From an uncultured Alphaproteobacteria bacterium (GTDB taxonomy: Bacteria > Pseudomonadota > Alphaproteobacteria > Rhodobacterales > Rhodobacteraceae), in the NCBI GenBank assembly GCA_929200255.1, contig CAKMYZ010000010.1, positions 62,001 through 126,000 on the forward strand: a DNA stretch of 64,000 nucleotides. The letters are read 5' to 3'. The notes beneath the pieces are model-generated. The model saw only the letters and a program-made list of their open reading frames with translations. It searched no databases and was not told the DNA's origin. Positions 1-64,000 of the stretch are shown here, piece by piece. A program made the translations under genes and the position numbers. Each line of letters starts with the position of its first letter. Position 1 is the stretch's first letter.

Positions 1-489
1 AAAAGCATGGTGCCCTGCACGCCGCTGGGCAGCCTGATGATGCTGCGTGATCATCATGGGTCACTCTCTGGTATGAACGCGGTTGTGATCGGTCGCTCAA
101 ATATCGTGGGCAAACCAATGGCGCAGTTGTTGCTGGGCGACAGTTGCACCGTCACCATCGCGCATAGTCGCACCAAGGATTTGCCAGATGTGGTTCGCCA
201 AGCGGATATCGTGGTCGCTGCAGTGGGCCGCCCGCAGATGGTAAAGGGCGATTGGATCAAACCGGGCGCGACGGTGATTGATGTGGGCATCAACCGTATC
301 GACAAGCCTGACGGCGGCACCCGCTTGGTCGGTGATGTTGATTATGACAGTTGTGCCGTGGTTGCGGCGGCGATCACGCCTGTGCCGGGTGGCGTTGGCC
401 CGATGACGATTGCGTGCCTGCTGGCCAATACGCTGACCGCATGTTGCCGCGCGAATGGATTGCCAGAGCCAGATGGCCTGACAGCCTGA
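1..489 (+). CDS. folD: FolD, bifunctional methylenetetrahydrofolate dehydrogenase/cyclohydrolase (3' part)
   Basis: The gene enters from the left edge and is open from base 1, so about 162 C-terminal residues are visible out of a usual 280-300. FolD oxidises 5,10-methylene-THF with NADP and hydrolyses the product to 10-formyl-THF, feeding purine and formyl-Met synthesis in the cytosol. The visible part carries the PCTPLG motif of the active-site entrance, the Rossmann dinucleotide loop around [11 protein letters not shown], the DVGINR strand and the [12 protein letters not shown] signature near the C-terminus. These are textbook FolD motifs. The N-terminal catalytic half lies outside the window. 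It converges with pdeM with one base between the stop codons. The identification is secure; only completeness is unknown. Confidence 0.97.
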
Positions 490-490
490 G

Positions 491-1135
491 TTATCTGACC
501 GGGGCGGGGATGGCCTTGTGCCCGGTCATGATTGCCGTGACCTTCTTTGAGAAGAGCCGCCGTAAGTCAGTGGATTGACTGGAAAGCCCACCGGTGTAGA
601 TGCCGTAGGCAGGCATGATCAAGCGCTCTGCGTCAAACAGAAATGCTGGGCGGCTGCGTCCTGTGACCCGGTGTTTAGGGTGGTAGTGGCCTGATATTTC
701 GCCGCTGTCTGCTGTCGCGATATGTCGGAAAGTCAGTGTGCCGATCCGCGTTTCATTCAGATGTGTACCGCCAAGATCAACCGGCCCGGGGTCATGGTTT
801 CCTTCGATCCAAACCCAGCGTTTGCCCGCTTGCAACCGCGTAAGCCAAAGCTGCATATTCTCATCAAGGCTGGCGGCGGCATCCAGATCGTCAAAGCTGT
901 CACCAAGGCAGATCACGCAGTCAGGCTCTGTGGCGGCTATGTCGCTTTCCAGTTTTTGCAGTGTTTCCTGCACCTCATAAGGTGGCAGCATCACGCCGCT
1001 GCGCCGCGCGATCCGTTCCGATTTTCCCAGATGAAGGTCAGACACGCAGAGCACGTTGTGATCTGGTAAGTAGAGTGCACCGGAGGGGAGCGCATGGCAA
1101 AGCGTGTCACGAAAGGTGAAGTGATGGGCGTTCAT
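491..1135 (-). CDS. pdeM: Ligase-associated metallophosphoesterase PdeM
   Basis: A calcineurin-like phosphoesterase of about 214 residues. The metal-binding motifs appear in order: SDLHLGK (Asp and His), GDSFDD, GNHD and GHYHP. PdeM is a small DNA-repair nuclease or phosphoesterase genetically tied to the Lhr-type helicase and ATP-dependent ligases. That context holds here, because the helicase gene lies immediately upstream on the same strand. The open frame runs up to a TTG at 1177 that overlaps the helicase TGA. An in-frame ATG at 1153 and another at 1135 are also available. I chose 1135 because homologues usually begin shortly before the sequence leading to the DLH motif, but translational coupling from the TTG or the 1153 ATG remains possible. 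Function at substrate level is inferred from family only. Confidence 0.88.
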   Translation of the reverse strand: MNAHHFTFRDTLCHALPSGALYLPDHNVLCVSDLHLGKSERIARRSGVMLPPYEVQETLQKLESDIAATEPDCVICLGDSFDDLDAAASLDENMQLWLTRLQAGKRWVWIEGNHDPGPVDLGGTHLNETRIGTLTFRHIATADSGEISGHYHPKHRVTGRSRPAFLFDAERLIMPAYGIYTGGLSSQSTDLRRLFSKKVTAIMTGHKAIPAPVR

Positions 1136-1173
1136 GGATTGTTCTTTGCGCATGTGCGGCGCAAGCGCAAGGA

Positions 1174-3579
1174 TCAAAGTTGGGTAAGACCTGCTGCCTT
1201 CATGAGCTTTGCGGCTTCTTCCTCCAATATACGGTCTTGCGCCGCGCCTGCGATCGAAACGCGGCCCATTTCAAGAAACATTGGTAGTGAGAACGGTGTG
1301 ACCTTATTGAGGATCAGATGATCAATCCGCCCCTCCGTGCGGGTCAACATTTCTTCGATCCGGCCGAAATCGACCAAGCCACGCATCGCTTCTTCGCGGG
1401 TGATTTGCAGCATCAGATGATCGGGATCGTATTTCGAAAGCGTGTCATAGAGGATATCGGATGAAAATGTGGCTTGCCGCCCGCTTTTGCGTGCTTGCGG
1501 CAGGTTGCGTTCGATCAGCCCCGCGATCGTGGCCGCCCCGCGAAACGTCTTTTTCATGACAGCATTGCCAGACAACCACGTTTCAAAGCCGGCGCGCATG
1601 CTGTCGGCTTTGAACAAGGGGGCAGGGTCCTTCACCGGGTCCAGACCCCATATCAATGTGGCGTAGTCGGTAGCGACAAAGCCCATGGGGTGCAGGCTCT
1701 CTTCCTCCATCCGCTGGGTCAGCAACATACCCAGCGTTTGCATCGCATTGCGCCCGGCGAAGCCATAGACGCAGATATGGTGGCGTCCTTCGTGGGGAAA
1801 GCTTTCCACCAGTATGCGGTCGGCCTCTGGCATTTTTGAATACCTTCGCTGCAACGCGAGCCATTCGGCGGTATGTACGGGTAGGTTGGGCCAGTCAGGT
1901 TGGCCAAAGATTCGCAGAATACGCTGCGAAAGTTGTGTCGAATTGGCGAATTTTGTGCCCATGAAGGTCGCGATCTTTGGTTTCTTGTCAGCTCTGCGAG
2001 ACACTTGGACCGTCATTTCTTTCAGGCTCTCGTAACGCACGACCTGCCCGCCGATCAAAAAGGTGTCGCCGGGGGTGAGTGTCGCGGCAAAGGCTTCTTC
2101 AACCTCGCCCAGTGGTTTAAAGTTACCTTTCAGCCGCACCTTGAGCGTATCGGTATCTTGGATCGTGCCGATGTTCATGCGGATACGCTGCGCTGCGCGC
2201 GGATCGCGCAATTGCCATTGCCCATCAGGGCGTTGCAACAGGCGCTTCCATTTGTCATAGGCGCGCAGCGCGTAGCCCCCGGTGGCGCAGAAATCGAGGC
2301 AGTTGTCGAAATAAGCGCGGGTCAGCGCAGTATAGGCGCCGACGCTGGTGACTTCCTGATAGAGCGCATCGGCATTGAATGGGCCTGCGCATGCGGTGAT
2401 CAGGATGTGTTGGCACAAGACATCGCGCGGTCCGGGCCCTTTGGGCGCGCCGTCCAGATCACGGGCTTTTACTGCTTCGAGTGCCGCCACACATTCAACC
2501 ACCTCGAACCGGTTTGCCGGGACCAGCAGTGCCTTGGAAGGTGCGTTGTAGCGGTGGTTCGCCCGTCCAATGCGTTGCACCAGTCGCTTGACGTTTTTTG
2601 GTGCGCCCACCTGTATCACAAGGTCAACATCGCCCCAGTCAATCCCAAGGTCGAGCGACCCGGTGCAGACAATCGCGCGCAGCTGACCCCCAACCATTGC
2701 GCCTTCGACTTTTTCACGTTGCTCGCGGGCCAGTGATCCGTGGTGTATGCCGATAGGCAAATCATCGACGTTGGCCAGCCAGAGGTTGTGAAAGAAAATT
2801 TCGGCCTGAGCGCGGGTGTTGTGAAAGATGAGTGTGGTTTTGTGTTTCTTGACCTCGTCCAGCACGGCAGGGATCGCGTATTTCGCGCCGCCCCCAGACC
2901 AGGGCGGTTTCGCGTCGGTCACAAGCATGGCGATATCGGGGTCTGGGCCGGGGTCAGCGTTGATGATGGTGCATTCCGCCGGATGCGGCGCCAGTTCGCG
3001 GGCGATCGCGGCAGGATCCTCGACCGTTGCGGAAAGTCCGACCCGGCGCATATCGGGGGCGAGGCTTTGCAGGCGACTGAGCGCGAGCATGAGCTGATCG
3101 CCGCGTTTGCTTTCGGCTAGGGCGTGGATTTCATCGACAATGATCCGTTGCAACCCTTTGAAGATATGCGGGGCGTCTTCGTAACTTGTCAGTAAGGCCA
3201 ACGATTCAGGTGTGGTCAGCAGAATATGTGGCGGGTCAGCACGCTGGCGCCGCTTTTGGGTGTAGGATGTGTCACCGGTCCGGTCTTCGATGCGGATGGG
3301 CAGGTTCATCTCGGCCACGGGGGTGCGCAGGTTGCGTTTGATGTCCGCTGCTAGGGCCTTGAGCGGTGAGACATAAAGTGTGTGAAGCCCCTGGTGGCTC
3401 CCGTCCTGCAGTGCAATCAGAGTGGATAGAAACCCGGCGAGGGTCTTGCCCCCGCCCGTGGGGGCGATCAGCATCAGCGCGGGGTCTTGCGCCTGATCCA
3501 GCATCTGTTGTTGATGCGGGTGAATATCCCAGTCGCGGGATGCGAACCAATTTTGAAACTTTGGGGGCAGGGTGCTCAT
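1174..3579 (-). CDS. Ligase-associated DEXH-box DNA helicase (Lhr type)
   Basis: An 801-residue superfamily 2 helicase. Motif I (APTGGGKT) is at residues 39-46, the Walker B box reads DEIH near residue 150, motif III is SATV, and motif VI lies in QRIGRANHRYN. After the two RecA folds come the winged-helix/beta-barrel and C-terminal segments typical of the Lhr family of about 800 residues. The ligase-associated subgroup works with PdeM and often a LigD/LigB-type ligase in DNA damage response; the ligase is not in this window. The start ATG at 3579 is the first in frame. The stop overlaps the longest possible pdeM start, which suggests one bicistronic transcript. A 26-bp palindrome sits just upstream at 3600-3625. 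Confidence 0.95.
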   Translation of the reverse strand: MSTLPPKFQNWFASRDWDIHPHQQQMLDQAQDPALMLIAPTGGGKTLAGFLSTLIALQDGSHQGLHTLYVSPLKALAADIKRNLRTPVAEMNLPIRIEDRTGDTSYTQKRRQRADPPHILLTTPESLALLTSYEDAPHIFKGLQRIIVDEIHALAESKRGDQLMLALSRLQSLAPDMRRVGLSATVEDPAAIARELAPHPAECTIINADPGPDPDIAMLVTDAKPPWSGGGAKYAIPAVLDEVKKHKTTLIFHNTRAQAEIFFHNLWLANVDDLPIGIHHGSLAREQREKVEGAMVGGQLRAIVCTGSLDLGIDWGDVDLVIQVGAPKNVKRLVQRIGRANHRYNAPSKALLVPANRFEVVECVAALEAVKARDLDGAPKGPGPRDVLCQHILITACAGPFNADALYQEVTSVGAYTALTRAYFDNCLDFCATGGYALRAYDKWKRLLQRPDGQWQLRDPRAAQRIRMNIGTIQDTDTLKVRLKGNFKPLGEVEEAFAATLTPGDTFLIGGQVVRYESLKEMTVQVSRRADKKPKIATFMGTKFANSTQLSQRILRIFGQPDWPNLPVHTAEWLALQRRYSKMPEADRILVESFPHEGRHHICVYGFAGRNAMQTLGMLLTQRMEEESLHPMGFVATDYATLIWGLDPVKDPAPLFKADSMRAGFETWLSGNAVMKKTFRGAATIAGLIERNLPQARKSGRQATFSSDILYDTLSKYDPDHLMLQITREEAMRGLVDFGRIEEMLTRTEGRIDHLILNKVTPFSLPMFLEMGRVSIAGAAQDRILEEEAAKLMKAAGLTQL

Positions 3580-3599
3580 GTGCCTAAACTGTCGTTCAT

Positions 3600-3625
3600 G
3601 TAAGGTGGGTCAAGACCCACCTTAC
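3600..3625. repeat. 26-bp palindromic repeat, copy 1
   Basis: A perfect palindrome with 12-base arms, left arm GTAAGGTGGGTC and its reverse complement, separated by two bases (AA). The same 26-bp design recurs at 25234, 25274 and 27903. It lies between the helicase start and the end of the AAA ATPase gene, so it is not a terminator for the helicase. Confidence 0.85.
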
Positions 3626-3727
3626 GCTTTGGGCTGCTGCTACAGGCCGCGCAGGGCCGATTGCATGACATGAGTAACTGTTACTCCCGGTGGCACCCAT
3701 ACATTGCTCCCGTCCGGTCTCTCAACG

Positions 3728-3758
3728 AAAAAGGCTTCCCTCAGCGTAGAGGGAAGCC
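3728..3758 (-). terminator. Rho-independent terminator of the AAA ATPase/tad transcript
   Basis: A perfect 10-bp stem (GGCTTCCCTC with GAGGGAAGCC) and a 6-base loop, followed on the minus strand by a run of five T. It begins 30 bases past the stop codon of the AAA ATPase gene at 3788. Confidence 0.85.
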
Positions 3759-3787
3759 AGTTGCTTGGGAATGTCGAATGGACAGGA

Positions 3788-5098
3788 CTAGTGAATGATC
3801 TCTTCCTCGCGGACGAACATGTTTGCCCATGCACGATCAATCAGCTCCGGTGACATCTGATAGGGAATGCCTTCGAACTCGCAGATTGAGATCATCTGAT
3901 CGATCAGGAAGATCGGTTGATAGTTCGCGTATACATTTTCGATTTCGGGGTAGCGGACGTTGAGCAGGTGAACGAGCGTATCCTCATCAAGTGGCATTTT
4001 CCGCTTGCGCGCCACCATTGCGAAGATTTTGAGGAAATCTTCCTGGTTCGGTCCATCAATCTTGATCTTGTAGAAAATACGACGCAGCGCCGCTTTGTCG
4101 AAGATCGCATTGGGGTGGAAGTTGGTCGAGAAGACAACAAGCGTGTCGAAAGGCACTTCGAATTTCTCACCCGACTGCAGGGCGAGGATATCCTTGCTTT
4201 CTTCCAGAGGAACGATCCAACGGTTTACAAGCGTCTGCGGTGGCTCGGCCTGACGGCCAAGGTCATCCACGATGAAGATGCCGCCGGTTGATTTTAGCTG
4301 CAAAGGTGCCTGATAAGTGCGCGCTGTCGGGTTGTAGACAAGGTCCAGCATGGACAGGGACAATTCACCACCGGTGATCACTGTCGGGCGTTCGCAACGA
4401 ACGTAACGCGTGTCAAAGCGGCCGGATGTGCGGCGCAGGCTATTGGGATCATCCACATCATCTTCGGCGGCACTATGGACGATCGGATCATAAACCGTGA
4501 TCACCTGACCGGAATATTCTATCGCGCGCGGCACGTAGATCTTGTCGCCCAGGGCATCACGAATACCGTTCGAAATAGAGGATTTACCGTTGCCCGGCGG
4601 ACCATACATCAGGATCGAGCGACCCGCACTGACGGCTGGGCCAAGATTGGACAAAAGATCATCGGGCAGAACCAGATGACCCATTGCCGTCTGCAATTGG
4701 TCGCGCGTGATCTGGATATTGCGGATTGATTGGCGCTCGATCTGTTGGCGATAGATGTCCAGCGGCACGGGCATTGCGCCGTAGTATTCAGACTGGGATG
4801 CAGCATCAAGCGCACGCGCACGGCCAGCATCGGTCAGTTGATAACCCATTTCATTGCCACTATTGGCGTTGAGCGTCCCTGTCGCCTCAAGCAGACGTTG
4901 TCCACGGGCCACGTCGACCAGTTCTTGTGTCACCGGTACGGGCAGGCAAATTGCGCGACTGAGATCTGACACCATATCGAGATTCATACGGAACATCGTT
5001 TTGATCAAGATGTCGCGCATCATTGCCATTGGCAATTGCATGGCTTCAAGGTTCCGTGGCGCCGGGGGGGCCATTACGCCAGAGGCTTGCACATTCAT
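3788..5098 (-). CDS. AAA+ ATPase adjacent to the tad pilus locus
   Basis: A 436-residue cytosolic AAA+ ATPase. Walker A GPPGNGKSS is at about residues 166-174, a Walker B-like IFIVDDLG near residue 270, and a sensor-1 asparagine in VVFSTNFHP further on. The first 130 residues have no recognised enzymatic motif and probably form an adaptor domain. I do not know its function. Homologues occur near tad loci and elsewhere in Rhodobacteraceae, so a link with pilus assembly is suggested by position only. The open frame extends to a GTG at 5110, but ATG 5098 is preceded by GGTGGA at a good distance and is preferred. A strong terminator follows its stop codon, and 121 bases separate its start from the tadV stop upstream. 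Confidence 0.85.
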   Translation of the reverse strand: MNVQASGVMAPPAPRNLEAMQLPMAMMRDILIKTMFRMNLDMVSDLSRAICLPVPVTQELVDVARGQRLLEATGTLNANSGNEMGYQLTDAGRARALDAASQSEYYGAMPVPLDIYRQQIERQSIRNIQITRDQLQTAMGHLVLPDDLLSNLGPAVSAGRSILMYGPPGNGKSSISNGIRDALGDKIYVPRAIEYSGQVITVYDPIVHSAAEDDVDDPNSLRRTSGRFDTRYVRCERPTVITGGELSLSMLDLVYNPTARTYQAPLQLKSTGGIFIVDDLGRQAEPPQTLVNRWIVPLEESKDILALQSGEKFEVPFDTLVVFSTNFHPNAIFDKAALRRIFYKIKIDGPNQEDFLKIFAMVARKRKMPLDEDTLVHLLNVRYPEIENVYANYQPIFLIDQMISICEFEGIPYQMSPELIDRAWANMFVREEEIIH

Positions 5099-5219
5099 AA
5101 TTCGGTCCACCCATCAAAAACTGTCATTTGCCGCCCACCAAGCGGCCTTTGTATTATTCTACAGGCTATTATGGCGAAATAGTGAACAAACATGTTCCTG
5201 TCCAAGGCATTGCCCACAT

Positions 5220-5711
5220 TCAGCGATAAACCGCTGCATAAAGGAGGTAGAGCAAAAGGGTCATGCTAAGTGGGAAACCCTTTGGAAAGTAACGGCCTGC
5301 GTGCCAGCTTTGCCAATCCGGTGCGATGTTTTTGAGCGGCGTGAAGCGAAACAGGCTATGGATGGCCAAGGCCCCCAGAAGCGAGGCGGCAAATAGTTTC
5401 ATGATGAGAATCATGTCATCAACCACAAAGAAGGGGGCCATGACGGCGATCATCTTAGCATCGCCACCACCCATGGTCCGCAGCGCCCAGAGCGCCATGC
5501 AGATGACCAGCACAACAGGAAAGTTGAGCCATTGCCATAGATACATCTCAAGCCCGAAGGCAAAGGGACCAAGCACCGCATAAACCACCAGCAGGACAAT
5601 GAGCGAATTATTGGTGATCTTCATGGAACGCATGTCGTTCCAGGAAATGTATATGGCGATGGGGATCACAGCCGGAAGGAACCAATAAGCGGTCTGCGCT
5701 GTCACCCCCAT
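5220..5711 (-). CDS. tadV: Prepilin peptidase TadV/CpaA
   Basis: A 163-residue polytopic membrane protein of the A24 aspartic prepilin peptidase family, the short form lacking the methylase domain. The two catalytic aspartates are visible: Asp26 in NDMR and Asp84 in the GGGDAK signature. Hydrophobic segments cover residues 8-24, 36-54, 60-77, about 88-112 and the C-terminus. It should cleave the Flp prepilins encoded at 15552 and 15933 after their conserved glycine, and possibly pseudopilin-type partners. It lies six bases or fewer from the TPR lipoprotein gene upstream, so the two are cotranscribed. Confidence 0.92.
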   Translation of the reverse strand: MGVTAQTAYWFLPAVIPIAIYISWNDMRSMKITNNSLIVLLVVYAVLGPFAFGLEMYLWQWLNFPVVLVICMALWALRTMGGGDAKMIAVMAPFFVVDDMILIMKLFAASLLGALAIHSLFRFTPLKNIAPDWQSWHAGRYFPKGFPLSMTLLLYLLYAAVYR

Positions 5712-5716
5712 CGGTT

Positions 5717-6571
5717 TTAGTTCACTGCGTTGTTTTCAAGCGCCTCAAGGGCGCGTGCGGCTTCCTCAAAGTATTGAGGATGCGTTTCGATGGCATCAGC
5801 CAAAAGCGATTTGCCAATGGAGATATCATTCTGCTTGATCGCGGCCAGTGCCATGGTGTGCATCAGCCGCGCACGTTCTGTCTGGTTCATTGGCACCACG
5901 GGGATGGCGTAGTTGCGCTGTGCGCCCCGCGCCAGGACAAGGTTGTTCTTGGCGGTGAACATGTCGTCATTGAAGCGTAAGGCATCGACGAACAGCCGCT
6001 CAGCCTCTGCGTACTCACCGCGGGTCAGTTTTGAGTAACCCCAATTGTTGTAGACCGACGCTGGGCGCGTGGTCAGCCCAACGGCTGTCTCATAAAAGCT
6101 GTCGGCTTTGTCCCACTGCTGGCGACTATCAGCGACCATGGCTTCGAGGCGGTAACGCTTGAAGGTCTCGAATGTTGGGGGGATCATGTTGAGTGTTGCT
6201 GCGGCATCATCCCAACGGTTGTTGCGAATGAATGCATCCGCCAATTCAACCTGATCATCGCTACCGCTTTCCTCGTGGGCGACAACCTGCTGCCAGGCCG
6301 GAATGGCTTCAGCGTTGCGGCCGGCGCGGATCAGTGATTTCGCCAAGCCGCGTTGCAGATCGATCCGGCCTGGATCATTTGCATTGGCACCGGCAAAGTA
6401 GTTCACTGCTTCGTCGGGATCGCCAACGGTTAGCATCACGTCATTGAGGTTGGATTCATCGACGACATTGAGGTCTTGGAGGGCGCGTTCGACCTCGGCC
6501 TCATCAGATTTTTCGCATGCAGACAGACCAATGGCCGCCGCACAAAGCGTAAGAAAGATTGGGTGGCGCAT
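5717..6571 (-). CDS. tadD: TadD-like TPR lipoprotein (long)
   Basis: A 284-residue protein with a lipoprotein signal peptide: a hydrophobic stretch from residue 5 ending in LSAC, with Cys19 the likely lipidated residue. The mature part is built of tetratricopeptide-type helical pairs, including the segments around residues 145-215 rich in the W/Y-G-A pattern. TadD family lipoproteins are needed for Flp pilus assembly, probably by positioning or stabilising the secretin in the outer membrane. It lies between the shorter TPR lipoprotein gene and tadV. The gene is second of two tandem TPR lipoproteins, so which one is the functional TadD cannot be decided by eye. Confidence 0.8.
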   Translation of the reverse strand: MRHPIFLTLCAAAIGLSACEKSDEAEVERALQDLNVVDESNLNDVMLTVGDPDEAVNYFAGANANDPGRIDLQRGLAKSLIRAGRNAEAIPAWQQVVAHEESGSDDQVELADAFIRNNRWDDAAATLNMIPPTFETFKRYRLEAMVADSRQQWDKADSFYETAVGLTTRPASVYNNWGYSKLTRGEYAEAERLFVDALRFNDDMFTAKNNLVLARGAQRNYAIPVVPMNQTERARLMHTMALAAIKQNDISIGKSLLADAIETHPQYFEEAARALEALENNAVN

Positions 6572-6598
6572 GTTTCTGCGTCCTTTTGCTGCTCTTGC

Positions 6599-7159
6599 CT
6601 ATAGGTCCGACATGAGTACGAAATCGCCTGCACCCCGTCGGATCAGATTAAAGTTCTGATTTTGTTGTATCTCACTATTGCCCGGATTTTCCAAATTTGC
6701 GAGCGCTAAGCGTAAATTCTCTCGAATTTCGTCTGAATTTCCATCATCTGCGGCAAATGCGCGTCGAAAAACCTCGCTCGCTTCGGCCACGTCGCCCCTT
6801 TCCATCAGAATGACACCAAGATTGTTCCATGCGGGTGGAAATGTCGGGTCTTCCTCAACGGCTCGCCGCATCCACCGTTCAGCCTGCCCGAGCCGTCCCA
6901 GACTAAGATTGGCAGATCCGATGGCTGACAGGGTGTCGACATTGAGCCCCTGCTGGAACGCAGCCCGGTTGTATGCTTTGAGTGCCAGTTCATATTCTCC
7001 GGCCGCCAGAAGACGGTGCCCCACAAGGAGCCCGTCCACATCGCTTGGCCCCGACGGTCCCGGTGCGAAAACGCCATCAGAAGAACGACCAAGGCCGCCT
7101 GTATCGCAGGCGGCCAACGTCAGAACGATGAGGCCAGCAAGGTACGGCCCTACTTTCAT
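6599..7159 (-). CDS. TadD-like TPR lipoprotein (short)
   Basis: A 186-residue lipoprotein with signal peptide and lipobox TLAAC (Cys18). Residues 45-165 form about three tetratricopeptide repeats, with clear motifs such as PAWNNLGVILMERGD. It starts six bases after the tadC stop codon and belongs to the same transcript. It resembles TadD or the pilotin-like proteins that bring the RcpA secretin to the outer membrane. It is probably a paralogue or functional partner of the longer TPR lipoprotein at 5717-6571. Confidence 0.8.
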   Translation of the reverse strand: MKVGPYLAGLIVLTLAACDTGGLGRSSDGVFAPGPSGPSDVDGLLVGHRLLAAGEYELALKAYNRAAFQQGLNVDTLSAIGSANLSLGRLGQAERWMRRAVEEDPTFPPAWNNLGVILMERGDVAEASEVFRRAFAADDGNSDEIRENLRLALANLENPGNSEIQQNQNFNLIRRGAGDFVLMSDL

Positions 7160-7165
7160 TTCGGA

Positions 7166-8140
7166 TCACCCCCCCCCGAGGTTCACAGCAATTGCGTAAA
7201 TGGATGGTCCGATGAGCATCGCCATCAAGGGCGGGACCGTCAACATCATTGTCGCCAGTGTCATCTTGGTCGGCAGTTTGTTGGCGGCTTCCTCGGCGCG
7301 CATGACGCGCTTGTCCCGCATTTCCGACGCATAGACGCGCAGGGCGTCAGAGATGGACGTACCAAACTGGGAGGACTGCACCAGCACAGTGACAAAGCTA
7401 GAGATGTCAGGGACGCCACAACGCTCTGCCATGTCTTTCAGGACGGTATTCTTATCCTTACCGGCTTTGGATTCCTGACCGACGATCTCAAATTCTTCGG
7501 CCAATTCGGGGAATCCTGATTTCAGTTCGGTTGAGACACGCATGATGGATTGATCAAGCGATTGGCCTGCTTCGACACAAACCAACATCATATCGAGGCT
7601 ATCGGGGAAAGCGTTGATAATCGCTTCCTGGCGCATCTGTTGACGGCGGGTAACCCAGTACTTCGGCAAGAAGTAACCGACACCGCCCGGTCCCATGATC
7701 CAGATAACCAAGTCTTGGGTCGAGGGTTCGACTTGGGTCATCTGATAAAGTGCGTAGCCACCACCCAGCAGCAAGCCGAAGATCCCTAGGGTAAACTGCA
7801 TAAAATAGAAGATACGCACGGAGTTCTTGCCGCGGTAGCCCGCCTGCATCAGCTTGAGCTTGACCGCAGAGTACTCTTCGGCGTTTTGCGGTTCCAGGAA
7901 GTTGGAGTACTTCTCCAACTTGTCTTTGCTGCTTGGTGCCCGGAGTTGGGCCCCTTTATCCGAAGACTTTGCTGTATTGTGGTTGGACTGCTTGAGTTTG
8001 TCGAGCGGATCGACTTCTTTCTTGAGCAGAACAGGCAAGGTGATCAGGATCAGGAAGACCCCAAGCAGACCGACGATCATGAGTGGGCCAAAAGGGCCCA
8101 GCATATCGGTGATCATGGTTTGAATTTGTTCCAGATCCAT
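7166..8140 (-). CDS. tadC: Tad inner-membrane platform protein TadC
   Basis: A 324-residue member of the type II secretion F (GspF/TadC) family. A hydrophobic helix occupies residues 17-36, two more lie near residues 105-150, and the C-terminal helix is around 295-320. The T2SSF domain between them includes SLDMMLVCVEAGQSLDQSI, characteristic of TadC. TadB and TadC form the inner-membrane platform on which the TadA ATPase acts. The protein ends in Gly-Gly-Gly encoded by a run of nine C (G on the coding strand), a place where replication slippage or assembly errors could occur. It follows tadB by ten bases. Confidence 0.93.
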   Translation of the reverse strand: MDLEQIQTMITDMLGPFGPLMIVGLLGVFLILITLPVLLKKEVDPLDKLKQSNHNTAKSSDKGAQLRAPSSKDKLEKYSNFLEPQNAEEYSAVKLKLMQAGYRGKNSVRIFYFMQFTLGIFGLLLGGGYALYQMTQVEPSTQDLVIWIMGPGGVGYFLPKYWVTRRQQMRQEAIINAFPDSLDMMLVCVEAGQSLDQSIMRVSTELKSGFPELAEEFEIVGQESKAGKDKNTVLKDMAERCGVPDISSFVTVLVQSSQFGTSISDALRVYASEMRDKRVMRAEEAANKLPTKMTLATMMLTVPPLMAMLIGPSIYAIAVNLGGG

Positions 8141-8149
8141 GGCGGGGTC

Positions 8150-9115
8150 CTAAACCTTAATATTCACAAGTGCGCGCATCACGACCAGATTGGCTACAAG
8201 GAATGCAGCAACGATCAGACACGCAGGAATGAAAAGTGGGCTGAGCATGACTTCGTCATAGTAGTCGGGCTTCACCATGTTGATGCCGAGCAAAGCCACA
8301 ATCGGGAAGGCGGACAGCAGGTTACCGGACCATTTCGCCTCGGCGGTGATGGCGGCAACACGACGGAACAGGCGGAACCGGGCCCGGATCACCTTGGCCA
8401 ATCCATCAAGGATCTCGGCCAGGTTACCACCTGATGTCTGCTGAATCGTCACAGCAACGGCGAGGAATCGCAAATCCTGGTTGTCCAGCCGCTCGGCCAT
8501 GGCCTTGAGCGTTTCGCCCATGTCGCGGCCATAGGCGGCTTCGTCCGATATCATACCCATTTCAGTGCCGAGTGGGTCAGGCACTTCCCGTGACACAATC
8601 CCAACGGCTGACGAAAACGGATGGCCAACGCGTAGAGAACGCACCATCAATTCAACGGCTTCTGGTAGTTGTTCCGCAAGCATGCCCATGCGCTTCTTCG
8701 CCTTGCCGTTGATCCAGACAAATACACCGCCGACACCCATGAGCACTGCAACAACAGACTGGATTGGCAAGCTGACCGATGTCAGAACGGCCAACATCCC
8801 GAAGGCCGCGCCGCTGACCACAACCATCAGTAACATGATCTGCGTTGGGCTGAAGGCAATGTTCGCCTTCTGCGCCTTATCCGCCAGCAAAGAGTAAATT
8901 GGGATACTCTGCGACTTCATGTGCTGGGTCATCTCCTTGCGGAGTTGATCAAGTACCTGCTCGCGGTTGCCGCCCTTGTCGAGCATTTCCAGACGGCGAT
9001 TGACCTTGCCATCCATGCTGATCGACTTGCCAAAGATGACCAGATAGGCCCCCTGAACAAGCGCCAGGACAGCGACAAAAATGAGAACGTAGATAACTGG
9101 TGCTGCGGAAATCAT
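8150..9115 (-). CDS. tadB: Tad inner-membrane platform protein TadB
   Basis: A 321-residue GspF-family membrane protein, paralogous to TadC. It has an N-terminal hydrophobic helix (residues 5-28), a pair of helices near residues 90-140 and a C-terminal pair near 260-315. The cytoplasmic T2SSF segment with LPEAVELMVRSLRVGHPF and QQTSGGNLAEIL is diagnostic of TadB. It forms the inner-membrane platform with TadC. The start lies five bases from the cpaF stop codon, so the genes are translationally close and in one operon. Confidence 0.93.
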   Translation of the reverse strand: MISAAPVIYVLIFVAVLALVQGAYLVIFGKSISMDGKVNRRLEMLDKGGNREQVLDQLRKEMTQHMKSQSIPIYSLLADKAQKANIAFSPTQIMLLMVVVSGAAFGMLAVLTSVSLPIQSVVAVLMGVGGVFVWINGKAKKRMGMLAEQLPEAVELMVRSLRVGHPFSSAVGIVSREVPDPLGTEMGMISDEAAYGRDMGETLKAMAERLDNQDLRFLAVAVTIQQTSGGNLAEILDGLAKVIRARFRLFRRVAAITAEAKWSGNLLSAFPIVALLGINMVKPDYYDEVMLSPLFIPACLIVAAFLVANLVVMRALVNIKV

Positions 9116-9120
9116 GTTGG

Positions 9121-10572
9121 TTACTCCGCAACCATAGGTTCAAAGATTGCTGGTGGCAGGTCGTATCCCCAGAGCTTGAACCGCTCAGAGAAGTGACTGC
9201 GCACGCCGGTCGCCGTGAAGTGACCGATGATTTTATTGTCCGGCGTCAGGCCAACACGCTGATAGCGGAAAATTTCCTGCATGGAAATCACATCACCTTC
9301 CATGCCTGTGATCTCTGTGATGGACACCATCCGACGCGAACCATCTTGCAAACGCGACGCTTGTACAATCAGGTTCACAGCGGATGAAATTTGGCTCCGC
9401 ATTGCCTTGATCGGCATTTCGATACCGGCCATCGCGATCATGTTCTCCAGGCGCGATACGCCGTCGCGCGCAGAGTTGGCGTGAATTGTGGTCATTGACC
9501 CGTCGTGTCCGGTGTTCATGGCCTGCAACATGTCGATAACCTCTTCGCCACGCGTCTCACCTACGATGATGCGGTCAGGGCGCATACGCAGGGCGTTCTT
9601 CAGACAATCGCGCTGTGAAACGCCACCTTTGCCTTCGACGTTCGGTGGACGGCTTTCCATGCGACCAACGTGGGTCTGCTGCAGCTGAAGTTCCGCTGTA
9701 TCCTCAATCGTCAGGATGCGTTCGGCATCATCAATAAAGCCTGAAAGCGCATTGAGCGTTGTCGTCTTACCGGAACCAGTACCGCCGGAAACGATCACGT
9801 TAAGGCGGGTTGAGACGGCGGCTTGCAGGTAGGCGGCCATTTCTTCGGTGAAGGCACCGAATTTAACTAACTCTTCAATCCCGAGTTTGTCTTTCTTAAA
9901 CTTACGAATGGAGACGAGTGATCCATCAACCGCAATTGGCGGCACCATGGCGTTGAAACGCGAACCATCTGCAAGTCGGGCGTCAACGTAAGGGTTGCTT
10001 TCGTCGACACGACGGCCCACGGCAGACACGATTTTGTCAATGATCCGCAGAAGGTGCCGTTCGTCTTTGAAGGTGATATCAGTCAGTTGCAGCTTGCCAT
10101 CGCGTTCCACAAAGATCTGCTGCGGGCCGTTCACCAGAATATCGTTGACGGACGGGTCTTTGAGCAGTGTCTCCAGTGGACCAAGGCCGGTAACTTCAAA
10201 AAACAGGTCCTGGCTGAGCGTCTGGCGTTCGTCCCGATTGAGGACAACACCCATATCTTCCAGTGTTTCGTTGGCGATCGCGTTGATTTCGGACCGCAGC
10301 TCTTGTTCAGAGGCGGTGTCGAGGGCGGCAAGGTTAAGGTTGTCGAGCAGGGCCTTGTGCAGTTCGAGCTTGATTTCGCCCAGGCGCTCCTTGCGGCGTT
10401 TATCCTTGTCCACGGGGCCCGCTTCGGCCGGGCGCTTGTTGGGCATCGTCTTCATCAGCGATTGCTTCGCCTCTTCCGGCGTTGCAACTGCGACGGGGCT
10501 GACGTTGACCTTTGGGCCACTTGCCGCAGCATTGTCCTTTGTCGGAGTAGGTTTTTTATATTTTGAAAACAT
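9121..10572 (-). CDS. cpaF: Flp pilus assembly ATPase TadA/CpaF
   Basis: A 483-residue secretion ATPase of the GspE/VirB11 superfamily, CpaF/TadA branch. Walker [11 protein letters not shown] begins at about residue 263. It is followed by the Asp box EDTAELQL, the Walker B region [11 protein letters not shown] and the His box [11 protein letters not shown]. The first 70 residues are charged and low in complexity, as usual for CpaF. As a cytosolic hexamer it powers extension, and in CpaF also retraction, of the Flp pilus. It follows cpaE after 11 bases and precedes tadB by five. Confidence 0.96.
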
Positions 10573-10583
10573 GCTGTTACCTC

Positions 10584-11831
10584 TTAAGCTCTCGCTTCGG
10601 ATGCATCATCTAGATTGATTTCATGGATTGACGTGGCAAGCTTTACAATTTCCTTGCGCAATGGATTCTTGGCGATTGATTCCGCCATCGGCGCACCGTG
10701 ATCGGCGCTCTGCATCACTGGCTTGCCGCCATCGGGAAGAAGCACTTCGATCGCGATACCGAGGCTTTCTGACAGGCGCTTGACCCGGCTTTTACCGTTC
10801 AAGTCGGTAAACCCCGGTGCGCGGTTCAGGACAAAGCGGATCTTCTCAAAAGGAAGGTCCTCGGTCTGTAACGCACGTTTTAGACGGAGAGTGTTTTGCG
10901 CAGAGCGCATGTCCAACTCGATTGTTGCGAAATAGACATGAGCCATCTCCAACACGGTTTGCGACCATTCAACCATTGTGGAAGGCATGTCGATGACAAC
11001 GTAGTCGAAGTTCACGCTCGCGAGTTCAATCACACGGTTGATGTCTTCCGGTGTGATCATGTCCAGAGGGATCATGTCCATTGGAGAGGTCAAGACCTGT
11101 AGCTTGTCGCCATAAGTCAAAAGCGCCTGTGTGAATGTCTCAACGTCCATCGACTCGGTGTCAGTCAGCATCTCAAGAACAGCTTCCCGGCGGGGAAGGT
11201 CGAGATAGGTTGAGGCGGTGCCGAATTGAAAATCAAAGTCGAGCAAACAGACCTTGACGGGCTCATCTCCGGCCGTCATATTGGCAAGCTCCCAAGCCAA
11301 ATTCACGGCAAGCATTGTGGCGCCGGTGCCGCCTGCTAGGCCATGAACGGGGATAATCACACCGGATCTGTCTCCGGTGGCGCGGAATTTCGGCTCATTT
11401 TCGGATGGCTCAAGGGGGTCCTTGATCGTCAGGACCCGCTCGATAGCGCGGGCGAGCTCATTCTCGGGAAGAGGGTAAGGGACAAATTCGTCACCGCCTT
11501 CGCGCAGAAGCTGGTGCAAAGCGCCAGGGCTGACGTCCTCTGCGATCAAAATGACCTTTATTTTCGATTCCTTCGCAGCCGAGATAACTTCTTTGATGTT
11601 GCTGAGGTTGTCTTCGTCCTCGGCATCCATCGCGACAGTTACAAATTGCAGGCCGGAAGCCTCTGGCTGACCGAGAAAAGTTGCGGCATCATCAAAGCTT
11701 AGATCGCCCCAGGCATCACCAAGTGCCGCTTCCATGTCTTCGATCAACAGATCAAAGTTCTGGACATCGCGACTAATAGTACATGCGACGATAGGTGGTG
11801 TATCGCTTTGCACGGCCGGGCTCGTATTCAT
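10584..11831 (-). CDS. cpaE: Pilus localisation protein CpaE/TadZ
   Basis: A protein of about 415 residues with an N-terminal receiver-like (atypical response regulator) domain and a C-terminal ParA/MinD-type P-loop domain. CpaE/TadZ marks the pole and recruits the Tad machinery. The P-loop near residues 164-172 reads GLAGGTGAT: both the signature lysine of the deviant Walker A motif and the usual catalytic-loop lysine are replaced by alanine, so nucleotide hydrolysis is doubtful. Atypical P-loops are known in TadZ. The frame extends to a TTG at 11885, but ATG 11831 is preceded by a GGGGA ribosome-binding site and is preferred. About 250 bases separate it from the ompA stop upstream, so it probably has its own promoter. 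Confidence 0.9.
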   Translation of the reverse strand: MNTSPAVQSDTPPIVACTISRDVQNFDLLIEDMEAALGDAWGDLSFDDAATFLGQPEASGLQFVTVAMDAEDEDNLSNIKEVISAAKESKIKVILIAEDVSPGALHQLLREGGDEFVPYPLPENELARAIERVLTIKDPLEPSENEPKFRATGDRSGVIIPVHGLAGGTGATMLAVNLAWELANMTAGDEPVKVCLLDFDFQFGTASTYLDLPRREAVLEMLTDTESMDVETFTQALLTYGDKLQVLTSPMDMIPLDMITPEDINRVIELASVNFDYVVIDMPSTMVEWSQTVLEMAHVYFATIELDMRSAQNTLRLKRALQTEDLPFEKIRFVLNRAPGFTDLNGKSRVKRLSESLGIAIEVLLPDGGKPVMQSADHGAPMAESIAKNPLRKEIVKLATSIHEINLDDASEARA

Positions 11832-12078
11832 TGTTTGGATTTCCCCATCAATCTCGTCACATATCAACCGTCGTAAGACGTTCAAGCACTCTTACCACAA
11901 CGGTAAACTATGCCCACTGCCTTACGACAACAAACTCGTTAGACGCTTACTATCGGCGGAAAACGTGTCGAGATTTGGACCAAAAGATCGTAATTGTGCG
12001 GTTTATTCGAACGATCTTGGCAAATCAGCGGAAATGTTGACGCCGAACGATTAGTCCGGCGTCAATCAAAGGGTGGGC
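11832..12078. other. Intergenic region between ompA and cpaE
   Basis: About 247 bases, richer in A and T than its flanks. It should hold the cpaE promoter and the end of the cpaC-ompA transcript (hairpin at 12037-12065). I see no small gene that I can defend. Confidence 0.6.
12037..12065 (-). terminator. Hairpin after the ompA gene, possible terminator
   Basis: A perfect 9-bp stem (TTGACGCCG with CGGCGTCAA) and an 11-base loop, starting 14 bases past the ompA stop. The following T-run on the minus strand is poor, so it may be a weak or Rho-assisted terminator. Confidence 0.5.
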
Positions 12079-12735
12079 TTAGCCACCTGTACCTGTGGCA
12101 ATCTGTGTGTTGGTCGCCGCATTTGTTGGCGACGCGCTATTGACGTATTCGCGGAAGATGACTTGGGCGTATTTGCCGTTCAGCAATGCAGGGTTTGTTT
12201 CGACAAAGCCTGATACTTCCGTCACGGTCCGGCGGTTTCTGCGTTCGCGCCCTTCAGTGACAACCAAAGGCTGCGTTTCACCGAAGGAAACAACGGCTTC
12301 CAGACGGTCGCGGCTGATCCCCTGTGAACTGAGGAAGGACACAACAGCCTGTGCGCGGCGGAGGCCGAGCGAGCGGTTGTAACCTTGGCCACCGACCAGG
12401 TCGGTATGGCCATAAACCTTAAAGCGAACCTCTGGGAACTGCTTGATCCAATCGGCCTGGCGCATCAGCGTGTTGCGTGCATCAGCATCAAGAACGGTTG
12501 AGTTGAAAGCAAAGTTCACCGTTGAATTTACGTCCGAAGCAAAGCGTCGAGCGAGGTTGACTGTGTAATCCTGCTGCCCGGTTTGAACCAACCTATTGTT
12601 CATCGTGGCTTCGCCAAAGTCACCTGAGTCGATCTGCGAACCGGCTTCTGAGTAGAAGGAAGTCAGTGCGTTGTCACTTGGTGAGCAAGCTGCGAGGGTG
12701 GCGGCCGCAATAGCCGTTGTCATAAGATATTTCAT
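12079..12735 (-). CDS. OmpA-family lipoprotein of the tad locus
   Basis: A 218-residue lipoprotein: hydrophobic signal at residues 3-15, lipobox TLAAC, and a C-terminal OmpA peptidoglycan-binding domain with the FKVYGHTDLVG signature and the downstream RRAQAVVSFLSSQGI segment with conserved Arg. Such proteins (CpaD/TadG-like position) occur in Rhodobacteraceae tad loci and probably anchor the secretin complex to the wall. I chose ATG 12735 because a GGAG ribosome-binding site lies nine bases upstream; the longer TTG start at 12750 would place five charged residues before the signal peptide. It is cotranscribed with the secretin gene, whose stop is 15 bases upstream. Confidence 0.88.
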   Translation of the reverse strand: MKYLMTTAIAAATLAACSPSDNALTSFYSEAGSQIDSGDFGEATMNNRLVQTGQQDYTVNLARRFASDVNSTVNFAFNSTVLDADARNTLMRQADWIKQFPEVRFKVYGHTDLVGGQGYNRSLGLRRAQAVVSFLSSQGISRDRLEAVVSFGETQPLVVTEGRERRNRRTVTEVSGFVETNPALLNGKYAQVIFREYVNSASPTNAATNTQIATGTGG

Positions 12736-12750
12736 CGACTTGCGCTCCAA

Positions 12751-14181
12751 TCATTCATCCAGGACATAGCCGTAGGACCCGCTAAAGTCCTGACGCGCTA
12801 CTTCGCCTGCGCCACCTGAAGAAGGTGCGCCGGTACGTGAGACACGGCCAAACAAGAACAGATCCTGTTCAGTTGGTGGGCGAACCCGATCCGTTGGCAA
12901 TGCCAATGCTTCGCCACGTGTTGGTGTGACAAGGTGAGGTGTGACGATAATCACCAGTTCAGTCTGCGAACGCTGATATTCAGCACTGCGGAACAATGCA
13001 CCCAGGATTGGCACATCGCCAATCCAAGGCACCTGGCCCTTGAGGTCAGTGAAGTCGTCAGACAACAGACCCGCAATCGCAAAGCTTTCACCGTCGCGCA
13101 TTTCAACTGTTGTTGATGTTTCGCGGCGTGTGAAGGCATCGATCTGGAAGCCACCAACAGTAATACCATTGGATGGATCAATTGCGGATACGGCAGCAAC
13201 CAGTTCAAGGTTGATGATGTCTTCGTCAACAACGCGCGGAATGAAGTTCAATTCGATACCGAAGGGTTTATATTCAACCGTGATCGTACCTTCTTCACTA
13301 CTGACTGGCACCGGATATTCACCGCCTGCCAGGAACGTTGCTTCCTGACCGCTAAGGGCTGTCAGGTTGGGTTCGGCGAGAGAACGCACAACGCCGCGGG
13401 ATTCGAGCGCTTCGAGCAAGATATCAACTTCCAAGGCGCCGGCACCGAAGCCGAAGACAACAGCGCCGTTGGAATCACTGCTAGACGTGAGATCGTTAGT
13501 TGCGCCCACACCGCCAAGGGTTCCGGCCAGAACGCCGTTAGTTGCGCCATTCAATGCCAAATCTCCGCCAAACGCGGTGCCGCCAAAGCGGAGCGAGCTG
13601 GACAATGACTTGCTGACGGAACGTTGCATCTCTGCAAAACGTACTTTTAGCATCACCTGCTGCGTACCACCAACCATCATCAGGTTGGAAACGCGGTCTG
13701 GCGCATAGCGTTGGGCCAGATCAAGCGCCCGGTCCAGTCGTGCAATCGAACTTACCGTACCAGAAAGCACGATCCCATCGTTTGCTGTACGCACTTCAAT
13801 GTTCTCGCCGGGCAGAATTTGCGTCAGACGCTCTTTGAATTCTGCCATATCGGGGGAAACATGTACTTCCACGTTCGTAATCAGACGGCCATCTGCACCA
13901 AGAAGGGTCAGTGTGGTGCGCCCGGGCTCTTTGCCCAGAACGTAGATTGTCCGGTCAGACAAAGACGAAATGTCTGCGATACCGGGGTTTGCAATAGATA
14001 ACTCTGTGAAGGGCACATCGCTCTCCACAACAACGGCCCGGTTCATCGGAACGCTGAGAGCACTGGATGCCGCGCCGCGCAACACGCGCAACGTTTCGGC
14101 CGGTGCCATGGTTGGTGCTGCCGCTGTAAGCGACAACGTCAAGCCAGCAATAGCTGCTTTTAGAAATCTGTCATACTTCAT
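12751..14181 (-). CDS. cpaC: Flp pilus outer-membrane secretin CpaC/RcpA
   Basis: A 476-residue type II/III secretin. It starts with a signal peptide (hydrophobic residues 7-24, cleavage likely after APAE or nearby). A BON-like or pilus-specific N domain with the IYVLGKEPGRTTLTLLG strand follows, then the secretin core, including VPWIGDVPILGALFRS, the signature of the family. It forms the outer-membrane gate for the Flp pilus. ATG 14181 follows an AGGCAGG ribosome-binding site and gives a regular signal peptide; the longer frame to 14211 adds ten mostly charged residues. It is separated from cpaB by about 220 bases that hold two hairpins, so it probably has a separate promoter. Confidence 0.93.
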   Translation of the reverse strand: MKYDRFLKAAIAGLTLSLTAAAPTMAPAETLRVLRGAASSALSVPMNRAVVVESDVPFTELSIANPGIADISSLSDRTIYVLGKEPGRTTLTLLGADGRLITNVEVHVSPDMAEFKERLTQILPGENIEVRTANDGIVLSGTVSSIARLDRALDLAQRYAPDRVSNLMMVGGTQQVMLKVRFAEMQRSVSKSLSSSLRFGGTAFGGDLALNGATNGVLAGTLGGVGATNDLTSSSDSNGAVVFGFGAGALEVDILLEALESRGVVRSLAEPNLTALSGQEATFLAGGEYPVPVSSEEGTITVEYKPFGIELNFIPRVVDEDIINLELVAAVSAIDPSNGITVGGFQIDAFTRRETSTTVEMRDGESFAIAGLLSDDFTDLKGQVPWIGDVPILGALFRSAEYQRSQTELVIIVTPHLVTPTRGEALALPTDRVRPPTEQDLFLFGRVSRTGAPSSGGAGEVARQDFSGSYGYVLDE

Positions 14182-14324
14182 AAGTGACCTGCCTCTCCGA
14201 TCACGCCTCATTTAATGGGTCTTAATGCCCCTGATAAGGTGACCATGCGTCAGAACAACATTTATAGCAAGAATCAGCATGTTGGAGGGCAAAACGTATG
14301 TGGATAACTGGCAACACTTTCAGA

Positions 14325-14402
14325 CTTGTCAAAAACAAGACGCGCACCACGGTCAACCCGGGCGCGCGTCAAATTCCTTAAAAACAACCGGCTTGGGGTT
14401 GT
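14325..14402 (-). terminator. Two tandem hairpins after cpaB, terminator
   Basis: Immediately past the cpaB stop the minus strand reads AACAACC, a short loop, then GGTTGTTTTTAA, a compact stem followed by T. About 30 bases further is a second stem, GACGCGC with GCGCGTC, followed by TTGTTTTT. Together they should stop transcription between cpaB and cpaC. Confidence 0.65.
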
Positions 14403-14403
14403 T

Positions 14404-15246
14404 TTAGTCAGGGCAGTCAATCTCAACTTCGATACGTTCGGTTCCACTGCGCTGCGTCACAAAACAGCGCTCTGGTTCGACGACTGCGGGGGCTTCCTCA
14501 ACGACAACCTCTTCGATGCCCAAAACATCCTGGATATTGGTTTCGATGGTTGTGTCCCCACCGTCTTCGTCAATGCGCGCAACAGGCGTCAGCGAAAGAG
14601 AGCCGGCAGATTGCAGAACCTGCAGGTCAGCAAAATCTTCTTGGGTTACCTGAACGACGACACCGCGCCCTTCGCCTTGTTCATTCCCGTCAGCTTCCTC
14701 GATTGCAATGATTTCCAGCCCACTTTTCACTAGGCGGGAGATATTGCCTGCGCCTCTAACACTGCCGACCCAGTACAAGTCAATCCGGTCGGAGTTCCGC
14801 AATTCCCCGGCGAAGGCGCGCGTCATACCATCAGGCAGCGGATATGCCCGCATGCCCGGATCGAGAAGGGCTGTCAGGCCCCTTGGTGCGCCGGCTTCGG
14901 TCACCTTTACAGCAAGAACGGGTTCATTTACCTGCATCGGAATTTTGACCACACGTGGTACGGTGGGCCCCTCAGGGAACATTTCTTCTTCAGTTGAGAA
15001 GATGCCCTCCGGCAAATGGTCGCGGGCGTATTTGATCAGCTGCACATCTTCAGGGAGCAACAAATCACCATAAGTGAGATTACGGGTGGGAGCATAGACA
15101 TCAACAGTCCGGATCGCTGAACGTGCACGCTCTCGTTCCTGATTGGCCCGTGCCTCCAGCGTTTGCATCTGCTCATTGACCAAATAGACGGCAAATCCTG
15201 CCAGCCCCATACCGATCAAAAGCACTAATCCGAACACTGCGCGCAT
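14404..15246 (-). CDS. cpaB: Flp pilus assembly protein CpaB/RcpC
   Basis: A 280-residue periplasmic protein with a single N-terminal membrane segment (residues 3-23), a coiled region (residues 26-45) and a SAF/RcpC domain starting around residue 50 with VYAPTRNLTYGDLLLPEDV. The second domain, with the DRIDLYWVGSV strand, is typical of RcpC. The family stabilises the secretin complex and may bind peptidoglycan via the SAF domain. A long acidic stretch near residues 235-262 (many E and D) precedes a C-terminal tail with two cysteines. It is the first of the assembly genes downstream of the two pilin genes. Confidence 0.9.
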   Translation of the reverse strand: MRAVFGLVLLIGMGLAGFAVYLVNEQMQTLEARANQERERARSAIRTVDVYAPTRNLTYGDLLLPEDVQLIKYARDHLPEGIFSTEEEMFPEGPTVPRVVKIPMQVNEPVLAVKVTEAGAPRGLTALLDPGMRAYPLPDGMTRAFAGELRNSDRIDLYWVGSVRGAGNISRLVKSGLEIIAIEEADGNEQGEGRGVVVQVTQEDFADLQVLQSAGSLSLTPVARIDEDGGDTTIETNIQDVLGIEEVVVEEAPAVVEPERCFVTQRSGTERIEVEIDCPD

Positions 15247-15551
15247 TTTTTCACCTCTGTTTCAGCACACGGCACTTTTGAAGCGCCAGAACAACCCCAT
15301 AATCCATACAGAGTTTGAGCGCCATGGGACTAATCACACAGCGCTCACTTTCTAGAGTATTGCGACAATTCTACACAAGAACTCTTAAGTAACTGCTCGT
15401 GCATCGCGGCGTTTTCATCACTGTGGTGAGCCTTGACAGCACCCGGGCGTTCTTGCTCATCGGGTGCGAGAGAATCGCTTGAGTTGCTCACTGGCGTCTG
15501 AAACGTCTGACTTGCATCAGCTCAGGCCGAGCAAGCAGCAGCGTCAGGCCC
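15247..15551. other. Intergenic region between flp1 and cpaB
   Basis: About 305 bases. I see a 7-bp stem (GCACCCG at 15439, CGGGTGC at 15461) with a 15-base loop and no T-run, and an A/T-rich patch at 15355-15395 that could hold the cpaB promoter. No gene is supported here. Confidence 0.5.
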
Positions 15552-15728
15552 TCAAACGTCGATATTGTCCAGTGCCAGCTCGATTTCATTGGCTAGGTCG
15601 GTCGCTCCGCCGCTGAAGGCCAGAACGACAATAAGGCCAAGCGTGCAAATGGCGGCGGTCAGAACCACAAAATCAACTGTGATGGCGCCGTCTTCGTCGT
15701 GGAGAAAATTGGAAAGGTAATTCTTCAT
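15552..15728 (-). CDS. Flp-type prepilin, copy 1
   Basis: A 58-residue gene too short for ordinary ORF lists. The translation starts MKNYLSNFLHDEDG and continues AITVDFVVLTAAICTLGL. The leader ends in DEDG, cleavage by TadV is expected after Gly14, and a single hydrophobic helix covers residues 20-38. The family motif G-x4-E-Y is here G-AITV-D-F, that is Asp5 and Phe6 in the mature numbering. It has a cysteine at residue 28 inside the helix, which the second pilin lacks. The ribosome-binding site is poor (GAAAG), in contrast to copy 2. It lies between copy 2 and cpaB, and is probably a minor pilin or a weakly expressed paralogue. Confidence 0.85.
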   Translation of the reverse strand: MKNYLSNFLHDEDGAITVDFVVLTAAICTLGLIVVLAFSGGATDLANEIELALDNIDV

Positions 15729-15870
15729 CGTTCTATCGCTTTCATGGTCACTGACATCTCATGGTGAAATGATCAGGTCATCAGTTGTATCCCATGTTTG
15801 TGTATTAACATCGTTGCGATGCGGCTGGGCTGTGGTCCCGCTGTCACAAAACTCTGAAAATCGCACAAGA

Positions 15871-15903
15871 AAAGCCGCGCCACATGCGGGGCGCGGCTTT
15901 TTT
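15871..15903 (-). terminator. Rho-independent terminator of the flp2 pilin gene
   Basis: A strong stem, GCCGCGCC with its complement GGCGCGGC, flanked by A and T runs on both sides. It lies 30 bases past the stop codon of the major pilin gene on the minus strand. It should isolate the abundant pilin message from the assembly genes, a common arrangement in tad loci. Confidence 0.85.
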
Positions 15904-15932
15904 CATTTTCGCTTAAGATCCTTAAGAAGGTC

Positions 15933-16112
15933 TTATTCTGCGTTCATGTTGTCCAGGGAAGACTCGATGTCGTTTGCGAGGTCTTTTGCGCCGGAGCTGA
16001 TCGCGCCACCAACGGCAAGACCGAGAACAACGATTGCAGCTGTCAGAACAACGAAGTCAACTGTGACAGCGCCGTCTTCGTCGTTGCGGAAGTTTTTGAT
16101 AAAGTTAAGCAT
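15933..16112 (-). CDS. Flp-type prepilin, copy 2 (probable major pilin)
   Basis: A 59-residue prepilin, too short for ordinary ORF lists. Leader MLNFIKNFRNDEDG, expected cleavage after Gly14, then AVTVDFVVLTAAIVVLGLAV and a polar tail ending DNMNAE. It shares the DEDGA-x-TVDFVVLTAAI core with the neighbouring pilin gene. The ribosome-binding site GAGGAGGG lies at a good distance, and a strong terminator follows, both in keeping with a highly expressed major pilin. The helix is free of cysteine. Asp-Phe replaces the classical Glu-Tyr of Flp pilins; this is a regular variant in Rhodobacteraceae as far as I recall. Confidence 0.92.
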   Translation of the reverse strand: MLNFIKNFRNDEDGAVTVDFVVLTAAIVVLGLAVGGAISSGAKDLANDIESSLDNMNAE

Positions 16113-16466
16113 TTGGTTCCCTCCTCAGGGCGGTTTTGGTGTTCATATCGTTCCTCGTCGGTAACTTGGACTGTCTTAAACTCGTGCAATCACCGTCTTG
16201 GATGGGCTTATATAGCCTATTGAATAGGGCGGGAGTTTGGCAAACAAATCGTTTTTTGAAGAGCGCGCGGTTTTTCGCTGGAAATTCACGTAAGCTATTG
16301 ATTTTTAACGAAAGAATTGTTCATCTATTTTTAACATAACTTACTGTTCGTTGCAGAATCCCCTCCTAATAGGATGGATTTTGCGCGCATTGTTCGCTTA
16401 GAACTGGCGTTTTGACGGGATTCTGCCATGTTTACATTAACAAAACAGAGTCGAGCAGGACCGAAA
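16113..16466. promoter_or_regulatory. Divergent control region of flp2 and the lytic transglycosylase gene
   Basis: About 354 A/T-rich bases between divergent genes. Visible elements: a 13-bp palindrome CCTATT-G-AATAGG at 16216-16228 with a shortened relative CCTAATAGG at 16365-16373, and two exact ATTTTTAAC copies at 16301 and 16327. TTAAC is a half-site of the alphaproteobacterial regulator CtrA, but the full spacing TTAA-N7-TTAA is not met. Promoters for both genes must be here; I cannot place the -10 boxes reliably. Confidence 0.55.
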
Positions 16467-17303
16467 ATGAATCGCTTTTTCACAAGCATAGCGGCTTTGA
16501 CCGCTTCTCTATCATTAACGCCGGTCTGGGCAGAGGTCGAACGGCTGCAACCTGATTTCACGTTCAAGCGCGTCACTGTGCCGTCCGGTTCGGGCGCAAA
16601 CCGCATCACCGTACAGATCGACCCAGATGCCCCGCGCCTTGGCCCTGTCTATGCCGACCCTGAGCCTGAAGCTGTTGCCGCTCCTGAAACCATTGCGTTG
16701 CCAACACCATCAGGGATGGAGTGGTTCTGGGCAAATGTACCTGCATCCGTGGCGGAGGCCGGCCCGGCCAGCTTCCAACTTGCGATGAGCCAACTGAACA
16801 ATCCACCCGCAGGCAAAGCCGTTTATGCCCCGCGCCTTCAAAGCTTGCAGGATATAGCCAGCACCCATGGCTTGCATATCCTGCGCGAAACTGTGGGCAC
16901 GCGGGTTTCCCCTGCATTGGTCCTAGCCGTGATTTCGGTCGAAAGTGCAGGACGCACAGATGCGGTGAGCACGGCCGGTGCCACTGGGCTGATGCAGTTG
17001 ATGCCCGCGACGGCTGCCCGCTTCGGTGTCGAGGACAGCACGAACCCAGCACAGAACATCAGAGGCGGTGTTGCCTATCTTGCCTGGCTCCTGAACCATT
17101 TCGACAATGATCCGTTGCTGGCGCTGGCTGGGTATAACGCAGGTGAGGGTAATGTTGCCCGCCATGCGGGTGTCCCACCCTTTGCGGAAACGCGCGCCTA
17201 TGTGCCCAAAGTGCTGGCGGCATGGCAGGTGGCAAAGGGCCTATGCCAAACGCCGCCAGAGCTGATCACGGATGCATGCGTCTTTAATGTGAATGGGATT
17301 TAG
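16467..17303 (+). CDS. Periplasmic lytic transglycosylase (SLT domain)
   Basis: A 278-residue secreted murein hydrolase. The signal peptide is at residues 1-22, with likely cleavage after PVWA. A linker with proline runs precedes the C-terminal SLT (goose lysozyme-like) domain. The catalytic glutamate is Glu159 in SVESAG, followed by the family motifs TGLMQLMPATAARFGV and GYNAGEGNV. It cleaves glycan strands to 1,6-anhydro-MurNAc products, often to make room for envelope machines. Its divergent neighbour is the major pilin gene, so a role in inserting the Tad secretin is possible but unproven. The longer ORF from 16428 has no better start; ATG 16467 follows AGGA and gives a proper signal peptide. 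Confidence 0.9.
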   Translation: MNRFFTSIAALTASLSLTPVWAEVERLQPDFTFKRVTVPSGSGANRITVQIDPDAPRLGPVYADPEPEAVAAPETIALPTPSGMEWFWANVPASVAEAGPASFQLAMSQLNNPPAGKAVYAPRLQSLQDIASTHGLHILRETVGTRVSPALVLAVISVESAGRTDAVSTAGATGLMQLMPATAARFGVEDSTNPAQNIRGGVAYLAWLLNHFDNDPLLALAGYNAGEGNVARHAGVPPFAETRAYVPKVLAAWQVAKGLCQTPPELITDACVFNVNGI

Positions 17304-17449
17304 GCAGAAAGCCTACCACCCCATTCAGGATGCATGGGGCCACACCCTGTTGAGCCGACGCTGTCAGTTTGTCAGGTCTAGGTGTGGCAAGGCGCTATGG
17401 CACATCAATAGACATCCTTGATCCGTCTTTGACGTACTGAACGGCAGGT

Positions 17450-18073
17450 TCAGACAAGCGTGGCGTCGGTCGCTGCGCGCAGATCATCCTCGGTCACACC
17501 TTCGGCTGTCTCGACAATCCGCAGACCACCCGCGACAACATCCAGTACACCAAGGTTTGTGATGATGCGATCAACAACGCCTTTGCCTGTAAGCGGCAGA
17601 GTGCATTCTTTAAGCAACTTGCTGTCACCATGCTTGTTGGTGTGGTCCATCACAACGATCACGCGACCAACACCCGCAACAAGGTCCATTGCCCCGCCCA
17701 TGCCTTTGACCAGTTTGCCGGGAATCATCCAGTTCGCCAGATCGCCGTTTTCGGCAACTTCCATCGCGCCAAGGATCGCCGCAGCGATCTTACCGCCCCG
17801 GATCATGCCAAAGGACGTGGCGCTGTCAAAATAGGCGGTACGGTTGAGTTCTGTGATCGTTTGCTTGCCTGCATTGATCAGGTCGGGGTCTTCTTCACCC
17901 TCAAACGGGAAGGGGCCCATGCCCAGCATACCGTTCTCTGATTGCAGGGTGATGTCCTTGTCGCCGACGTAGTTGGCAACCAGCGTCGGAATACCAATGC
18001 CAAGGTTCACATACATCCCATCATCCAGTTCTTGGGCGGCGCGTGCTGCCATCTGATTGCGATCCCAGGGCAT
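17450..18073 (-). CDS. scoB: 3-oxoacid CoA-transferase subunit B
   Basis: A 207-residue CoA-transferase family I beta subunit. The catalytic glutamate is Glu46 in the SENGMLG motif, which forms the glutamyl-CoA thioester. The [11 protein letters not shown] segment and the conserved [15 protein letters not shown] block are typical of succinyl-CoA:3-ketoacid or acetate/acetoacetate CoA-transferases. The enzyme activates acetoacetate, linking ketone-body or polyhydroxybutyrate turnover to the TCA cycle. Its ATG overlaps the TAA of the subunit A gene by one base, so both subunits are translationally coupled. Exact substrate choice (succinyl-CoA or acetyl-CoA donor) cannot be told by eye. Confidence 0.92.
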
Positions 18074-18777
18074 TATGCGTCCTCCCGTTTGCGTGTCGTG
18101 CGCTGTTCGATCCGCTTTTCATGCGTTCCTTGAATAATGCGATGCACATAAATCCCCGGTAGATGGATTTTGTCGGGGTCAAGGCTGCCCGTCGGCACGA
18201 TCTCTTCCACTTCAACCACACAGGTTTTGCCGCACATTGCGGCAGGCGGGTTAAAGTTGCGGGCAGTTTTGCGGAAAATCAGGTTGCCTGTCTCGTCCGC
18301 CTTCCATGCCTTCACGATAGATAGATCGGCAAAGATGCCTTCTTCCATGATGTAGGTTTCACCGTTGAAGTCTTTATGTTCCTTGCCATCGGCGATCACG
18401 GTGCCAACGCCAGTCTTGGTATAAAAACCGGGGATACCGCAGCCACCGGCGCGCATACGCTCGGCCAACGTGCCTTGCGGGTTGAACTCCAATTCAAGTT
18501 CGCCGGACAGATACTGGCGCATGAACTCGGCATTTTCACCCACGTAAGAGCTGATCATCCTTTTGACCTGACGGGTTTGCAACAGGATACCGATGCCAAA
18601 ATCATCAACGCCTGCGTTGTTGGACGCAAAGGTCAGATCCTTGGTGCCCGCGTCCTTGATGGCATCCAGCAGCAGTTCAGGAATGCCGCAAAGGCCGAAT
18701 CCGCCAGCGGCGATAAACATGCCATCGTGCAACAGCCCATCAAGTGCGGCGGCCGCGTTGGGGTAAATCTTTTTCAT
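18073..18777 (-). CDS. scoA: 3-oxoacid CoA-transferase subunit A
   Basis: A 234-residue CoA-transferase family I alpha subunit with the glycine-rich [18 protein letters not shown] motif near residue 25 (CoA-binding signature G-G-F-x-x-x-G-x-P), the [15 protein letters not shown] block and the [16 protein letters not shown] block. It pairs with the overlapping subunit B gene. ATG 18777 has an excellent GGAGGG ribosome-binding site and starts MKKIYPN; the in-frame start at 18804 is not needed. Confidence 0.92.
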
Positions 18778-18837
18778 TGCTTGCCCTCCGGGTGTTTTGG
18801 GCAAGTTGTGGCGTTACACCGCGAGAGAGTCAACGAA

Positions 18838-18860
18838 ATGCTGCATTGCAGCGGCAGCAT
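18838..18860 (-). terminator. Hairpin after topA, possible weak terminator
   Basis: A 7-bp stem, ATGCTGC with GCAGCAT, within a few bases past the topA stop on the minus strand. The following T content is low, so read-through into scoA is likely. Confidence 0.3.
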
Positions 18861-18862
18861 CG

Positions 18863-21457
18863 TCATTTCTTTGTTGCGGCCTTCTTTTTTGCCGTGGTTT
18901 TTTTCTTTGCCGGTGCCTTCTTGCGGGCAGGCTTTTTCTTGCCCGCTTTCTCGGCCCGTTCATCAATCAGATGTACCGCCTGCGCCATCGTCAGTTCAGC
19001 AGGGGCAATCGTGTCGGGGATTGTCGCGTTGATCTTTTCCCATTTCACGTAAGGTCCGTATTTGCCGTCATAGATGTTGACGGGTCCGCCGGCCTCGGGG
19101 TGTTCGCCCAACTCATGAATTGGCGTGGCCGCTTTGCCGCGCTGCCCGCGTGACGCGACCTTTTCCGCCAATAGCTGTACAGCGCGGTTCATGCCGACGG
19201 TCCAGACCTCATCAATACTTTCGAGGTTCGCGTTGGTGCCGCCACGGTGCGATGTACTTTCGGCGTGTTTCAGATAGGGACCGTAGCGTCCAAGGTTTGC
19301 CCAAACCATCACGCCATCTTCCGGGTGAGGGCCGATTTCGCGCGGCAGCTCCAACAGTTTGAGCGCCTGATCAAGCGTCACCTCTTCCGGTTCCCACCCT
19401 TCTGGGACACCTTGGCGCGGTGGTTTCTTGTTGTCTTCGGTCGCTGCGCCGCGTTGAGCGTAGGGGCCAAAGCGCCCTTTGAAGATGCGGATCTCATCGC
19501 CGTCGTCGGTGCCCAGCAACTTGCCTTCCGGCGGTATGGCGGAGGCTTCAGCCTCTGGGTTGGGGGGGCCGAAGGGTCGCGTGTAACGGCACTCAGGATA
19601 GTTGGAGCAGCCGATAAACGCCCCACCAGACCGGGCCGTGCGCATCGACAAGCGGCCCGCCCCGCAGTTGGGGCATAGCCGCGGGTCGCTGCCATCTTCG
19701 GTTGGCGGGAACAGATGCGGTTCCAGCACATCGTTGATCTTTTCAAGTACCTCGGTGATCCGCAGATCGGCGGTTTCCGCAATCGCGGCGGAAAAATCGC
19801 GCCAGAACTGGCCAAGCACTTTCTTATAGTCGGCGTCGCCCGCGCTGACCTCATCCAACTGGTTTTCCAGATCAGCCGTGAAGTCATACCCGATATACTT
19901 GCGGAAATAATTGGTCAGGAAGGCCGTGACCAAACGGCCCTTGTCCTGTGGGATCAGGCGGTTCTTGTCTTTTTCAACATAGCCGCGATCCTGAATGGTT
20001 GTGACGATGGACGCATAGGTCGACGGGCGACCAATGCCAAGCTCTTCCATGCGTTTGACCAATGTCGCTTCTGTATAGCGCGGCGGCGGCTGGGTGAAAT
20101 GCTGTTCCGGGTCGACTGATTGTTTCTCGGCCTTTTCGCCCTGCGCCAGCTGAGGCAGGCGCTTGTCATCGTCATCAACAACCGTGTCGTCTTTGCCTTC
20201 TTCATAGATCGCAATGAACCCGTCAAAGACCATCACCTGACCATTGGCCCGTAGTACGACCTGTTCGTCAGCGCTGGCGATGTCTACGACCGTGCGTTCC
20301 AGTTTGGCGGCGGCCATCTGGCTGGCCATGGTCCGTTTATAGATCAGGTCATAAAGTTTGCGCTGATCGCTATCGGCGATTTTGGCATCCTCTGTACTGA
20401 CCGACATCTCTGTCGGGCGGATACATTCGTGCGCTTCCTGCGCGTTCTTGGCTTTGTTTTTATAGATGCGCGGTTGATCAGGCAGATAGCTGTCACCGAA
20501 CTTGGCTTTTATGGCGCCGCGGGCATCAGCCACCGCTTCGGGTGCCATGTCGATGCCGTCTGTTCGCATGTAGGTAATAAGCCCCGCCTCATAAAGGCGC
20601 TGGGCGACTGACATCGTTTGGCGCGCGCCCATGCCGAACTTGCGGCTGGCTTCTTGTTGCAGGGTCGAGGTCATGAAGGGGGGCGATGGGTTGCGGGTTG
20701 CAGGTTTCGCTTCGACCGATTTGATGACCAGATCGCGCGAAGTGATCGCCTGCACAGCCATTTCGGCCTGCGTTTCGTTGCCAAGGTCGAATTTATCTAG
20801 CTTTTTGCCTGCCAGCGTCGTCAGCCGCGCCTCGAACGTCTGGCCGCGTGGGGACTGCAACAGTGCTTTGACGGTCCAGTATTCCTGATTGCGGAACGCT
20901 TCGATTTCCATCTCGCGTTCAACAATGATGCGCAGGCAGACCGACTGCACGCGGCCTGCAGATTTTGCACCGGGAAGCTTGCGCCACAAAACGGGGGACA
21001 GGTTAAAACCAACGAGATAGTCAAGGGCGCGACGGGCCAGATATGCCTCGACCAGCGGTTCATCCACCTGGCGCGGGTTTGCCATCGCGTCAGTGACGGC
21101 GGATTTGGTGATCGCGTTAAAAACGACCCGGCTGACAGGCGTGTCTTTTTTGATCGCTTTCTTGGCGGTTAACGCCTCTGTCAAATGCCAGGAAATCGCC
21201 TCGCCCTCTCGGTCGGGGTCGGTGGCAAGGATCAGCTCGTTGTCGTTTTTCAGGGCATCAACAATCGCCTTGATGTGCTTTTTGCTGTCCGATGCAATCT
21301 CCCACTTCATGTCGAAATCATCGTCAGGCAGGACCGACCCGTCCTTGGGTGGCAGGTCACGCACGTGACCGTATGAGGCCAGAACAGTGTAACCTTTGCC
21401 GAGATAACCGTTGATTTTCTTGGCCTTGGCCGGGGATTCGACAACAACAACAGGCAT
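18863..21457 (-). CDS. topA: DNA topoisomerase I
   Basis: An 864-residue type IA topoisomerase. TOPRIM motifs are present: VVVVESPAKAKKI at the N-terminus and LATDPDREGEAISWHL near residue 90. The catalytic tyrosine is about Tyr296 in TYMRTDG. After the core comes a C4 zinc ribbon (CPNCGAGRLSMR ... CSNYPEC), then several non-zinc topoisomerase repeats with the pattern GRFGPYAQ / LGRYGPYLK / GKYGPYVK, and a lysine/alanine-rich tail. It relaxes negative supercoils. The frame is open 23 codons further upstream, but MPVVVVES at 21457 is the usual N-terminus. It is adjacent to dprA on the same strand, a frequent alphaproteobacterial order. Confidence 0.97.
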   Translation of the reverse strand: MPVVVVESPAKAKKINGYLGKGYTVLASYGHVRDLPPKDGSVLPDDDFDMKWEIASDSKKHIKAIVDALKNDNELILATDPDREGEAISWHLTEALTAKKAIKKDTPVSRVVFNAITKSAVTDAMANPRQVDEPLVEAYLARRALDYLVGFNLSPVLWRKLPGAKSAGRVQSVCLRIIVEREMEIEAFRNQEYWTVKALLQSPRGQTFEARLTTLAGKKLDKFDLGNETQAEMAVQAITSRDLVIKSVEAKPATRNPSPPFMTSTLQQEASRKFGMGARQTMSVAQRLYEAGLITYMRTDGIDMAPEAVADARGAIKAKFGDSYLPDQPRIYKNKAKNAQEAHECIRPTEMSVSTEDAKIADSDQRKLYDLIYKRTMASQMAAAKLERTVVDIASADEQVVLRANGQVMVFDGFIAIYEEGKDDTVVDDDDKRLPQLAQGEKAEKQSVDPEQHFTQPPPRYTEATLVKRMEELGIGRPSTYASIVTTIQDRGYVEKDKNRLIPQDKGRLVTAFLTNYFRKYIGYDFTADLENQLDEVSAGDADYKKVLGQFWRDFSAAIAETADLRITEVLEKINDVLEPHLFPPTEDGSDPRLCPNCGAGRLSMRTARSGGAFIGCSNYPECRYTRPFGPPNPEAEASAIPPEGKLLGTDDGDEIRIFKGRFGPYAQRGAATEDNKKPPRQGVPEGWEPEEVTLDQALKLLELPREIGPHPEDGVMVWANLGRYGPYLKHAESTSHRGGTNANLESIDEVWTVGMNRAVQLLAEKVASRGQRGKAATPIHELGEHPEAGGPVNIYDGKYGPYVKWEKINATIPDTIAPAELTMAQAVHLIDERAEKAGKKKPARKKAPAKKKTTAKKKAATKK

Positions 21458-21562
21458 GAGAATCCTTTTCAGAAAATACGGGCGCTTTGGTCGCGCAAGA
21501 TGTGGCGTCTGTCTGCGAAATGTCAATGCGAGGAATTTCGCCGGGCAATTTTCCCGCAGTTT

Positions 21563-22696
21563 TCAGGACACTCTGGCTAATAATCCGCCCGCTTGCCGCG
21601 TAATTTTCCCGTCAAGTTCAAGGTCAACCAAGGCAGGGGCGGCATCTGTCGCACTGGCCCGCAGATCGCGCAACAGCTGATCTTCCGCGATCGGGGCCGG
21701 GCCAAGCCGCGACAGGATTTCATCGTGCAAGGTGGCGGTGTCGCGCAGGGTTCGCGGGGGCTTGGCTGGGGGAACGAGAGGCAGTTCCGGCGCCGGCTCC
21801 GCCACTGGCTGCAACGCATCAATGACGTCCTGGGCATTCCGCACCAGGGTTGCACCGTCCCGGATCAGCAAGTTGCATCCTGCGGCGCGGGCATCAAACG
21901 GGTGCCCCGGAACGGCCAGCACATCGCGCCCTTGATCCAGGGCGTTGCGAGCCGTGATCAGGCTGCCGGACTTGCCAGCCGCCTCGACCACGACAACAGC
22001 CATGGCAAGGCCAGAGATAATTCTGTTGCGCGCAGGGAAGTGGCGCGCCTGCGGTTGTAGGCCCATCGCCATTTCAGAGATGCGCAGGCCAGAGCGCGCA
22101 ACATCATGTGCCAGGTTCGTATTCTCGGCAGGATAGATCACATCGACGCCACCTGCCTGCACTGCGACCGTGCCGCCCTTGAGTGCGCCCAGATGTGCAG
22201 CCGCATCGATCCCGCGTGCCAAGCCTGACACCACGACGTAGCCTTCCGCAGAGAGGTCTTCTGCCATGCGTTTGGCCATCCGTGTTCCCAGTGAGGACGC
22301 ATTCCGCGCGCCAACCAAAGCGACCATTGGTTTCTGCAGAAGGGCCGTGTCGCCAAGTGCCCAAATCAATGGTGGCGCATCAGAAATGTCGCGAAGGGCG
22401 ATTGGATAGTCTGGTGAGGTTTCGGTCAACAGCCGTGCGCGCGCCGCTTTGCCTGCTTTGAGTTCGGCGTGCACAACACCTTCGGGGCAAATGCGGTAGT
22501 CACTGACGCCGGCGGCCTTTGCCACCTGCGGTAACGCCGCCAATGCTGCCGCCGCAGAGCCATGCTCTGCCAACAGCCGCCGATAGGTCGCAATACCAAC
22601 CCGGCGAGAGCGCAATAGGCGAAGCTGGTCAACTGTATCATCTTCCCCCGTTCGGTAGTGAAGGGGGGGGTGGGAAGAATCATCTTGTTCAGTCAT
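21563..22696 (-). CDS. dprA: DNA-processing protein DprA
   Basis: A 377-residue DprA/Smf protein. The Rossmann-fold DprA domain is clear, with VALVGARNASSLGTRMA, VVSGLARGIDAAAHLGAL, GGVDVIYPAENTNL, and a C-terminal winged-helix (DprA_WH) domain. It loads RecA on incoming single-stranded DNA during transformation. ATG 22696 is preferred over a TTG ten codons upstream. It is followed by topA after about 100 bases. Confidence 0.95.
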   Translation of the reverse strand: MTEQDDSSHPPLHYRTGEDDTVDQLRLLRSRRVGIATYRRLLAEHGSAAAALAALPQVAKAAGVSDYRICPEGVVHAELKAGKAARARLLTETSPDYPIALRDISDAPPLIWALGDTALLQKPMVALVGARNASSLGTRMAKRMAEDLSAEGYVVVSGLARGIDAAAHLGALKGGTVAVQAGGVDVIYPAENTNLAHDVARSGLRISEMAMGLQPQARHFPARNRIISGLAMAVVVVEAAGKSGSLITARNALDQGRDVLAVPGHPFDARAAGCNLLIRDGATLVRNAQDVIDALQPVAEPAPELPLVPPAKPPRTLRDTATLHDEILSRLGPAPIAEDQLLRDLRASATDAAPALVDLELDGKITRQAGGLLARVS

Positions 22697-22803
22697 CCCG
22701 AAGGCTCCGCCATATTGCCTGATCAAGGTTAATGGGTCGGAGTTAACGAGGTATGAATCAAGCCTGACTTGATGGCAGGCTAAGTCGCTTCGGGGCGGTT
22801 AGC

Positions 22804-24225
22804 TCAGACCCCGGCGCCGCCCACGGTCAGCCCGCCGATCATCAGGCTGGGTTGGCCAACACCCACTGGCACCCATTGCCCTGCCTTGCCACAATTGCCG
22901 ATGCCGGGATCAAGGGCCAGGTCGTTGCCAATCCCACGGATTTGTTTCAGCGCGGTTGCCCCATCTCCAATCAGTGTCGCCCCTTTGACAGGTGCGCCAA
23001 CGACGCCATCTTTGACACGGTAGGCTTCGGTGCAGCTAAAGACGAATTTGCCGTTGGTGATATCCACCTGACCGCCGCCAAAGCCTACCGCATAAATACC
23101 GTCTCTGAGATCCGCAACCAGCGCTTCGGGGGCGGTATCGCCCGCCAACATGTAGGTATTCGTCATGCGTGGCATCGGCGCATGGGCAAAGCTTTCGCGG
23201 CGGCCATTGCCTGTCGGGGCCACGCCCATCAGGCGCGCGTTTTGGCGATCCTGCATGTACCCCACAAGCACGCCGTCCTCGATCAACGTATTCTTGGCGC
23301 TGGGGGTGCCTTCATCATCAACCGTGATTGATCCGCGCCGGTCAGGGATCGTGCCATCATCCAGAACAGTCACGCCTTTTGCGGCAATCTGCTGGCCCAT
23401 CAGCCCGGCAAAGGCGCTGGAGCCTTTGCGGTTGAAATCCCCTTCAAGGCCATGTCCAATCGCCTCGTGCAGCAGAATACCGGGCCATCCGGGCCCAAGA
23501 ACGACGTCCATCACGCCGGCGGGCGCGGGCTCTGCGTCAAGGTTTACAAGGGCAATGCGCAGCGCTTCCCGGGCGACAGGTTCCCAATGGTCGCGCCCGA
23601 TCAAACCGATCAGCCCCGCACGTCCACCACCGCCCATGCCACCGCTTTCGCGTTTACCGTTGTCTTCGACAATGACGCTGATGTTCAGGCGCGACATCGG
23701 GCGCGTATCTGTGACCAATGTGCCTTCGGGGCGCAGGATCAGCACCTCCTGATGGGATGCGGCAACGGTTGCAGACACCTGAACGACGCGGGGGTCTAGC
23801 GCGCGGGCAAAGGCGTCAATGTCCTTGAGCAAATCGATTTTGGCCGGGAAACTGGCCTGCACCATCGGGTCTTCGTCTGAGTAAAGCTTTTGGTTGGTGC
23901 GGACAGGTGCATCGGCCATGACCCCGCCACCGTCACCCACCGCCAGGCGGGCCGTGGCAACAGCGCGTTTGAGGGCGTGTTCATCGATGGTGGTCGCATG
24001 CGCATAACCTGCGGTCTCTCCGCGCACAGCGCGCAGACCAAACCCTTCGGAGGCATCAAAACTCGCCGTTTTGATGCGGCCATCATCAAAAGAGATCACC
24101 TCGGATTTACGGCGCTCAAGGAACAACTCACCATCATCTGCGCCGGCTGTGGCTTCTTGCAGGAGCGCAAGCGCGCGATCCTGATCCAGATTTGTCTCAA
24201 ACGGGCGGAATGGTTCGGCAGACAT
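22804..24225 (-). CDS. tldD: Metalloprotease TldD
   Basis: A 473-residue TldD/PmbA-family protease subunit. The zinc motif HEAIGH is at residues 253-258, in the extended block HEAIGHGLEGDF, followed by the conserved GSITVDDEGTP and GRRESFAHAPMPRMTNTYM segments. With TldE/PmbA it trims peptides such as microcin or CcdA leaders; no tldE is visible in this window. The divergent gene is ctaC, with about 180 bases between. Confidence 0.95.
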   Translation of the reverse strand: MSAEPFRPFETNLDQDRALALLQEATAGADDGELFLERRKSEVISFDDGRIKTASFDASEGFGLRAVRGETAGYAHATTIDEHALKRAVATARLAVGDGGGVMADAPVRTNQKLYSDEDPMVQASFPAKIDLLKDIDAFARALDPRVVQVSATVAASHQEVLILRPEGTLVTDTRPMSRLNISVIVEDNGKRESGGMGGGGRAGLIGLIGRDHWEPVAREALRIALVNLDAEPAPAGVMDVVLGPGWPGILLHEAIGHGLEGDFNRKGSSAFAGLMGQQIAAKGVTVLDDGTIPDRRGSITVDDEGTPSAKNTLIEDGVLVGYMQDRQNARLMGVAPTGNGRRESFAHAPMPRMTNTYMLAGDTAPEALVADLRDGIYAVGFGGGQVDITNGKFVFSCTEAYRVKDGVVGAPVKGATLIGDGATALKQIRGIGNDLALDPGIGNCGKAGQWVPVGVGQPSLMIGGLTVGGAGV

Positions 24226-24334
24226 GCATTTTCCTCTGATAACGATGATTTAATGCAGAAAGCGTCTGTTTGCCGCAATCGCAGTTCTTGAGTTGTCCGT
24301 CAGGATATGGGACATGATCGTTCAAACTCAATAG

Positions 24335-24371
24335 GATTCCTTCAATACCACCGGTATTGCTGTCAGGAATC
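24335..24371. promoter_or_regulatory. Nested inverted repeat in the ctaC leader
   Basis: Outer arms GATTCCT and AGGAATC enclose inner arms CAATACC and GGTATTG with a 3-base loop. The structure ends 34 bases before the ctaC ATG. It could be a leader-RNA stem or a DNA-binding operator for the oxidase operon. No T-run follows, so it is not an ordinary terminator. Confidence 0.5.
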
Positions 24372-24405
24372 TACGCCACACGGCGCAAGCATGATAGGTT
24401 AGAAT

Positions 24406-25230
24406 ATGCGTTTGAAGAACTTCGCACCCTCGCTTTGGACAACGGCTGGCCTGCTGATGGCAGGCACTGCGGCAAACGCCCAGGATATTGATCAAGAGCT
24501 TGAGATCATTGGTCGTCCGGTCAATGGTGCAACAAGTTTTCAGCCTGCTGCGACCGAGTTGGCGCGCGATGTGGTTTGGCTGGACAACATGCTGCTGGTG
24601 ATTATCACGCTGATCACGCTTTTTGTCACCGGTCTGATGGCCTGGGTTGTGATCCGCTATAACCACAAAAGGCAGCCGACACCTGCGACCTTCACCCATA
24701 ACTCTCCGCTTGAGGTGGCCTGGACCGTGGTGCCGGTTGTCATTCTGGTCTTTATTGGTGCGTTTTCATTACCTGTGCTCTTCAAGCAGCAAGAAATCCC
24801 AGAGGCCGATATCACCATCAAAGTGACCGGCTACCAGTGGTTCTGGGGTTATGAGTATGTCGACGAAGGCGTTGAATTCGAAAGCTACATGCTGGCGCGC
24901 GAAGAGCTGGAAGATTTTGGCTATAGTCAGGATGAGTACCTGCTCGCCACCGACACTGCCGTGATCGTGCCTGTTGATACAACGATTGTGATGCAGGTGA
25001 CAGGTGCAGATGTGATCCACTCCTGGACCATTCCAGCCTTTGGCGTCAAGCAGGATGCGGTGCCTGGCCGCCTGGCAGAACTGTGGTTCTCTGCAGAGCG
25101 GGAAGGTATCTATTTTGGGCAATGTTCCGAGCTTTGCGGCAAGGATCACGCGTATATGCCAATCACTGTGAAGGTTGTGAGCCAAGAGACATATGACGCA
25201 TGGTTGGCCGAGGCCAAAGGTACGTCCTAA
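24406..25230 (+). CDS. ctaC: Cytochrome c oxidase subunit II
   Basis: A 274-residue aa3-type oxidase subunit II. It has a signal peptide (residues 1-25, cleavage after ANA), two membrane helices (about 62-84 and 105-123) and a periplasmic cupredoxin domain. The binuclear CuA ligands are visible: Cys240 and Cys244 in CSELCGKDH with His248 and Met251, and the upstream histidine in DVIHSW. The aromatic patch YQWFWGYEY, the cytochrome c entry site, lies near residue 142. It is the first gene of the oxidase biogenesis operon. Confidence 0.97.
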
Positions 25231-25233
25231 AGG

Positions 25234-25259
25234 GTAAGGTGGATCAAGCTCCACCTTAC
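25234..25259. repeat. 26-bp palindromic repeat, copy 2
   Basis: Starts four bases past the ctaC stop: left arm GTAAGGTGGATC, centre AA, right arm GCTCCACCTTAC (one mismatch pair near the centre). Member of the family at 3600, 25274 and 27903. Confidence 0.85.
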
Positions 25260-25273
25260 AACAGTTGTTTTAT

Positions 25274-25299
25274 GTAAGGTGGGTTTTAACCCACCCTGA
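25274..25299. repeat. 26-bp palindromic repeat, copy 3 (degenerate)
   Basis: Left arm GTAAGGTGGGTT followed by AACCCACC and a diverged right end. It lies 14 bases after copy 2 and 14 bases before the ctaB start; the direct pair forms the whole ctaC-ctaB spacer. Confidence 0.75.
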
Positions 25300-25313
25300 T
25301 CTAAAGGTCCCGC

Positions 25314-26246
25314 ATGAGCGATCTGAGCGTATCTGAGGCCACATATGAGGCCAGCATGGGCGATTATTTCGCCCTGCTAAAGCCACGTGTGATGTCGCTC
25401 GTTGTGTTTACAGCGCTTGTCGGGTTGCTTGTAGCACCTGTACCTGTGCACCCGTTTATCGGCTTCGTTGCGATCTTGTGTGTCGCCGTGGGGGCAGGGG
25501 CCTCTGGGGCGCTCAACATGTGGTGGGACGCGGATATCGACGCCAAGATGAAGCGCACCGTCGGGCGTCCGATCCCTTCGGGGCGGGTGCAACCCGGTGA
25601 GGCGCTGGGCATTGGTCTTGCGCTCTCTGGTTTTGCCATTGTGCTGCTGGCCCTTGCTGCGAATTTCCTGGCTGCGTTCCTGCTTGCCTTTACCATCTTA
25701 TTTTATGCGGTGATCTACTCGATGTGGCTGAAGCGGGCGACGCCGCAAAATATCGTGATTGGTGGCGCAGCGGGTGCGTTCCCACCGATGATCGGCTGGG
25801 CTGTGGCGACCGGTGGCGTCAGCGTCGAAAGTGTGCTGATGTTTGCGCTGATCTTCATGTGGACGCCGCCGCATTTCTGGGCGTTGGCACTCTTTGTAAA
25901 GTCGGACTATGGCGATGCCGGTATCCCAATGCTGACTGAAACCCACGGGCGGGACACAACGCGCAATTATATCCTTGTCTACACATTGTTGCTGGTGCCG
26001 GTCGCCGTAGGTCTTGGCTTCACCTCGATTGGCGGGCTATTTTATACGACTGTTGCTGTGCTGATGAATGCATGGTTCCTCAAAGGGGCCTATGACATTT
26101 GGCGGCGGACCGATGTTGACTGCGACGCAGACAAGCACCGGGTTGAGATCAAGGTCTTCAAAATCTCGCTTTATTATCTCTTTGCGCATTTCGGGGCTCT
26201 GCTGGTCGAAGCGGTTCTGCGCCTTTACGGCATTGGAGGCTGGTGA
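25314..26246 (+). CDS. ctaB: Protohaem IX farnesyltransferase
   Basis: A 310-residue UbiA-superfamily membrane enzyme that makes haem O from haem B for the oxidase. The family's two aspartate-rich motifs are present: the segment NMWWDADIDAKMKRT near residues 65-80 and the loop around KSDYGDAGIPML near residue 200. There are about eight or nine hydrophobic helices. The TGA overlaps the next ATG by one base. Confidence 0.95.
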   Translation: MSDLSVSEATYEASMGDYFALLKPRVMSLVVFTALVGLLVAPVPVHPFIGFVAILCVAVGAGASGALNMWWDADIDAKMKRTVGRPIPSGRVQPGEALGIGLALSGFAIVLLALAANFLAAFLLAFTILFYAVIYSMWLKRATPQNIVIGGAAGAFPPMIGWAVATGGVSVESVLMFALIFMWTPPHFWALALFVKSDYGDAGIPMLTETHGRDTTRNYILVYTLLLVPVAVGLGFTSIGGLFYTTVAVLMNAWFLKGAYDIWRRTDVDCDADKHRVEIKVFKISLYYLFAHFGALLVEAVLRLYGIGGW

Positions 26247-26449
26247 TGGCATTGCATGTTGAACATGAGCTCCACACACGGCGCAAAGGGCGCAATATCG
26301 GTGTTGGGTTGTTGCTGATTGGGTTCATCGCCATCGTCTTTGGCCTGACTGTGGTGAAAGTCTTGCAATTGGGCGACGCGAATAAGTTTGAGAAGTTTGA
26401 TCATGTCGCGCGCCCGCAGATCGTACCCGAAGCGGGGGCAGGCGAATGA
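26246..26449 (+). CDS. Small single-pass membrane protein of the oxidase operon (CoxF-like)
   Basis: A 67-residue protein: a charged N-terminus (ALHVEHELHTRRKGRN), one hydrophobic helix (residues about 19-41) and a polar tail. It starts with an ATG that overlaps the ctaB stop, and its TGA overlaps the ctaG start, so it is tightly coupled. Small proteins of this kind between ctaB and ctaG are usual in alphaproteobacteria and are sometimes called CoxF; their role in oxidase assembly is not established. Identification rests on position and topology. Confidence 0.8.
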   Translation: MALHVEHELHTRRKGRNIGVGLLLIGFIAIVFGLTVVKVLQLGDANKFEKFDHVARPQIVPEAGAGE

Positions 26450-27060
26450 AACTGTTCCCGCACCTGCAAGGACCGCAGCGCACGGTGGCACAGACGGTTT
26501 CGGTTGTGATTCTCATGGGCGGGCTGGCTTGGGCCTCGGTCCCGTTTTATGACTGGTTCTGCCGCGTCACGGGCTTTGGCGGTGCCACGAATGTTGCTGA
26601 AACGGGCAGTGATGTGATTCTGAATGAGACGATCAGGGTGCGTTTTGATGCCTCGCTTGAACGAGACATGCCCTGGAGCTTCAAACCCGAAGTCCGCGAG
26701 ATGGAAATTCGGATCGGCGAGACCGGGCTGGCGTTTTATGAGGCGCATAACCCGCTGAATGTACCAATTGCGGGGCAGGCGGCCTATAATGTAACGCCCT
26801 ATGAGGCCGGTGCCTTCTTCGACAAGATTGAATGCTTCTGCTTTACCGAACAGGTATTGATGCCCGGTGAGGCGGTGATGATGCCGGTAAGTTTCTTTGT
26901 TGACCCGGCCATCGTGGATGACCGCGAAGGGCAATATGTACACACCATCACGCTGAGCTACACATTCTACCAGATCGATATGCCAGAGGATGAAATTCAG
27001 GCCTCTGTTGCGCCTGAGCTTTTGACAATTGCCCCGCAGGTGGGCATAGAAACAAACTAA
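26446..27060 (+). CDS. ctaG: Cytochrome c oxidase copper chaperone CtaG
   Basis: A 204-residue CtaG/Cox11 protein. A single N-terminal helix (residues about 17-33) anchors a periplasmic domain with the copper motif IECFCFTEQ and the earlier PFYDWFCRVTG block, both diagnostic of Cox11. It delivers copper to the CuB centre of subunit I. It overlaps the small gene upstream by four bases and precedes ctaE by 26 bases. Confidence 0.96.
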   Translation: MKLFPHLQGPQRTVAQTVSVVILMGGLAWASVPFYDWFCRVTGFGGATNVAETGSDVILNETIRVRFDASLERDMPWSFKPEVREMEIRIGETGLAFYEAHNPLNVPIAGQAAYNVTPYEAGAFFDKIECFCFTEQVLMPGEAVMMPVSFFVDPAIVDDREGQYVHTITLSYTFYQIDMPEDEIQASVAPELLTIAPQVGIETN

Positions 27061-27086
27061 CGACCAGCCGATAGGGAACGCACCAC

Positions 27087-27890
27087 ATGGCGCATGCAAA
27101 GAACCACGATTATCACATTCTGCCGCCATCCATCTGGCCATTGTTTGGTGGATTGGGCGCATTTTTTATGCTCTTTGGTGCGGTGCTCTGGATGCATGGT
27201 TCGGGCCCTTACATGTTCCTGATGGGTTTGGCTGCTGTGCTTTACGTGATGTACGCATGGTGGTCAGACGTGGTGACCGAAAGCAATGTGGGGGATCACA
27301 CGCCGGTTGTGCGGATCGGCCTGCGTTACGGCTTCATCATGTTCATCATGTCCGAAGTGATGTTCTTTGCCGCGTGGTTCTGGTCATTCTTCAAGCATAC
27401 CATCTATCCGATGGAAGAATATGCAGGCACGACATATGTGACGCCGGAGTTTTACCAGGTCGATGCCTTCCACCTGCCACTGATTAACACGTTGATCCTG
27501 CTGTGTTCCGGCATGGCTGTGACCTGGGCACACCATGCTTTGGTACATGAAAACAACCGCAAAGATGTGGCCAATGGCCTGCTTCTGGCTGTTGTGCTTG
27601 GTATCGCGTTTACAGGGCTTCAAGCATATGAATACTGGTATCTGCTGGCGAAGCAGGACTGGACATTCGGTGGTGACGAGTTCTTCTCGAACTTCTTCAT
27701 GGCGACAGGGTTCCACGGCTTCCACGTTGTTATCGGTACGATCTTTTTGTTTGTGTGCTACCTGAGGGTGCGTGCCGGGCACTTTACCCCTGAGAAGCAC
27801 ATCGGGTTTGAGGCAGCTGCGTGGTACTGGCACTTCGTTGATGTTGTGTGGCTGTTCCTGTTCTTTGCCGTGTACATTTGGGGTATCTGA
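27087..27890 (+). CDS. ctaE: Cytochrome c oxidase subunit III
   Basis: A 267-residue subunit III with seven hydrophobic helices. Conserved signatures are [10 protein letters not shown] near the N-terminus, [20 protein letters not shown] around residue 80, HHALVHEN, and the C-terminal [17 protein letters not shown]. Subunit III stabilises turnover and proton uptake of the aa3 oxidase. Subunit I is not in the window, as is normal in this group, where ctaD is elsewhere. Confidence 0.97.
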
Positions 27891-27902
27891 GTGATGAGAC
27901 AT

Positions 27903-27928
27903 GTAAGGTGGATCATGATCCACCTTAC
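27903..27928. repeat. 26-bp palindromic repeat, copy 4
   Basis: A perfect palindrome, left arm GTAAGGTGGATC, centre AT, then the reverse complement. It starts 13 bases past the ctaE stop. Together with copy 2, it repeats the placement directly after an oxidase gene stop codon. Confidence 0.85.
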
Positions 27929-27938
27929 GAGGCTATGG

Positions 27939-27965
27939 ACGCGCGAGTGTGATCTCGCGCGTTTT
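27939..27965 (+). terminator. Rho-independent terminator after ctaE
   Basis: A perfect 9-bp stem, ACGCGCGAG with CTCGCGCGT, six-base loop, followed by TTT. It lies between ctaE and the SURF1 gene, so SURF1 and thrC are either expressed by read-through or from a nearby promoter. Confidence 0.75.
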
Positions 27966-27983
27966 GAACGTTGAGGGCGCAAA

Positions 27984-28661
27984 ATGCTGCGTAGAATTCT
28001 TTTCCCTCTGATCCTTGGGCTTGCCGGCTGTGGCACCTTGATCGGTCTTGGCTTGTGGCAGGTTGATCGGCTTGCCTGGAAAAACGAGGTGCTCGCCGAG
28101 ATCGAGCGTCGGCTGGCCTCACCCCCAACTGCACTTTCGTTGTTCGTCAATGAGAATCAGGATGAGTATCGGCCAATTTCGCTGATTGGCAGGCCTACGG
28201 GTGAAGAACTGCATGTCCTTGTTTCGGGAACAGAGGCGGGCACGGGTTATCGCGTCATTTCCAAATTCGAAACAGAGATCGGGGCGATCCTTCTTGATCA
28301 AGGCCTCCTCGCACTTGACAACAAAGATGCAACACCCCTGGTCACACGCATGAACATCACCGGTACATTGCTTTGGCCGGATGATCAGAACAGCAACACA
28401 CCTGCGCCCGATTTGGAGGCCAACATCTGGTTTGCGCGTAACATTGAGACGATGTCCGCTGCATTAGGCACCAGGCCTTTTATGATTGTGGCTAACCGTA
28501 CAACCCCGCCAGATCCGCGCCTGACTGCATTGCCGGTGAATACGGCGTCGATTAAGAACGACCATTTTGAATATGCCGTAACCTGGTTCCTGCTGGCCAT
28601 CGTCTGGGCCGGCATGAGCTTCTATCTGATACTGCGCGTTTTGCGCAAAAAGGACACCTGA
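27984..28661 (+). CDS. SURF1 family oxidase assembly protein
   Basis: A 225-residue SURF1/Shy1 protein with two flanking membrane helices (residues about 5-22 and 197-218) and a periplasmic loop between them. The motif LGLWQVDRLAWKN at the N-terminus is typical, and HFEYAVTWFLLAIVW at the C-terminus. It assists insertion of haem a into subunit I. It follows the oxidase genes and precedes thrC by three bases. Confidence 0.93.
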   Translation: MLRRILFPLILGLAGCGTLIGLGLWQVDRLAWKNEVLAEIERRLASPPTALSLFVNENQDEYRPISLIGRPTGEELHVLVSGTEAGTGYRVISKFETEIGAILLDQGLLALDNKDATPLVTRMNITGTLLWPDDQNSNTPAPDLEANIWFARNIETMSAALGTRPFMIVANRTTPPDPRLTALPVNTASIKNDHFEYAVTWFLLAIVWAGMSFYLILRVLRKKDT

Positions 28662-28664
28662 GCG

Positions 28665-30050
28665 ATGCGCTACATCTCGACACGCGGCGCGGCACCTGCG
28701 TTGAGCTTTGAAGAGGCTATGCTGACCGGGCTTGCCCGTGATGGTGGGCTTTATGTACCTCAAGACATGCCGAGGATGACCAATGGGCAGATCGCGGCAA
28801 TGGCGGGCAAGCCATACGAGGACGTGGCCTTTGAGGTGATGCGCCCTTTCATCGGCGATACTTTCACTGACGCGGAGTTCAAGGAGCTGATCAAGCAGGC
28901 TTACGCCGGTTTCGGCCATGCTGCCCGCGCGCCTCTGGTTCAGTTGGACAGCAATCACTTCCTGCTTGAATTGTTTCATGGCCCCACGCTCGCGTTCAAG
29001 GATTTCGCGATGCAATTGATCGGGCAGATGTTTCAGGCCGCCCTGACACGCTCTGGCGATCGGGTGACCATCGTGGGTGCAACGTCAGGCGACACGGGCT
29101 CTGCTGCGATTGAGGCGTTCAAGGGGCTGAAGGCCGTTGATGTCTTCATCATGTATCCGCATGGCCGCGTGTCTGAGGTGCAGCGCCGTCAGATGACGAC
29201 ACCAACAGAGGCCAACGTACATGCGCTGGCCGTTGATGGCGACTTTGATGATTGCCAGGCGATGGTCAAAGACATGTTCAACGATTTTGCCTTCCGCGAA
29301 GAGGTCAAACTGGCAGGTGTGAACTCGATCAACTGGGGCCGCGTGCTGGCGCAGGTGGTTTATTATTTCACTGCCGCTGTATCGCTGGGCGCGCCGCACC
29401 GAGAGATAAGCTTTACAGTGCCTACCGGAAATTTTGGGGATATCTTTGCAGGTTACATCGCCAAAAAGATGGGATTGCCTATTGCGGATCTTGTTGTCGC
29501 GACAAATCGCAACGATATTTTGCACCGGACACTGGAAACTGGCGCGTATACGAAAGAAGGTGTTGAACCGACCATCAGCCCGTCGATGGATATTCAGGTC
29601 AGTTCTAACTTTGAGAGGGCGCTGTTTGATGCCTACGATCGTGACGGCGCCGCCGTCGCTGCACAGATGGCCGACCTCGGGAACGGGGGCTTTCAGATCA
29701 GTCAGGGCGCCTATGAGATGCTCAAGGGCACTTTTAAATCCGGACGCGCCTCCGAAGAGCAAACTCAGGCTGCGATCAAAACCTACCATGCGCGGCATGG
29801 TGAGCTTCTCTGCCCACATACGGCCGTTGGTGTACATGTGGCAGAAGCGCATCTGGGTACCGCGCCTATGGTCACGCTTGCCACCGCACATCCGGCAAAA
29901 TTCCCCGACGCCGTGAAAGCGGCGTCAGGTGTCGCTGCACCTCTTCCTCCGCGCATGGCGGACCTATATGACCGACCAGAGCGCGTCACGCGCACAAGCA
30001 ATGATCTGGCCGCGATTCAGGCTGTCATCAGGGAACGGATTAAGCATTGA
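28665..30050 (+). CDS. thrC: Threonine synthase
   Basis: A 461-residue PLP enzyme converting O-phosphohomoserine to threonine. The PLP lysine is Lys112 in LAFKDFAMQ; the phosphate-binding loop is GATSGDTGSAA. The N-terminus MRYISTRGAAPALSFEEA is typical of the long (E. coli/fungal-like) class. The stop overlaps the TTG start of the downstream peptidase gene. Confidence 0.97.
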   Translation: MRYISTRGAAPALSFEEAMLTGLARDGGLYVPQDMPRMTNGQIAAMAGKPYEDVAFEVMRPFIGDTFTDAEFKELIKQAYAGFGHAARAPLVQLDSNHFLLELFHGPTLAFKDFAMQLIGQMFQAALTRSGDRVTIVGATSGDTGSAAIEAFKGLKAVDVFIMYPHGRVSEVQRRQMTTPTEANVHALAVDGDFDDCQAMVKDMFNDFAFREEVKLAGVNSINWGRVLAQVVYYFTAAVSLGAPHREISFTVPTGNFGDIFAGYIAKKMGLPIADLVVATNRNDILHRTLETGAYTKEGVEPTISPSMDIQVSSNFERALFDAYDRDGAAVAAQMADLGNGGFQISQGAYEMLKGTFKSGRASEEQTQAAIKTYHARHGELLCPHTAVGVHVAEAHLGTAPMVTLATAHPAKFPDAVKAASGVAAPLPPRMADLYDRPERVTRTSNDLAAIQAVIRERIKH

Positions 30051-31315
30051 CCATCCAACTGCACACGCTGTCAAACGGCTTTCGTATCGTCACCGAGGAT
30101 ATGCCGGGGCTGAAATCAGCCTCTATCGGCGTCTGGGTCCAGGCCGGCGGACGGCATGAACGGTTAGAGCAGAATGGGATTGCGCATTTCCTTGAACATA
30201 TGGCGTTCAAAGGCACCGCGACGCGTACCGCATTGCAAATTGCTGAAAGCATCGAAGACGTGGGGGGCTATATCAACGCCTATACCAGCCGCGAGATGAC
30301 GGCCTATTACGCCCGCGTGCTTGAGGATGATGTGGCACTTGGCCTTGATGTGATCTCGGATATCCTGCTGAACCCGGTTTTTGACGCCTCAGAGATTGAG
30401 GTGGAGCGCGGTGTCATCCTGCAAGAGATTGGTCAGGCGCTTGATACACCCGACGATATCATTTTCGATTGGCTGCAAGAGGTCGCCTATCCTGACCAGG
30501 CCCTTGGCCGCACAATCCTTGGCCCCTCAGAGCGGGTGAGCGCCTTCAGCCGTGGTGATTTGCAGGGTTTCGTTGCCGAACACTATGGTCCGAACCAGAT
30601 GATCCTTTCTGCCGCAGGTGCGATTGATCACGATGCGATCGTCGCACAGGCCGAAGCGCTGTTTGGACATCTGCCAAGCGTCGCGCGCGCGCCCGAGCTG
30701 TTGCAACCCGCGCGTTTCGGTGGCGGTGAACGCCGCGAGACCAAAGCCTTGGAGCAGGTGCATTTTGCCCTCGCCTTTGAGGGGCCGACGTATCTCGACC
30801 CTCAGATTTACACGGCTCAGATCTATGCCAATGTAATGGGCGGCGGGATGTCGTCGCGACTGTTTCAAGAGATCCGGGAAAATCGAGGACTTTGCTACAC
30901 GATTTTCGCCCAAGCCGGCGCCTATGAGGATACTGGCCTGACAACGATTTATGCTGGCACCAGCGCTGAGCAGATTTCCGAGCTAGCCAATGTGACCGTC
31001 GATGAAATGAAACGCGCCGCCGGCGACATGACCGCAGCCGAAGTGGCCCGCGCCCGGGCGCAGATGAAGGCAGGGCTGTTGATGGGGCTGGAAAGCCCGT
31101 CAAACCGGGCGGAGCGGCTGGCGCGCCTGCTGTCGATCTGGGGCCGCATTCCGGGGATCGAGGAAACGGTCGAACGGATTGACGATGTGACCACGGGCGA
31201 CGTGAAAGATTTTGCCGGTCAGATGGCCGGTCAGGCCGGTACGGCGATGGCGCTTTATGGCCCCGCAGAATCCGCCCCGACACTTGGTGCCTTGAAGGCA
31301 CGGCTTGCGGCCTGA
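30047..31315 (+). CDS. M16 family zinc peptidase (processing-peptidase like)
   Basis: A 422-residue inverzincin. The inverted zinc motif HFLEH is at residues 47-51 with the distal glutamate in ERGVILQEI. The C-terminal domain contains the glycine loop GGGMSSRLFQEIRE. It resembles the mitochondrial processing peptidase beta subunit. The start is a TTG that overlaps the thrC TGA (ATTGA), which gives the conserved N-terminus MTIQLHTLSNGFRIVTED; no ATG is available nearby. The order thrC-M16 is widespread in alphaproteobacteria. Confidence 0.93.
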   Translation: MTIQLHTLSNGFRIVTEDMPGLKSASIGVWVQAGGRHERLEQNGIAHFLEHMAFKGTATRTALQIAESIEDVGGYINAYTSREMTAYYARVLEDDVALGLDVISDILLNPVFDASEIEVERGVILQEIGQALDTPDDIIFDWLQEVAYPDQALGRTILGPSERVSAFSRGDLQGFVAEHYGPNQMILSAAGAIDHDAIVAQAEALFGHLPSVARAPELLQPARFGGGERRETKALEQVHFALAFEGPTYLDPQIYTAQIYANVMGGGMSSRLFQEIRENRGLCYTIFAQAGAYEDTGLTTIYAGTSAEQISELANVTVDEMKRAAGDMTAAEVARARAQMKAGLLMGLESPSNRAERLARLLSIWGRIPGIEETVERIDDVTTGDVKDFAGQMAGQAGTAMALYGPAESAPTLGALKARLAA

Positions 31316-31899
31316 TGCTGGGGTCACGGCGTAAGGTTCGAATTGATACCGAGCGGCTGACCCTGCGCCCGCCGATCCACGGTGACTTTCGGGCATGGTC
31401 GGCCTTGCGACGCGACAGTGAAGAATTCCTCAAACCGTGGGAACCGACCTGGGCTGGTGACCATCTGACACGCAAGGCCTTTACCAACCGGGTCTATTGG
31501 GCGCAGCGGGCGATTTCCAACGGCACAGCGCTGCCCTTGTTCCTCATCCGCCGTGCGGATGATGCGCTATTGGGTGCGATCACGCTGGATCACATCAAAC
31601 GCGGCCCGTCGCAATCCGGGATCACCGGCTATTGGATGGGCGCACCTTTCGCGCGGCAAGGTTACATGCGCGAGGCCATTCAGGCGGTCGTGCATCACGC
31701 GTTCACGGCGCTGGATCTCAGCCGGATCGAGGCGGGTTGCTTGCCGGAAAATACCGCATCGCGTCGTTTGCTTGAAAAATGCGGGTATAAGTACGAAGGC
31801 GTGGCCCAAAGTTATTTGCAGATCAACGGGCGCTGGCGCAATCATGTGCTTTACGCCAATTTGCGCAATGACCGGCGCGGCAGGACGGATGTTGGCTGA
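31315..31899 (+). CDS. GNAT acetyltransferase (RimJ-like)
   Basis: A 194-residue GNAT protein. The N-terminal pattern RIDTERLTLRPP and the C-terminal block ENTASRRLLEKCGYKYEGVA are typical of RimJ/RimL-type N-terminal acetyltransferases of ribosomal proteins. Acetyl-CoA contacts fall near GYWMGAPFARQGYMREAI. ATG overlaps the M16 TGA, so it is translationally coupled. The substrate is unknown. Confidence 0.88.
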   Translation: MLGSRRKVRIDTERLTLRPPIHGDFRAWSALRRDSEEFLKPWEPTWAGDHLTRKAFTNRVYWAQRAISNGTALPLFLIRRADDALLGAITLDHIKRGPSQSGITGYWMGAPFARQGYMREAIQAVVHHAFTALDLSRIEAGCLPENTASRRLLEKCGYKYEGVAQSYLQINGRWRNHVLYANLRNDRRGRTDVG

Positions 31900-31919
31900 C
31901 CCTTTGGGAAGGAATTGAG

Positions 31920-33365
31920 ATGCTCAACCCGGTGACGCCTGCGTTTGAAGACCAGTTACGCAAGACGTTGCCTGTAGCGGCATTTAAAGAAGACAGCGCC
32001 CCCTATCTGTCAGAGCCTCGTGGTCGGTGGCGGGGGAAGGGCTTGATCATAGCCCCGGCCAACACCCTGGAGGTCGCAAAGGTTGTCAAAGCCTGCGCGC
32101 AAGCCAGGATCGGCATTGTTCCCTACGGCGGTGGTACTGGACTTGTGGGCGGGCAAATCATGTCCGAGGGTCCGGTACCTGTGGTGCTGAGCCTCGAGCG
32201 GATGAACGCCATTCGGGACATTTACCCGTCAGAGAACGTTCTGGTCTGTGATGCAGGAACCATTCTGGCGGATGTGCAAAAGGCGGCAGAGGATGTGGAT
32301 CGGTTGTTTCCACTGTCGCTTGCCTCTGAAGGCTCAGCACGGATTGGCGGACTGCTATCGACCAATGCAGGTGGTGTGAACGTGCTGCGCTATGGCAATG
32401 CGCGTGCGCAATGCCTGGGGTTGGAGGTCGTGCGCCCGGACGGGTCCATCTGGCATGGTCTGACACGGCTGCGCAAAGACAACACCGGCTATGATCTGCG
32501 TGATCTGATGATCGGTGCAGAGGGCACGCTGGGCATTATCACCGCCGCCGCGCTCAAGCTTGCGCCACGCCCGGCTGAGGTCGGGGCGGCGATGATGGCC
32601 GTCCCGTCACCAGAAGCTGCATTGGCTTTGCTGACGCTCGCAAGCGCGCAGGTGGGCGAGGGGATTTCCGCATTTGAACTGATGCACCACCAAGGGTTCG
32701 ATTTTCTGGACGAAGTCGGACCAAAATACAAACGCCCGTTTGATCAGCGGCCAGAGTGGTGCGTGCTGATCGATGTTGGGTTGCCCTCCGGGCTGGGGGC
32801 CGCAGATGCGCTGGAGGCCATCTTTTCCGCCGCGTTTGCGGCGGGTCTGGTCACCGATGGCGTTATCGCACAATCACATGCACAGCGTGACGCCTTCTGG
32901 CATATTCGTGAGAGCATCCCAGAAGCGAACCGGCGGATTGGATCGATCAGCTCGCATGATATCTCGGTCCCGCTCAGCGCTATTCCTGCCTTTATTGAGC
33001 AGGGTAAAACGGCGCTGGAAGAGGTCGGCACGTATCGCATCAATTGCTTTGGTCATCTGGGCGATGGCAATCTGCATTATAATGTATTCCCCGCGCCGGG
33101 GCGCAGTCGCGATGACCATGACGCTGACCGGTCTCGTGTGAAACAGGTGGTGCATGATCTGGTGCACCAGATGCAGGGATCCGTGAGCGCGGAACACGGG
33201 ATAGGGCGGTTAAAAACCGGTGACCTTGAACGCTACGGTGATCCTGCAAAGCTGACGATGATGCGGGCGATCAAGACGGCACTGGACCCCGATGGGATCA
33301 TGAACCCCGGCGCGGTCCTGACCCAGGGCGAGGCATCACCTAGACCGGGAACGCCCGAGGGCTGA
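31920..33365 (+). CDS. FAD-linked D-2-hydroxyacid dehydrogenase
   Basis: A 481-residue FAD-binding oxidoreductase of the GlcD/D-lactate/D-2-hydroxyglutarate dehydrogenase family. FAD-binding (PCMH) motifs are VPYGGGTGLVGGQ near residue 66 and the block SEGSARIGGLLSTNAGG near residue 140. The C-terminal domain has the iron/zinc-type signature GHLGDGNLHYNVF and EHGIGRLK. Whether the substrate is D-lactate, D-2-hydroxyglutarate or glycolate cannot be decided. It is the last intact gene before a degraded region. Confidence 0.92.
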   Translation: MLNPVTPAFEDQLRKTLPVAAFKEDSAPYLSEPRGRWRGKGLIIAPANTLEVAKVVKACAQARIGIVPYGGGTGLVGGQIMSEGPVPVVLSLERMNAIRDIYPSENVLVCDAGTILADVQKAAEDVDRLFPLSLASEGSARIGGLLSTNAGGVNVLRYGNARAQCLGLEVVRPDGSIWHGLTRLRKDNTGYDLRDLMIGAEGTLGIITAAALKLAPRPAEVGAAMMAVPSPEAALALLTLASAQVGEGISAFELMHHQGFDFLDEVGPKYKRPFDQRPEWCVLIDVGLPSGLGAADALEAIFSAAFAAGLVTDGVIAQSHAQRDAFWHIRESIPEANRRIGSISSHDISVPLSAIPAFIEQGKTALEEVGTYRINCFGHLGDGNLHYNVFPAPGRSRDDHDADRSRVKQVVHDLVHQMQGSVSAEHGIGRLKTGDLERYGDPAKLTMMRAIKTALDPDGIMNPGAVLTQGEASPRPGTPEG

Positions 33366-33714
33366 TGGGGTGGGCAACCAGATTGCGGCGTATCTCTACG
33401 ACGAGAGCGCTGGGGCCGCTCAACTGATGCGAGAGTTGGTGGTCGGTGGCGCCCACGCTGGCCCGTGATGCGGCGGCTGACGCAGGCGGGGCAGACGATC
33501 CACTCGCTGCATGACCGCGATGGCAATCGGATTGCGGAGTATCAACTATGATGAAAGCCTCGGCACCAGCAGCCTGATCCGAGAATATGCCCGGGCGAAT
33601 GGCGTGGTTGTTGGCCTCTACGAGGCGGCTCTCTCTGCTTTGTGCGCACAGTTCATTGCCCGACAAACTCGCTTGGCCGCAGTTCTGGTGTTGCGGTCGG
33701 TGCCATTTATCTGA
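33364..33714 (+). pseudogene. Decayed RHS/YD-repeat remnant
   Basis: About 350 bases with no intact gene. Frame 33364-33468 encodes GNQIAAYLYDESAG ... LMRELVVGG and then stops. From about 33507 another frame encodes LHDRDGNRIAEY, then the message shifts frame and continues NYDESLGTSSLIREYARANGVVVGLYE. Both pieces share the pattern G-N-(R/Q)-I-A-x-Y-x-Y-D-E-S and then an (L/I)-(M/I)-R-E motif, as in YD/RHS repeats, which end in a core like IREYVWLNGVPVAV. So this is a frameshifted, partly duplicated stub of an RHS-type polymorphic toxin or wall-associated protein. A piece of RHS sequence is clear to me; its extent is not. Confidence 0.6.
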
Positions 33715-34245
33715 TCACGCGCCTTCGAAGGCGCAAAGCGCGTGGACGTCCATGCCCATTGCTTCCAACCTTTCGCGTCCGCCCAGTTCGGGCAGGTCGA
33801 TGATAAAGGCACAGCCGACCACCTCTGCGTCCATGTGTTCGATCAATTTGATACCGGCCTCTGCGGTGCCGCCAGTGGCCAGCAGATCATCCACCAGCAG
33901 AACTTTTTCACCCGCCTGAAGCGCGTCATCGTGCACTTCCATCGTCGCTTGCCCGTATTCAAGGGTATAATCCTGTTCGATCGTCTTGCCCGGCAGCTTG
34001 CCCTTTTTGCGGATCGGGACAAAGCCAAGCGACAGCTGATGCGCTATTGCGCCGCCAAGGATGAAGCCGCGTGCCTCAAGCCCCACAACCTTGTCAATCG
34101 GTCGCCCGGCATAAGGATGCAGCAGTTGATCAATGGCAATCCGAAATCCGCGTGGATCATTGAACAGCGTCGTGACGTCGCGAAACATGATCCCTTCGTG
34201 TGGGAAATCGGGGATCGTACGGATATAGTCCTGGACGGTTTTCAT
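33715..34245 (-). CDS. apt: Adenine phosphoribosyltransferase
   Basis: A 176-residue purine salvage enzyme. The PRPP-binding signature [14 protein letters not shown] lies near residue 121; the GLEARGF loop and the FRDVTTLF motif near the N-terminus are also present. It makes AMP from adenine. ATG 34245 begins [10 protein letters not shown], the usual N-terminus; the longer frame to 34305 lies inside mtnP and is a shadow. It is cotranscribed with mtnP, which supplies adenine. Confidence 0.96.
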
Positions 34246-34264
34246 CAGCTTGCTTTCGTATGGA

Positions 34265-35131
34265 TCAGAGGATGCGCCCTGCGACGGCATCCAGTTTGGC
34301 AACAAGTGCCGGGTCGCGTTGGTGGGGGGCGGTCATCACAGCGTACTCCAACGCACGGTCACAGCCATGGGAGCAAGCTGCGCGTTCAGGTCCCAACAGC
34401 GCTGGCAGGCGGCTGACAAGGTCCTGGGCCTTGGTGCCGTTGCCTTGCAATGTCTGGATCACCTCAGCCACATCAACGGCCCCATGATCGGGGTGCCAGC
34501 TGTCATAGTCGGTGACCATGGCGATGGAGGCGTAACACAGCTCTGCCTCGCGGGCGAGCTTGGCTTCGGGCATATTGGTCATCCCGATGACGTCACAGCC
34601 CCAGTCGCGGTACAGTTTGCTTTCGGCTTGGGATGAAAACTGTGGGCCTTCCATGGCCAGATAGGTGCCACCCGGATGGGTGGTGATCCCCGCGTCGCGC
34701 GCGGCGGCCTCGCAGGCGCCAGACAGGCGTGGGCAGGTGGGGTGGGCCACACTAACATGCGCCACGCAGCCGGTGCCAAAGAATGATTTCTCGCGGGCGA
34801 AGGTCCGGTCGATGAATTGATCCACTATCACAAAATCACCTGGTGCCATCTCGTCTCGGAACGATCCGCAGGCGCTGACGCTGATGATGTCGGTAACGCC
34901 AAGGCGTTTCATCGCATCGATATTGGCCCGGTAGGGCACGCTGGTCGGAGAATGCAGATGCCCGCGCCCGTGGCGCGGCAGAAAGGCCATCTCGACGCCG
35001 TCCAATTTGCCAGTGAGGATTTCATCCGATGGGGTGCCCCATGGGCTGCTGACACCTACCCATGTCGGGTCTTGCAGCCCATCCATGTTGTAGATGCCTG
35101 ATCCGCCAATAATGCCGATTTTGGTTTGCAT
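34265..35131 (-). CDS. mtnP: S-methyl-5'-thioadenosine phosphorylase
   Basis: A 288-residue purine nucleoside phosphorylase family 2 enzyme: [10 protein letters not shown] near the N-terminus, [26 protein letters not shown], and [16 protein letters not shown] with the [14 protein letters not shown] block. It cleaves methylthioadenosine to adenine and MTR-1-phosphate, and apt immediately downstream recycles the adenine. ATG 35131 follows AAGGCAGG. Confidence 0.95.
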
Positions 35132-35306
35132 GGCCTGCCTTTTGATCCGGGTTCGGGCAGACATTGAAACGGATCACCGCAAATGTGAACCCTTTGTGCA
35201 GTGCCAATGCTGCAACAGCAGGAACTGCCCCGACGAAGTGGGGTGACAATTGCATCAGGCTTGGGTATCCGCAGCCCAACATTTACCCCCTTTGACAGGA
35301 TTCTTC

Positions 35307-36929
35307 ATGGCCCGCGCACTCTTGGCGAGTTTCGCTGACAATCTTTCCTTACGCGACCCTGACGGGCCGCTGAACCCCAGCACCCTCCGCATTGAGATCC
35401 TGTCAGGTTTGACCGTGGCGCTTGCATTGGTCCCTGAAGCGGTGGCCTTTGCCTTTGTCGCAGGGGTTGAGCCGCTGGTGGGTCTTTACGCTGCGTTTAT
35501 TGTTGGGCTGATCACAGCACTGTTTGGCGGTCGTCCGGGGATGATCTCTGGCGCGACGGGTGCGCTGGCCGTGGTCATGGTTAGCCTTGTGGCACAGCAT
35601 GGTGTTGAATACCTCTTTGCCACGGTGGTTTTGATGGGCCTGATCCAGATGTTTGTCGGGATCATGCGCTGGGGCAAGTTTATCCGCCTTGTGCCGCACC
35701 CGGTTATGCTGGGCTTTGTGAATGGTTTGGCGATTGTGATTTTCTTGGCGCAACTGGGGCAGTTTCAGGTGCCGGGATCCGCGGAAAGCGCAGGCCACGG
35801 CATGGCCAATGGTGAATGGCTACACGGGGCACGACTTTATCTGATGCTCGGCCTCGTGGCCCTGACAATGGCGATCATCTGGCTGATGCCGAAGGTAACA
35901 AACATCCTGCCTGCCCCGCTTGCGGGTATTGGTATTGTGGCGGCCATCGTGATCGGCTTTGGCCTGGATGTGCCACTGGTCGGTGATCTGGCCGACATCG
36001 AAGGTGGGTTGCCGCCATTCCACGTGCCACTGGTCCCGTTGAACTGGGAAACATTTCATATTATTTTGCCCTATGCGTTGATCCTTGCGGCGATTGGCCT
36101 GATTGAAAGCCTGCTAACCCTCAACCTTGTCGGCGAAATGACTGGCAAGCGTGGTGGGGCCAGTCAGGAATGTCTTGCCCAAGGTGTGGCCAATACTGTG
36201 ACTGGCTTCTTTGGTGGCATGGGCGGCTGCGCGATGATTGGCCAGTCGATGATCAACGTCAAATCCGGTGGACGCACCCGCGTTGCCGGTGTGGCGGCGT
36301 CGCTGTTCCTACTTGCCTTCATCCTGTTCGCCAGCGGCCTGATCGAACAGATCCCGCTTGCCGCCTTGGTTGGTGTGATGTTCATGGTCGTGATCGGCAC
36401 TTTTGCATGGAACTCACTGCGTATCCTGCGCAAGGTGCCCACGACGGATGCCTTCGTGACGATCCTTGTCACCATCGTCACCGTGGCCACCGACCTTGCC
36501 ACAGCTGTGGTTGTTGGTGTGATCGTTTCAGCCCTTGCTTACGCCTGGAGCAACGCAACCCGCATCCATGCCATCAAGCGCGAAAGCCGAACCGAGGCCG
36601 GTGCGCAGGTCTATGAAATTCAGGGGCCATTGTTTTTCGGATCAGCTGATGGCTTCATGGAGATATTTGACATCGACGCAGACCCTGACGTCGTGATCGT
36701 CGATTTCGCGGCCAGCCGCGTTGCCGATCAATCTGCATTGCAGGCGATCGAAGCCTTGGCGCAGAAGTATGTCGATGCCGGCAAAGTTATTCAGCTGCGC
36801 CACCTGAGTCGTGATTGCCACAAGCTTTTGTCAAAAGCAGGCCATCTGATGGTCGATAGCGATGATGACCCAGATTACGAGCTGGCTGTCGACTACAGCG
36901 TTAAGACCGGAATCATCGGAGGGCACTAA
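35307..36929 (+). CDS. SulP family anion transporter with STAS domain
   Basis: A 540-residue SLC26/SulP transporter with ten or more hydrophobic helices and a C-terminal STAS domain starting near residue 440 (YEIQGPLFFGSADGFMEIF, then VIVDFAASRVADQSALQAIE). The N-terminal part is LTVALALVPEAVAFAFVAGVEPLVGLYAAF, diagnostic for the family. Substrate (sulfate, bicarbonate or other) is not decided. ATG 35307 has CAGGA upstream; the longer frame from 35250 lacks support. Confidence 0.92.
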   Translation: MARALLASFADNLSLRDPDGPLNPSTLRIEILSGLTVALALVPEAVAFAFVAGVEPLVGLYAAFIVGLITALFGGRPGMISGATGALAVVMVSLVAQHGVEYLFATVVLMGLIQMFVGIMRWGKFIRLVPHPVMLGFVNGLAIVIFLAQLGQFQVPGSAESAGHGMANGEWLHGARLYLMLGLVALTMAIIWLMPKVTNILPAPLAGIGIVAAIVIGFGLDVPLVGDLADIEGGLPPFHVPLVPLNWETFHIILPYALILAAIGLIESLLTLNLVGEMTGKRGGASQECLAQGVANTVTGFFGGMGGCAMIGQSMINVKSGGRTRVAGVAASLFLLAFILFASGLIEQIPLAALVGVMFMVVIGTFAWNSLRILRKVPTTDAFVTILVTIVTVATDLATAVVVGVIVSALAYAWSNATRIHAIKRESRTEAGAQVYEIQGPLFFGSADGFMEIFDIDADPDVVIVDFAASRVADQSALQAIEALAQKYVDAGKVIQLRHLSRDCHKLLSKAGHLMVDSDDDPDYELAVDYSVKTGIIGGH

Positions 36930-36930
36930 G

Positions 36931-36979
36931 CCCAAATCCTCCAAGAGGATTTGGGGCCAGACTTTCCTGGAAAGTCTGG
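36931..36979. repeat. Tandem palindromes between convergent genes
   Basis: Two adjacent palindromes. The first has 11-base arms CCCAAATCCTC and GAGGATTTGGG with a 3-base loop; the second has arms CCAGACTTTCC and GGAAAGTCTGG with a single central base. They begin one base past the sulP stop and end five bases before the flavin reductase stop on the other strand, so they can act as a bidirectional terminator and look like a dispersed repeat. Confidence 0.8.
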
Positions 36980-36983
36980 GTGT

Positions 36984-37589
36984 CTAGTCGTCAGGGCGCT
37001 GTAGGGAAAAAACTTCGCGAATGACTGAGTAATCCCGATACCCAAGCCGGGTGAGTGGGTTGAATTGGGTGACGTCGAACTTACCATCGACAAGGCAATC
37101 ATCGCGCAGGTGCACGCCTGTCACTTCGCCAAAAACAGCAAAATTCGCGTCTCCGGGCAATTGCACAATCTGCGTTAGCTTGCATTCAAGTGTTGCAGGG
37201 GTGTTCGCCACGCGCGGGCAATTGATGGTGGTACATTCGGCTTTTTCGACACCAGCCAGTTCGAATTCATCCGTTTCCTTGTCCCATGGTCCGGAGGTCT
37301 GGTTCATGATGTCGCGGGCGGTGTATTCGACGATGTTGACGGTAAAGGCGCCTGTCTCACGGATGTTGCTGACGGAATCTTTGGTATCGCCACGGTCCGC
37401 TTTGGCACTGGTGGAGGCGAACATGATCTGCGGCGGCTCATAGGCCACGGCGTTAAAGAATGAATAGGGGGCCAGATTATCCCGGCCATCAGCGCCGCGC
37501 GTGGCGATCCAGCCGATAGGCCGCGGCGAAACCACGGCATTGAAAGGATTATGTGGCAGGCCATGGCCATTTTTGGGCTCGTAGAACAT
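36984..37589 (-). CDS. Flavin reductase-like protein (FMN-binding split barrel)
   Basis: A 201-residue protein of the flavin reductase/DIM6-NTAB family. The N-terminus FNAVVSPRPIGWIATRG and the block ETGAFTVNIVEYTARDIMNQTS are characteristic of the FMN-binding split barrel. It binds FMN and may reduce it for a partner monooxygenase, but no partner is nearby. ATG 37589 is preferred over the long frame upstream to 37667, which overlaps the divergent GNAT gene. Confidence 0.88.
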   Translation of the reverse strand: MFYEPKNGHGLPHNPFNAVVSPRPIGWIATRGADGRDNLAPYSFFNAVAYEPPQIMFASTSAKADRGDTKDSVSNIRETGAFTVNIVEYTARDIMNQTSGPWDKETDEFELAGVEKAECTTINCPRVANTPATLECKLTQIVQLPGDANFAVFGEVTGVHLRDDCLVDGKFDVTQFNPLTRLGYRDYSVIREVFSLQRPDD

Positions 37590-37658
37590 TGCGGTGTCTT
37601 TCGTTTCTATTTTCCATTGGGTAGCGTGGCCCAGCGCCAATGGCCAGATGAAAGACAC

Positions 37659-38159
37659 ATGCAGCAAACGGCAATGACATTGGCCCCTGAGGCGGGCGAT
37701 GACTGGTGGGAGGTCGAGGCGCTTTATGATCTTTGCTTTGCGCCGGGGCGATCCGCACTGTCATCTTACCGCCTGCGCGAGGGTGTTGATCCAATTGCGT
37801 CACTCTGCCTGATTGCGCGGGATGCTGATGGCATTCTGGGCGGTGCGGTGCGCAATTGGCCGGTGCGCATTGGCGGTAGGGATGCGGTGCTTTTGGGTCC
37901 CATTGCCGTCCACCCGACCCGGCAGGGGGAAGGGGTCGCGGCCTTGCTGATGCAGACCTGCCTGATGCGGGCGATGACTGAGGGGCATCAACGGATCATG
38001 CTGGTCGGTGACGCCCCTTACTACGCGCGTTTTGGATTTCAGCGATTGGAAGACGTTACCATGCCGCCGCCGACAAACCCCGAACGGGTGTTGGGGGTCG
38101 CACTTGTACCAAACGCTTGGAAAGGCGTTGCAGGACCAGTCACATCCCTGCGCGATTGA
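37659..38159 (+). CDS. GNAT acetyltransferase
   Basis: A 166-residue GNAT protein. The acetyl-CoA loop is HPTRQGEGVAALLMQ, followed by MLVGDAPYYARFGF, typical of the YhbS-type group of N-acetyltransferases. The substrate is unknown. It is divergent from the flavin reductase gene; starts at 37659 and 37674 are both possible, and both have weak ribosome-binding sites. Confidence 0.82.
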   Translation: MQQTAMTLAPEAGDDWWEVEALYDLCFAPGRSALSSYRLREGVDPIASLCLIARDADGILGGAVRNWPVRIGGRDAVLLGPIAVHPTRQGEGVAALLMQTCLMRAMTEGHQRIMLVGDAPYYARFGFQRLEDVTMPPPTNPERVLGVALVPNAWKGVAGPVTSLRD

Positions 38160-38190
38160 ATTTATGCTTAGACCACCCCATCTAAGAATG

Positions 38191-38994
38191 ATGGATGAGC
38201 AAGAAAATATCATGGAAGAGATCAACCCTTCCAACCCGCCCGCGCCTCTGACCGCTGCGGCCCGCACTGAAATAGCGACCCTTGCCGCACGGCAACACAA
38301 AGCAAATGGCGTGCTAATGAGCGCGATCAATTTCGTGGGCGGGCAGGTCGAAGACGGGCTTAAGTTGTTACCTGCAGGAACGCGCGACCAGATTGATGAT
38401 CTTGCACGTGTGGCACTTCGCCAGAGTTTCGACATGGCCCACAAATCGCGTGGCGGCCTGGGACAGAACATCGGTTCTGACAGGATCCACAAGATACTAG
38501 GCACATTATCCGGTGCGCTGGGCGGGTTGGGCGGTTTGCCCACAGCACTGGCCGAATTGCCGGTTGCAATAACGGTGATCTTTCGGGCGGTGCATCATGT
38601 CGCGGTGGAATATGGAGAAGATCCGGATGCGGCGGAAACCCGAATGGAATGCCTGGCGGTCTTTGGGGCTGGCGGGCCGGGCAGCGGCGATGACGGTGTC
38701 GATACCGCTTTTATCGGCGCCCGGTTGAGCATCTCCGGCGCTGCTGTGAACGGGTTGATCGGCAAGGTGGCCCCCCGATTTGCTGCGGTGCTGTCGCAAA
38801 AGCTGGCCTCACAAGCCGTGCCCGTTCTGGGTGCCACGGCAGGGGCAGGGACGAATTACGCATTCGTGGACTACTACGTTGCAATGGCTCATGTGCATTT
38901 TGGGCTGCGCAAACTCGCGCGGGCCCATGGAGAGAAGGCCGTGACGGACCATTTCCACAAGGTGTTGGCCGCAGGCAAGCGGCCTCAAACCTGA
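38191..38994 (+). CDS. EcsC family protein
   Basis: About 267 residues. The middle and C-terminal parts contain small-residue-rich hydrophobic stretches (LGGLGGLPTALAELPVAITVIF, GATAGAGTNYAFVDYYVAMAH), matching the EcsC family of unknown function associated with ABC exporter EcsAB. Several in-frame ATGs (38164, 38188, 38191, 38212) make the start uncertain. The stop overlaps the convergent ptsP stop by ten bases. Confidence 0.8.
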   Translation: MDEQENIMEEINPSNPPAPLTAAARTEIATLAARQHKANGVLMSAINFVGGQVEDGLKLLPAGTRDQIDDLARVALRQSFDMAHKSRGGLGQNIGSDRIHKILGTLSGALGGLGGLPTALAELPVAITVIFRAVHHVAVEYGEDPDAAETRMECLAVFGAGGPGSGDDGVDTAFIGARLSISGAAVNGLIGKVAPRFAAVLSQKLASQAVPVLGATAGAGTNYAFVDYYVAMAHVHFGLRKLARAHGEKAVTDHFHKVLAAGKRPQT

Positions 38995-41228
38995 TAGACC
39001 AACCAATCAGACACCGCACGCCGTACCGATTGATCGCCACGCGCGATCGCCTTATCCATAATCGCTTTGACCTCATTGAGATCGATCCGGCGGAGCAGAT
39101 GCTTGACCGGGCCTACCGAGGCAGGGCGCATTGACAGCGTGCGTAAACCAAGTGCGGCCAAGCAAAGTGCCTCAACTGGACGGCCCGCATCCTCGCCGCA
39201 AAACGACACGGGCGTGTTTGTTGCGGCACAGCGTTTGATCACGTGCTCAAGGAAACTCAGGAAGCTGGTGTCGAGCGTATCATACCGCTTGCGCACCCGT
39301 TCATTTTCGCGATCAGCTGCAAAGAAAAACTGTTTAAGGTCGTTACCCCCGATTGAGATGAAATCCACCTCGTCGAAGAACGCATCAGGCGCATAAGCCA
39401 GGGACGGCGTTTCCAGCATTGCACCCACTTCAAGTTCTGATGGCAGCGGATGCCCCAACTTCGTTTCGCGCGCGATCGCTTTGTCCATCTCTGCTTTTGC
39501 GTCGCGAAACTCGCTGATCTGCGTGATGAAGGGGAACATTGCTGTCAGCGGTTGCCCATTGGCAGCCCGCAACAATGCCTGCAACTGCATACGCAACACG
39601 CCTGGTTTGTCCAATCCAACCCGGATCGCGCGCCAGCCCATTGCAGGGTTTGGTTCATCATTGGGTTTCATGTAGGGCAGCACCTTGTCTGACCCGATAT
39701 CAAGCGTACGGAATGCCACACGCTTGCCACCGGCGGCCGCGAGGACACGCGAATACAGTGCAGATAGTTCGGCCCGGCGGGGCATCTGGTTGCGGACCAG
39801 GAACTGCAATTCCGTTCGGAACAGGCCCACGCCTTCGGCACCGGAGCCCTCAAGCGATGGCAGGTCTGCGATCAAACCGGCGTTCATTTGCAAACTGATC
39901 ACACTGCCGCATTTTGTCTTCGCTGGCAGGTCACGGATCGACGCGTAGCGTTCCTGCGCGCGCGTTTGCATCGCAATCTTGTCGCGAAATGCGTTGTGGA
40001 CTGTCTCATCAGGGCGCAGATGAGCGATGCCCTGCTCACCATCCACAAGGATAGTATCACCGTTGAGCGCTTCGCTTGTCACACCCTTGGCATGGATGAT
40101 CAGCGGGATCGCCCAGGCACGAGCGACGATGGTGGCGTGGCTGCCGACAGAGCCTTCTTCCAGCACGATCCCTTTGATTTTTTTACCATATTCGAGCAGT
40201 TCGCCGGGGCCGATATTGCGGGCCACAAGAATGGGGTTTTCGGGCATAGTGGCACGCGCGTCAGCACCTTGACCGGTCAAGGTGCGCAACAGACGGTTGG
40301 ATAGATCATCGAGATCATGCAAACGTTCGCGCAGGTAGGCGTCGCCGGACTTTGACAGTCGCGCGCGGGCGAGCGATTGCTCTTTTTCGACCGCCGCCTC
40401 GGCAGAAAGACCGTTTTTAACGTCTTCCTCCATCCGCTTCACCCAACTGGAGGAGTTGGCGAACATGCGGTAGGCCTCAAGTACCTGTGCCTGGTCGGCA
40501 TCGACGGTGCGTGCGCCGACCAGCATATTGTCGACCGATTTGCGCAGGTGATCGATGGCTTCGCACAGGCGTGACAGCTCTGTTTCGGGGTCGTCGGAAA
40601 TGGGGTTGGTCACGACGACGCGTGGTTCATGCAGGTAGACGCTCCCTTCGCTGGTCCCTTCTTGTGCGCTGGAACCGCGCAGCATCACGGGCCGCTGGTG
40701 CCGCGCCGACAAGGCGGCACCTTCGCCGACAAAGGCGCCCAGTTCGGTCATTTCGGCGATGACCATGGCGACAATTTCAAGGGCGTAAACCTCGTCGGGC
40801 GTATACTTGCGGGAGTCTTTTGACTGAACAACCAAGACGCCCAAAACCTCGCCCAGCCGCTGGATCGGAACACCGCAGAAAGATGAATACCGCTCCTCTC
40901 CGGTTTCCGGCATGTAGCGAAACCCCTTTGCAGCAGGGGCATCCGCAGTGTTTGTCACCGTGCGTGACTTGGCAGTGCGCCCCACCAGACCTTCGCCTAG
41001 CCGCATGCGCGTTTGGTGTACGGCTTCGGCGGCAAGACCCCTGGTCGCGCAAAGCTCCAGGGTCTCGGCGTCGCGGAACAGGTAGATTGAGCAGACTTCG
41101 GTGCCCATGGATGAGGCGATCAGTTGCACAACCTCATCAAGCCGCGCCTGCCCCTCGTTATCAGCGGCCAGTGCTTCGCGCAGGCGGCCCAGCAGCTTGC
41201 GGCTTTCAGACTCGAACCGATGTGGCAT
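38985..41228 (-). CDS. ptsP: Phosphoenolpyruvate-protein phosphotransferase PtsP (EI-Ntr)
   Basis: A 747-residue enzyme I of the nitrogen-type PTS. An N-terminal GAF domain (residues about 15-155) senses small molecules such as glutamine or 2-oxoglutarate; the phosphohistidine is His364 in GSHATIVAR; the C-terminal PEP-binding domain holds EGVGLFRTELQF, MFPFITQISEF and the active cysteine region VSFCGEDAGRP. It phosphorylates NPr, whose gene is not in the window. ATG 41228 follows GGGGG. It neighbours lysC, the usual order in Rhodobacteraceae. Confidence 0.96.
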   Translation of the reverse strand: MPHRFESESRKLLGRLREALAADNEGQARLDEVVQLIASSMGTEVCSIYLFRDAETLELCATRGLAAEAVHQTRMRLGEGLVGRTAKSRTVTNTADAPAAKGFRYMPETGEERYSSFCGVPIQRLGEVLGVLVVQSKDSRKYTPDEVYALEIVAMVIAEMTELGAFVGEGAALSARHQRPVMLRGSSAQEGTSEGSVYLHEPRVVVTNPISDDPETELSRLCEAIDHLRKSVDNMLVGARTVDADQAQVLEAYRMFANSSSWVKRMEEDVKNGLSAEAAVEKEQSLARARLSKSGDAYLRERLHDLDDLSNRLLRTLTGQGADARATMPENPILVARNIGPGELLEYGKKIKGIVLEEGSVGSHATIVARAWAIPLIIHAKGVTSEALNGDTILVDGEQGIAHLRPDETVHNAFRDKIAMQTRAQERYASIRDLPAKTKCGSVISLQMNAGLIADLPSLEGSGAEGVGLFRTELQFLVRNQMPRRAELSALYSRVLAAAGGKRVAFRTLDIGSDKVLPYMKPNDEPNPAMGWRAIRVGLDKPGVLRMQLQALLRAANGQPLTAMFPFITQISEFRDAKAEMDKAIARETKLGHPLPSELEVGAMLETPSLAYAPDAFFDEVDFISIGGNDLKQFFFAADRENERVRKRYDTLDTSFLSFLEHVIKRCAATNTPVSFCGEDAGRPVEALCLAALGLRTLSMRPASVGPVKHLLRRIDLNEVKAIMDKAIARGDQSVRRAVSDWLVYQV

Positions 41229-41264
41229 TTGGCCCCCGTAGCGGCGGCCCGTCACATCAAGTGA

Positions 41265-42503
41265 TCAGCCAACCTTTTCCAATTCAAAGGCATCATGCAG
41301 GGCCTGCACGGCAAGTTCCATGTATTTTCGATCGACCAACACGGAAATTTTGATCTCGGAGGTTGTGATGACTTTGATGTTCACACCTTCTGCGGATAGC
41401 ACGCGGAACATTTTAGCGGCCACACCAGTGTGGCTACGCATCCCGATACCAACAACACTGATTTTGGCCACACCTTCGTCAGCAACCAGATCGTGATAGT
41501 TGATTTCGCCACTGTCCTTGGCGTCTTGCATCGCTTTCTCGGCGCGCTTGACCTGATCGGTGGGGCAGGAAAACGTCATATCCGTGCGCCCTTCTTCCGA
41601 GATATTCTGCACGATCATATCAACGTTTACGCCCGCATCCGACAGTGGGCCAAAGATCGCCGCGGCGATCCCGGGGCGGTCGGCGACCGAAATCAGGGTC
41701 ATTTTCGCCTCATCACGGGAATAGGCCACACCGGCCACTACATTGGATTCCATGATTTCCTCCTCATCGCAGACCAGCGTGCCGGCGCTGTCAGATGGCT
41801 CTTCAAATGATGATAGCACCCGCAGGCGCACCTTGTAGCGCATTGCCAGCTCGACAGAGCGGGTCTGCAGGACCTTGGCACCCAAAGATGCCAGCTCCAG
41901 CATTTCCTCGAACGAGATTTTGTCGAGCTTGCGTGCCTTGTCCGTGATGCGCGGGTCTGTTGTATAGACGCCATCGACATCGGTGTAGATGTCACAACGC
42001 TCTGCTTCGAAAGAGGCAGCAAAGGCGACGGCGGTTGTGTCGGATCCGCCGCGTCCAAGGGTTGTGATCCGGCCCTCTGGGCTAACGCCTTGAAAGCCTG
42101 CAACAATTGCAACCTTCATGCCTTCGCCGAATTTCGCGTTGATATTGTCGGTCGGGATGTCCTCGATCCGTGCGCTGGAATGGGCGGATGTGGTCTGCAC
42201 CGGTACCTGCCAGCCTTGCCAGCTGCGGGCAGGGATATCCATTTCCTGCAAACGCAATGCCATCAGACCGGCGGTCACATTCTCACCGGATGAGACGATC
42301 GCGTCATATTCACGCGCATCGTAGAGCGGCGACGTTTCGTCAACCCAGCCAACCAATTCGTTGGTCTTGCCGGACATCGCCGAGACGATAACGATCACGT
42401 CATACCCATTGGCAACCTCAACTGCGACACGTTTAGCCGCGCGCGCTATCCGGTCAAGATTGGCCACCGAAGTGCCACCAAATTTCATCACGAGCGTCGG
42501 CAT
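41265..42503 (-). CDS. lysC: Aspartate kinase
   Basis: A 412-residue kinase, first step of the Lys/Met/Thr pathway. The ATP-binding KFGGTSV motif is at residues 7-13, with GRGGSDTTAVAFA near residue 155. Two C-terminal ACT domains (from about residue 265) provide feedback control. The length matches the typical monofunctional class. It supplies the aspartyl phosphate branch that ends in ThrC, encoded at 28665-30050. Confidence 0.96.
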   Translation of the reverse strand: MPTLVMKFGGTSVANLDRIARAAKRVAVEVANGYDVIVIVSAMSGKTNELVGWVDETSPLYDAREYDAIVSSGENVTAGLMALRLQEMDIPARSWQGWQVPVQTTSAHSSARIEDIPTDNINAKFGEGMKVAIVAGFQGVSPEGRITTLGRGGSDTTAVAFAASFEAERCDIYTDVDGVYTTDPRITDKARKLDKISFEEMLELASLGAKVLQTRSVELAMRYKVRLRVLSSFEEPSDSAGTLVCDEEEIMESNVVAGVAYSRDEAKMTLISVADRPGIAAAIFGPLSDAGVNVDMIVQNISEEGRTDMTFSCPTDQVKRAEKAMQDAKDSGEINYHDLVADEGVAKISVVGIGMRSHTGVAAKMFRVLSAEGVNIKVITTSEIKISVLVDRKYMELAVQALHDAFELEKVG

Positions 42504-42573
42504 GGGTCGTCCTAGGGAAACGGGTACTTAATCAGCGTCCGCTTTAATGCCCCATGCAACGAAGAGCAATCGG

Positions 42574-43224
42574 TTAGTAGGCGTGCGCGCGCCCGTCCCA
42601 GGTCTCAAAACAACCTGTGCTATCAAGGTCAAGGGCGGCAAAGCGTTCCATCAGGCCAGCGGCGCTTTCAGTTACACTGATCTCAGCACTATCCGTGCCC
42701 ATATCGGTGCGTACCCAGCCGGGATGATAGATGCCGACAGCAATGCCCTGCGGCTTCAGATCAGACGCCAGATTACGGCCCAGGTTCAAAACCGCGGCCT
42801 TGCTGGCGCGGTAGATGTAGCTGCCACCGGGCGCGCGGGTATGGGATGCCATCTGCGATGAAATAATTGCGATCTTGGCGTTTTGTGCGCGATGCAGCTG
42901 CGGCAGCAGGTTCTGAATGGTCTGGAAGACACCTGTCACATTGGCTGCAAAACTCTGCGCCCACATCTCGGCCGGGTAACCCACTGTCAGATCTTGGGAT
43001 TTGTCCAGATAGACGCCAGCATTGCAGACCAGTAGATCAATCGTTTCCCCCGCAAGCCTATCGGAGAGAGCACGCTGTGATGCAGGGTCAGTCACATCAA
43101 GCGCCAGCATCTGGCCCACATCTGGCGCACGATGTGTGCCAAACACCTTTTCACCTTGTGCGGTATAACCATCAACCATGGCCTTGCCGATGCCGCGGTT
43201 TGCACCAGTGATGAGTGTTGTCAT
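42574..43224 (-). CDS. Short-chain dehydrogenase/reductase
   Basis: A 216-residue classical SDR. The coenzyme motif TGANRGIG is at residues 6-13, the structural NAG is in VCNAGVY, and the catalytic Ser-Tyr-x3-Lys appears in ISSQMASHT with YRASK. The N-terminus has no signal. The substrate is unknown; homologues next to lysC are of the C-factor (CsgA-like) type. Confidence 0.88.
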   Translation of the reverse strand: MTTLITGANRGIGKAMVDGYTAQGEKVFGTHRAPDVGQMLALDVTDPASQRALSDRLAGETIDLLVCNAGVYLDKSQDLTVGYPAEMWAQSFAANVTGVFQTIQNLLPQLHRAQNAKIAIISSQMASHTRAPGGSYIYRASKAAVLNLGRNLASDLKPQGIAVGIYHPGWVRTDMGTDSAEISVTESAAGLMERFAALDLDSTGCFETWDGRAHAY

Positions 43225-43239
43225 GTTAAGCCTCTTGGT

Positions 43240-43641
43240 TCAGTTGGTTTTTTTGCGCGGTACAAATGGCAAGGGCATGACGGGAATGCCGTCATCAACC
43301 AGTTTCTTGGCGTCTTTCAAATTCGCCTCACCATAAATTGGCCGATCAGGGACTATTCCATCATGCATGTCGCGTGCTTCCTTTGCGAATGCGTCACCAA
43401 CGTAGTCAGAGTTCGCTTCGACCTTTTCACGCAGTTCGGCAACCGGGTCTTTGGGTTTTGGCGCGGTGATCTGGGATGCTGTGCTGATTGCGGGAGCCAT
43501 CATCGTTTTGTGTATCCGCGTAGATCCGCAGGTCGTACAACTGACCATGCCCGCCTTGATCAGTTTGTCAAAAGCAGCACCCGATTGAAACCAACTTTCA
43601 AACTGGTGGTCTTTATCGCATTTGAGAAGGAAACGGATCAT
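43240..43641 (-). CDS. DUF1178 family zinc-ribbon protein
   Basis: A 133-residue protein. The N-terminus MIRFLLKCDKDHQFESWF, with a first cysteine and DHQFESWF, and a CTTCGS segment are diagnostic of DUF1178, a small predicted zinc-ribbon family of unknown role widespread in alphaproteobacteria. ATG 43641 is preferred over the longer frame, which reads antisense into the NUDIX neighbourhood. It lies between the SDR gene and a NUDIX gene on the same strand. Confidence 0.88.
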   Translation of the reverse strand: MIRFLLKCDKDHQFESWFQSGAAFDKLIKAGMVSCTTCGSTRIHKTMMAPAISTASQITAPKPKDPVAELREKVEANSDYVGDAFAKEARDMHDGIVPDRPIYGEANLKDAKKLVDDGIPVMPLPFVPRKKTN

Positions 43642-43703
43642 TGCAGCCTGACTTTTTCTGTTCCGCCCATAAATAGGCTTTTGGGAGGTGCCTGCAAGGT
43701 GCT

Positions 43704-44177
43704 CTATCGCCCCAGATTGTGGGGCTTGAAGGTTGCGACGAGGTGTTTCAACTCTGGCTCCGTCAGTTTTTTGGCTGCCTTTGCCGTACTCATCCACTTG
43801 CGGCGGCGCTGGTGTTTTTCAGGCCACTTACTGTGCACATGAGTGACGTGGAGCGGATAAACCATCGTGATGATCGGCGCATTTCCGACTTTGGCGGAGG
43901 TGTTGTGGGTATAAACGCCAAGGCAGATGTCGAACGTGTCACCACTCAGCCCGGCTTCTTCATAGGCTTCAGTGGCGGCTGCATCGGCTGGGGTTTGTTT
44001 GTGCATCGGCCAACCCTTTGGGATGATCCAGCGCTGCTGCGTGCGGCTGGTGATCAGACAAATTTGCACCTTGTCGTTCTTGATCCGCCAGCACAGTGCC
44101 GCAAATTGTGCGCGAACATCGGTCTTGCCCCCGGTGCGTAGTTTGAGCGGTAGCTGTTTTGCGAGGCGTTTCGCCAT
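43704..44177 (-). CDS. NUDIX hydrolase
   Basis: A 157-residue NUDIX protein of the diphosphoinositol polyphosphate phosphohydrolase-like type. The Nudix box is GWPMHKQTPADAAATEAYEEAGL: the canonical Glu after the first five residues is Gln and the Arg of the REUxEE core is Thr, while the EE pair is intact. WIIPKGWP upstream is usual in this subgroup. Start 44177 has GGTGGAG upstream; an ATG seven codons earlier is also possible. Catalytic activity is likely but the substrate is open. Confidence 0.86.
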   Translation of the reverse strand: MAKRLAKQLPLKLRTGGKTDVRAQFAALCWRIKNDKVQICLITSRTQQRWIIPKGWPMHKQTPADAAATEAYEEAGLSGDTFDICLGVYTHNTSAKVGNAPIITMVYPLHVTHVHSKWPEKHQRRRKWMSTAKAAKKLTEPELKHLVATFKPHNLGR

Positions 44178-44522
44178 GGTCTCCACCACAAAAAGCATTA
44201 CATCGAGGCTATGGCTGACGTTACGCAGAGCATTGTTACGGGGGCAACCCCCGCGCCCCGATTTATCGGCTCCTAAGTTGCGGTGATTGGCGCGCGCTGC
44301 GGGTGCCGCGTGTATCGACGTTGATGCCGCGGCGCGCTGACGCGGCAAGACCCCATGCGGCAACACCATCCCGAACCGCATTGGATGGTCACCTTGCTGG
44401 GCGCGCTGCACAATGGTGCAGTCCACGATGACCTGCGCGAACGTACGGCCCAACTGGCGGCTCGCCGCGTGGTCTGGTTCTAGCGCTTGCAACGCCCCGC
44501 GAACCGCCGGATAGTCCGGTGC
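44178..44522. other. Intergenic region between the NUDIX gene and modA
   Basis: About 345 G/C-rich bases. One small ORF on the plus strand, 44355-44483 (42 codons, MRQHHPEPHW ... RRVVWF), is open and has no detectable ribosome-binding site; I do not recognise it. The region must contain the modA promoter, but I see no molybdate-type ModE operator. Confidence 0.5.
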
Positions 44523-45269
44523 ATGTCACCACGCGCCCTCATACTTACGATACTTCTGGGCCTCTCAGCGAACGTTGTTCGGGCAGAGGTGGTCGTCTTT
44601 GCCGCGGCCAGCCTGAAGGAACCACTTGACCGTATCGCGGCGACCTTTGATGGCGTTGTCGTGTCTTATGGGGGCAGCGGCACTTTGGCGCGTCAGGTCG
44701 GGTTGGGTGCCCCCGCAGATGTTGTTTTGCTGGCCAATGCCGATTGGATGGCAATACTGTCCGACGCAGGTGATGTGCGAGCGACATCAATCGTTGACTT
44801 TGCAAGCAACCGTTTGGTTGTGGTGGGGCCTGCTGATGTAGCCACAATTGCATTGGACGAAGCGTCCATGTTGCGCGCACTGGGTAACGGGCGCGTCGCT
44901 ATTGGCCTGACCAAAGCCGTTCCTGCGGGGATCTACGCCAAGGCGGCATTGCAATCGCAGGGCCTTTGGGATGCGCTGTCGGACCGGCTTGCCGAAGTTG
45001 ATAACGTCCGCGCAGCACTCGCCCTTGTGGCGCGGGGGCAGGCACCGTTGGGGATTGTTTATCAGTCAGATGTGCGGGTGTCGCAGGGCGTAAAGGAACT
45101 TGCGATTTTCCCGCCTGATGCGCATCCGCCGATACGATACGTTGGCGCGATCACAACACAAGCAACAGACCCGGCCGCCGCGGCATTTTTGGCCTATCTG
45201 CTGGGCGATGCCGGTCAGGCAACCTTGGCGGATGCCCAGTTCCTTCCACCAATGGAGCAAGGCCAATGA
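44523..45269 (+). CDS. modA: Molybdate-binding periplasmic protein ModA
   Basis: A 248-residue binding protein with a signal peptide (LILTILLGLSANVVRA, cleavage after VRA). The start VVVFAAASLKEPLDRIAATFDG, with the AASL serine ligand, is diagnostic of ModA. The serine and tyrosine ligands of the oxyanion site are visible as SGTLARQ and VYQSDV. Stop overlaps the modB start by four bases. Confidence 0.94.
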   Translation: MSPRALILTILLGLSANVVRAEVVVFAAASLKEPLDRIAATFDGVVVSYGGSGTLARQVGLGAPADVVLLANADWMAILSDAGDVRATSIVDFASNRLVVVGPADVATIALDEASMLRALGNGRVAIGLTKAVPAGIYAKAALQSQGLWDALSDRLAEVDNVRAALALVARGQAPLGIVYQSDVRVSQGVKELAIFPPDAHPPIRYVGAITTQATDPAAAAFLAYLLGDAGQATLADAQFLPPMEQGQ

Positions 45270-45961
45270 GCCTGGGGTTGGGTGTAGAGGAATGGGCAGC
45301 GATCCTGTTGTCGCTGCGTGTTGCCCTGGTTGCGACGTTGGCCGCACTGCCGGTGGCAATCTGGATTGCCTATATTCTGGCACGCAAACGCTTTGTTGGA
45401 CGGCAGTTGCTGAATGGGATTGTGCATTTGCCTTTGGTGCTGCCCCCGGTGGTTACCGGCTATCTGTTGTTGGCCCTGTTCGGTCAACAAGGCCCGCTGG
45501 GCGGATTTCTGGCGCAGTTCGGGATTACATTTGCATTTCGCTGGACGGGTGCAGCACTGGCAGCGGCGATCATGGCGTTTCCGCTGATGGTACGCGCGAT
45601 CCGACTGGGGTTTGAGGCCGTCGACCCCGGCCTGGAGGACGCGGCGGCGACCTTGGGTGCATCGCGCTGGCGTATCTTGTGGACGGTGACCCTGCCTTTG
45701 GTTCTGCCGGGTATTCTGGCGGGGGGTATTCTTGGGTTTGCCAAAGCACTGGGCGAGTTTGGCGCGACCATCACGTTTGTTGCCGCAATCCCCGGACAGA
45801 CCCAGACAATCCCAACCGCGATCTACGGATTGCTGCAGGTGCCCGGCGGGGAACCTGCTGTGCTGCGGCTGGTGGTCGTTTCCATCATCTTAGCGATGGG
45901 CGCGTTGTTGATGTCGGAATGGTTGGCCCGGCGCATGGCCAAACGGATCGGGCGACCATGA
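45266..45961 (+). CDS. modB: Molybdate ABC transporter permease ModB
   Basis: A 231-residue permease with five or six membrane helices. The EAA loop LEDAAATLGASRWRILWTVTLPLVLPGILAGGILGFAKALGEFGAT is a perfect ModB/CysT signature (shown in pieces: EDAAATLGAS and ALGEFGAT). ATGA overlap with modC. Confidence 0.95.
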   Translation: MSLGLGVEEWAAILLSLRVALVATLAALPVAIWIAYILARKRFVGRQLLNGIVHLPLVLPPVVTGYLLLALFGQQGPLGGFLAQFGITFAFRWTGAALAAAIMAFPLMVRAIRLGFEAVDPGLEDAAATLGASRWRILWTVTLPLVLPGILAGGILGFAKALGEFGATITFVAAIPGQTQTIPTAIYGLLQVPGGEPAVLRLVVVSIILAMGALLMSEWLARRMAKRIGRP

Positions 45962-47019
45962 TCAGCGTTACCGTCAAAAAACAACGCGGCGCGTTTACGC
46001 TTGACGCCAGCTTCGAGGCCCCCGCGGGCGTGACTGCGATTTTTGGGGTGTCAGGGTCTGGTAAGACGTCCCTGGTCAACGCAGTGGCCGGTTTGCTGAC
46101 GCCAACGACTGGACGCATTTGCGTCGGTGATGTGACACTCTTTGATCAAGAGCGGCGGATCAATCTTGCGCCGCAACGCCGGCGCATCGGCTATGTTTTC
46201 CAAGATGCGCGCCTGTTCCCGCATATGTCCGTGCTGCGCAATTTGCACTATGGCGGTACACATGACGCGGCGCGGGTGATTGACGTGCTGGGGTTGGAGA
46301 ACCTGCTGGAGCGGATGCCTGCCAGTTTGTCTGGCGGTGAACGGCAGCGCGTTGCTTTGGGGCGCGCGCTGATGTGTGATCCACAGCTGTTATTAATGGA
46401 TGAGCCGCTGGCAGCACTTGATGGGCCCCGAAAGGCAGAGATTCTACCTTATTTCGCGCGGCTCCGGGATGAGGTGAAGATCCCGATCCTCTATGTCAGC
46501 CACGACATGTCAGAGGTGGCGCGACTGGCAACGACACTGGTGGTGATGGATGCGGGTGAAGTTGCGGTTCATGGGCCCGTGGGGCAGGTGCTGTCGCAAC
46601 CCCAAGCTGTGCCCCTGCTGGGCGTTCGTGCAGCTGGTGCCGTCATCGAAACAAAGGTTGCGGGCCGTCTGCTCGACGATGGGCTGACCGAGCTGTCGTT
46701 TTCAGGCGGGCGGCTGATGATGCCCGGGATATTGGGTGTGTTGGGCCAAACTGTGCGTGTGCGCATCCCTGCACAAGATGTCATATTGGCGACCGAGAAA
46801 CCCAAGGGGATGAGTGCGCTGAACGTGCTGCCGGTGACGATTACCCAAGTGTCCCAAGGGCGTGGGCCGGGCGTGGCTGTGGGTTTGCAAGCCGGGGAAA
46901 ACCATTTGCTGGCGCGCGTGACACGGCGCAGCGCGCAACGCATGGGGCTTTCGGAAGGCCAAGACGTCTTTGCGATTATTAAGGCCACTGCTGTCGGGCC
47001 TGAGGATATCGGGCGCTAG
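45958..47019 (+). CDS. modC: Molybdate ABC transporter ATPase ModC
   Basis: A 353-residue ABC ATPase with Walker A GVSGSGKTS at residues 30-38, signature LSGGERQRVALGRAL, Walker B LLLMDEPLAALD and a C-terminal TOBE (molybdopterin-binding-like) domain from about residue 290. With ModA and ModB it feeds molybdenum cofactor synthesis. The start overlaps modB; the frame upstream of it is a shadow of modB. Confidence 0.95.
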   Translation: MISVTVKKQRGAFTLDASFEAPAGVTAIFGVSGSGKTSLVNAVAGLLTPTTGRICVGDVTLFDQERRINLAPQRRRIGYVFQDARLFPHMSVLRNLHYGGTHDAARVIDVLGLENLLERMPASLSGGERQRVALGRALMCDPQLLLMDEPLAALDGPRKAEILPYFARLRDEVKIPILYVSHDMSEVARLATTLVVMDAGEVAVHGPVGQVLSQPQAVPLLGVRAAGAVIETKVAGRLLDDGLTELSFSGGRLMMPGILGVLGQTVRVRIPAQDVILATEKPKGMSALNVLPVTITQVSQGRGPGVAVGLQAGENHLLARVTRRSAQRMGLSEGQDVFAIIKATAVGPEDIGR

Positions 47020-47341
47020 CAGGCCATAGGACCCGCCGGCCTTATGCTGCTCAAGCAGCGCCAGAGGGCCTGTGCCGGACGGGGCGGGTTTCGACGACAG
47101 CAGAGAATATGACGACAAATTCTTCGTCTAGCCACAAACCGCGGGTCCGAAGTCGCCGCTGCGAGCGCCGCCAGTACATCTCATTTTGTCTCGATAAACA
47201 GGGCGTGCTGTGTTCGGCGAATGCCCCAGGCACTGGGGCTCCACGACCCTTCCTTGCATTCTTCGTTGTTGACTTACCAAAAAAATGAACCATTGTTGAA
47301 TTGGTTTACAAGGATTCGCGCCAATGGGGATAGTGATCTGA
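47020..47341. promoter_or_regulatory. Control region upstream of the peptide transporter operon
   Basis: About 322 bases. The last 80 are A/T-rich, with TTGACT near 47271 as a possible -35 element, and an inverted repeat AACCA (47288-47292) and TGGTT (47302-47306) overlapping the presumptive promoter. FCD-type GntR regulators often bind TGGT/ACCA palindromes, and one is encoded in this cluster at 55475; the match is weak and is an inference. No gene supported. Confidence 0.45.
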
Positions 47342-48367
47342 ATGTCCGAAAGCATTCAAAATACGGCGCAAGGTCAATCACAAGCCGACACATTGTTGTC
47401 GTTGACTGATTTGGTGTTGCGGTTCAGAGGTCAAGCTAACGACGTGCTTGATGGTGTTGATTTGACCGTGAAACGTGGTGAAGTTTTGTGTGTGGTCGGA
47501 GAATCTGGCTGCGGAAAAAGCGTCACTGCCATGGCCTTGATGGGCTTGCTACCCTCCAATTCTGCACGAGTTTCCTCTGGAATTCTTGACGTTGATGGAT
47601 CCCGAATTGATTTGTCATGCAACACGCTACCCGCTGAAATGCGCGGCAACCACGTCGCGATGATTTTCCAGGAGCCTATGACCTCGCTCAATCCGACCTT
47701 CACCATCGGCAGCCAGATCATAGAGGCTGTCCAGCGTCACAGTGGCGGAACAAAATCCCAGGCGCGCGATAGGGCGCTCCAGATGTTACAGCGGGTCGGC
47801 ATCGCAAACCCGGCACAGCGATTGTCAGAATATCCGCACCAATTGTCAGGTGGTATGCGCCAGCGTGTCATGATTGCCATGGCTCTGGCCAATGATCCAC
47901 AGATCCTGATCGCGGACGAACCCACAACCGCCCTCGATGTGACGATACAGGCCCAAATCCTCGACTTGATCCGTGATCTACGCGACGAGACAGGAATGGG
48001 CACTATCATGATCACCCATGATCTGGGTGTTGTTGCCGAAATCGCCGATACCGTCGCGGTCATGTACGGGGGCCAAGTGGTCGAACAGGGGCCCGTGGCA
48101 GAGGTCTTCAACAACCCGCAGCATCCATACACAATCGGCCTGATGAGCGCGATGCCTCAGCTCGACGATCCGGGCACGCGGCTGGTCATTGTTCCGGGAA
48201 CGGTTCCGACGGTTGCGAATATGCCGGTTGGATGCCGGTTTCGCACGCGCTGTGCCTTCGCCACCGCCACCTGCGAGACGCGCCCACCGCTGCGTGACAT
48301 TGCACAAGACCATCAAACGGCATGTCACTACGCCCCCCTTGAAACAAATCTATCGGTGTCGGCATGA
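47342..48367 (+). CDS. Oligopeptide/dipeptide ABC transporter ATPase (OppD type)
   Basis: A 341-residue ABC ATPase. Walker A VGESGCGKS is near residues 53-61, signature LSGGMRQRVMIAMAL, Walker B LIADEPTTALD, and the C-terminal oligopeptide-transport domain contains the Cys cluster GCRFRTRCAFATATCETRPP. First gene of an operon reading D-F-A-B-C. ATG 47342 has a GGGGATAG upstream. Substrate is inferred from the cluster as small amide or gamma-glutamyl compounds. Confidence 0.92.
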   Translation: MSESIQNTAQGQSQADTLLSLTDLVLRFRGQANDVLDGVDLTVKRGEVLCVVGESGCGKSVTAMALMGLLPSNSARVSSGILDVDGSRIDLSCNTLPAEMRGNHVAMIFQEPMTSLNPTFTIGSQIIEAVQRHSGGTKSQARDRALQMLQRVGIANPAQRLSEYPHQLSGGMRQRVMIAMALANDPQILIADEPTTALDVTIQAQILDLIRDLRDETGMGTIMITHDLGVVAEIADTVAVMYGGQVVEQGPVAEVFNNPQHPYTIGLMSAMPQLDDPGTRLVIVPGTVPTVANMPVGCRFRTRCAFATATCETRPPLRDIAQDHQTACHYAPLETNLSVSA

Positions 48368-49470
48368 GCCACGATGTCATCCTGGACGCGGAAAACGTGG
48401 TGAAACACTTTGGCGGCGGTGATTGGTTGTCACGGACGCCGGTCGTTCAGGCCGTCGACGGGGTTTCGTTGCAAGTGCGACGTGGCGAGACATACGCAAT
48501 TGTTGGCGAAAGCGGTTGCGGGAAATCGACGTTAGCCCGTGTTTTGATGGGTCTTTTGGCACCGACGGCTGGACATGTCCGGTTTGACGGGCGCGCCGTC
48601 GGTGCCGCCAGCGGGGCCGATCTGCAAGTGCTGCGCCAAGACATGCAGTTCATTTTTCAGGATCCGTTTTCATCGCTTAACCCGCGCATGTCAGTTGGGA
48701 AACTGGTTGGCGAACCGCTCGAGGTGCATGCCCCCGAACTCAGCGCACAGCAACGTCGTGATCGGGTTGCAGATTTGTTGCGCAAGGTTGGTCTACGGGC
48801 GGAATACGCAGGGCGCTATCCGCATGAGTTCAGCGGCGGGCAACGACAGCGCATTGGGATTGCCCGTGCTTTGGCCTCTGGGCCAAAACTGATCATCGGC
48901 GATGAACCTGTGTCTGCACTGGATGTCTCGGTTCAGGCACAGGTTATCAATCTACTTGGGGATCTGTCGCGCGACATGGGGCTGACGCTGGTGATCATCG
49001 CCCATGATCTGGGCGTCATCCGTCATATGAGCGATCGGGTCGCCGTGATGTATCTGGGGCAGATTGTCGAGAGTGGGCCAACTGAGGACGTCTATGCGAA
49101 CCCGCGCCACCCTTACACACGGGCGCTGTTGGGATCGATCCCGACAATGGGCGGCAAACCTGACGGCCAAAGGTCAACTGTGTTGGGCGATATGCCAAGC
49201 CCAACAGCTCCGCCTTCGGGGTGCCGGTTTCATACGCGCTGTCCCCACGCGCAGGCAAAATGCAAGACCGCGCCGCCCAACCTGAAAGAGGCAGGCACCC
49301 CAGACCATCAGGCGGCTTGCCACTTTTGGGATACTCTTGCCAGTGCGCCGCCGATCGCCCCGACACCACCAAAAACCGAGGCCGCTGCGGCCCGGTTCGC
49401 CCTTTACCGTGCTGCGGTCGAGGGCGGGACAGTCACTCACAAAACAAACCAATCAACAGAGAGGAAATGA
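48364..49470 (+). CDS. Oligopeptide/dipeptide ABC transporter ATPase (OppF type)
   Basis: A 368-residue ABC ATPase paralogous to the one upstream. Walker A VGESGCGKST, signature FSGGQRQRIGIARAL, Walker B LIIGDEPVSALD, and the C-terminal cysteine cluster GCRFHTRCPHAQAKC. The C-terminal tail carries an extra 40 polar residues. It overlaps the upstream gene by four bases (ATGA). Confidence 0.92.
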   Translation: MSHDVILDAENVVKHFGGGDWLSRTPVVQAVDGVSLQVRRGETYAIVGESGCGKSTLARVLMGLLAPTAGHVRFDGRAVGAASGADLQVLRQDMQFIFQDPFSSLNPRMSVGKLVGEPLEVHAPELSAQQRRDRVADLLRKVGLRAEYAGRYPHEFSGGQRQRIGIARALASGPKLIIGDEPVSALDVSVQAQVINLLGDLSRDMGLTLVIIAHDLGVIRHMSDRVAVMYLGQIVESGPTEDVYANPRHPYTRALLGSIPTMGGKPDGQRSTVLGDMPSPTAPPSGCRFHTRCPHAQAKCKTAPPNLKEAGTPDHQAACHFWDTLASAPPIAPTPPKTEAAAARFALYRAAVEGGTVTHKTNQSTERK

Positions 49471-49473
49471 CCC

Positions 49474-50994
49474 ATGTCTTATCTTAAGACTGCCATGATC
49501 ACAGCGTTGCTAGGTGCAACGGCACTTGGCGCTACGCCCGGCTACGCCAAAGACCTGCGCATTGGATTGCAATCGGATGCCGATGTGCTTGACCCTGATC
49601 AATCCCGCACATTTGTGGGCCGGATTGTCTATGCGTCGCTATGCGACAAATTGGTGGACATCACGCCAGACCTAGAGATCATCCCACAGCTTGCCACGTC
49701 GTGGACCAGCTCAGATGATGGCACTGAGATCACCATGACGCTTCGTGAAGGTGTGGTGTTCCACGATGGGACGCCCTTTAACGCAGCGGCGGTGGCCGCA
49801 AATATCGAACGCTCACAAACGATGGAGGAAAGCCGCCGGAAGTCCGAACTATCATCGATTGCTGGTACCGAGGTCACAGGCGAATATGAAATCAAACTTT
49901 TGCTCGAAGGGCCGGATGCGACGCTGATGGCACAGCTGGCTGACCGGGCGGGCATGATGGTGTCACCCACCGCTGCCGCTGCTGCTGGCGCTGATTTTGG
50001 TTTGAATCCGGTCTGCTCGGGTCCGTTCAGTTTTACCGAGCGCGTTGCGCAGGATAAAATCGTGCTGACCAAATTTGACGACTACTGGAACGCGGATGCG
50101 ATCAACTTTGACAGCGTGACGTTCCTGCCGATCCCCGATACGACCGTGCGCCTTGCCAACCTGCAGTCGGGCGATATCGATATGCTTGAGCGTCTGGCCG
50201 CAACCGACCTGGCACAGGCCGAAGCGGATGCGAGCATCGTCGTCGACCGCGCCGTGAGCCTGGGCTACCAGGGTATTACCTTCAACATCAACAACGGTGA
50301 GCGCGGCGACAACCCGTGGGGTAACGATAGACGCCTGCGCCAGGCGCTGAGCTACGCTATCGACCGCGAAGCGCTCAACCAAGTTGTATTCGAAGGTGCC
50401 TTCGCACCCGGCAACCAGCCCTTCCCATCCTCATCGCCATGGTACAACAGTGACCTCCCGGTCGAAGGGCAGGACCTCGAGAAAGCCAGGGCGCTTCTGG
50501 CAGAAGCCGGTTTCCCTGATGGGCTTGACCTCGAAGTGCAGGTGCCGAACTCCACCGTTCCGCTTGCCGTGATGCAGGTGGTTCAGGCGATGGCGGGTCA
50601 AGCGGGGATCAACATCTCGCTCACCTCCAAGGAATTCGCCACACTGCTGTCTGACCAATCGGCAGGTAACTATCAGGCAAGCCAGATCGGTTGGTCAGGT
50701 CGGATTGATCCCGATGGGAACAACCACCAGTTTGTCACCACCAACGGCGGTATCAACGATTCCAAATTCTCCAATGCCCGGATGGACGAATTGATGGATG
50801 CGGCCCGTGTTGGCACCACTGTCGAAGAACGCAAGGCCCTTTACGATGAGGCCATCGAGATCATGCTCGACGATCTCAACCGTGTGTTCCTGTACCACGT
50901 CACTTGGATCTGGGCTTACAGCGACAACATGAAGGGCTTCACCCCGTATCCTGACGGTATGATCCGTCTGGAAGGCGTCACCTGGGAGGAGTGA
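49474..50994 (+). CDS. Oligopeptide-type ABC substrate-binding protein
   Basis: A 506-residue SBP family 5 protein with a signal peptide (hydrophobic residues 8-22, cleavage after GYA). The family signature includes LATSWTSSDDGTEITMTLREGVVFHDGTPFNAAAV (parts EGVVFHDGTPF and DPDQSRTF). Binds peptides or amides in the periplasm. Third gene of the operon, four bases after the OppF-type gene. Confidence 0.92.
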   Translation: MSYLKTAMITALLGATALGATPGYAKDLRIGLQSDADVLDPDQSRTFVGRIVYASLCDKLVDITPDLEIIPQLATSWTSSDDGTEITMTLREGVVFHDGTPFNAAAVAANIERSQTMEESRRKSELSSIAGTEVTGEYEIKLLLEGPDATLMAQLADRAGMMVSPTAAAAAGADFGLNPVCSGPFSFTERVAQDKIVLTKFDDYWNADAINFDSVTFLPIPDTTVRLANLQSGDIDMLERLAATDLAQAEADASIVVDRAVSLGYQGITFNINNGERGDNPWGNDRRLRQALSYAIDREALNQVVFEGAFAPGNQPFPSSSPWYNSDLPVEGQDLEKARALLAEAGFPDGLDLEVQVPNSTVPLAVMQVVQAMAGQAGINISLTSKEFATLLSDQSAGNYQASQIGWSGRIDPDGNNHQFVTTNGGINDSKFSNARMDELMDAARVGTTVEERKALYDEAIEIMLDDLNRVFLYHVTWIWAYSDNMKGFTPYPDGMIRLEGVTWEE

Positions 50995-51057
50995 TCCTGC
51001 CACGCCCGCGCCGCGCGATACGATTGCGGCGTGGGCTACTCATCCAAGGAGCATAAC

Positions 51058-52002
51058 ATGCTGCCGTTTTTGCTGCGTCGGATTTTGATTGCGCTGCCGA
51101 CCATTCTGCTGATCTCGCTCTTTGTGTTTGCGATGCAAAAGCTATTGCCGGGCGACCCGTTGCTGGTGCTGGCAGGCGAGGAACGTGATCCGGAGATGCT
51201 CGCCCTTCTGCGCGAAAAATACCGTTTGAATGACCCGATCTGGCGGCAATATCTGGCGTGGATCGGCAACGCGCTTCAGGGTGATCTGGGGATATCTTTG
51301 CGCACCAACCAACCGGTGACGGAGTTAATGCTTCAGAAACTGCCAGTCACAATTCAGCTTGCGATCATGTCGATGATTTTTGCATTGGTGATCGGTATCC
51401 CGGCAGGCATATTGTCGGCGGTCAAAAAAGGTACGGTGACGGATTATGTTGCCAATATAATTGCCCTATCAGGACTCTCCATCCCGAATTTCTGGCTTGG
51501 CATCATGCTTATCCTGCTGGTGTCGGTGAAGTGGCAGTTGCTCCCTGCGTCAGGCTACGTACCTTTGTCAGAGGGCGCTTGGGAGTCCATTCGTACGATG
51601 CTGATGCCGTCCTTTGTGCTGGGCACCGCGCTGGCTGCGACGCTGATGCGGCACACGCGATCCTCCATGTTAAGTGTGTTGAGCGCTGACTATGTGCGCA
51701 CAGCGCGGGCTAAGGGCTTGGCTGAACGGGTTGTGATCCTCAAACACGCGTTACGCAACGCGCTAACCCCGATTGTTACGCTGAGTGCGCTGCTATTTGG
51801 CGAGTTGGTGGCGGGGGCAGTTCTGACAGAACAGATATTTACCATCCCGGGTTTCGGAAAGCTGGTTGTCGACGCGGTGTTCAACCGGGACTACGCAGTT
51901 GTCCAAGGCATCGTCCTGGTGACGGCTGTGGGCTTCATCTTTATGAATCTCTTCGCTGATGCGATGTATTTCGTCCTTAACCCGCGCCTGCGAGGGCAAT
52001 GA
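51058..52002 (+). CDS. Oligopeptide-type ABC permease (OppB type)
   Basis: A 314-residue permease with six membrane helices. N-terminal block MLPFLLRRILIALPTI and the EAA loop YVRTARAKGLAERVVILKHALRNALTPIVT are typical of DppB/OppB. ATG 51058 follows AAGGAG. About 60 bases separate it from the SBP gene and one base from the next permease. Confidence 0.93.
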   Translation: MLPFLLRRILIALPTILLISLFVFAMQKLLPGDPLLVLAGEERDPEMLALLREKYRLNDPIWRQYLAWIGNALQGDLGISLRTNQPVTELMLQKLPVTIQLAIMSMIFALVIGIPAGILSAVKKGTVTDYVANIIALSGLSIPNFWLGIMLILLVSVKWQLLPASGYVPLSEGAWESIRTMLMPSFVLGTALAATLMRHTRSSMLSVLSADYVRTARAKGLAERVVILKHALRNALTPIVTLSALLFGELVAGAVLTEQIFTIPGFGKLVVDAVFNRDYAVVQGIVLVTAVGFIFMNLFADAMYFVLNPRLRGQ

Positions 52003-52003
52003 T

Positions 52004-52879
52004 ATGACCGACACCATTCTCTCTGCGGAACCGGTTCTGACTGGGAAACCTGAAAATCGCGTGTGGAAGAAGTTCCGCCGCCACAAAAGCGCGATGGTCG
52101 GTGGCGTTCTGGTCACCTTCTTCCTGCTCATCGCTCTTGCTGCGCCGATCCTGCCGATCCCTGATCCTGCCGCAACCGACTGGGGTGCCGTCCGTAAAGC
52201 GCCAAGTTGGGCGCATTGGATGGGGACCGATGATATTGGCCGCGATGTCATGTCTCGTATGATCTGGGGCGCGCAAGCTTCGCTTTTGGCGGGTGTTGTG
52301 TCTGTCAGTATTGCAGTCGCGATCGGCGTTCCGCTTGGCGTGGTTGCGGGGTTTTTCGGCGGTTGGACCGATGCCGCAATCTCGCGCTGTACAGAGGCGC
52401 TCTTGGCTGCGCCATTTTTGATCCTTGCGATTGCTCTGGCAGCATTCCTGGGGCCATCACTGACCAACGCGATGATCGCGATCGGGATATCGGCCACGCC
52501 GATTTTCATTCGCCTGACCCGCGGGCAAGTCATCAGCATCAAATCTGAAGACTACGTCGACAGTGCCCGCGCCATTGGCTTGCCGACAACACGTATCCTC
52601 AGCCGCTATATCCTGCCGAACGTGCTGCCCCCGATCCTTGTGCAGGCGACTTTAACGATTGCAACGGCCATTATCGCCGAGGCGTCGCTGTCTTTCCTTG
52701 GCCTTGGGCAACAACCGCCTGAACCCAGTTGGGGCTCGATGTTGAACACAGCCAAGAATTTCCTCAACCAAGCCCCTTGGATGGCCATGTGGCCTGGTAT
52801 ATCCATTTTCCTCGTGGTGCTGGGTTTCAACCTTTTGGGCGACGGGCTGCGCGATGCGCTGGACCCGCGTGAACACTAA
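52004..52879 (+). CDS. Oligopeptide-type ABC permease (OppC type)
   Basis: A 291-residue permease. N-terminal OppC_N domain (KFRRHKSAMVGGVLVTFFLL), HWMGTDDIGRDVMSRMIWGA, and the EAA loop YVDSARAIGLPTTRILSRYILPNVLPPI. ATG 52004 is one base after the upstream stop. The longer frame upstream is a shadow of the OppB-type gene. Confidence 0.93.
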   Translation: MTDTILSAEPVLTGKPENRVWKKFRRHKSAMVGGVLVTFFLLIALAAPILPIPDPAATDWGAVRKAPSWAHWMGTDDIGRDVMSRMIWGAQASLLAGVVSVSIAVAIGVPLGVVAGFFGGWTDAAISRCTEALLAAPFLILAIALAAFLGPSLTNAMIAIGISATPIFIRLTRGQVISIKSEDYVDSARAIGLPTTRILSRYILPNVLPPILVQATLTIATAIIAEASLSFLGLGQQPPEPSWGSMLNTAKNFLNQAPWMAMWPGISIFLVVLGFNLLGDGLRDALDPREH

Positions 52880-52891
52880 TTTGGAGACCCC

Positions 52892-54673
52892 ATGTCCGAC
52901 TTTACAACGCGACCCGAAATAAGAGGCACCTTCGGCGTGGCCACCTCGACCCACTGGATTGCCTCATCTGTGGGTATGAGCATGCTTGAAAAGGGCGGCA
53001 ACGCCTTTGATGCCGCCGTGGCCGCAGCACTGACGCTGCAGGTGGTGGAGCCACATTTGAACGGCCCCGCGGGTGACATGCCCGCGATCTTCTATTCTGC
53101 GGCAGCCGGCAAGGTCGAGGTGCTTTGCGCCCAAGGCGTGGCCCCGGAGGCCGCAACAATCGCGCACTACAAGGAGCAGGGTCTGACCCTCATCCCCGGT
53201 TCCGGTCTGTTGGCCACGGTGGTGCCGGGCGCGTTTGACGGTTGGATGCTCATGCTGCGCGATCATGGTACGATGGGTCTGCGCGAGGTGATGCAACCGG
53301 CCATCGACTATGCGCGCGACGGACATCCCATTCTGCCCCGTGTGGCCAATACCATAGCCGGGTTGGCAGAGTTCTTTGCAGAAGAATGGCCGACCTCTGC
53401 CGCTGTCTGGACCCCAAATGGCGAGGCGCCAAAACCAAACGAACTGTTTAAAAACCCGGATCTTGCTGCGACCTATGACCGGCTGGCATCAAGCGTTGGC
53501 GACACCCGCGAGGCCCAGATCGACGCGGCCCGTGCTGCATGGCGGGAAGGCTTCGTGGCTGAGGCCATTTTTGATTACCTTGAGGATGCACATGTGATGG
53601 ACGTGTCCGAGGCAAAGCACTCTGCCGTTCTCGCCCCGTCGGATATGGCAGATTGGCGTGCCAGTTATGAGGCGACGCTATCTTATGACTACCACGGTTG
53701 GACGGTTCACAAGACACAGGCCTGGTCGCAGGGGCCAGTCCTGTTGCAGACCCTGGCGATCCTCAAGGGCGTTGATTTGGCGGCCATGGACCCGAACGGC
53801 GCTGCCTTCGTTCACACAGTGATCGAAGCCATGAAACTGGCCTATGCAGACCGTGAGGCTTATTACGGCGATCCCGATTTTGCTGATATTCCAATGGATG
53901 CGCTGCTCAGCGACAGCTACAATGACGCGCGGCGCGGGTTGATCGGTACCGACGCCTCACTCGATCAACGTCCGGGCCGTGTGCCGGGGTATGAGGCGCT
54001 TGCCGATGCCTACATCGAACGCGCCGGGCGGGATTTCAACGTCGGCAATGTCGCCGCACAAGAACCGACCATGTCGCACCTGACCGAAAAACGCGGCGAT
54101 ACCGTGCACCTCGACATCATCGACCGTTGGGGCAACATGGTTGCGGCGACCCCCTCTGGCGGTTGGTTGCAAAGCTCCCCGGTTGTTCCCGGTCTCGGTT
54201 TCCCGCTCAACTCGCGCGCCCAGATGTACTGGCTGGAGGATGGCTTGCCGACCTCCCTTGTTCCCAAAAGCAGACCGCGGACAACGCTGACGCCGAGCTT
54301 TGCGGAAAAAGATGGTAAGCAGTTGGTCTTTGGCACGCCGGGGGGCGATCAGCAGGATCAGTGGCAACTGATCTGGTTCCTGCGTTTCGTTCATTTCGGC
54401 ATGGGCCTGCAGGAATGTATGGACCAGCCACTGTTCCATACGATGCATTTCCAGGGGTCGTTTTTCCCGCGCGAAGTCAGAAGCGGCGAGATGATGATCG
54501 AGCCAAACGTAGGCGAAGACGTGATCTCAGATTTGCGGGCACGCGGCCATAAGGTGACGGTGGCCGAACCCTGGACCGTCGGGCGCCTGACGGCTGCCCT
54601 GCGCGAACCGGACGGCACGTTGCGCGCGGCCGCTACACCGCGTCTGATGCAAGCATATGCGGTGGGACGATGA
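52892..54673 (+). CDS. Gamma-glutamyltransferase family protein
   Basis: A 593-residue N-terminal nucleophile hydrolase of the GGT/cephalosporin acylase family. The autoprocessing site is Thr404 in GDTVHLDIID, corresponding to the TTH of classical GGT, with Thr changed to Val at the second position; downstream TPSGGWLQSSP replaces the classical TSSINNHFG loop. There is no signal peptide, so it is probably cytosolic, unlike the periplasmic GGTs used on glutathione. It probably hydrolyses gamma-glutamyl or related amides imported by the adjacent transporter. ATGA overlap with the next gene. Confidence 0.9.
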   Translation: MSDFTTRPEIRGTFGVATSTHWIASSVGMSMLEKGGNAFDAAVAAALTLQVVEPHLNGPAGDMPAIFYSAAAGKVEVLCAQGVAPEAATIAHYKEQGLTLIPGSGLLATVVPGAFDGWMLMLRDHGTMGLREVMQPAIDYARDGHPILPRVANTIAGLAEFFAEEWPTSAAVWTPNGEAPKPNELFKNPDLAATYDRLASSVGDTREAQIDAARAAWREGFVAEAIFDYLEDAHVMDVSEAKHSAVLAPSDMADWRASYEATLSYDYHGWTVHKTQAWSQGPVLLQTLAILKGVDLAAMDPNGAAFVHTVIEAMKLAYADREAYYGDPDFADIPMDALLSDSYNDARRGLIGTDASLDQRPGRVPGYEALADAYIERAGRDFNVGNVAAQEPTMSHLTEKRGDTVHLDIIDRWGNMVAATPSGGWLQSSPVVPGLGFPLNSRAQMYWLEDGLPTSLVPKSRPRTTLTPSFAEKDGKQLVFGTPGGDQQDQWQLIWFLRFVHFGMGLQECMDQPLFHTMHFQGSFFPREVRSGEMMIEPNVGEDVISDLRARGHKVTVAEPWTVGRLTAALREPDGTLRAAATPRLMQAYAVGR

Positions 54674-55419
54674 CCTATTCATTGATCGCAAAAGACATCG
54701 ACGGCAGTATTGGCCTGATTGTGGCCAGTAAATTCTTTGCCTGCGGGGCTGTTGTCCCATTTCTGTCAGGCAGTGTCGCGGTGGCGAGCCAAGCCTTTTG
54801 CAACCCGATCTGGGGCACCGAAGGACGCGCCCGGATGATGGCAGGTGAAAGTGCCCAGGAGGTTCTGGCAAATCTCGCTGCACGCGACGAAGGGCGCGCG
54901 ATAAGGCAGGCGCACGCGATGGATGCGCAGGGTAACTTTGCAGCGCATACGGGTGCAGATTGTGTCGATTGGGCGGGGCATATCATCCAGAGCGACCATT
55001 CGGTTGCAGGCAATATGCTGGCCGGACCGCGCGTGATCGAAGCCACATCAGAGGCCTATCAGGCCAATGCTGCGCTACCCTTTGCCGAACGCCTGATCAC
55101 AGCCATGGTTGCCGGTGAAAAAGCGGGGGGTGACAAGCGTGGCCGGCAGGCTGCCGGACTTGTTATCCACAAAGGCGAGGCTCACCCGTGGCTCGATCTG
55201 CGTGCGGACGATCATGCAGATCCCTTGGCAGAACTGGCGCGACTCTGGGATGTGGCACAGGAACGCTACGTGCATTTCGTCAAAGGTATGCCCTCCGCCG
55301 CGCGGTTCTCTGGATATCCGACCCGTGACGGCATCGACGCAGATATCGCCGCCGCTGAAGCGCGGCGTCGCGCAGAAGGCCGCGCGAGTCGCTCTCATGC
55401 GGTTGAGACCGGAGAATGA
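54670..55419 (+). CDS. DUF1028 family protein
   Basis: A 249-residue member of DUF1028, a predicted Ntn-hydrolase-fold family often found beside peptide transporters and GGT genes. The N-terminus MTYSLIAKDIDGSIGLIVAS is typical; conserved blocks include DHSVAGNMLAG and GGDKRGRQAAGLVI. I cannot give its reaction. The start overlaps the GGT stop, so it is coupled to it. Confidence 0.9.
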   Translation: MTYSLIAKDIDGSIGLIVASKFFACGAVVPFLSGSVAVASQAFCNPIWGTEGRARMMAGESAQEVLANLAARDEGRAIRQAHAMDAQGNFAAHTGADCVDWAGHIIQSDHSVAGNMLAGPRVIEATSEAYQANAALPFAERLITAMVAGEKAGGDKRGRQAAGLVIHKGEAHPWLDLRADDHADPLAELARLWDVAQERYVHFVKGMPSAARFSGYPTRDGIDADIAAAEARRRAEGRASRSHAVETGE

Positions 55420-55474
55420 GGCTTTGGGCTGATTTGATGTTGCATGAGCCGCCCATTTGCCTACAGGGTGCGCT

Positions 55475-56215
55475 ATGAACGGCATGTCCCCAAAGGCGGC
55501 GTCCGCACAGGTGCGCGACAGGCTGCTTGAGCTTATTAAATCGGGCGACATCAGCCCCGACGGCAGGCTGCCGACTGAACGCGCATTGGCCGAAAGGTTC
55601 GGCGTTGGCCGCCGCTTCGTAAGGCAGGGCCTTGATGCGCTCGAGGCCGAGGGCTTGGTCTGGCGAAAGCAGGGCAAAGGTACATTTGCCGGCCAACCGG
55701 CTGATCCGATGGGCGATCTTGCTGCGCGGATCACCGGGGAAACCAACGCGCTTGAGGTGATGGAGGCCCGCCTATGCATTGAGCCTGAACTGGCCGCTCT
55801 ATGCGCCCGCAGAATGACCACCGACGAAGTGGCGCGCCTGCGGACATTGGTGCAACGTCAGCTGGAGGCGGCTGATGCACAGGCGATCGAGCTTTGGGAT
55901 GGATCGCTGCACCGCCTGATCGCACAATGTGCAGGCAACCGGCCATTGTTAATGGCGTTCTCGCTCATTGACAAAATCCGGTCCAATCCTGCTTGGGTCA
56001 GCCTGCGCGCAAAGAGTCGCGACCTGGCGTCACTGCAAGTCACCCACAACGAGCATCTTGCTATCATCGATGCGATCGCGGCAGGTCATGCTGAGGTGGC
56101 ACGCACCGCCATGCTGGACCATCTGGAAACCCGCTTCGCCGCCCTTCAGGGTGATCTTGAACGGGCTGCACAGCGCAGCGGTGAGACCTTTTTCATCACA
56201 CGTGATCAGAGCTGA
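55475..56215 (+). CDS. GntR family transcription regulator (FCD domain)
   Basis: A 246-residue regulator: N-terminal winged helix (residues about 10-75, TERALAERFGVGRRFVRQGLDALEAEGLV) and a C-terminal FCD ligand domain with metal-binding acidic/histidine residues. It probably controls the transporter/GGT cluster in which it sits. ATG 55475 is preceded by AGGGTG; the frame to TTG 55457 is longer but unnecessary. Confidence 0.9.
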   Translation: MNGMSPKAASAQVRDRLLELIKSGDISPDGRLPTERALAERFGVGRRFVRQGLDALEAEGLVWRKQGKGTFAGQPADPMGDLAARITGETNALEVMEARLCIEPELAALCARRMTTDEVARLRTLVQRQLEAADAQAIELWDGSLHRLIAQCAGNRPLLMAFSLIDKIRSNPAWVSLRAKSRDLASLQVTHNEHLAIIDAIAAGHAEVARTAMLDHLETRFAALQGDLERAAQRSGETFFITRDQS

Positions 56216-56307
56216 TAAGAGCACAGGAAAGGTATGACCATGTCAAGATATCTTCGCGCGATTGCGCTATGCCGCGCCGAAGGCGCTGAGCTTCGAAGGC
56301 TTGTCGT

Positions 56308-57231
56308 ATGATTGTAAACGCAGGACCTGAAACCTGTCACTGGGGTTACTTCGACGCGACCCTTGATCCAGTTGTCACCGTGCCAAGCGGATCAGAGGTG
56401 ACGATTGACACGATCTCAGGTGGCCCCGATAATTTGCCCGGAGCAGGCTTCCACATTCCCCCTGAATTGCTCGAGATGCACAGGGTGAGCCCACCCAAAG
56501 TGCCTGGGCACCTTTTAACAGGCCCCGTGGCCGTTGAAGGTGCGACCCCTGGCGATGTCCTTCAGGTTGACATTCTTGATGTCAGACTCAGGCAGGATTG
56601 GGGCTATACCTTTGTGCGCCCTCTTGCGGGTACGCTGCCACTCGACTTTGCAGATCAACACCACATGACCATCTCTTTGGACGCAGAGCGCGGCATGGCG
56701 ACCCTCCCGTGGGGGCTGGAGCTACCGCTCGCGCCGTTTTTTGGCGTGATGGCCGTTGCGCCACCGCTGGATTGGGGGCGTATCTCGACAATCGAACCGC
56801 GCGCGCATGGCGGCAACCTGGACAACAAAGAACTTGTGGCGGGTACCACGTTGTACTTGCCCGTCTTCACCGAAGGGGCGTTGTTTTCCTGTGGCGACGG
56901 GCATGGTGCACAGGGCGATGGCGAAGTTTGTGTCACGGCGATCGAGACAGCATTGCAAGGCCGCTTCCGCCTCACTGTTCGCCGCGACTTGCAGATGATC
57001 TATCCGGAGGCTGAAACGCCGACCCATTTGATCACCATGGGGATGCACCCTGACCTCGACGTTTGTGTTGAAATCGCGCTGAGACGGATGATTTCCGTCG
57101 TCGCAGCCCGAGCGGGGATTAACCGCGCAGAGGCCTATATGCTATGCTCGCTGGCAGGCGATCTGCGCATCACCCAAACCGTGAACCGCGAAAAAGGTGT
57201 GCACATGATGATGGCGAAGCCGCTTCTATGA
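56308..57231 (+). CDS. Acetamidase/formamidase family protein
   Basis: A 307-residue member of the FmdA/AmdA family, which hydrolyses short amides to carboxylate and ammonia. The family motifs GNLDNKELVAGTTLYLPVFTEGALFSCGDGHGAQGDGEV (given in parts: NLDNKEL, CGDGHGAQGDGEV) carry the metal-binding residues. It follows the GntR gene by about 90 bases and is the last gene of the cluster. It ends 34 bases before the convergent glycosyltransferase gene. Confidence 0.9.
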   Translation: MIVNAGPETCHWGYFDATLDPVVTVPSGSEVTIDTISGGPDNLPGAGFHIPPELLEMHRVSPPKVPGHLLTGPVAVEGATPGDVLQVDILDVRLRQDWGYTFVRPLAGTLPLDFADQHHMTISLDAERGMATLPWGLELPLAPFFGVMAVAPPLDWGRISTIEPRAHGGNLDNKELVAGTTLYLPVFTEGALFSCGDGHGAQGDGEVCVTAIETALQGRFRLTVRRDLQMIYPEAETPTHLITMGMHPDLDVCVEIALRRMISVVAARAGINRAEAYMLCSLAGDLRITQTVNREKGVHMMMAKPLL

Positions 57232-57265
57232 AGGTCCTGAGCCCAAATCTGTGGCGTCAATGCGG

Positions 57266-58558
57266 CTAAGCCTTTAGTGCCTTTGTGATGGCCGCCAATG
57301 TCCGCGCCACGCCACCTGAATGGGCGGCATAGAAGGTGCCGATCTGGCTGTCACTGACGTTCTGTGGTGTTTGTACAGCCGGTAGTAGTTCGTCCGCAGA
57401 TTGCAGTTTGTGACAGACCCCAGCTGCTATCGCCTCGGCCGCAGGATACGCGATCGTCCAGATGTAGGGACCTACAATCACGGGCTTCTTCAGCGCCAGG
57501 GGCTCAATCACGTTATGCGCTCCCTTTGGAACGAAACCGCCTCCAATGACAGCGCGGTCGCAGAGCCCTAGATAGAAATACATCTCTCCCATGCTGTCGC
57601 CCAGCAGGACATCAACTTCTGGCGTCCCTGTTGTCAGCGCGAGGCTATCATCAAAAACCTCTGACCTGCGCGCGTATCGCAAACCGGCGGCCTGCAGCAT
57701 CTCTGCCACTTCGTCAAACCGTTCAGGCGCACGCGGAACATAGGTGAAGAAAAGCCCCTTGGTCTGGCGGATCATATCGATGTAGATGGCATCTTCGCCT
57801 TCAACCACGCTGGTCAGGGTGAAGCTTGGGCGGCCCTTGGTAAACGCATCCCGGCAGGCGGCCGCGGCATCCAGTTGCGGCTGTGGAATGGGTTGATCGA
57901 AGCGCAACTCGCCGGTGACTTGGATGTTTTTCATGCCAACAGTGGCAAAGCGATCTTGATGCGCTGCGGATTTGACAAATGCGCCAGAGAACCCACCCAC
58001 AAGCGCGGCACGCAGTCCCAAACCTTGCTGATCTTTCTCAAAGCTCTTCTTTGGGTATTGGGCGTTACACATGAACAGTGGTGTACCGCGTTTGCGGCAG
58101 GCCATGATCATGCGCGGCCAAATCTCGATCTCCATGACCAGACCGTATTTGGGTGCGAACTGCGACAGGAAACGCCGGTAGGCAAAGCCATATTCCAATG
58201 GCACCCAGATCACCTGCACTGTGCCGGCGGCAATTTCAGCTGCGAACTCGCGCAGGGCTTCGCTTCGCCCGGCCGGGGTGAAATGGGTGGTCACGACGTG
58301 TTCACCCTGCGCGAGCAACCCTCGGATCAGCGGGGTGGCTGAGCGCATTTCCCCAAGCGAGACCGCATGCACCCAGACAGGTGAATTCAGCGTTGTGGGA
58401 TAGCGACCAAACCGTTCACCCAAGTGCTGAAAATACAGCGGATCCTTGCGCCCCCGTCGCCACAGATACAGTAATGCCAGCGGCAGCAGGAGCCACCACA
58501 GGATGCTGTAGCCGATCAGCGCAAGACGGAGTTTGAGGTTGGGGACGTTTGGCGGCAT
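57266..58558 (-). CDS. Kdo transferase family glycosyltransferase (GT30), copy 1
   Basis: A 430-residue GT30 protein with an N-terminal membrane helix (residues about 12-32, SILWWLLLPLALLYLW), the base-catalyst block KDPLYFQHLGERFG, and the GT30 motifs VWVHAVSLGEMRSA and TGELRFDQP. It resembles WaaA, which adds Kdo to lipid IVA, and is preceded one base away by a second GT30 gene. With two copies, one may be the true WaaA and the other use a different acidic sugar. I cannot say which. Confidence 0.87.
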   Translation of the reverse strand: MPPNVPNLKLRLALIGYSILWWLLLPLALLYLWRRGRKDPLYFQHLGERFGRYPTTLNSPVWVHAVSLGEMRSATPLIRGLLAQGEHVVTTHFTPAGRSEALREFAAEIAAGTVQVIWVPLEYGFAYRRFLSQFAPKYGLVMEIEIWPRMIMACRKRGTPLFMCNAQYPKKSFEKDQQGLGLRAALVGGFSGAFVKSAAHQDRFATVGMKNIQVTGELRFDQPIPQPQLDAAAACRDAFTKGRPSFTLTSVVEGEDAIYIDMIRQTKGLFFTYVPRAPERFDEVAEMLQAAGLRYARRSEVFDDSLALTTGTPEVDVLLGDSMGEMYFYLGLCDRAVIGGGFVPKGAHNVIEPLALKKPVIVGPYIWTIAYPAAEAIAAGVCHKLQSADELLPAVQTPQNVSDSQIGTFYAAHSGGVARTLAAITKALKA

Positions 58559-58559
58559 A

Positions 58560-59807
58560 TCAGGTTTTTATCATCATCAAGAGATCGGCCGCCAGTTGAT
58601 CCGTCGGCGCTCCCAAGTCATTGACCAGTTTTGCGGCCTTTTCGCCAAGCGCGCTCAGGTCTTGCTCTTGCAGGGCGACGGCCAATTCATCCGCATCGGC
58701 AACCGGGATGGCAGCCTCTGTACCAATCAATGCGTCAAAATCCGCCCGAAAATTTGCCCTGCAGGGTCCGCACAGAACCGCGGTGGAAAGTGTTGCGGCT
58801 TCCCAAGGGTTGTGGCCTTCAATGTCGCTGAAGGTGCCCCCGATCAAGACGGCTTGCGCGACCCGGTAGATCATCCCCAACTCACCAACAGTATCACAAA
58901 GCCAGACAGATGTGTTTTGGTCGGGCCACTGGTCTTTTGATCGTTTTGGCGCGGGATCGTCGGCGAAACGGGCAGGGTGGCGCGGAACAACGATCAAGAG
59001 CGCGCTGGAGTCTGATTGACGCAGGGTGTCGTGGGCCGCACGCGCACGTTCGGCATCTTCGGCGTATGCAGGGGCGACCGTCCAGACGAAACGGCCCTCT
59101 GTGGCAGCGCGTAGGGCATCCAGCGCGGTTTGGTCGCAGGTCAGCGCCGGCGCTGCAGGTTTCAAAGAGCCTGTCACACGCACCGTGGCACCAAGGCTTT
59201 CCAAATGGGTGGCGGTGGCATGATCTTGGGCAGTGACCAGCGCCATCGTCTGATAAAGGTCACGAAAGAGACTCTGGGCCTTTTGATGGGCCTTGTAGGA
59301 TTTTGCATTCATCCGTGCGGCGATAATGCACTGCGGAATACCACGTGCGGCAATCGCGCTGACAAAGCCTGGCCACAGATCCTGCTCGGCCCATACGCAA
59401 AGATCAGGGGCAAAATGATCCAGAAAGCGTTTGCGATAGCCCGGAGCATCAAGTGGCAGAAACTGATGAATTGTGCGGGGCGGTGCGTTCTTTTCAAAAA
59501 CCTCTGCGGATGCGGCGGTTGTGGATGTGACCAGAAAGGATACATCGGGGCGCGCTGCCGCCATGCGTGCAATCACCCCCCGCAACGACAGCACTTCGCC
59601 CAGGCCCACTGCATGCAGCCATATCAGCGGCCCTGCGGGGCGCGGTGTCAAACCCTTGCCTTGTTTCTCTTGCCAGCGTGTGGGGTGTTCCTTGCCGCGC
59701 CTCAAACGGCGGCGGAGAAGGGGGGGCGCCACCAACGGGATGAGGTGGCTTGCCGCAAGATAAATGCGCAGGGCCCAGTCCGGTCGCAATTCAGCTGGCC
59801 GTGTCAT
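58560..59807 (-). CDS. Kdo transferase family glycosyltransferase (GT30), copy 2
   Basis: A 415-residue GT30 protein. Hydrophobic residues about 12-28, the base-catalyst Glu in RWQEKQGKG, the HAVGLGE motif and the GGTFSDIEGHNPWEAA block are family features. Residues before 59807 belong to a shadow frame: the ORF extends to 60092 but there MTRPAELRPDW is the natural N-terminus, overlapping the NeuC stop by 17 bases. It diverges strongly from copy 1, so this is an old duplication. Confidence 0.87.
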   Translation of the reverse strand: MTRPAELRPDWALRIYLAASHLIPLVAPPLLRRRLRRGKEHPTRWQEKQGKGLTPRPAGPLIWLHAVGLGEVLSLRGVIARMAAARPDVSFLVTSTTAASAEVFEKNAPPRTIHQFLPLDAPGYRKRFLDHFAPDLCVWAEQDLWPGFVSAIAARGIPQCIIAARMNAKSYKAHQKAQSLFRDLYQTMALVTAQDHATATHLESLGATVRVTGSLKPAAPALTCDQTALDALRAATEGRFVWTVAPAYAEDAERARAAHDTLRQSDSSALLIVVPRHPARFADDPAPKRSKDQWPDQNTSVWLCDTVGELGMIYRVAQAVLIGGTFSDIEGHNPWEAATLSTAVLCGPCRANFRADFDALIGTEAAIPVADADELAVALQEQDLSALGEKAAKLVNDLGAPTDQLAADLLMMIKT

Positions 59808-60915
59808 GAAAGGTTTTTTGCAGTGATGTTTCCCAGAAGGGGGCCGCTTTGAGAATATCAGCAAAGCGAGACGCAGCACTTCCGCCGCCAAAGGCGTCAT
59901 GGCGCGGATAGGATTTACCCCATTGGGCGCGCAGGAATTCTGCGATTGCGCCGGTGTCCGTGGCATCGGCAAAGAACACCGAAGGGGATTTCGCGCGGTT
60001 CGTCTGGCGGGTGCCAATATCCAGCGATGGCAACCCGATGAACGGCGCCTCGCGTACACCGGCAGATGAATTCCCAACCATCGCGCTGGCATTTTTCATC
60101 AATTCAGAGAAATGCGCAAAGCGCATCGACGGCAGGACGCGAAACTGATCTTTTGGGACGGCGTCAATTGAATCAAAAATCGCGGTTGAGCCGGGATCGT
60201 TGTTCGGGGCAATCACCACAAACGGGCGGCCTGAGACGGCCAATGCCCCAAACAGCGACGCAGCCTGTGCACCCATGCTGTCGGCCTCTGAAGTGACGGG
60301 GTGAAAGACGCAAATACCATAGTTATCAAACGGCAGATCATAGCGGGATTTGACCTCTGCCAGACTGACGCCAGAGGGGCCTGCGTGAAAATCCAGCTCA
60401 GGCGAGCCGATGGCATGAATATGCGCCTTGGGCTCTCCCATCGCCATGACACGCCGCGCCGCATCCTTGGATGACACAAAATGATCGCTTGCCAGTTTGG
60501 AGTTACAATGGCGGTAGATTTCGTCAATGGTGCCAGAGACTTCACCACCTTCAATATGTGCGCAGCGGATGTAGTTTGTGGCGCAGACAAGTGCACAGGC
60601 AAGCGCCTCGACCCTGTCACCGTGAATGACCACAAGATCGGGCTGCGCCTCTTTGACGAAATCCGAAAACCCGGTGACGGTCTTTGCCAGCACCATATCC
60701 TGTGGGTCGCCGGGCCGCTGGTTGAGGAACTCATGAACCTGCACGCCGGGCGTGCGGTGCACCTCAACCTTGGTCAGCCCATAGCGCGCCAGCATATGCA
60801 TGCCGGTAACAAAGAACGAGACCGCAAAACCCGCATCGCGGGTGGCCGTGGCAAGCGGTTCCAACTTACCGAAATCCGCGCGGGTGCCGGTGACAAAAAG
60901 GATCGAACGGGACAT
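59791..60915 (-). CDS. neuC: UDP-N-acetylglucosamine 2-epimerase, hydrolysing (NeuC-like)
   Basis: A 374-residue GT-B-fold epimerase. VTGTRADFGKLEPL at the N-terminus, VVIHGDRVEALACALVCA, AHIEGGEVSGTIDE and the C-terminal GNSSAGVREAPFIGLPSLDIGTRQ are typical of NeuC/GNE (hydrolysing) rather than WecB. It makes ManNAc for nonulosonic acid synthesis, but no NeuB/NeuA is in the window. Its stop overlaps the GT30 copy 2 start, so the three genes form an operon of 3.6 kb. Confidence 0.88.
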   Translation of the reverse strand: MSRSILFVTGTRADFGKLEPLATATRDAGFAVSFFVTGMHMLARYGLTKVEVHRTPGVQVHEFLNQRPGDPQDMVLAKTVTGFSDFVKEAQPDLVVIHGDRVEALACALVCATNYIRCAHIEGGEVSGTIDEIYRHCNSKLASDHFVSSKDAARRVMAMGEPKAHIHAIGSPELDFHAGPSGVSLAEVKSRYDLPFDNYGICVFHPVTSEADSMGAQAASLFGALAVSGRPFVVIAPNNDPGSTAIFDSIDAVPKDQFRVLPSMRFAHFSELMKNASAMVGNSSAGVREAPFIGLPSLDIGTRQTNRAKSPSVFFADATDTGAIAEFLRAQWGKSYPRHDAFGGGSAASRFADILKAAPFWETSLQKTFHDTAS

Positions 60916-61083
60916 CGGTCTTCCAAATCAACAAGATACCGGCGATGCGGCTGCCCATACAGATTAGCGGCCCAGTAGGCGAAAGGAAACTGCGATATCA
61001 CGCTTTGGGACTTGATGACGGCACAGATGGCGCGATAACGGCTTGACCTTGCAGGGCAGCATCCTTAGGTGACGGTGCAACAA

Positions 61084-61157
61084 GGCGAGTGGGCAGGTAG
61101 GTTATGCAGCGGATTGCAAATCCGTGTAGACCGGTTCGATTCCGGTACTCGCCTCCA
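61084..61157 (+). tRNA. tRNA-Cys (GCA)
   Basis: A complete cloverleaf: acceptor GGCGAGT pairs with ACTCGCC, anticodon loop TTGCAAA with anticodon GCA flanked by a stem, T-loop GGTTCGATTCC, and an encoded 3' CCA. The end of a tRNA gene is a classical integration site; integrase and other foreign fragments begin 110 bases downstream. Confidence 0.95.
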
Positions 61158-61230
61158 AACATCTTCCTTGACGAATAATGTCCAATGATATCAATATCGC
61201 CTATGTTTTACAGGGGGTTAAGATTTTGCA

Positions 61231-61262
61231 TGTGCGAAGGCGTGTGCGAATTTTTGTGCGAA
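61231..61262. repeat. Three direct repeats TGTGCGAA at 12-bp period
   Basis: TGTGCGAA starts at 61231, 61243 and 61255, so each copy is offset by exactly 12 bp. It lies between tRNA-Cys and the integrase gene start at 61270. It could be arm-type integrase/excisionase binding sites or an operator. Confidence 0.75.
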
Positions 61263-61269
61263 AACGGCG

Positions 61270-61659
61270 ATGGCAAAGAAGATAAAGTACCTCAAACAAA
61301 GGGGCGACTGGTATCACTTTGAAAGGGTGGTTCCCCCTGATGTTCGCCACCTTATTGATGATAAGGATTGGAGGCATACCCTTGATACTGACAGCAAAGT
61401 CGAAGCAGAGGCCCGATGCTTACGTCGTACGGTGGAGACTAACGAACAACTCAGAGCAGCCAGAAGCGGTTCTTTCCGACGCCTTGATCAAACTCAGATT
61501 GAAGACTTGGCTGTTCAATGGAGCCTCGACTTTCAACTTATCAACCGTGAGAACATCGCACGTGAAGCGTTTCCAGATGTCTGGGGTGAGCTTGATACAT
61601 TCGGTGATGAGGCCCCCCGCCCCATAATTCGTAGCAAATTGCCCTATTTGGTCCCATAG
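61270..61659 (+). pseudogene. Phage-type integrase, N-terminal fragment
   Basis: 129 residues starting MAKKIKYLKQRGDWYHFERVVPPDVR, the N-terminal DUF6538-like head of tyrosine recombinases that integrate at tRNA genes. The catalytic domain (R-H-R-Y) is missing: the reading frame ends with a TAG at 61657, and the sequence beyond encodes an unrelated protein. The usual protein has 400 residues or more. The gene is thus truncated by deletion, leaving the island immobile through its own enzyme. Confidence 0.75.
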
Positions 61660-62109
61660 GCGCTGACGTCAGACATTATTGAACCTAACCCATCAGAAGT
61701 CGCAAGAGGGCGTAAAAACCGTTACGGTTCGCATGGTTTGCGTTTTGCCCTCAAAGGTGCGGACGAAGACATAGATCAATTCACTCGCCGTGTTGGGCGA
61801 ACGGCCACCGATGAAATGGTGGATGATAATGGGCCAGGCAGCGGTGAATGGCAGTTCGGCTATAACCGCCGTAGTGTCGGCTCTCTGCACATTGATACTT
61901 TGACGATCCCAGCCAGTGACTTGGCTCAGCGGGGAGTTATGGCAGTCTACCCCGTTGGGGGGTGGTGGAAAGAAAGCCGCAAGGTTGATCCAGCACGGTG
62001 CTTGACGAGGTTCTCTTTGGTGGCCGAGATTGATGCTGAAGAGCAGGAAGTCGATCTTTACGCCGAAGTTCAGCAAGCTATCGCTACCCGCAACGTAGTT
62101 CAGGTTTAG
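61660..62109 (+). pseudogene. C-terminal fragment resembling an S8 (subtilase-like) protease
   Basis: In the same frame as the integrase fragment but after its stop codon, 149 codons are open with no start codon until 61738. The text includes RYGSHGLRFALKGADED, RRSVGSLHIDTLTIPASDLA, VYPVGGWWKESRK, TRFSLVAEIDAEEQEVDLYAEVQQAIA. From memory this pattern, GS(L/I)HxD followed by PVGGWWK and a C-terminal EVDLYTPI, matches the C-terminal domain of S8 serine proteases paired with an AAA ATPase in phage defence (IetAS type). The protease core with Asp-His-Ser is absent. So it is a relic of a defence gene joined to an integrase relic. The family assignment needs a profile search. Confidence 0.5.
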
Positions 62110-62204
62110 CAACCTGTGATGTTGTCGATGATCCGTGTCTTGGTCGTTACTTGTGTTCGACTCCGATTCAGCCGTTAACGTCAGTGGACACAGCTTTCTG
62201 CCCA

Positions 62205-62220
62205 TTATCCCTAAGGATAA
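62205..62220. promoter_or_regulatory. hipBA operator 1
   Basis: TTATCC, four bases, GGATAA: perfect inverted repeat. First of three identical-design sites whose centres lie 49 bp apart. The half-site and spacing differ from the Escherichia coli HipB operator (TATCC-N8-GGATA) mainly by the shorter spacer. Confidence 0.75.
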
Positions 62221-62253
62221 AATTCAATATTCTGGGCTTCGATGATAGATATT

Positions 62254-62269
62254 TTATCCTCAGGGATAA
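62254..62269. promoter_or_regulatory. hipBA operator 2
   Basis: TTATCC-TCAG-GGATAA, extended by flanking T and A so that the palindrome is longer (TTTTATCC...GGATAAAA). Centre 49 bp from operator 1. Confidence 0.8.
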
Positions 62270-62302
62270 AATCTAATGACAATGCCCAGATCATACGATA
62301 TA

Positions 62303-62318
62303 TTATCCTCAATGATAA
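62303..62318. promoter_or_regulatory. hipBA operator 3
   Basis: TTATCC-TCAA-TGATAA: one mismatch in the right half (T for G). Centre 49 bp from operator 2 and 14 bases before the hipB start codon. It overlaps the likely promoter start site. Confidence 0.75.
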
Positions 62319-62331
62319 ATTATGGTGCAGC

Positions 62332-62625
62332 ATGAACATCGAAACGAACCTGACAAAGTGGGCAGTCAAGATTGGCAACCGATTGCGCACAAGGCGTAAA
62401 GAGGTGGGGTTGAGCCTTACCGACCTGTCACGCTTGTCTGGGTCCACGGCATCGACCTTATCACACATCGAACGGGGAACACGGGACGTGAAGCTGTCTA
62501 CGCTGGTTGCATTGGCCGATGCACTTCGCGTCGATTTGGCTGACCTTGTGGCCCCACAAGAACGCGAAGCGGGCACCGATACTCATAGCATCATTGATGG
62601 CTACGATCTGGACGATGACGCATGA
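62332..62625 (+). CDS. hipB: HipB-like antitoxin, XRE family
   Basis: A 97-residue helix-turn-helix protein. The HTH_3 fold covers residues about 15-70, with RLRTRRKEVGLSLTDLSRLSGSTASTLSHIERGTRDVKLSTLVALADALRV, the XRE signature (given in parts: LTDLSRLSG, ERGTRD). The acidic tail ends YDLDDDA. It should repress the operon through the three operators upstream and block HipA. The ATG 62332 is the natural start; the longer frame from 62242 reads through operators 2 and 3. Stop overlaps the hipA start (ATGA). Confidence 0.9.
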   Translation: MNIETNLTKWAVKIGNRLRTRRKEVGLSLTDLSRLSGSTASTLSHIERGTRDVKLSTLVALADALRVDLADLVAPQEREAGTDTHSIIDGYDLDDDA

Positions 62626-63953
62626 CCACAATTGATGAGGTGGCCGTATATTACGAGGCGTTCAGTGTCGGGCAAATTGATGTCCATAACGATGGCAAGC
62701 TGTCGCTCGTTTATGACAAAAGATGGCTGGCTACCAAGAGCAGTTTCCCACTATCCGTGACGATGCCACTGGCTGAAGGCAGCTACTCTGATCACATCGT
62801 CACGCCATGGCTTGCCAATCTTCTCCCCGAAGAACAGCAGTTGCTGACCCTTTCACGGGCGTTGGGTTTATCATCAACGGACGCACTCGCTATCCTCAAA
62901 GAAATCGGCGGGGATACCGCAGGTGCCATTTCCATCGGTGAACCCAGTGACAAGGCTGCTTGGTCGTATCAACCCATCACCGACTACTACGCCACTCAGA
63001 ACCCACAGGAGGCGCTCTCAGCGCACTTCAAGGACCTTGGCCAGCGCCCATTCCTCGCAGGGGAGGATGGTGTCAGGCTGTCCCTCGCTGGTGGGCAGAA
63101 GAAGACCGCCCTCGCAGTGTTGGACGCCACAGGTGTGCCGAAGTTGGGGTTGCCTGAAGTCGGTGACCAACTTGCCATCCCGAAGTCTGGTGCGCCCTCA
63201 ACTCTTATCATCAAGCCTGACAACCCGAACCTTCCTGGCATCGTTGAGAACGAAGCCTACTGCCTCACACTTGCGCGGCTGATTGGCATGAACGTTGCCG
63301 AAACTGGCATTGTCGAAGCCGAGGGTAGGACAGCACTTGCGGTGGCAAGGTATGATCGGACGACACGCAGGAACGGGTCGCTGCGACGCCTTCACCAAGA
63401 GGACTTCGCACAGGCGAATGGCATCTTCCCCAGCCAGAAGTATGAGCAAGGCACTTTGGCAGGGCTGGACCTCAATCGGCTCTTACGCACTGCACTGCAT
63501 CTTCCCGCACAGGATGCTCTGACACTGCAAGATCAGGTAATTTTCAACATCCTCGTGGCCAACACTGATGCACATGCCAAGAACTATTCAATGCTTCTCA
63601 GCGGCGGGCCGAGGATGGCACCGCTCTATGATGTATCGACCGTGCTGCACTGGGATCACGTGAACCAATACCACGCTCAGAAGCTGGGAGGGCGTAAACG
63701 CAAACCTGCTGATATGGCACGGCGTCACTGGGAACGGATCGCCGATGCCGCTGGGTTCAGCCCACGAGGTATCCGACTGCGGGTGCAGGAACTTGTCGAT
63801 GCTATGGTGGCAAAGCGTGTAGAGGCCGTAGAAGCCGTATGCGTCCAGTCTGGTGCCGAACGTGGCATGGTTGAGCATGTGGCGGGACTGATTGAAGGTA
63901 ATGCGCTTCGGATCGCTGGGCGGCTGAACGACCCATTGGAAGCCGCAACGTGA
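62622..63953 (+). CDS. hipA: HipA-like kinase toxin
   Basis: A 443-residue HipA-type serine/threonine kinase. Couple_hipA domain in residues about 1-100 and the kinase core after that. The catalytic motif NTDAHAKN at residues 314-321 gives Asp316 and Asn321, followed by YDVST, with the magnesium-binding aspartate; the SLAGGQKK loop and IKPDN segment supply nucleotide contacts. In E. coli HipA phosphorylates GltX and triggers growth arrest; target here is inferred. The gene appears intact, unlike its neighbours. Overlaps hipB by four bases and the following ORF by one base. Confidence 0.92.
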   Translation: MTTIDEVAVYYEAFSVGQIDVHNDGKLSLVYDKRWLATKSSFPLSVTMPLAEGSYSDHIVTPWLANLLPEEQQLLTLSRALGLSSTDALAILKEIGGDTAGAISIGEPSDKAAWSYQPITDYYATQNPQEALSAHFKDLGQRPFLAGEDGVRLSLAGGQKKTALAVLDATGVPKLGLPEVGDQLAIPKSGAPSTLIIKPDNPNLPGIVENEAYCLTLARLIGMNVAETGIVEAEGRTALAVARYDRTTRRNGSLRRLHQEDFAQANGIFPSQKYEQGTLAGLDLNRLLRTALHLPAQDALTLQDQVIFNILVANTDAHAKNYSMLLSGGPRMAPLYDVSTVLHWDHVNQYHAQKLGGRKRKPADMARRHWERIADAAGFSPRGIRLRVQELVDAMVAKRVEAVEAVCVQSGAERGMVEHVAGLIEGNALRIAGRLNDPLEAAT

Positions 63954-64000
63954 TGAAACGTCTTTTCACCCCACGGACGGTCATGTTTGCTCTGCTCTTC
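63953..64000 (+). CDS. Start of a downstream ORF (partial)
   Basis: ATG at 63953 overlaps the hipA TGA (TGATG) and the frame is open to the window end, encoding 16 residues, MKRLFTPRTVMFALLF. The hydrophobic end suggests a signal or membrane segment. Translational coupling to hipA is likely; the product is unknown. Confidence 0.5.
   Translation, partial: MKRLFTPRTVMFALLF

Follow-up and report, generated by a model that had tools for sequence, protein, structure and literature searches.

HipA is a classic persistence toxin. In PMC3376134 and PMC3920265, HipB of E. coli is described as binding TATCC-N8-GGATA cooperatively at four sites with HipA as a co-repressor, and PMC7029023 states that HipA-HipA contacts in the E. 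coli promoter complex are thought to govern release of the toxin. The same paper reports identical inverted repeats at intervals before hipBA1 and hipBA2 of Caulobacter and calls them consistent with the higher-order structure in E. coli, and three operator sites are given for hipBA of Caulobacter crescentus in PMC8545095. For Legionella pneumophila HipBST, PMC10653801 describes three operators at even distances and shows by EMSA that HipB binds every one of them, and PMC10627512 describes a HipBST complex that is markedly unlike E. coli HipBA and resembles Shewanella HipBA.

Here, we analyzed a hipBA locus in a stretch of 64,000 nucleotides (the window; all positions count from its first letter). 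Like E. coli, the window carries several palindromic candidate operators with TATCC/GGATA halves before hipBA. The two loci differ in that E. coli has four sites with N8 between the halves, at 28, 39 and 28 bp as read from the genome for operators O1-O4 of locus L085 (28, 67 and 95 bp in the motif-blind test), whereas the window has three sites with N4 in all of them, at 49 and 49 bp, and hence neither the E. coli-type N8 halves nor an E. coli-type spacing (about 27-28 bp, or 28/39/28) was found. The annotation of L085 lists hipA as a pseudogene interrupted by a stop, and the operators before hipB are present.

The hipBA pair and the sites before it

An HTH antitoxin gene is followed in the window by a full-length HipA kinase gene (Table 1). 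In Pfam-type searches, HipB matched HTH_3 (1.1e-14) and HipA matched both HipA_C (9e-48) and Couple_hipA (1.6e-22), the two domains lying in a single 443-aa HipA rather than being split into HipS and HipT as in HipBST. E. coli HipA aligns with query residues 16-436 of the window HipA (2.1e-33), and its TDGHAKN, FYD and SVAGAQEKT face TDAHAKN, LYD and SLAGGQKKT, which we take to be the kinase and autophosphorylation motifs, both kinds being present in the window protein. By these domain and motif matches the window hipBA is a complete type II toxin-antitoxin pair, with toxicity and neutralisation predicted, and it lies downstream of the sites as the sequence-only reading had it. One HipA_C match was found in its own genome. 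We took ATG 62332 as the start of HipB, since an ATG or a GTG stands at this position in relatives, often after GGAGG; an in-frame ATG also occurs upstream at 62242, inside the array, and the alignments of the start began only at 62332. When window HipB alone was compared with solved structures, the restriction controller C.AhdI was the best match (2.6e-6), followed by HipB(Lp) (6.8e-6) and Shewanella HipB (0.0024), and no E. coli K-12 HipB entry fell within 0.01 in this search.

Table 1. Genes, candidate operators and predicted promoter elements of the hipBA locus in the window
Feature	Position	Strand	Description
Candidate operator O1	62205..62220	.	TTATCCCTAAGGATAA; halves perfectly palindromic, N4; most near relatives have a site at this relative position
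Candidate operator O2	62254..62269	.	TTATCCTCAGGGATAA; seen also in relatives
Predicted -35 (ATGACA)	62276..62281	+	6 bp after O2; best hexamer pair at this distance in 27 of 47 relatives
Predicted -10 (TATATT)	62299..62304	+	Overlaps left edge of O3; 17 bp from -35
Candidate operator O3	62303..62318	.	TTATCCTCAATGATAA; one mismatch in right half
hipB	62332..62625	+	XRE/Cro-type antitoxin and repressor, 97 aa; domain and homology matches
hipA	62622..63953	+	Full-length HipA kinase toxin, 443 aa; 4-bp overlap with hipB

The surroundings of hipBA include a tRNA-Cys at 61084-61157 and then a short ORF at 61270-61659 with a DUF6538 domain only, presumably the start of an integrase; hipBA may lie in the remnant of an element inserted at tRNA-Cys. 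Between the DUF6538 ORF and hipBA, a 123-aa ORF at 61738-62109 had no match in Pfam, PADLOC or PHROGs and may be the remaining end of a larger protein that has been lost. A close HipA was found in none of 24 other genomes of the same genus, and distant ones (about 34% identical) were found in three.

The pattern TTATCC-N4-GGATAA is perfect in sites 1 and 2 and has one mismatch in site 3, and the start-to-start distances of the three sites are 49 and 49 bp. The sequence-only reading was right on the positions of the sites, their centres and both steps; its claim of a shared half-site holds for the left half TTATCC and the N4 spacer, common to all three sites, and fails for the right half of site 3, which is TGATAA instead of GGATAA. 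The palindrome of O2 extends further, to 62251-62272 (ATTTTATCC/GGATAAAAT). When the 200 bp before hipB were shuffled 20,000 times with dinucleotides preserved, one site (≤1 mismatch) turned up in 37 shuffles and two or more sites in none. With ≤2 mismatches the pattern occurs five times in the whole window vs 0.81 expected, and with ≤1 mismatch it occurs at five places in its own genome (3.6 Mb), three of which are O1-O3. A chance origin of the array was rejected on these local shuffles and on the shuffled upstreams of relatives described below. Judged from the letters and their conservation, the three palindromes are very probably operators of hipBA, evenly phased.

Spacing of the sites in near relatives and across Pseudomonadota

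Near relatives were taken as the best 80 of 487 confirmed HipA loci in a scan of genome contigs. HipB lies directly upstream in 73 of the 80 loci, giving 74 upstreams with the window, 59 of them non-redundant (<70% identical), and a palindromic weight matrix was trained on the same upstreams without spacing information. In the weight-matrix scan of these 59 upstreams (from the best 80 of 487 loci), 101 of 102 adjacent spacings were 48-51 bp: 48 bp in 6 cases, 49 in 38, 50 in 54 and 51 in 3, the lone 17-bp distance being a weak extra match in L069. Three or more sites were found in 46 upstreams, two in seven, one in two and none in four. Copy number ranges from 2 to 4 among the near relatives and the step stays constant; two Asticcacaulis loci (L012 and L067) have four sites 48-49 bp apart. 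Fifty shuffled sets of the same upstreams gave a mean of 3.4 sites and no distance of 48-51 bp. Moreover, a motif-blind search of the 74 upstreams (redundancy kept) found 25 palindrome pairs spaced 48-51 bp; 200 shuffles averaged 0.085 such pairs and never gave more than 2. Mononucleotide shuffles were used for these tests on relatives as well as for the broad sample, the controls and the later loci below. The sequence-only reading had proposed the comparison of homologous upstreams as its test and had named random numbers and spacings as the outcome that would count against it; this is clearly not what the relatives show, and the comparison lends strong support to its idea of phased operators. 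The looped or wrapped HipB-HipA complex that it also proposed may exist.

Four near relatives (L016, L062, L066 and L070) lack the motif by scan. Three of them have other palindromes at a like step, namely TTTCCAATACATTGGAAA in L016 (49 bp), TTTCCAACATATTGGAAA in L066 (50 bp) and TTTGTCCCGGGGGACAAA in L070 (48 bp), and L062 is the exception, with a best pair at 39 bp (p 0.05) and 50 bp ranking second. Distant alphaproteobacterial loci have CTTCCCG/CGGGAAG, TCCCGATCGGGA and others at 48-51 bp, and another group of distant alphaproteobacterial loci has sites at 26-28 bp or multiples. Relatives keep almost the same spacing despite a changed site sequence, which hints at a match between the spacing and the form of the silencing protein complex. 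A spacing that outlives the operator sequence points to a like higher-order complex across many HipBA systems, and hipBA operators could be sought by such a spacing rule with no need of a motif.

For a broad sample, 138 upstreams of hipBA were drawn from Pseudomonadota, Alphaproteobacteria among them, and 136 remained after removal of near copies. From the 130 loci fetched, 11 were lost for want of a HipA N-terminal match and nine for want of an upstream ORF (one of 29 earlier loci had no ORF). The 136 upstream ORFs include some that do not encode HipB: of 212 ORFs, 12 failed a HipB-like HTH profile. The motif-blind pair test was significant (p≤0.02) in 97 of the 136 upstreams and not significant in 39. 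In 35 loci the best pair was spaced 26-29 bp, and in 28 loci 48-51 bp (4.3% and 3.9% in shuffles). Another 24 loci lay near multiples (seven at 53-56 bp, four at 80-83 and 13 at 95-101), which are weaker evidence because shuffles also put more there (5.1% at 53-57 and 8.8% at 95-102), and 10 of the 97 significant loci fit neither class nor its multiples. Among 150 control upstreams of other genes on the contigs of near relatives, 10 were significant, vs 3 expected at p≤0.02, so the test is somewhat lenient, and none of these lay at 26-29 or 48-51 bp. We define the 50-bp class as loci with at least two like palindromes 48-51 bp apart before hipB, a definition that covers the window.

Eight loci were added later, seven of them new, as L259 repeats L133. 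Three lie at 49-50 bp (L252 on a Roseovarius plasmid, L255 and L258) and two at 27 bp with multiples (L253 and L261), L260 has 54/27 at p 0.04, and L257 gave nothing significant. At E 1e-10, one plasmid record was found for HipB and two phage-collection records for HipA (one Salmonella); a scan of viral contigs gave five loci, of which one is a repeat of L025 and another starts within hipA. In three loci with another HipB type (L249, L230 and L220), AGCAAC/GTTGCT-like palindromes occur at a 30/60-bp step, significant in L249 only, and a third spacing class is possible there; similar palindromes stand 71 bp apart in L251. At 10.5 bp per turn, distances of 28, 39, about 49.7, about 50 and about 71 bp fall at 240-274 degrees. 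A label of 'same helical phase as E. coli' was dropped, the mean of the 27-bp class (27.2) lying at 212 degrees.

A tree of 100 taxa was built from HipB HTH and HipA N-terminal columns, using class-labelled loci only (multiples counted for class) and about every fourth near relative. Class changes four times on this tree vs at least 25 times in 300 label shuffles; one change is the main split and the others are single loci. Class thus tracks phylogeny. The class of L097 was probably miscalled, because 49 is its second-best spacing. L117 and L172, within the 27-bp clade, have best spacings of 48 and 51 bp and may be real exceptions to the match between class and phylogeny; the pair of L117 lies far upstream (-182) and that of L172 is odd-centred.

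Profiles were built from hand-chosen HipB sets, and the one from 12 HipBs of the 50-bp class (none from the window's clade) matched HipB(Lp) at 3.2e-15, Shewanella HipB at 1.8e-13 and E. coli HipB at 5.2e-7, the one from eight HipBs of the 27-bp class matching E. coli HipB first by far (1.4e-29). The window locus is in the 50-bp class and, by profile similarity, the HipBs of this class are nearer to those of Legionella HipBST and Shewanella HipBA than to that of E. coli. The two spacings may reflect two complex shapes, given these HipB sequence matches and the comparison of complexes in PMC10627512. The last residue is W, F or Y in all eight HipBs inspected from the 27-bp class (L132, L136, L121, L240, L147, L161, L182 and L157), and it is W in E. 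coli HipB; most of the compared HipBs of the 50-bp class have some other residue at this end. The HipB tail may differ between the classes in holding HipA.

Predicted promoter, proposed mechanism and competing explanations

Promoter and spacer comparisons used the 61 of 74 upstreams that hold site triples, 47 after thinning; their spacing counts were left unused because triples had been sought only at 48-51 bp. The best -35/-10 score between O2 and O3 was above that between O1 and O2 in 37 of the 47 loci and below it in three. The distance from O2 to the best -35 is exactly 6 bp in 27 of the 47 relatives, and the -10 meets the left edge of O3 in the 12 loci inspected.

Given the type of HipB and the position and conservation of the sites, a HipB dimer would sit on each palindrome. 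O2 and O3 would bracket the promoter, whose predicted position follows from conservation in the 47 loci, and when occupied they would exclude RNA polymerase, because the -35 follows O2 by 6 bp and the -10 overlaps the edge of O3; O1 would be the same step taken once more, upstream. Adjacent HipB2-HipA2 complexes would touch, probably via HipA, and keep the step of about 49-50 bp, and the resulting regular array on DNA would repress tightly and hold the toxin. Neighbouring operators may be occupied cooperatively, for which the conserved spacing gives indirect support. The HipA-HipA contact is borrowed from E. coli, because we know of no solved structure with an array spaced at 50 bp; such contacts in the E. 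coli promoter complex were reportedly described by Schumacher in 2015. We put roughly a 75% probability on this reading, autorepression of hipBA by a HipB-HipA array in which neighbour contacts set the step of about 49-50 bp. Release of HipA in E. coli has been tied to promoter-complex contacts, and the spacing suggests the same kind of complex more widely.

Promoter length alone might instead fix the O2-O3 distance, with HipB dimers binding independently and O1 a spare site of no geometric role. The predicted promoter does fit neatly between O2 and O3, and O1 is the missing site in six of the seven near relatives with two sites; yet loci with other motifs likewise step by about 50 bp, in several cases twice in a row. 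Promoter length is rejected as the whole explanation: the O1-O2 interval is just as long and has nothing comparable as a promoter, and the four sites of L012 and L067 stay 48-49 bp apart. This explanation is therefore unlikely, and contacts between neighbouring HipB-HipA complexes are, we infer, the simplest remaining cause of the step.

It is considerably less probable still that another regulator, such as a nucleoid protein or a different XRE repressor, binds the sites and hipBA is only its target. The sites are predicted targets of HipB, which leaves some room for such a protein, but the motif differs between hipBA clades while its place before hipB is constant, and HipB proteins are known to bind such operators (PMC3376134 and PMC10653801). 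In addition, a search of 292 genomes of the order for two TTATC-N6-GATAA at any gap of 18-48 bp gave five forward matches in three genomes, all before hipBA, with a gap of 33 bp and a sequence identical to the pre-hipBA DNA of the window, L001 or L002. Least credible of all is the idea that a 49-bp unit was recently duplicated in tandem and left the even spacing as a trace of copying, which would suit the exact 49/49 of the window and the identity of O2 and O3 with their flanks at 20 of 23 bases, because spacers are not repeated within a locus (identity 0.257 within loci vs 0.268 between loci; 0.367 in the window) and the step is shared by loci with unrelated motifs and spacers.

E. coli HipB has been reported to bend DNA by 70 degrees, and if this bend is assumed, the mean spacing of the 50-bp class gives 3.1 sites per superhelical turn. 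On a tentative reading to which we give somewhat less than even odds, Pseudomonadota hipBA promoters would be molecular rulers with settings of about 27 and about 50 bp, matching the compact E. coli and the extended Shewanella/HipBST complexes and preserved through long evolutionary times as operator sequences turn over; in the 50-bp class, three operators with 70-degree bends would add up to roughly one superhelical turn and so wrap into a small particle that keeps the toxin silent. If this is true, the ruler settings would match complex shapes and outlast the operator sequence, and promoter DNA would thus predict how the toxin is stored.

Comparison with described HipB operators

The sequence-only reading regarded the arrangement in the window as a geometry different from the known one. 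This is borne out against E. coli (N4 and 49/49 vs N8 and 28/39/28) and needs qualifying in view of the descriptions of the Caulobacter repeats and three operators and of the even operators in Legionella, which are precedents. The likeness of Caulobacter crescentus hipBA1 and hipBA2 to the window lies in the described number of operators, three, and in the inverted repeats at intervals; Caulobacter segnis L075, which belongs to the window's clade, has spacings of 49 and 50 bp. Legionella HipBST likewise has three even operators, and HipB(Lp) is the best solved match of the 50-class profile. The Legionella system differs from the window in its reported 53-bp gaps between 18-nt operators (taken literally, about 71 bp from centre to centre), in its motif, and in having three genes with a split HipA. 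In Shewanella oneidensis HipBA (4pu3), HipB matches the 50-class profile more closely than its E. coli counterpart does, and PMC10627512 likens the complex to HipBST and sets it apart from that of E. coli. Neither two spacing classes nor a spacing that persists through motif changes were found described in the literature, of which coverage was limited, so that this is weak evidence of absence. By comparison with these systems, the array itself is of a known kind; what merits further attention is the conservation of spacing in two classes.
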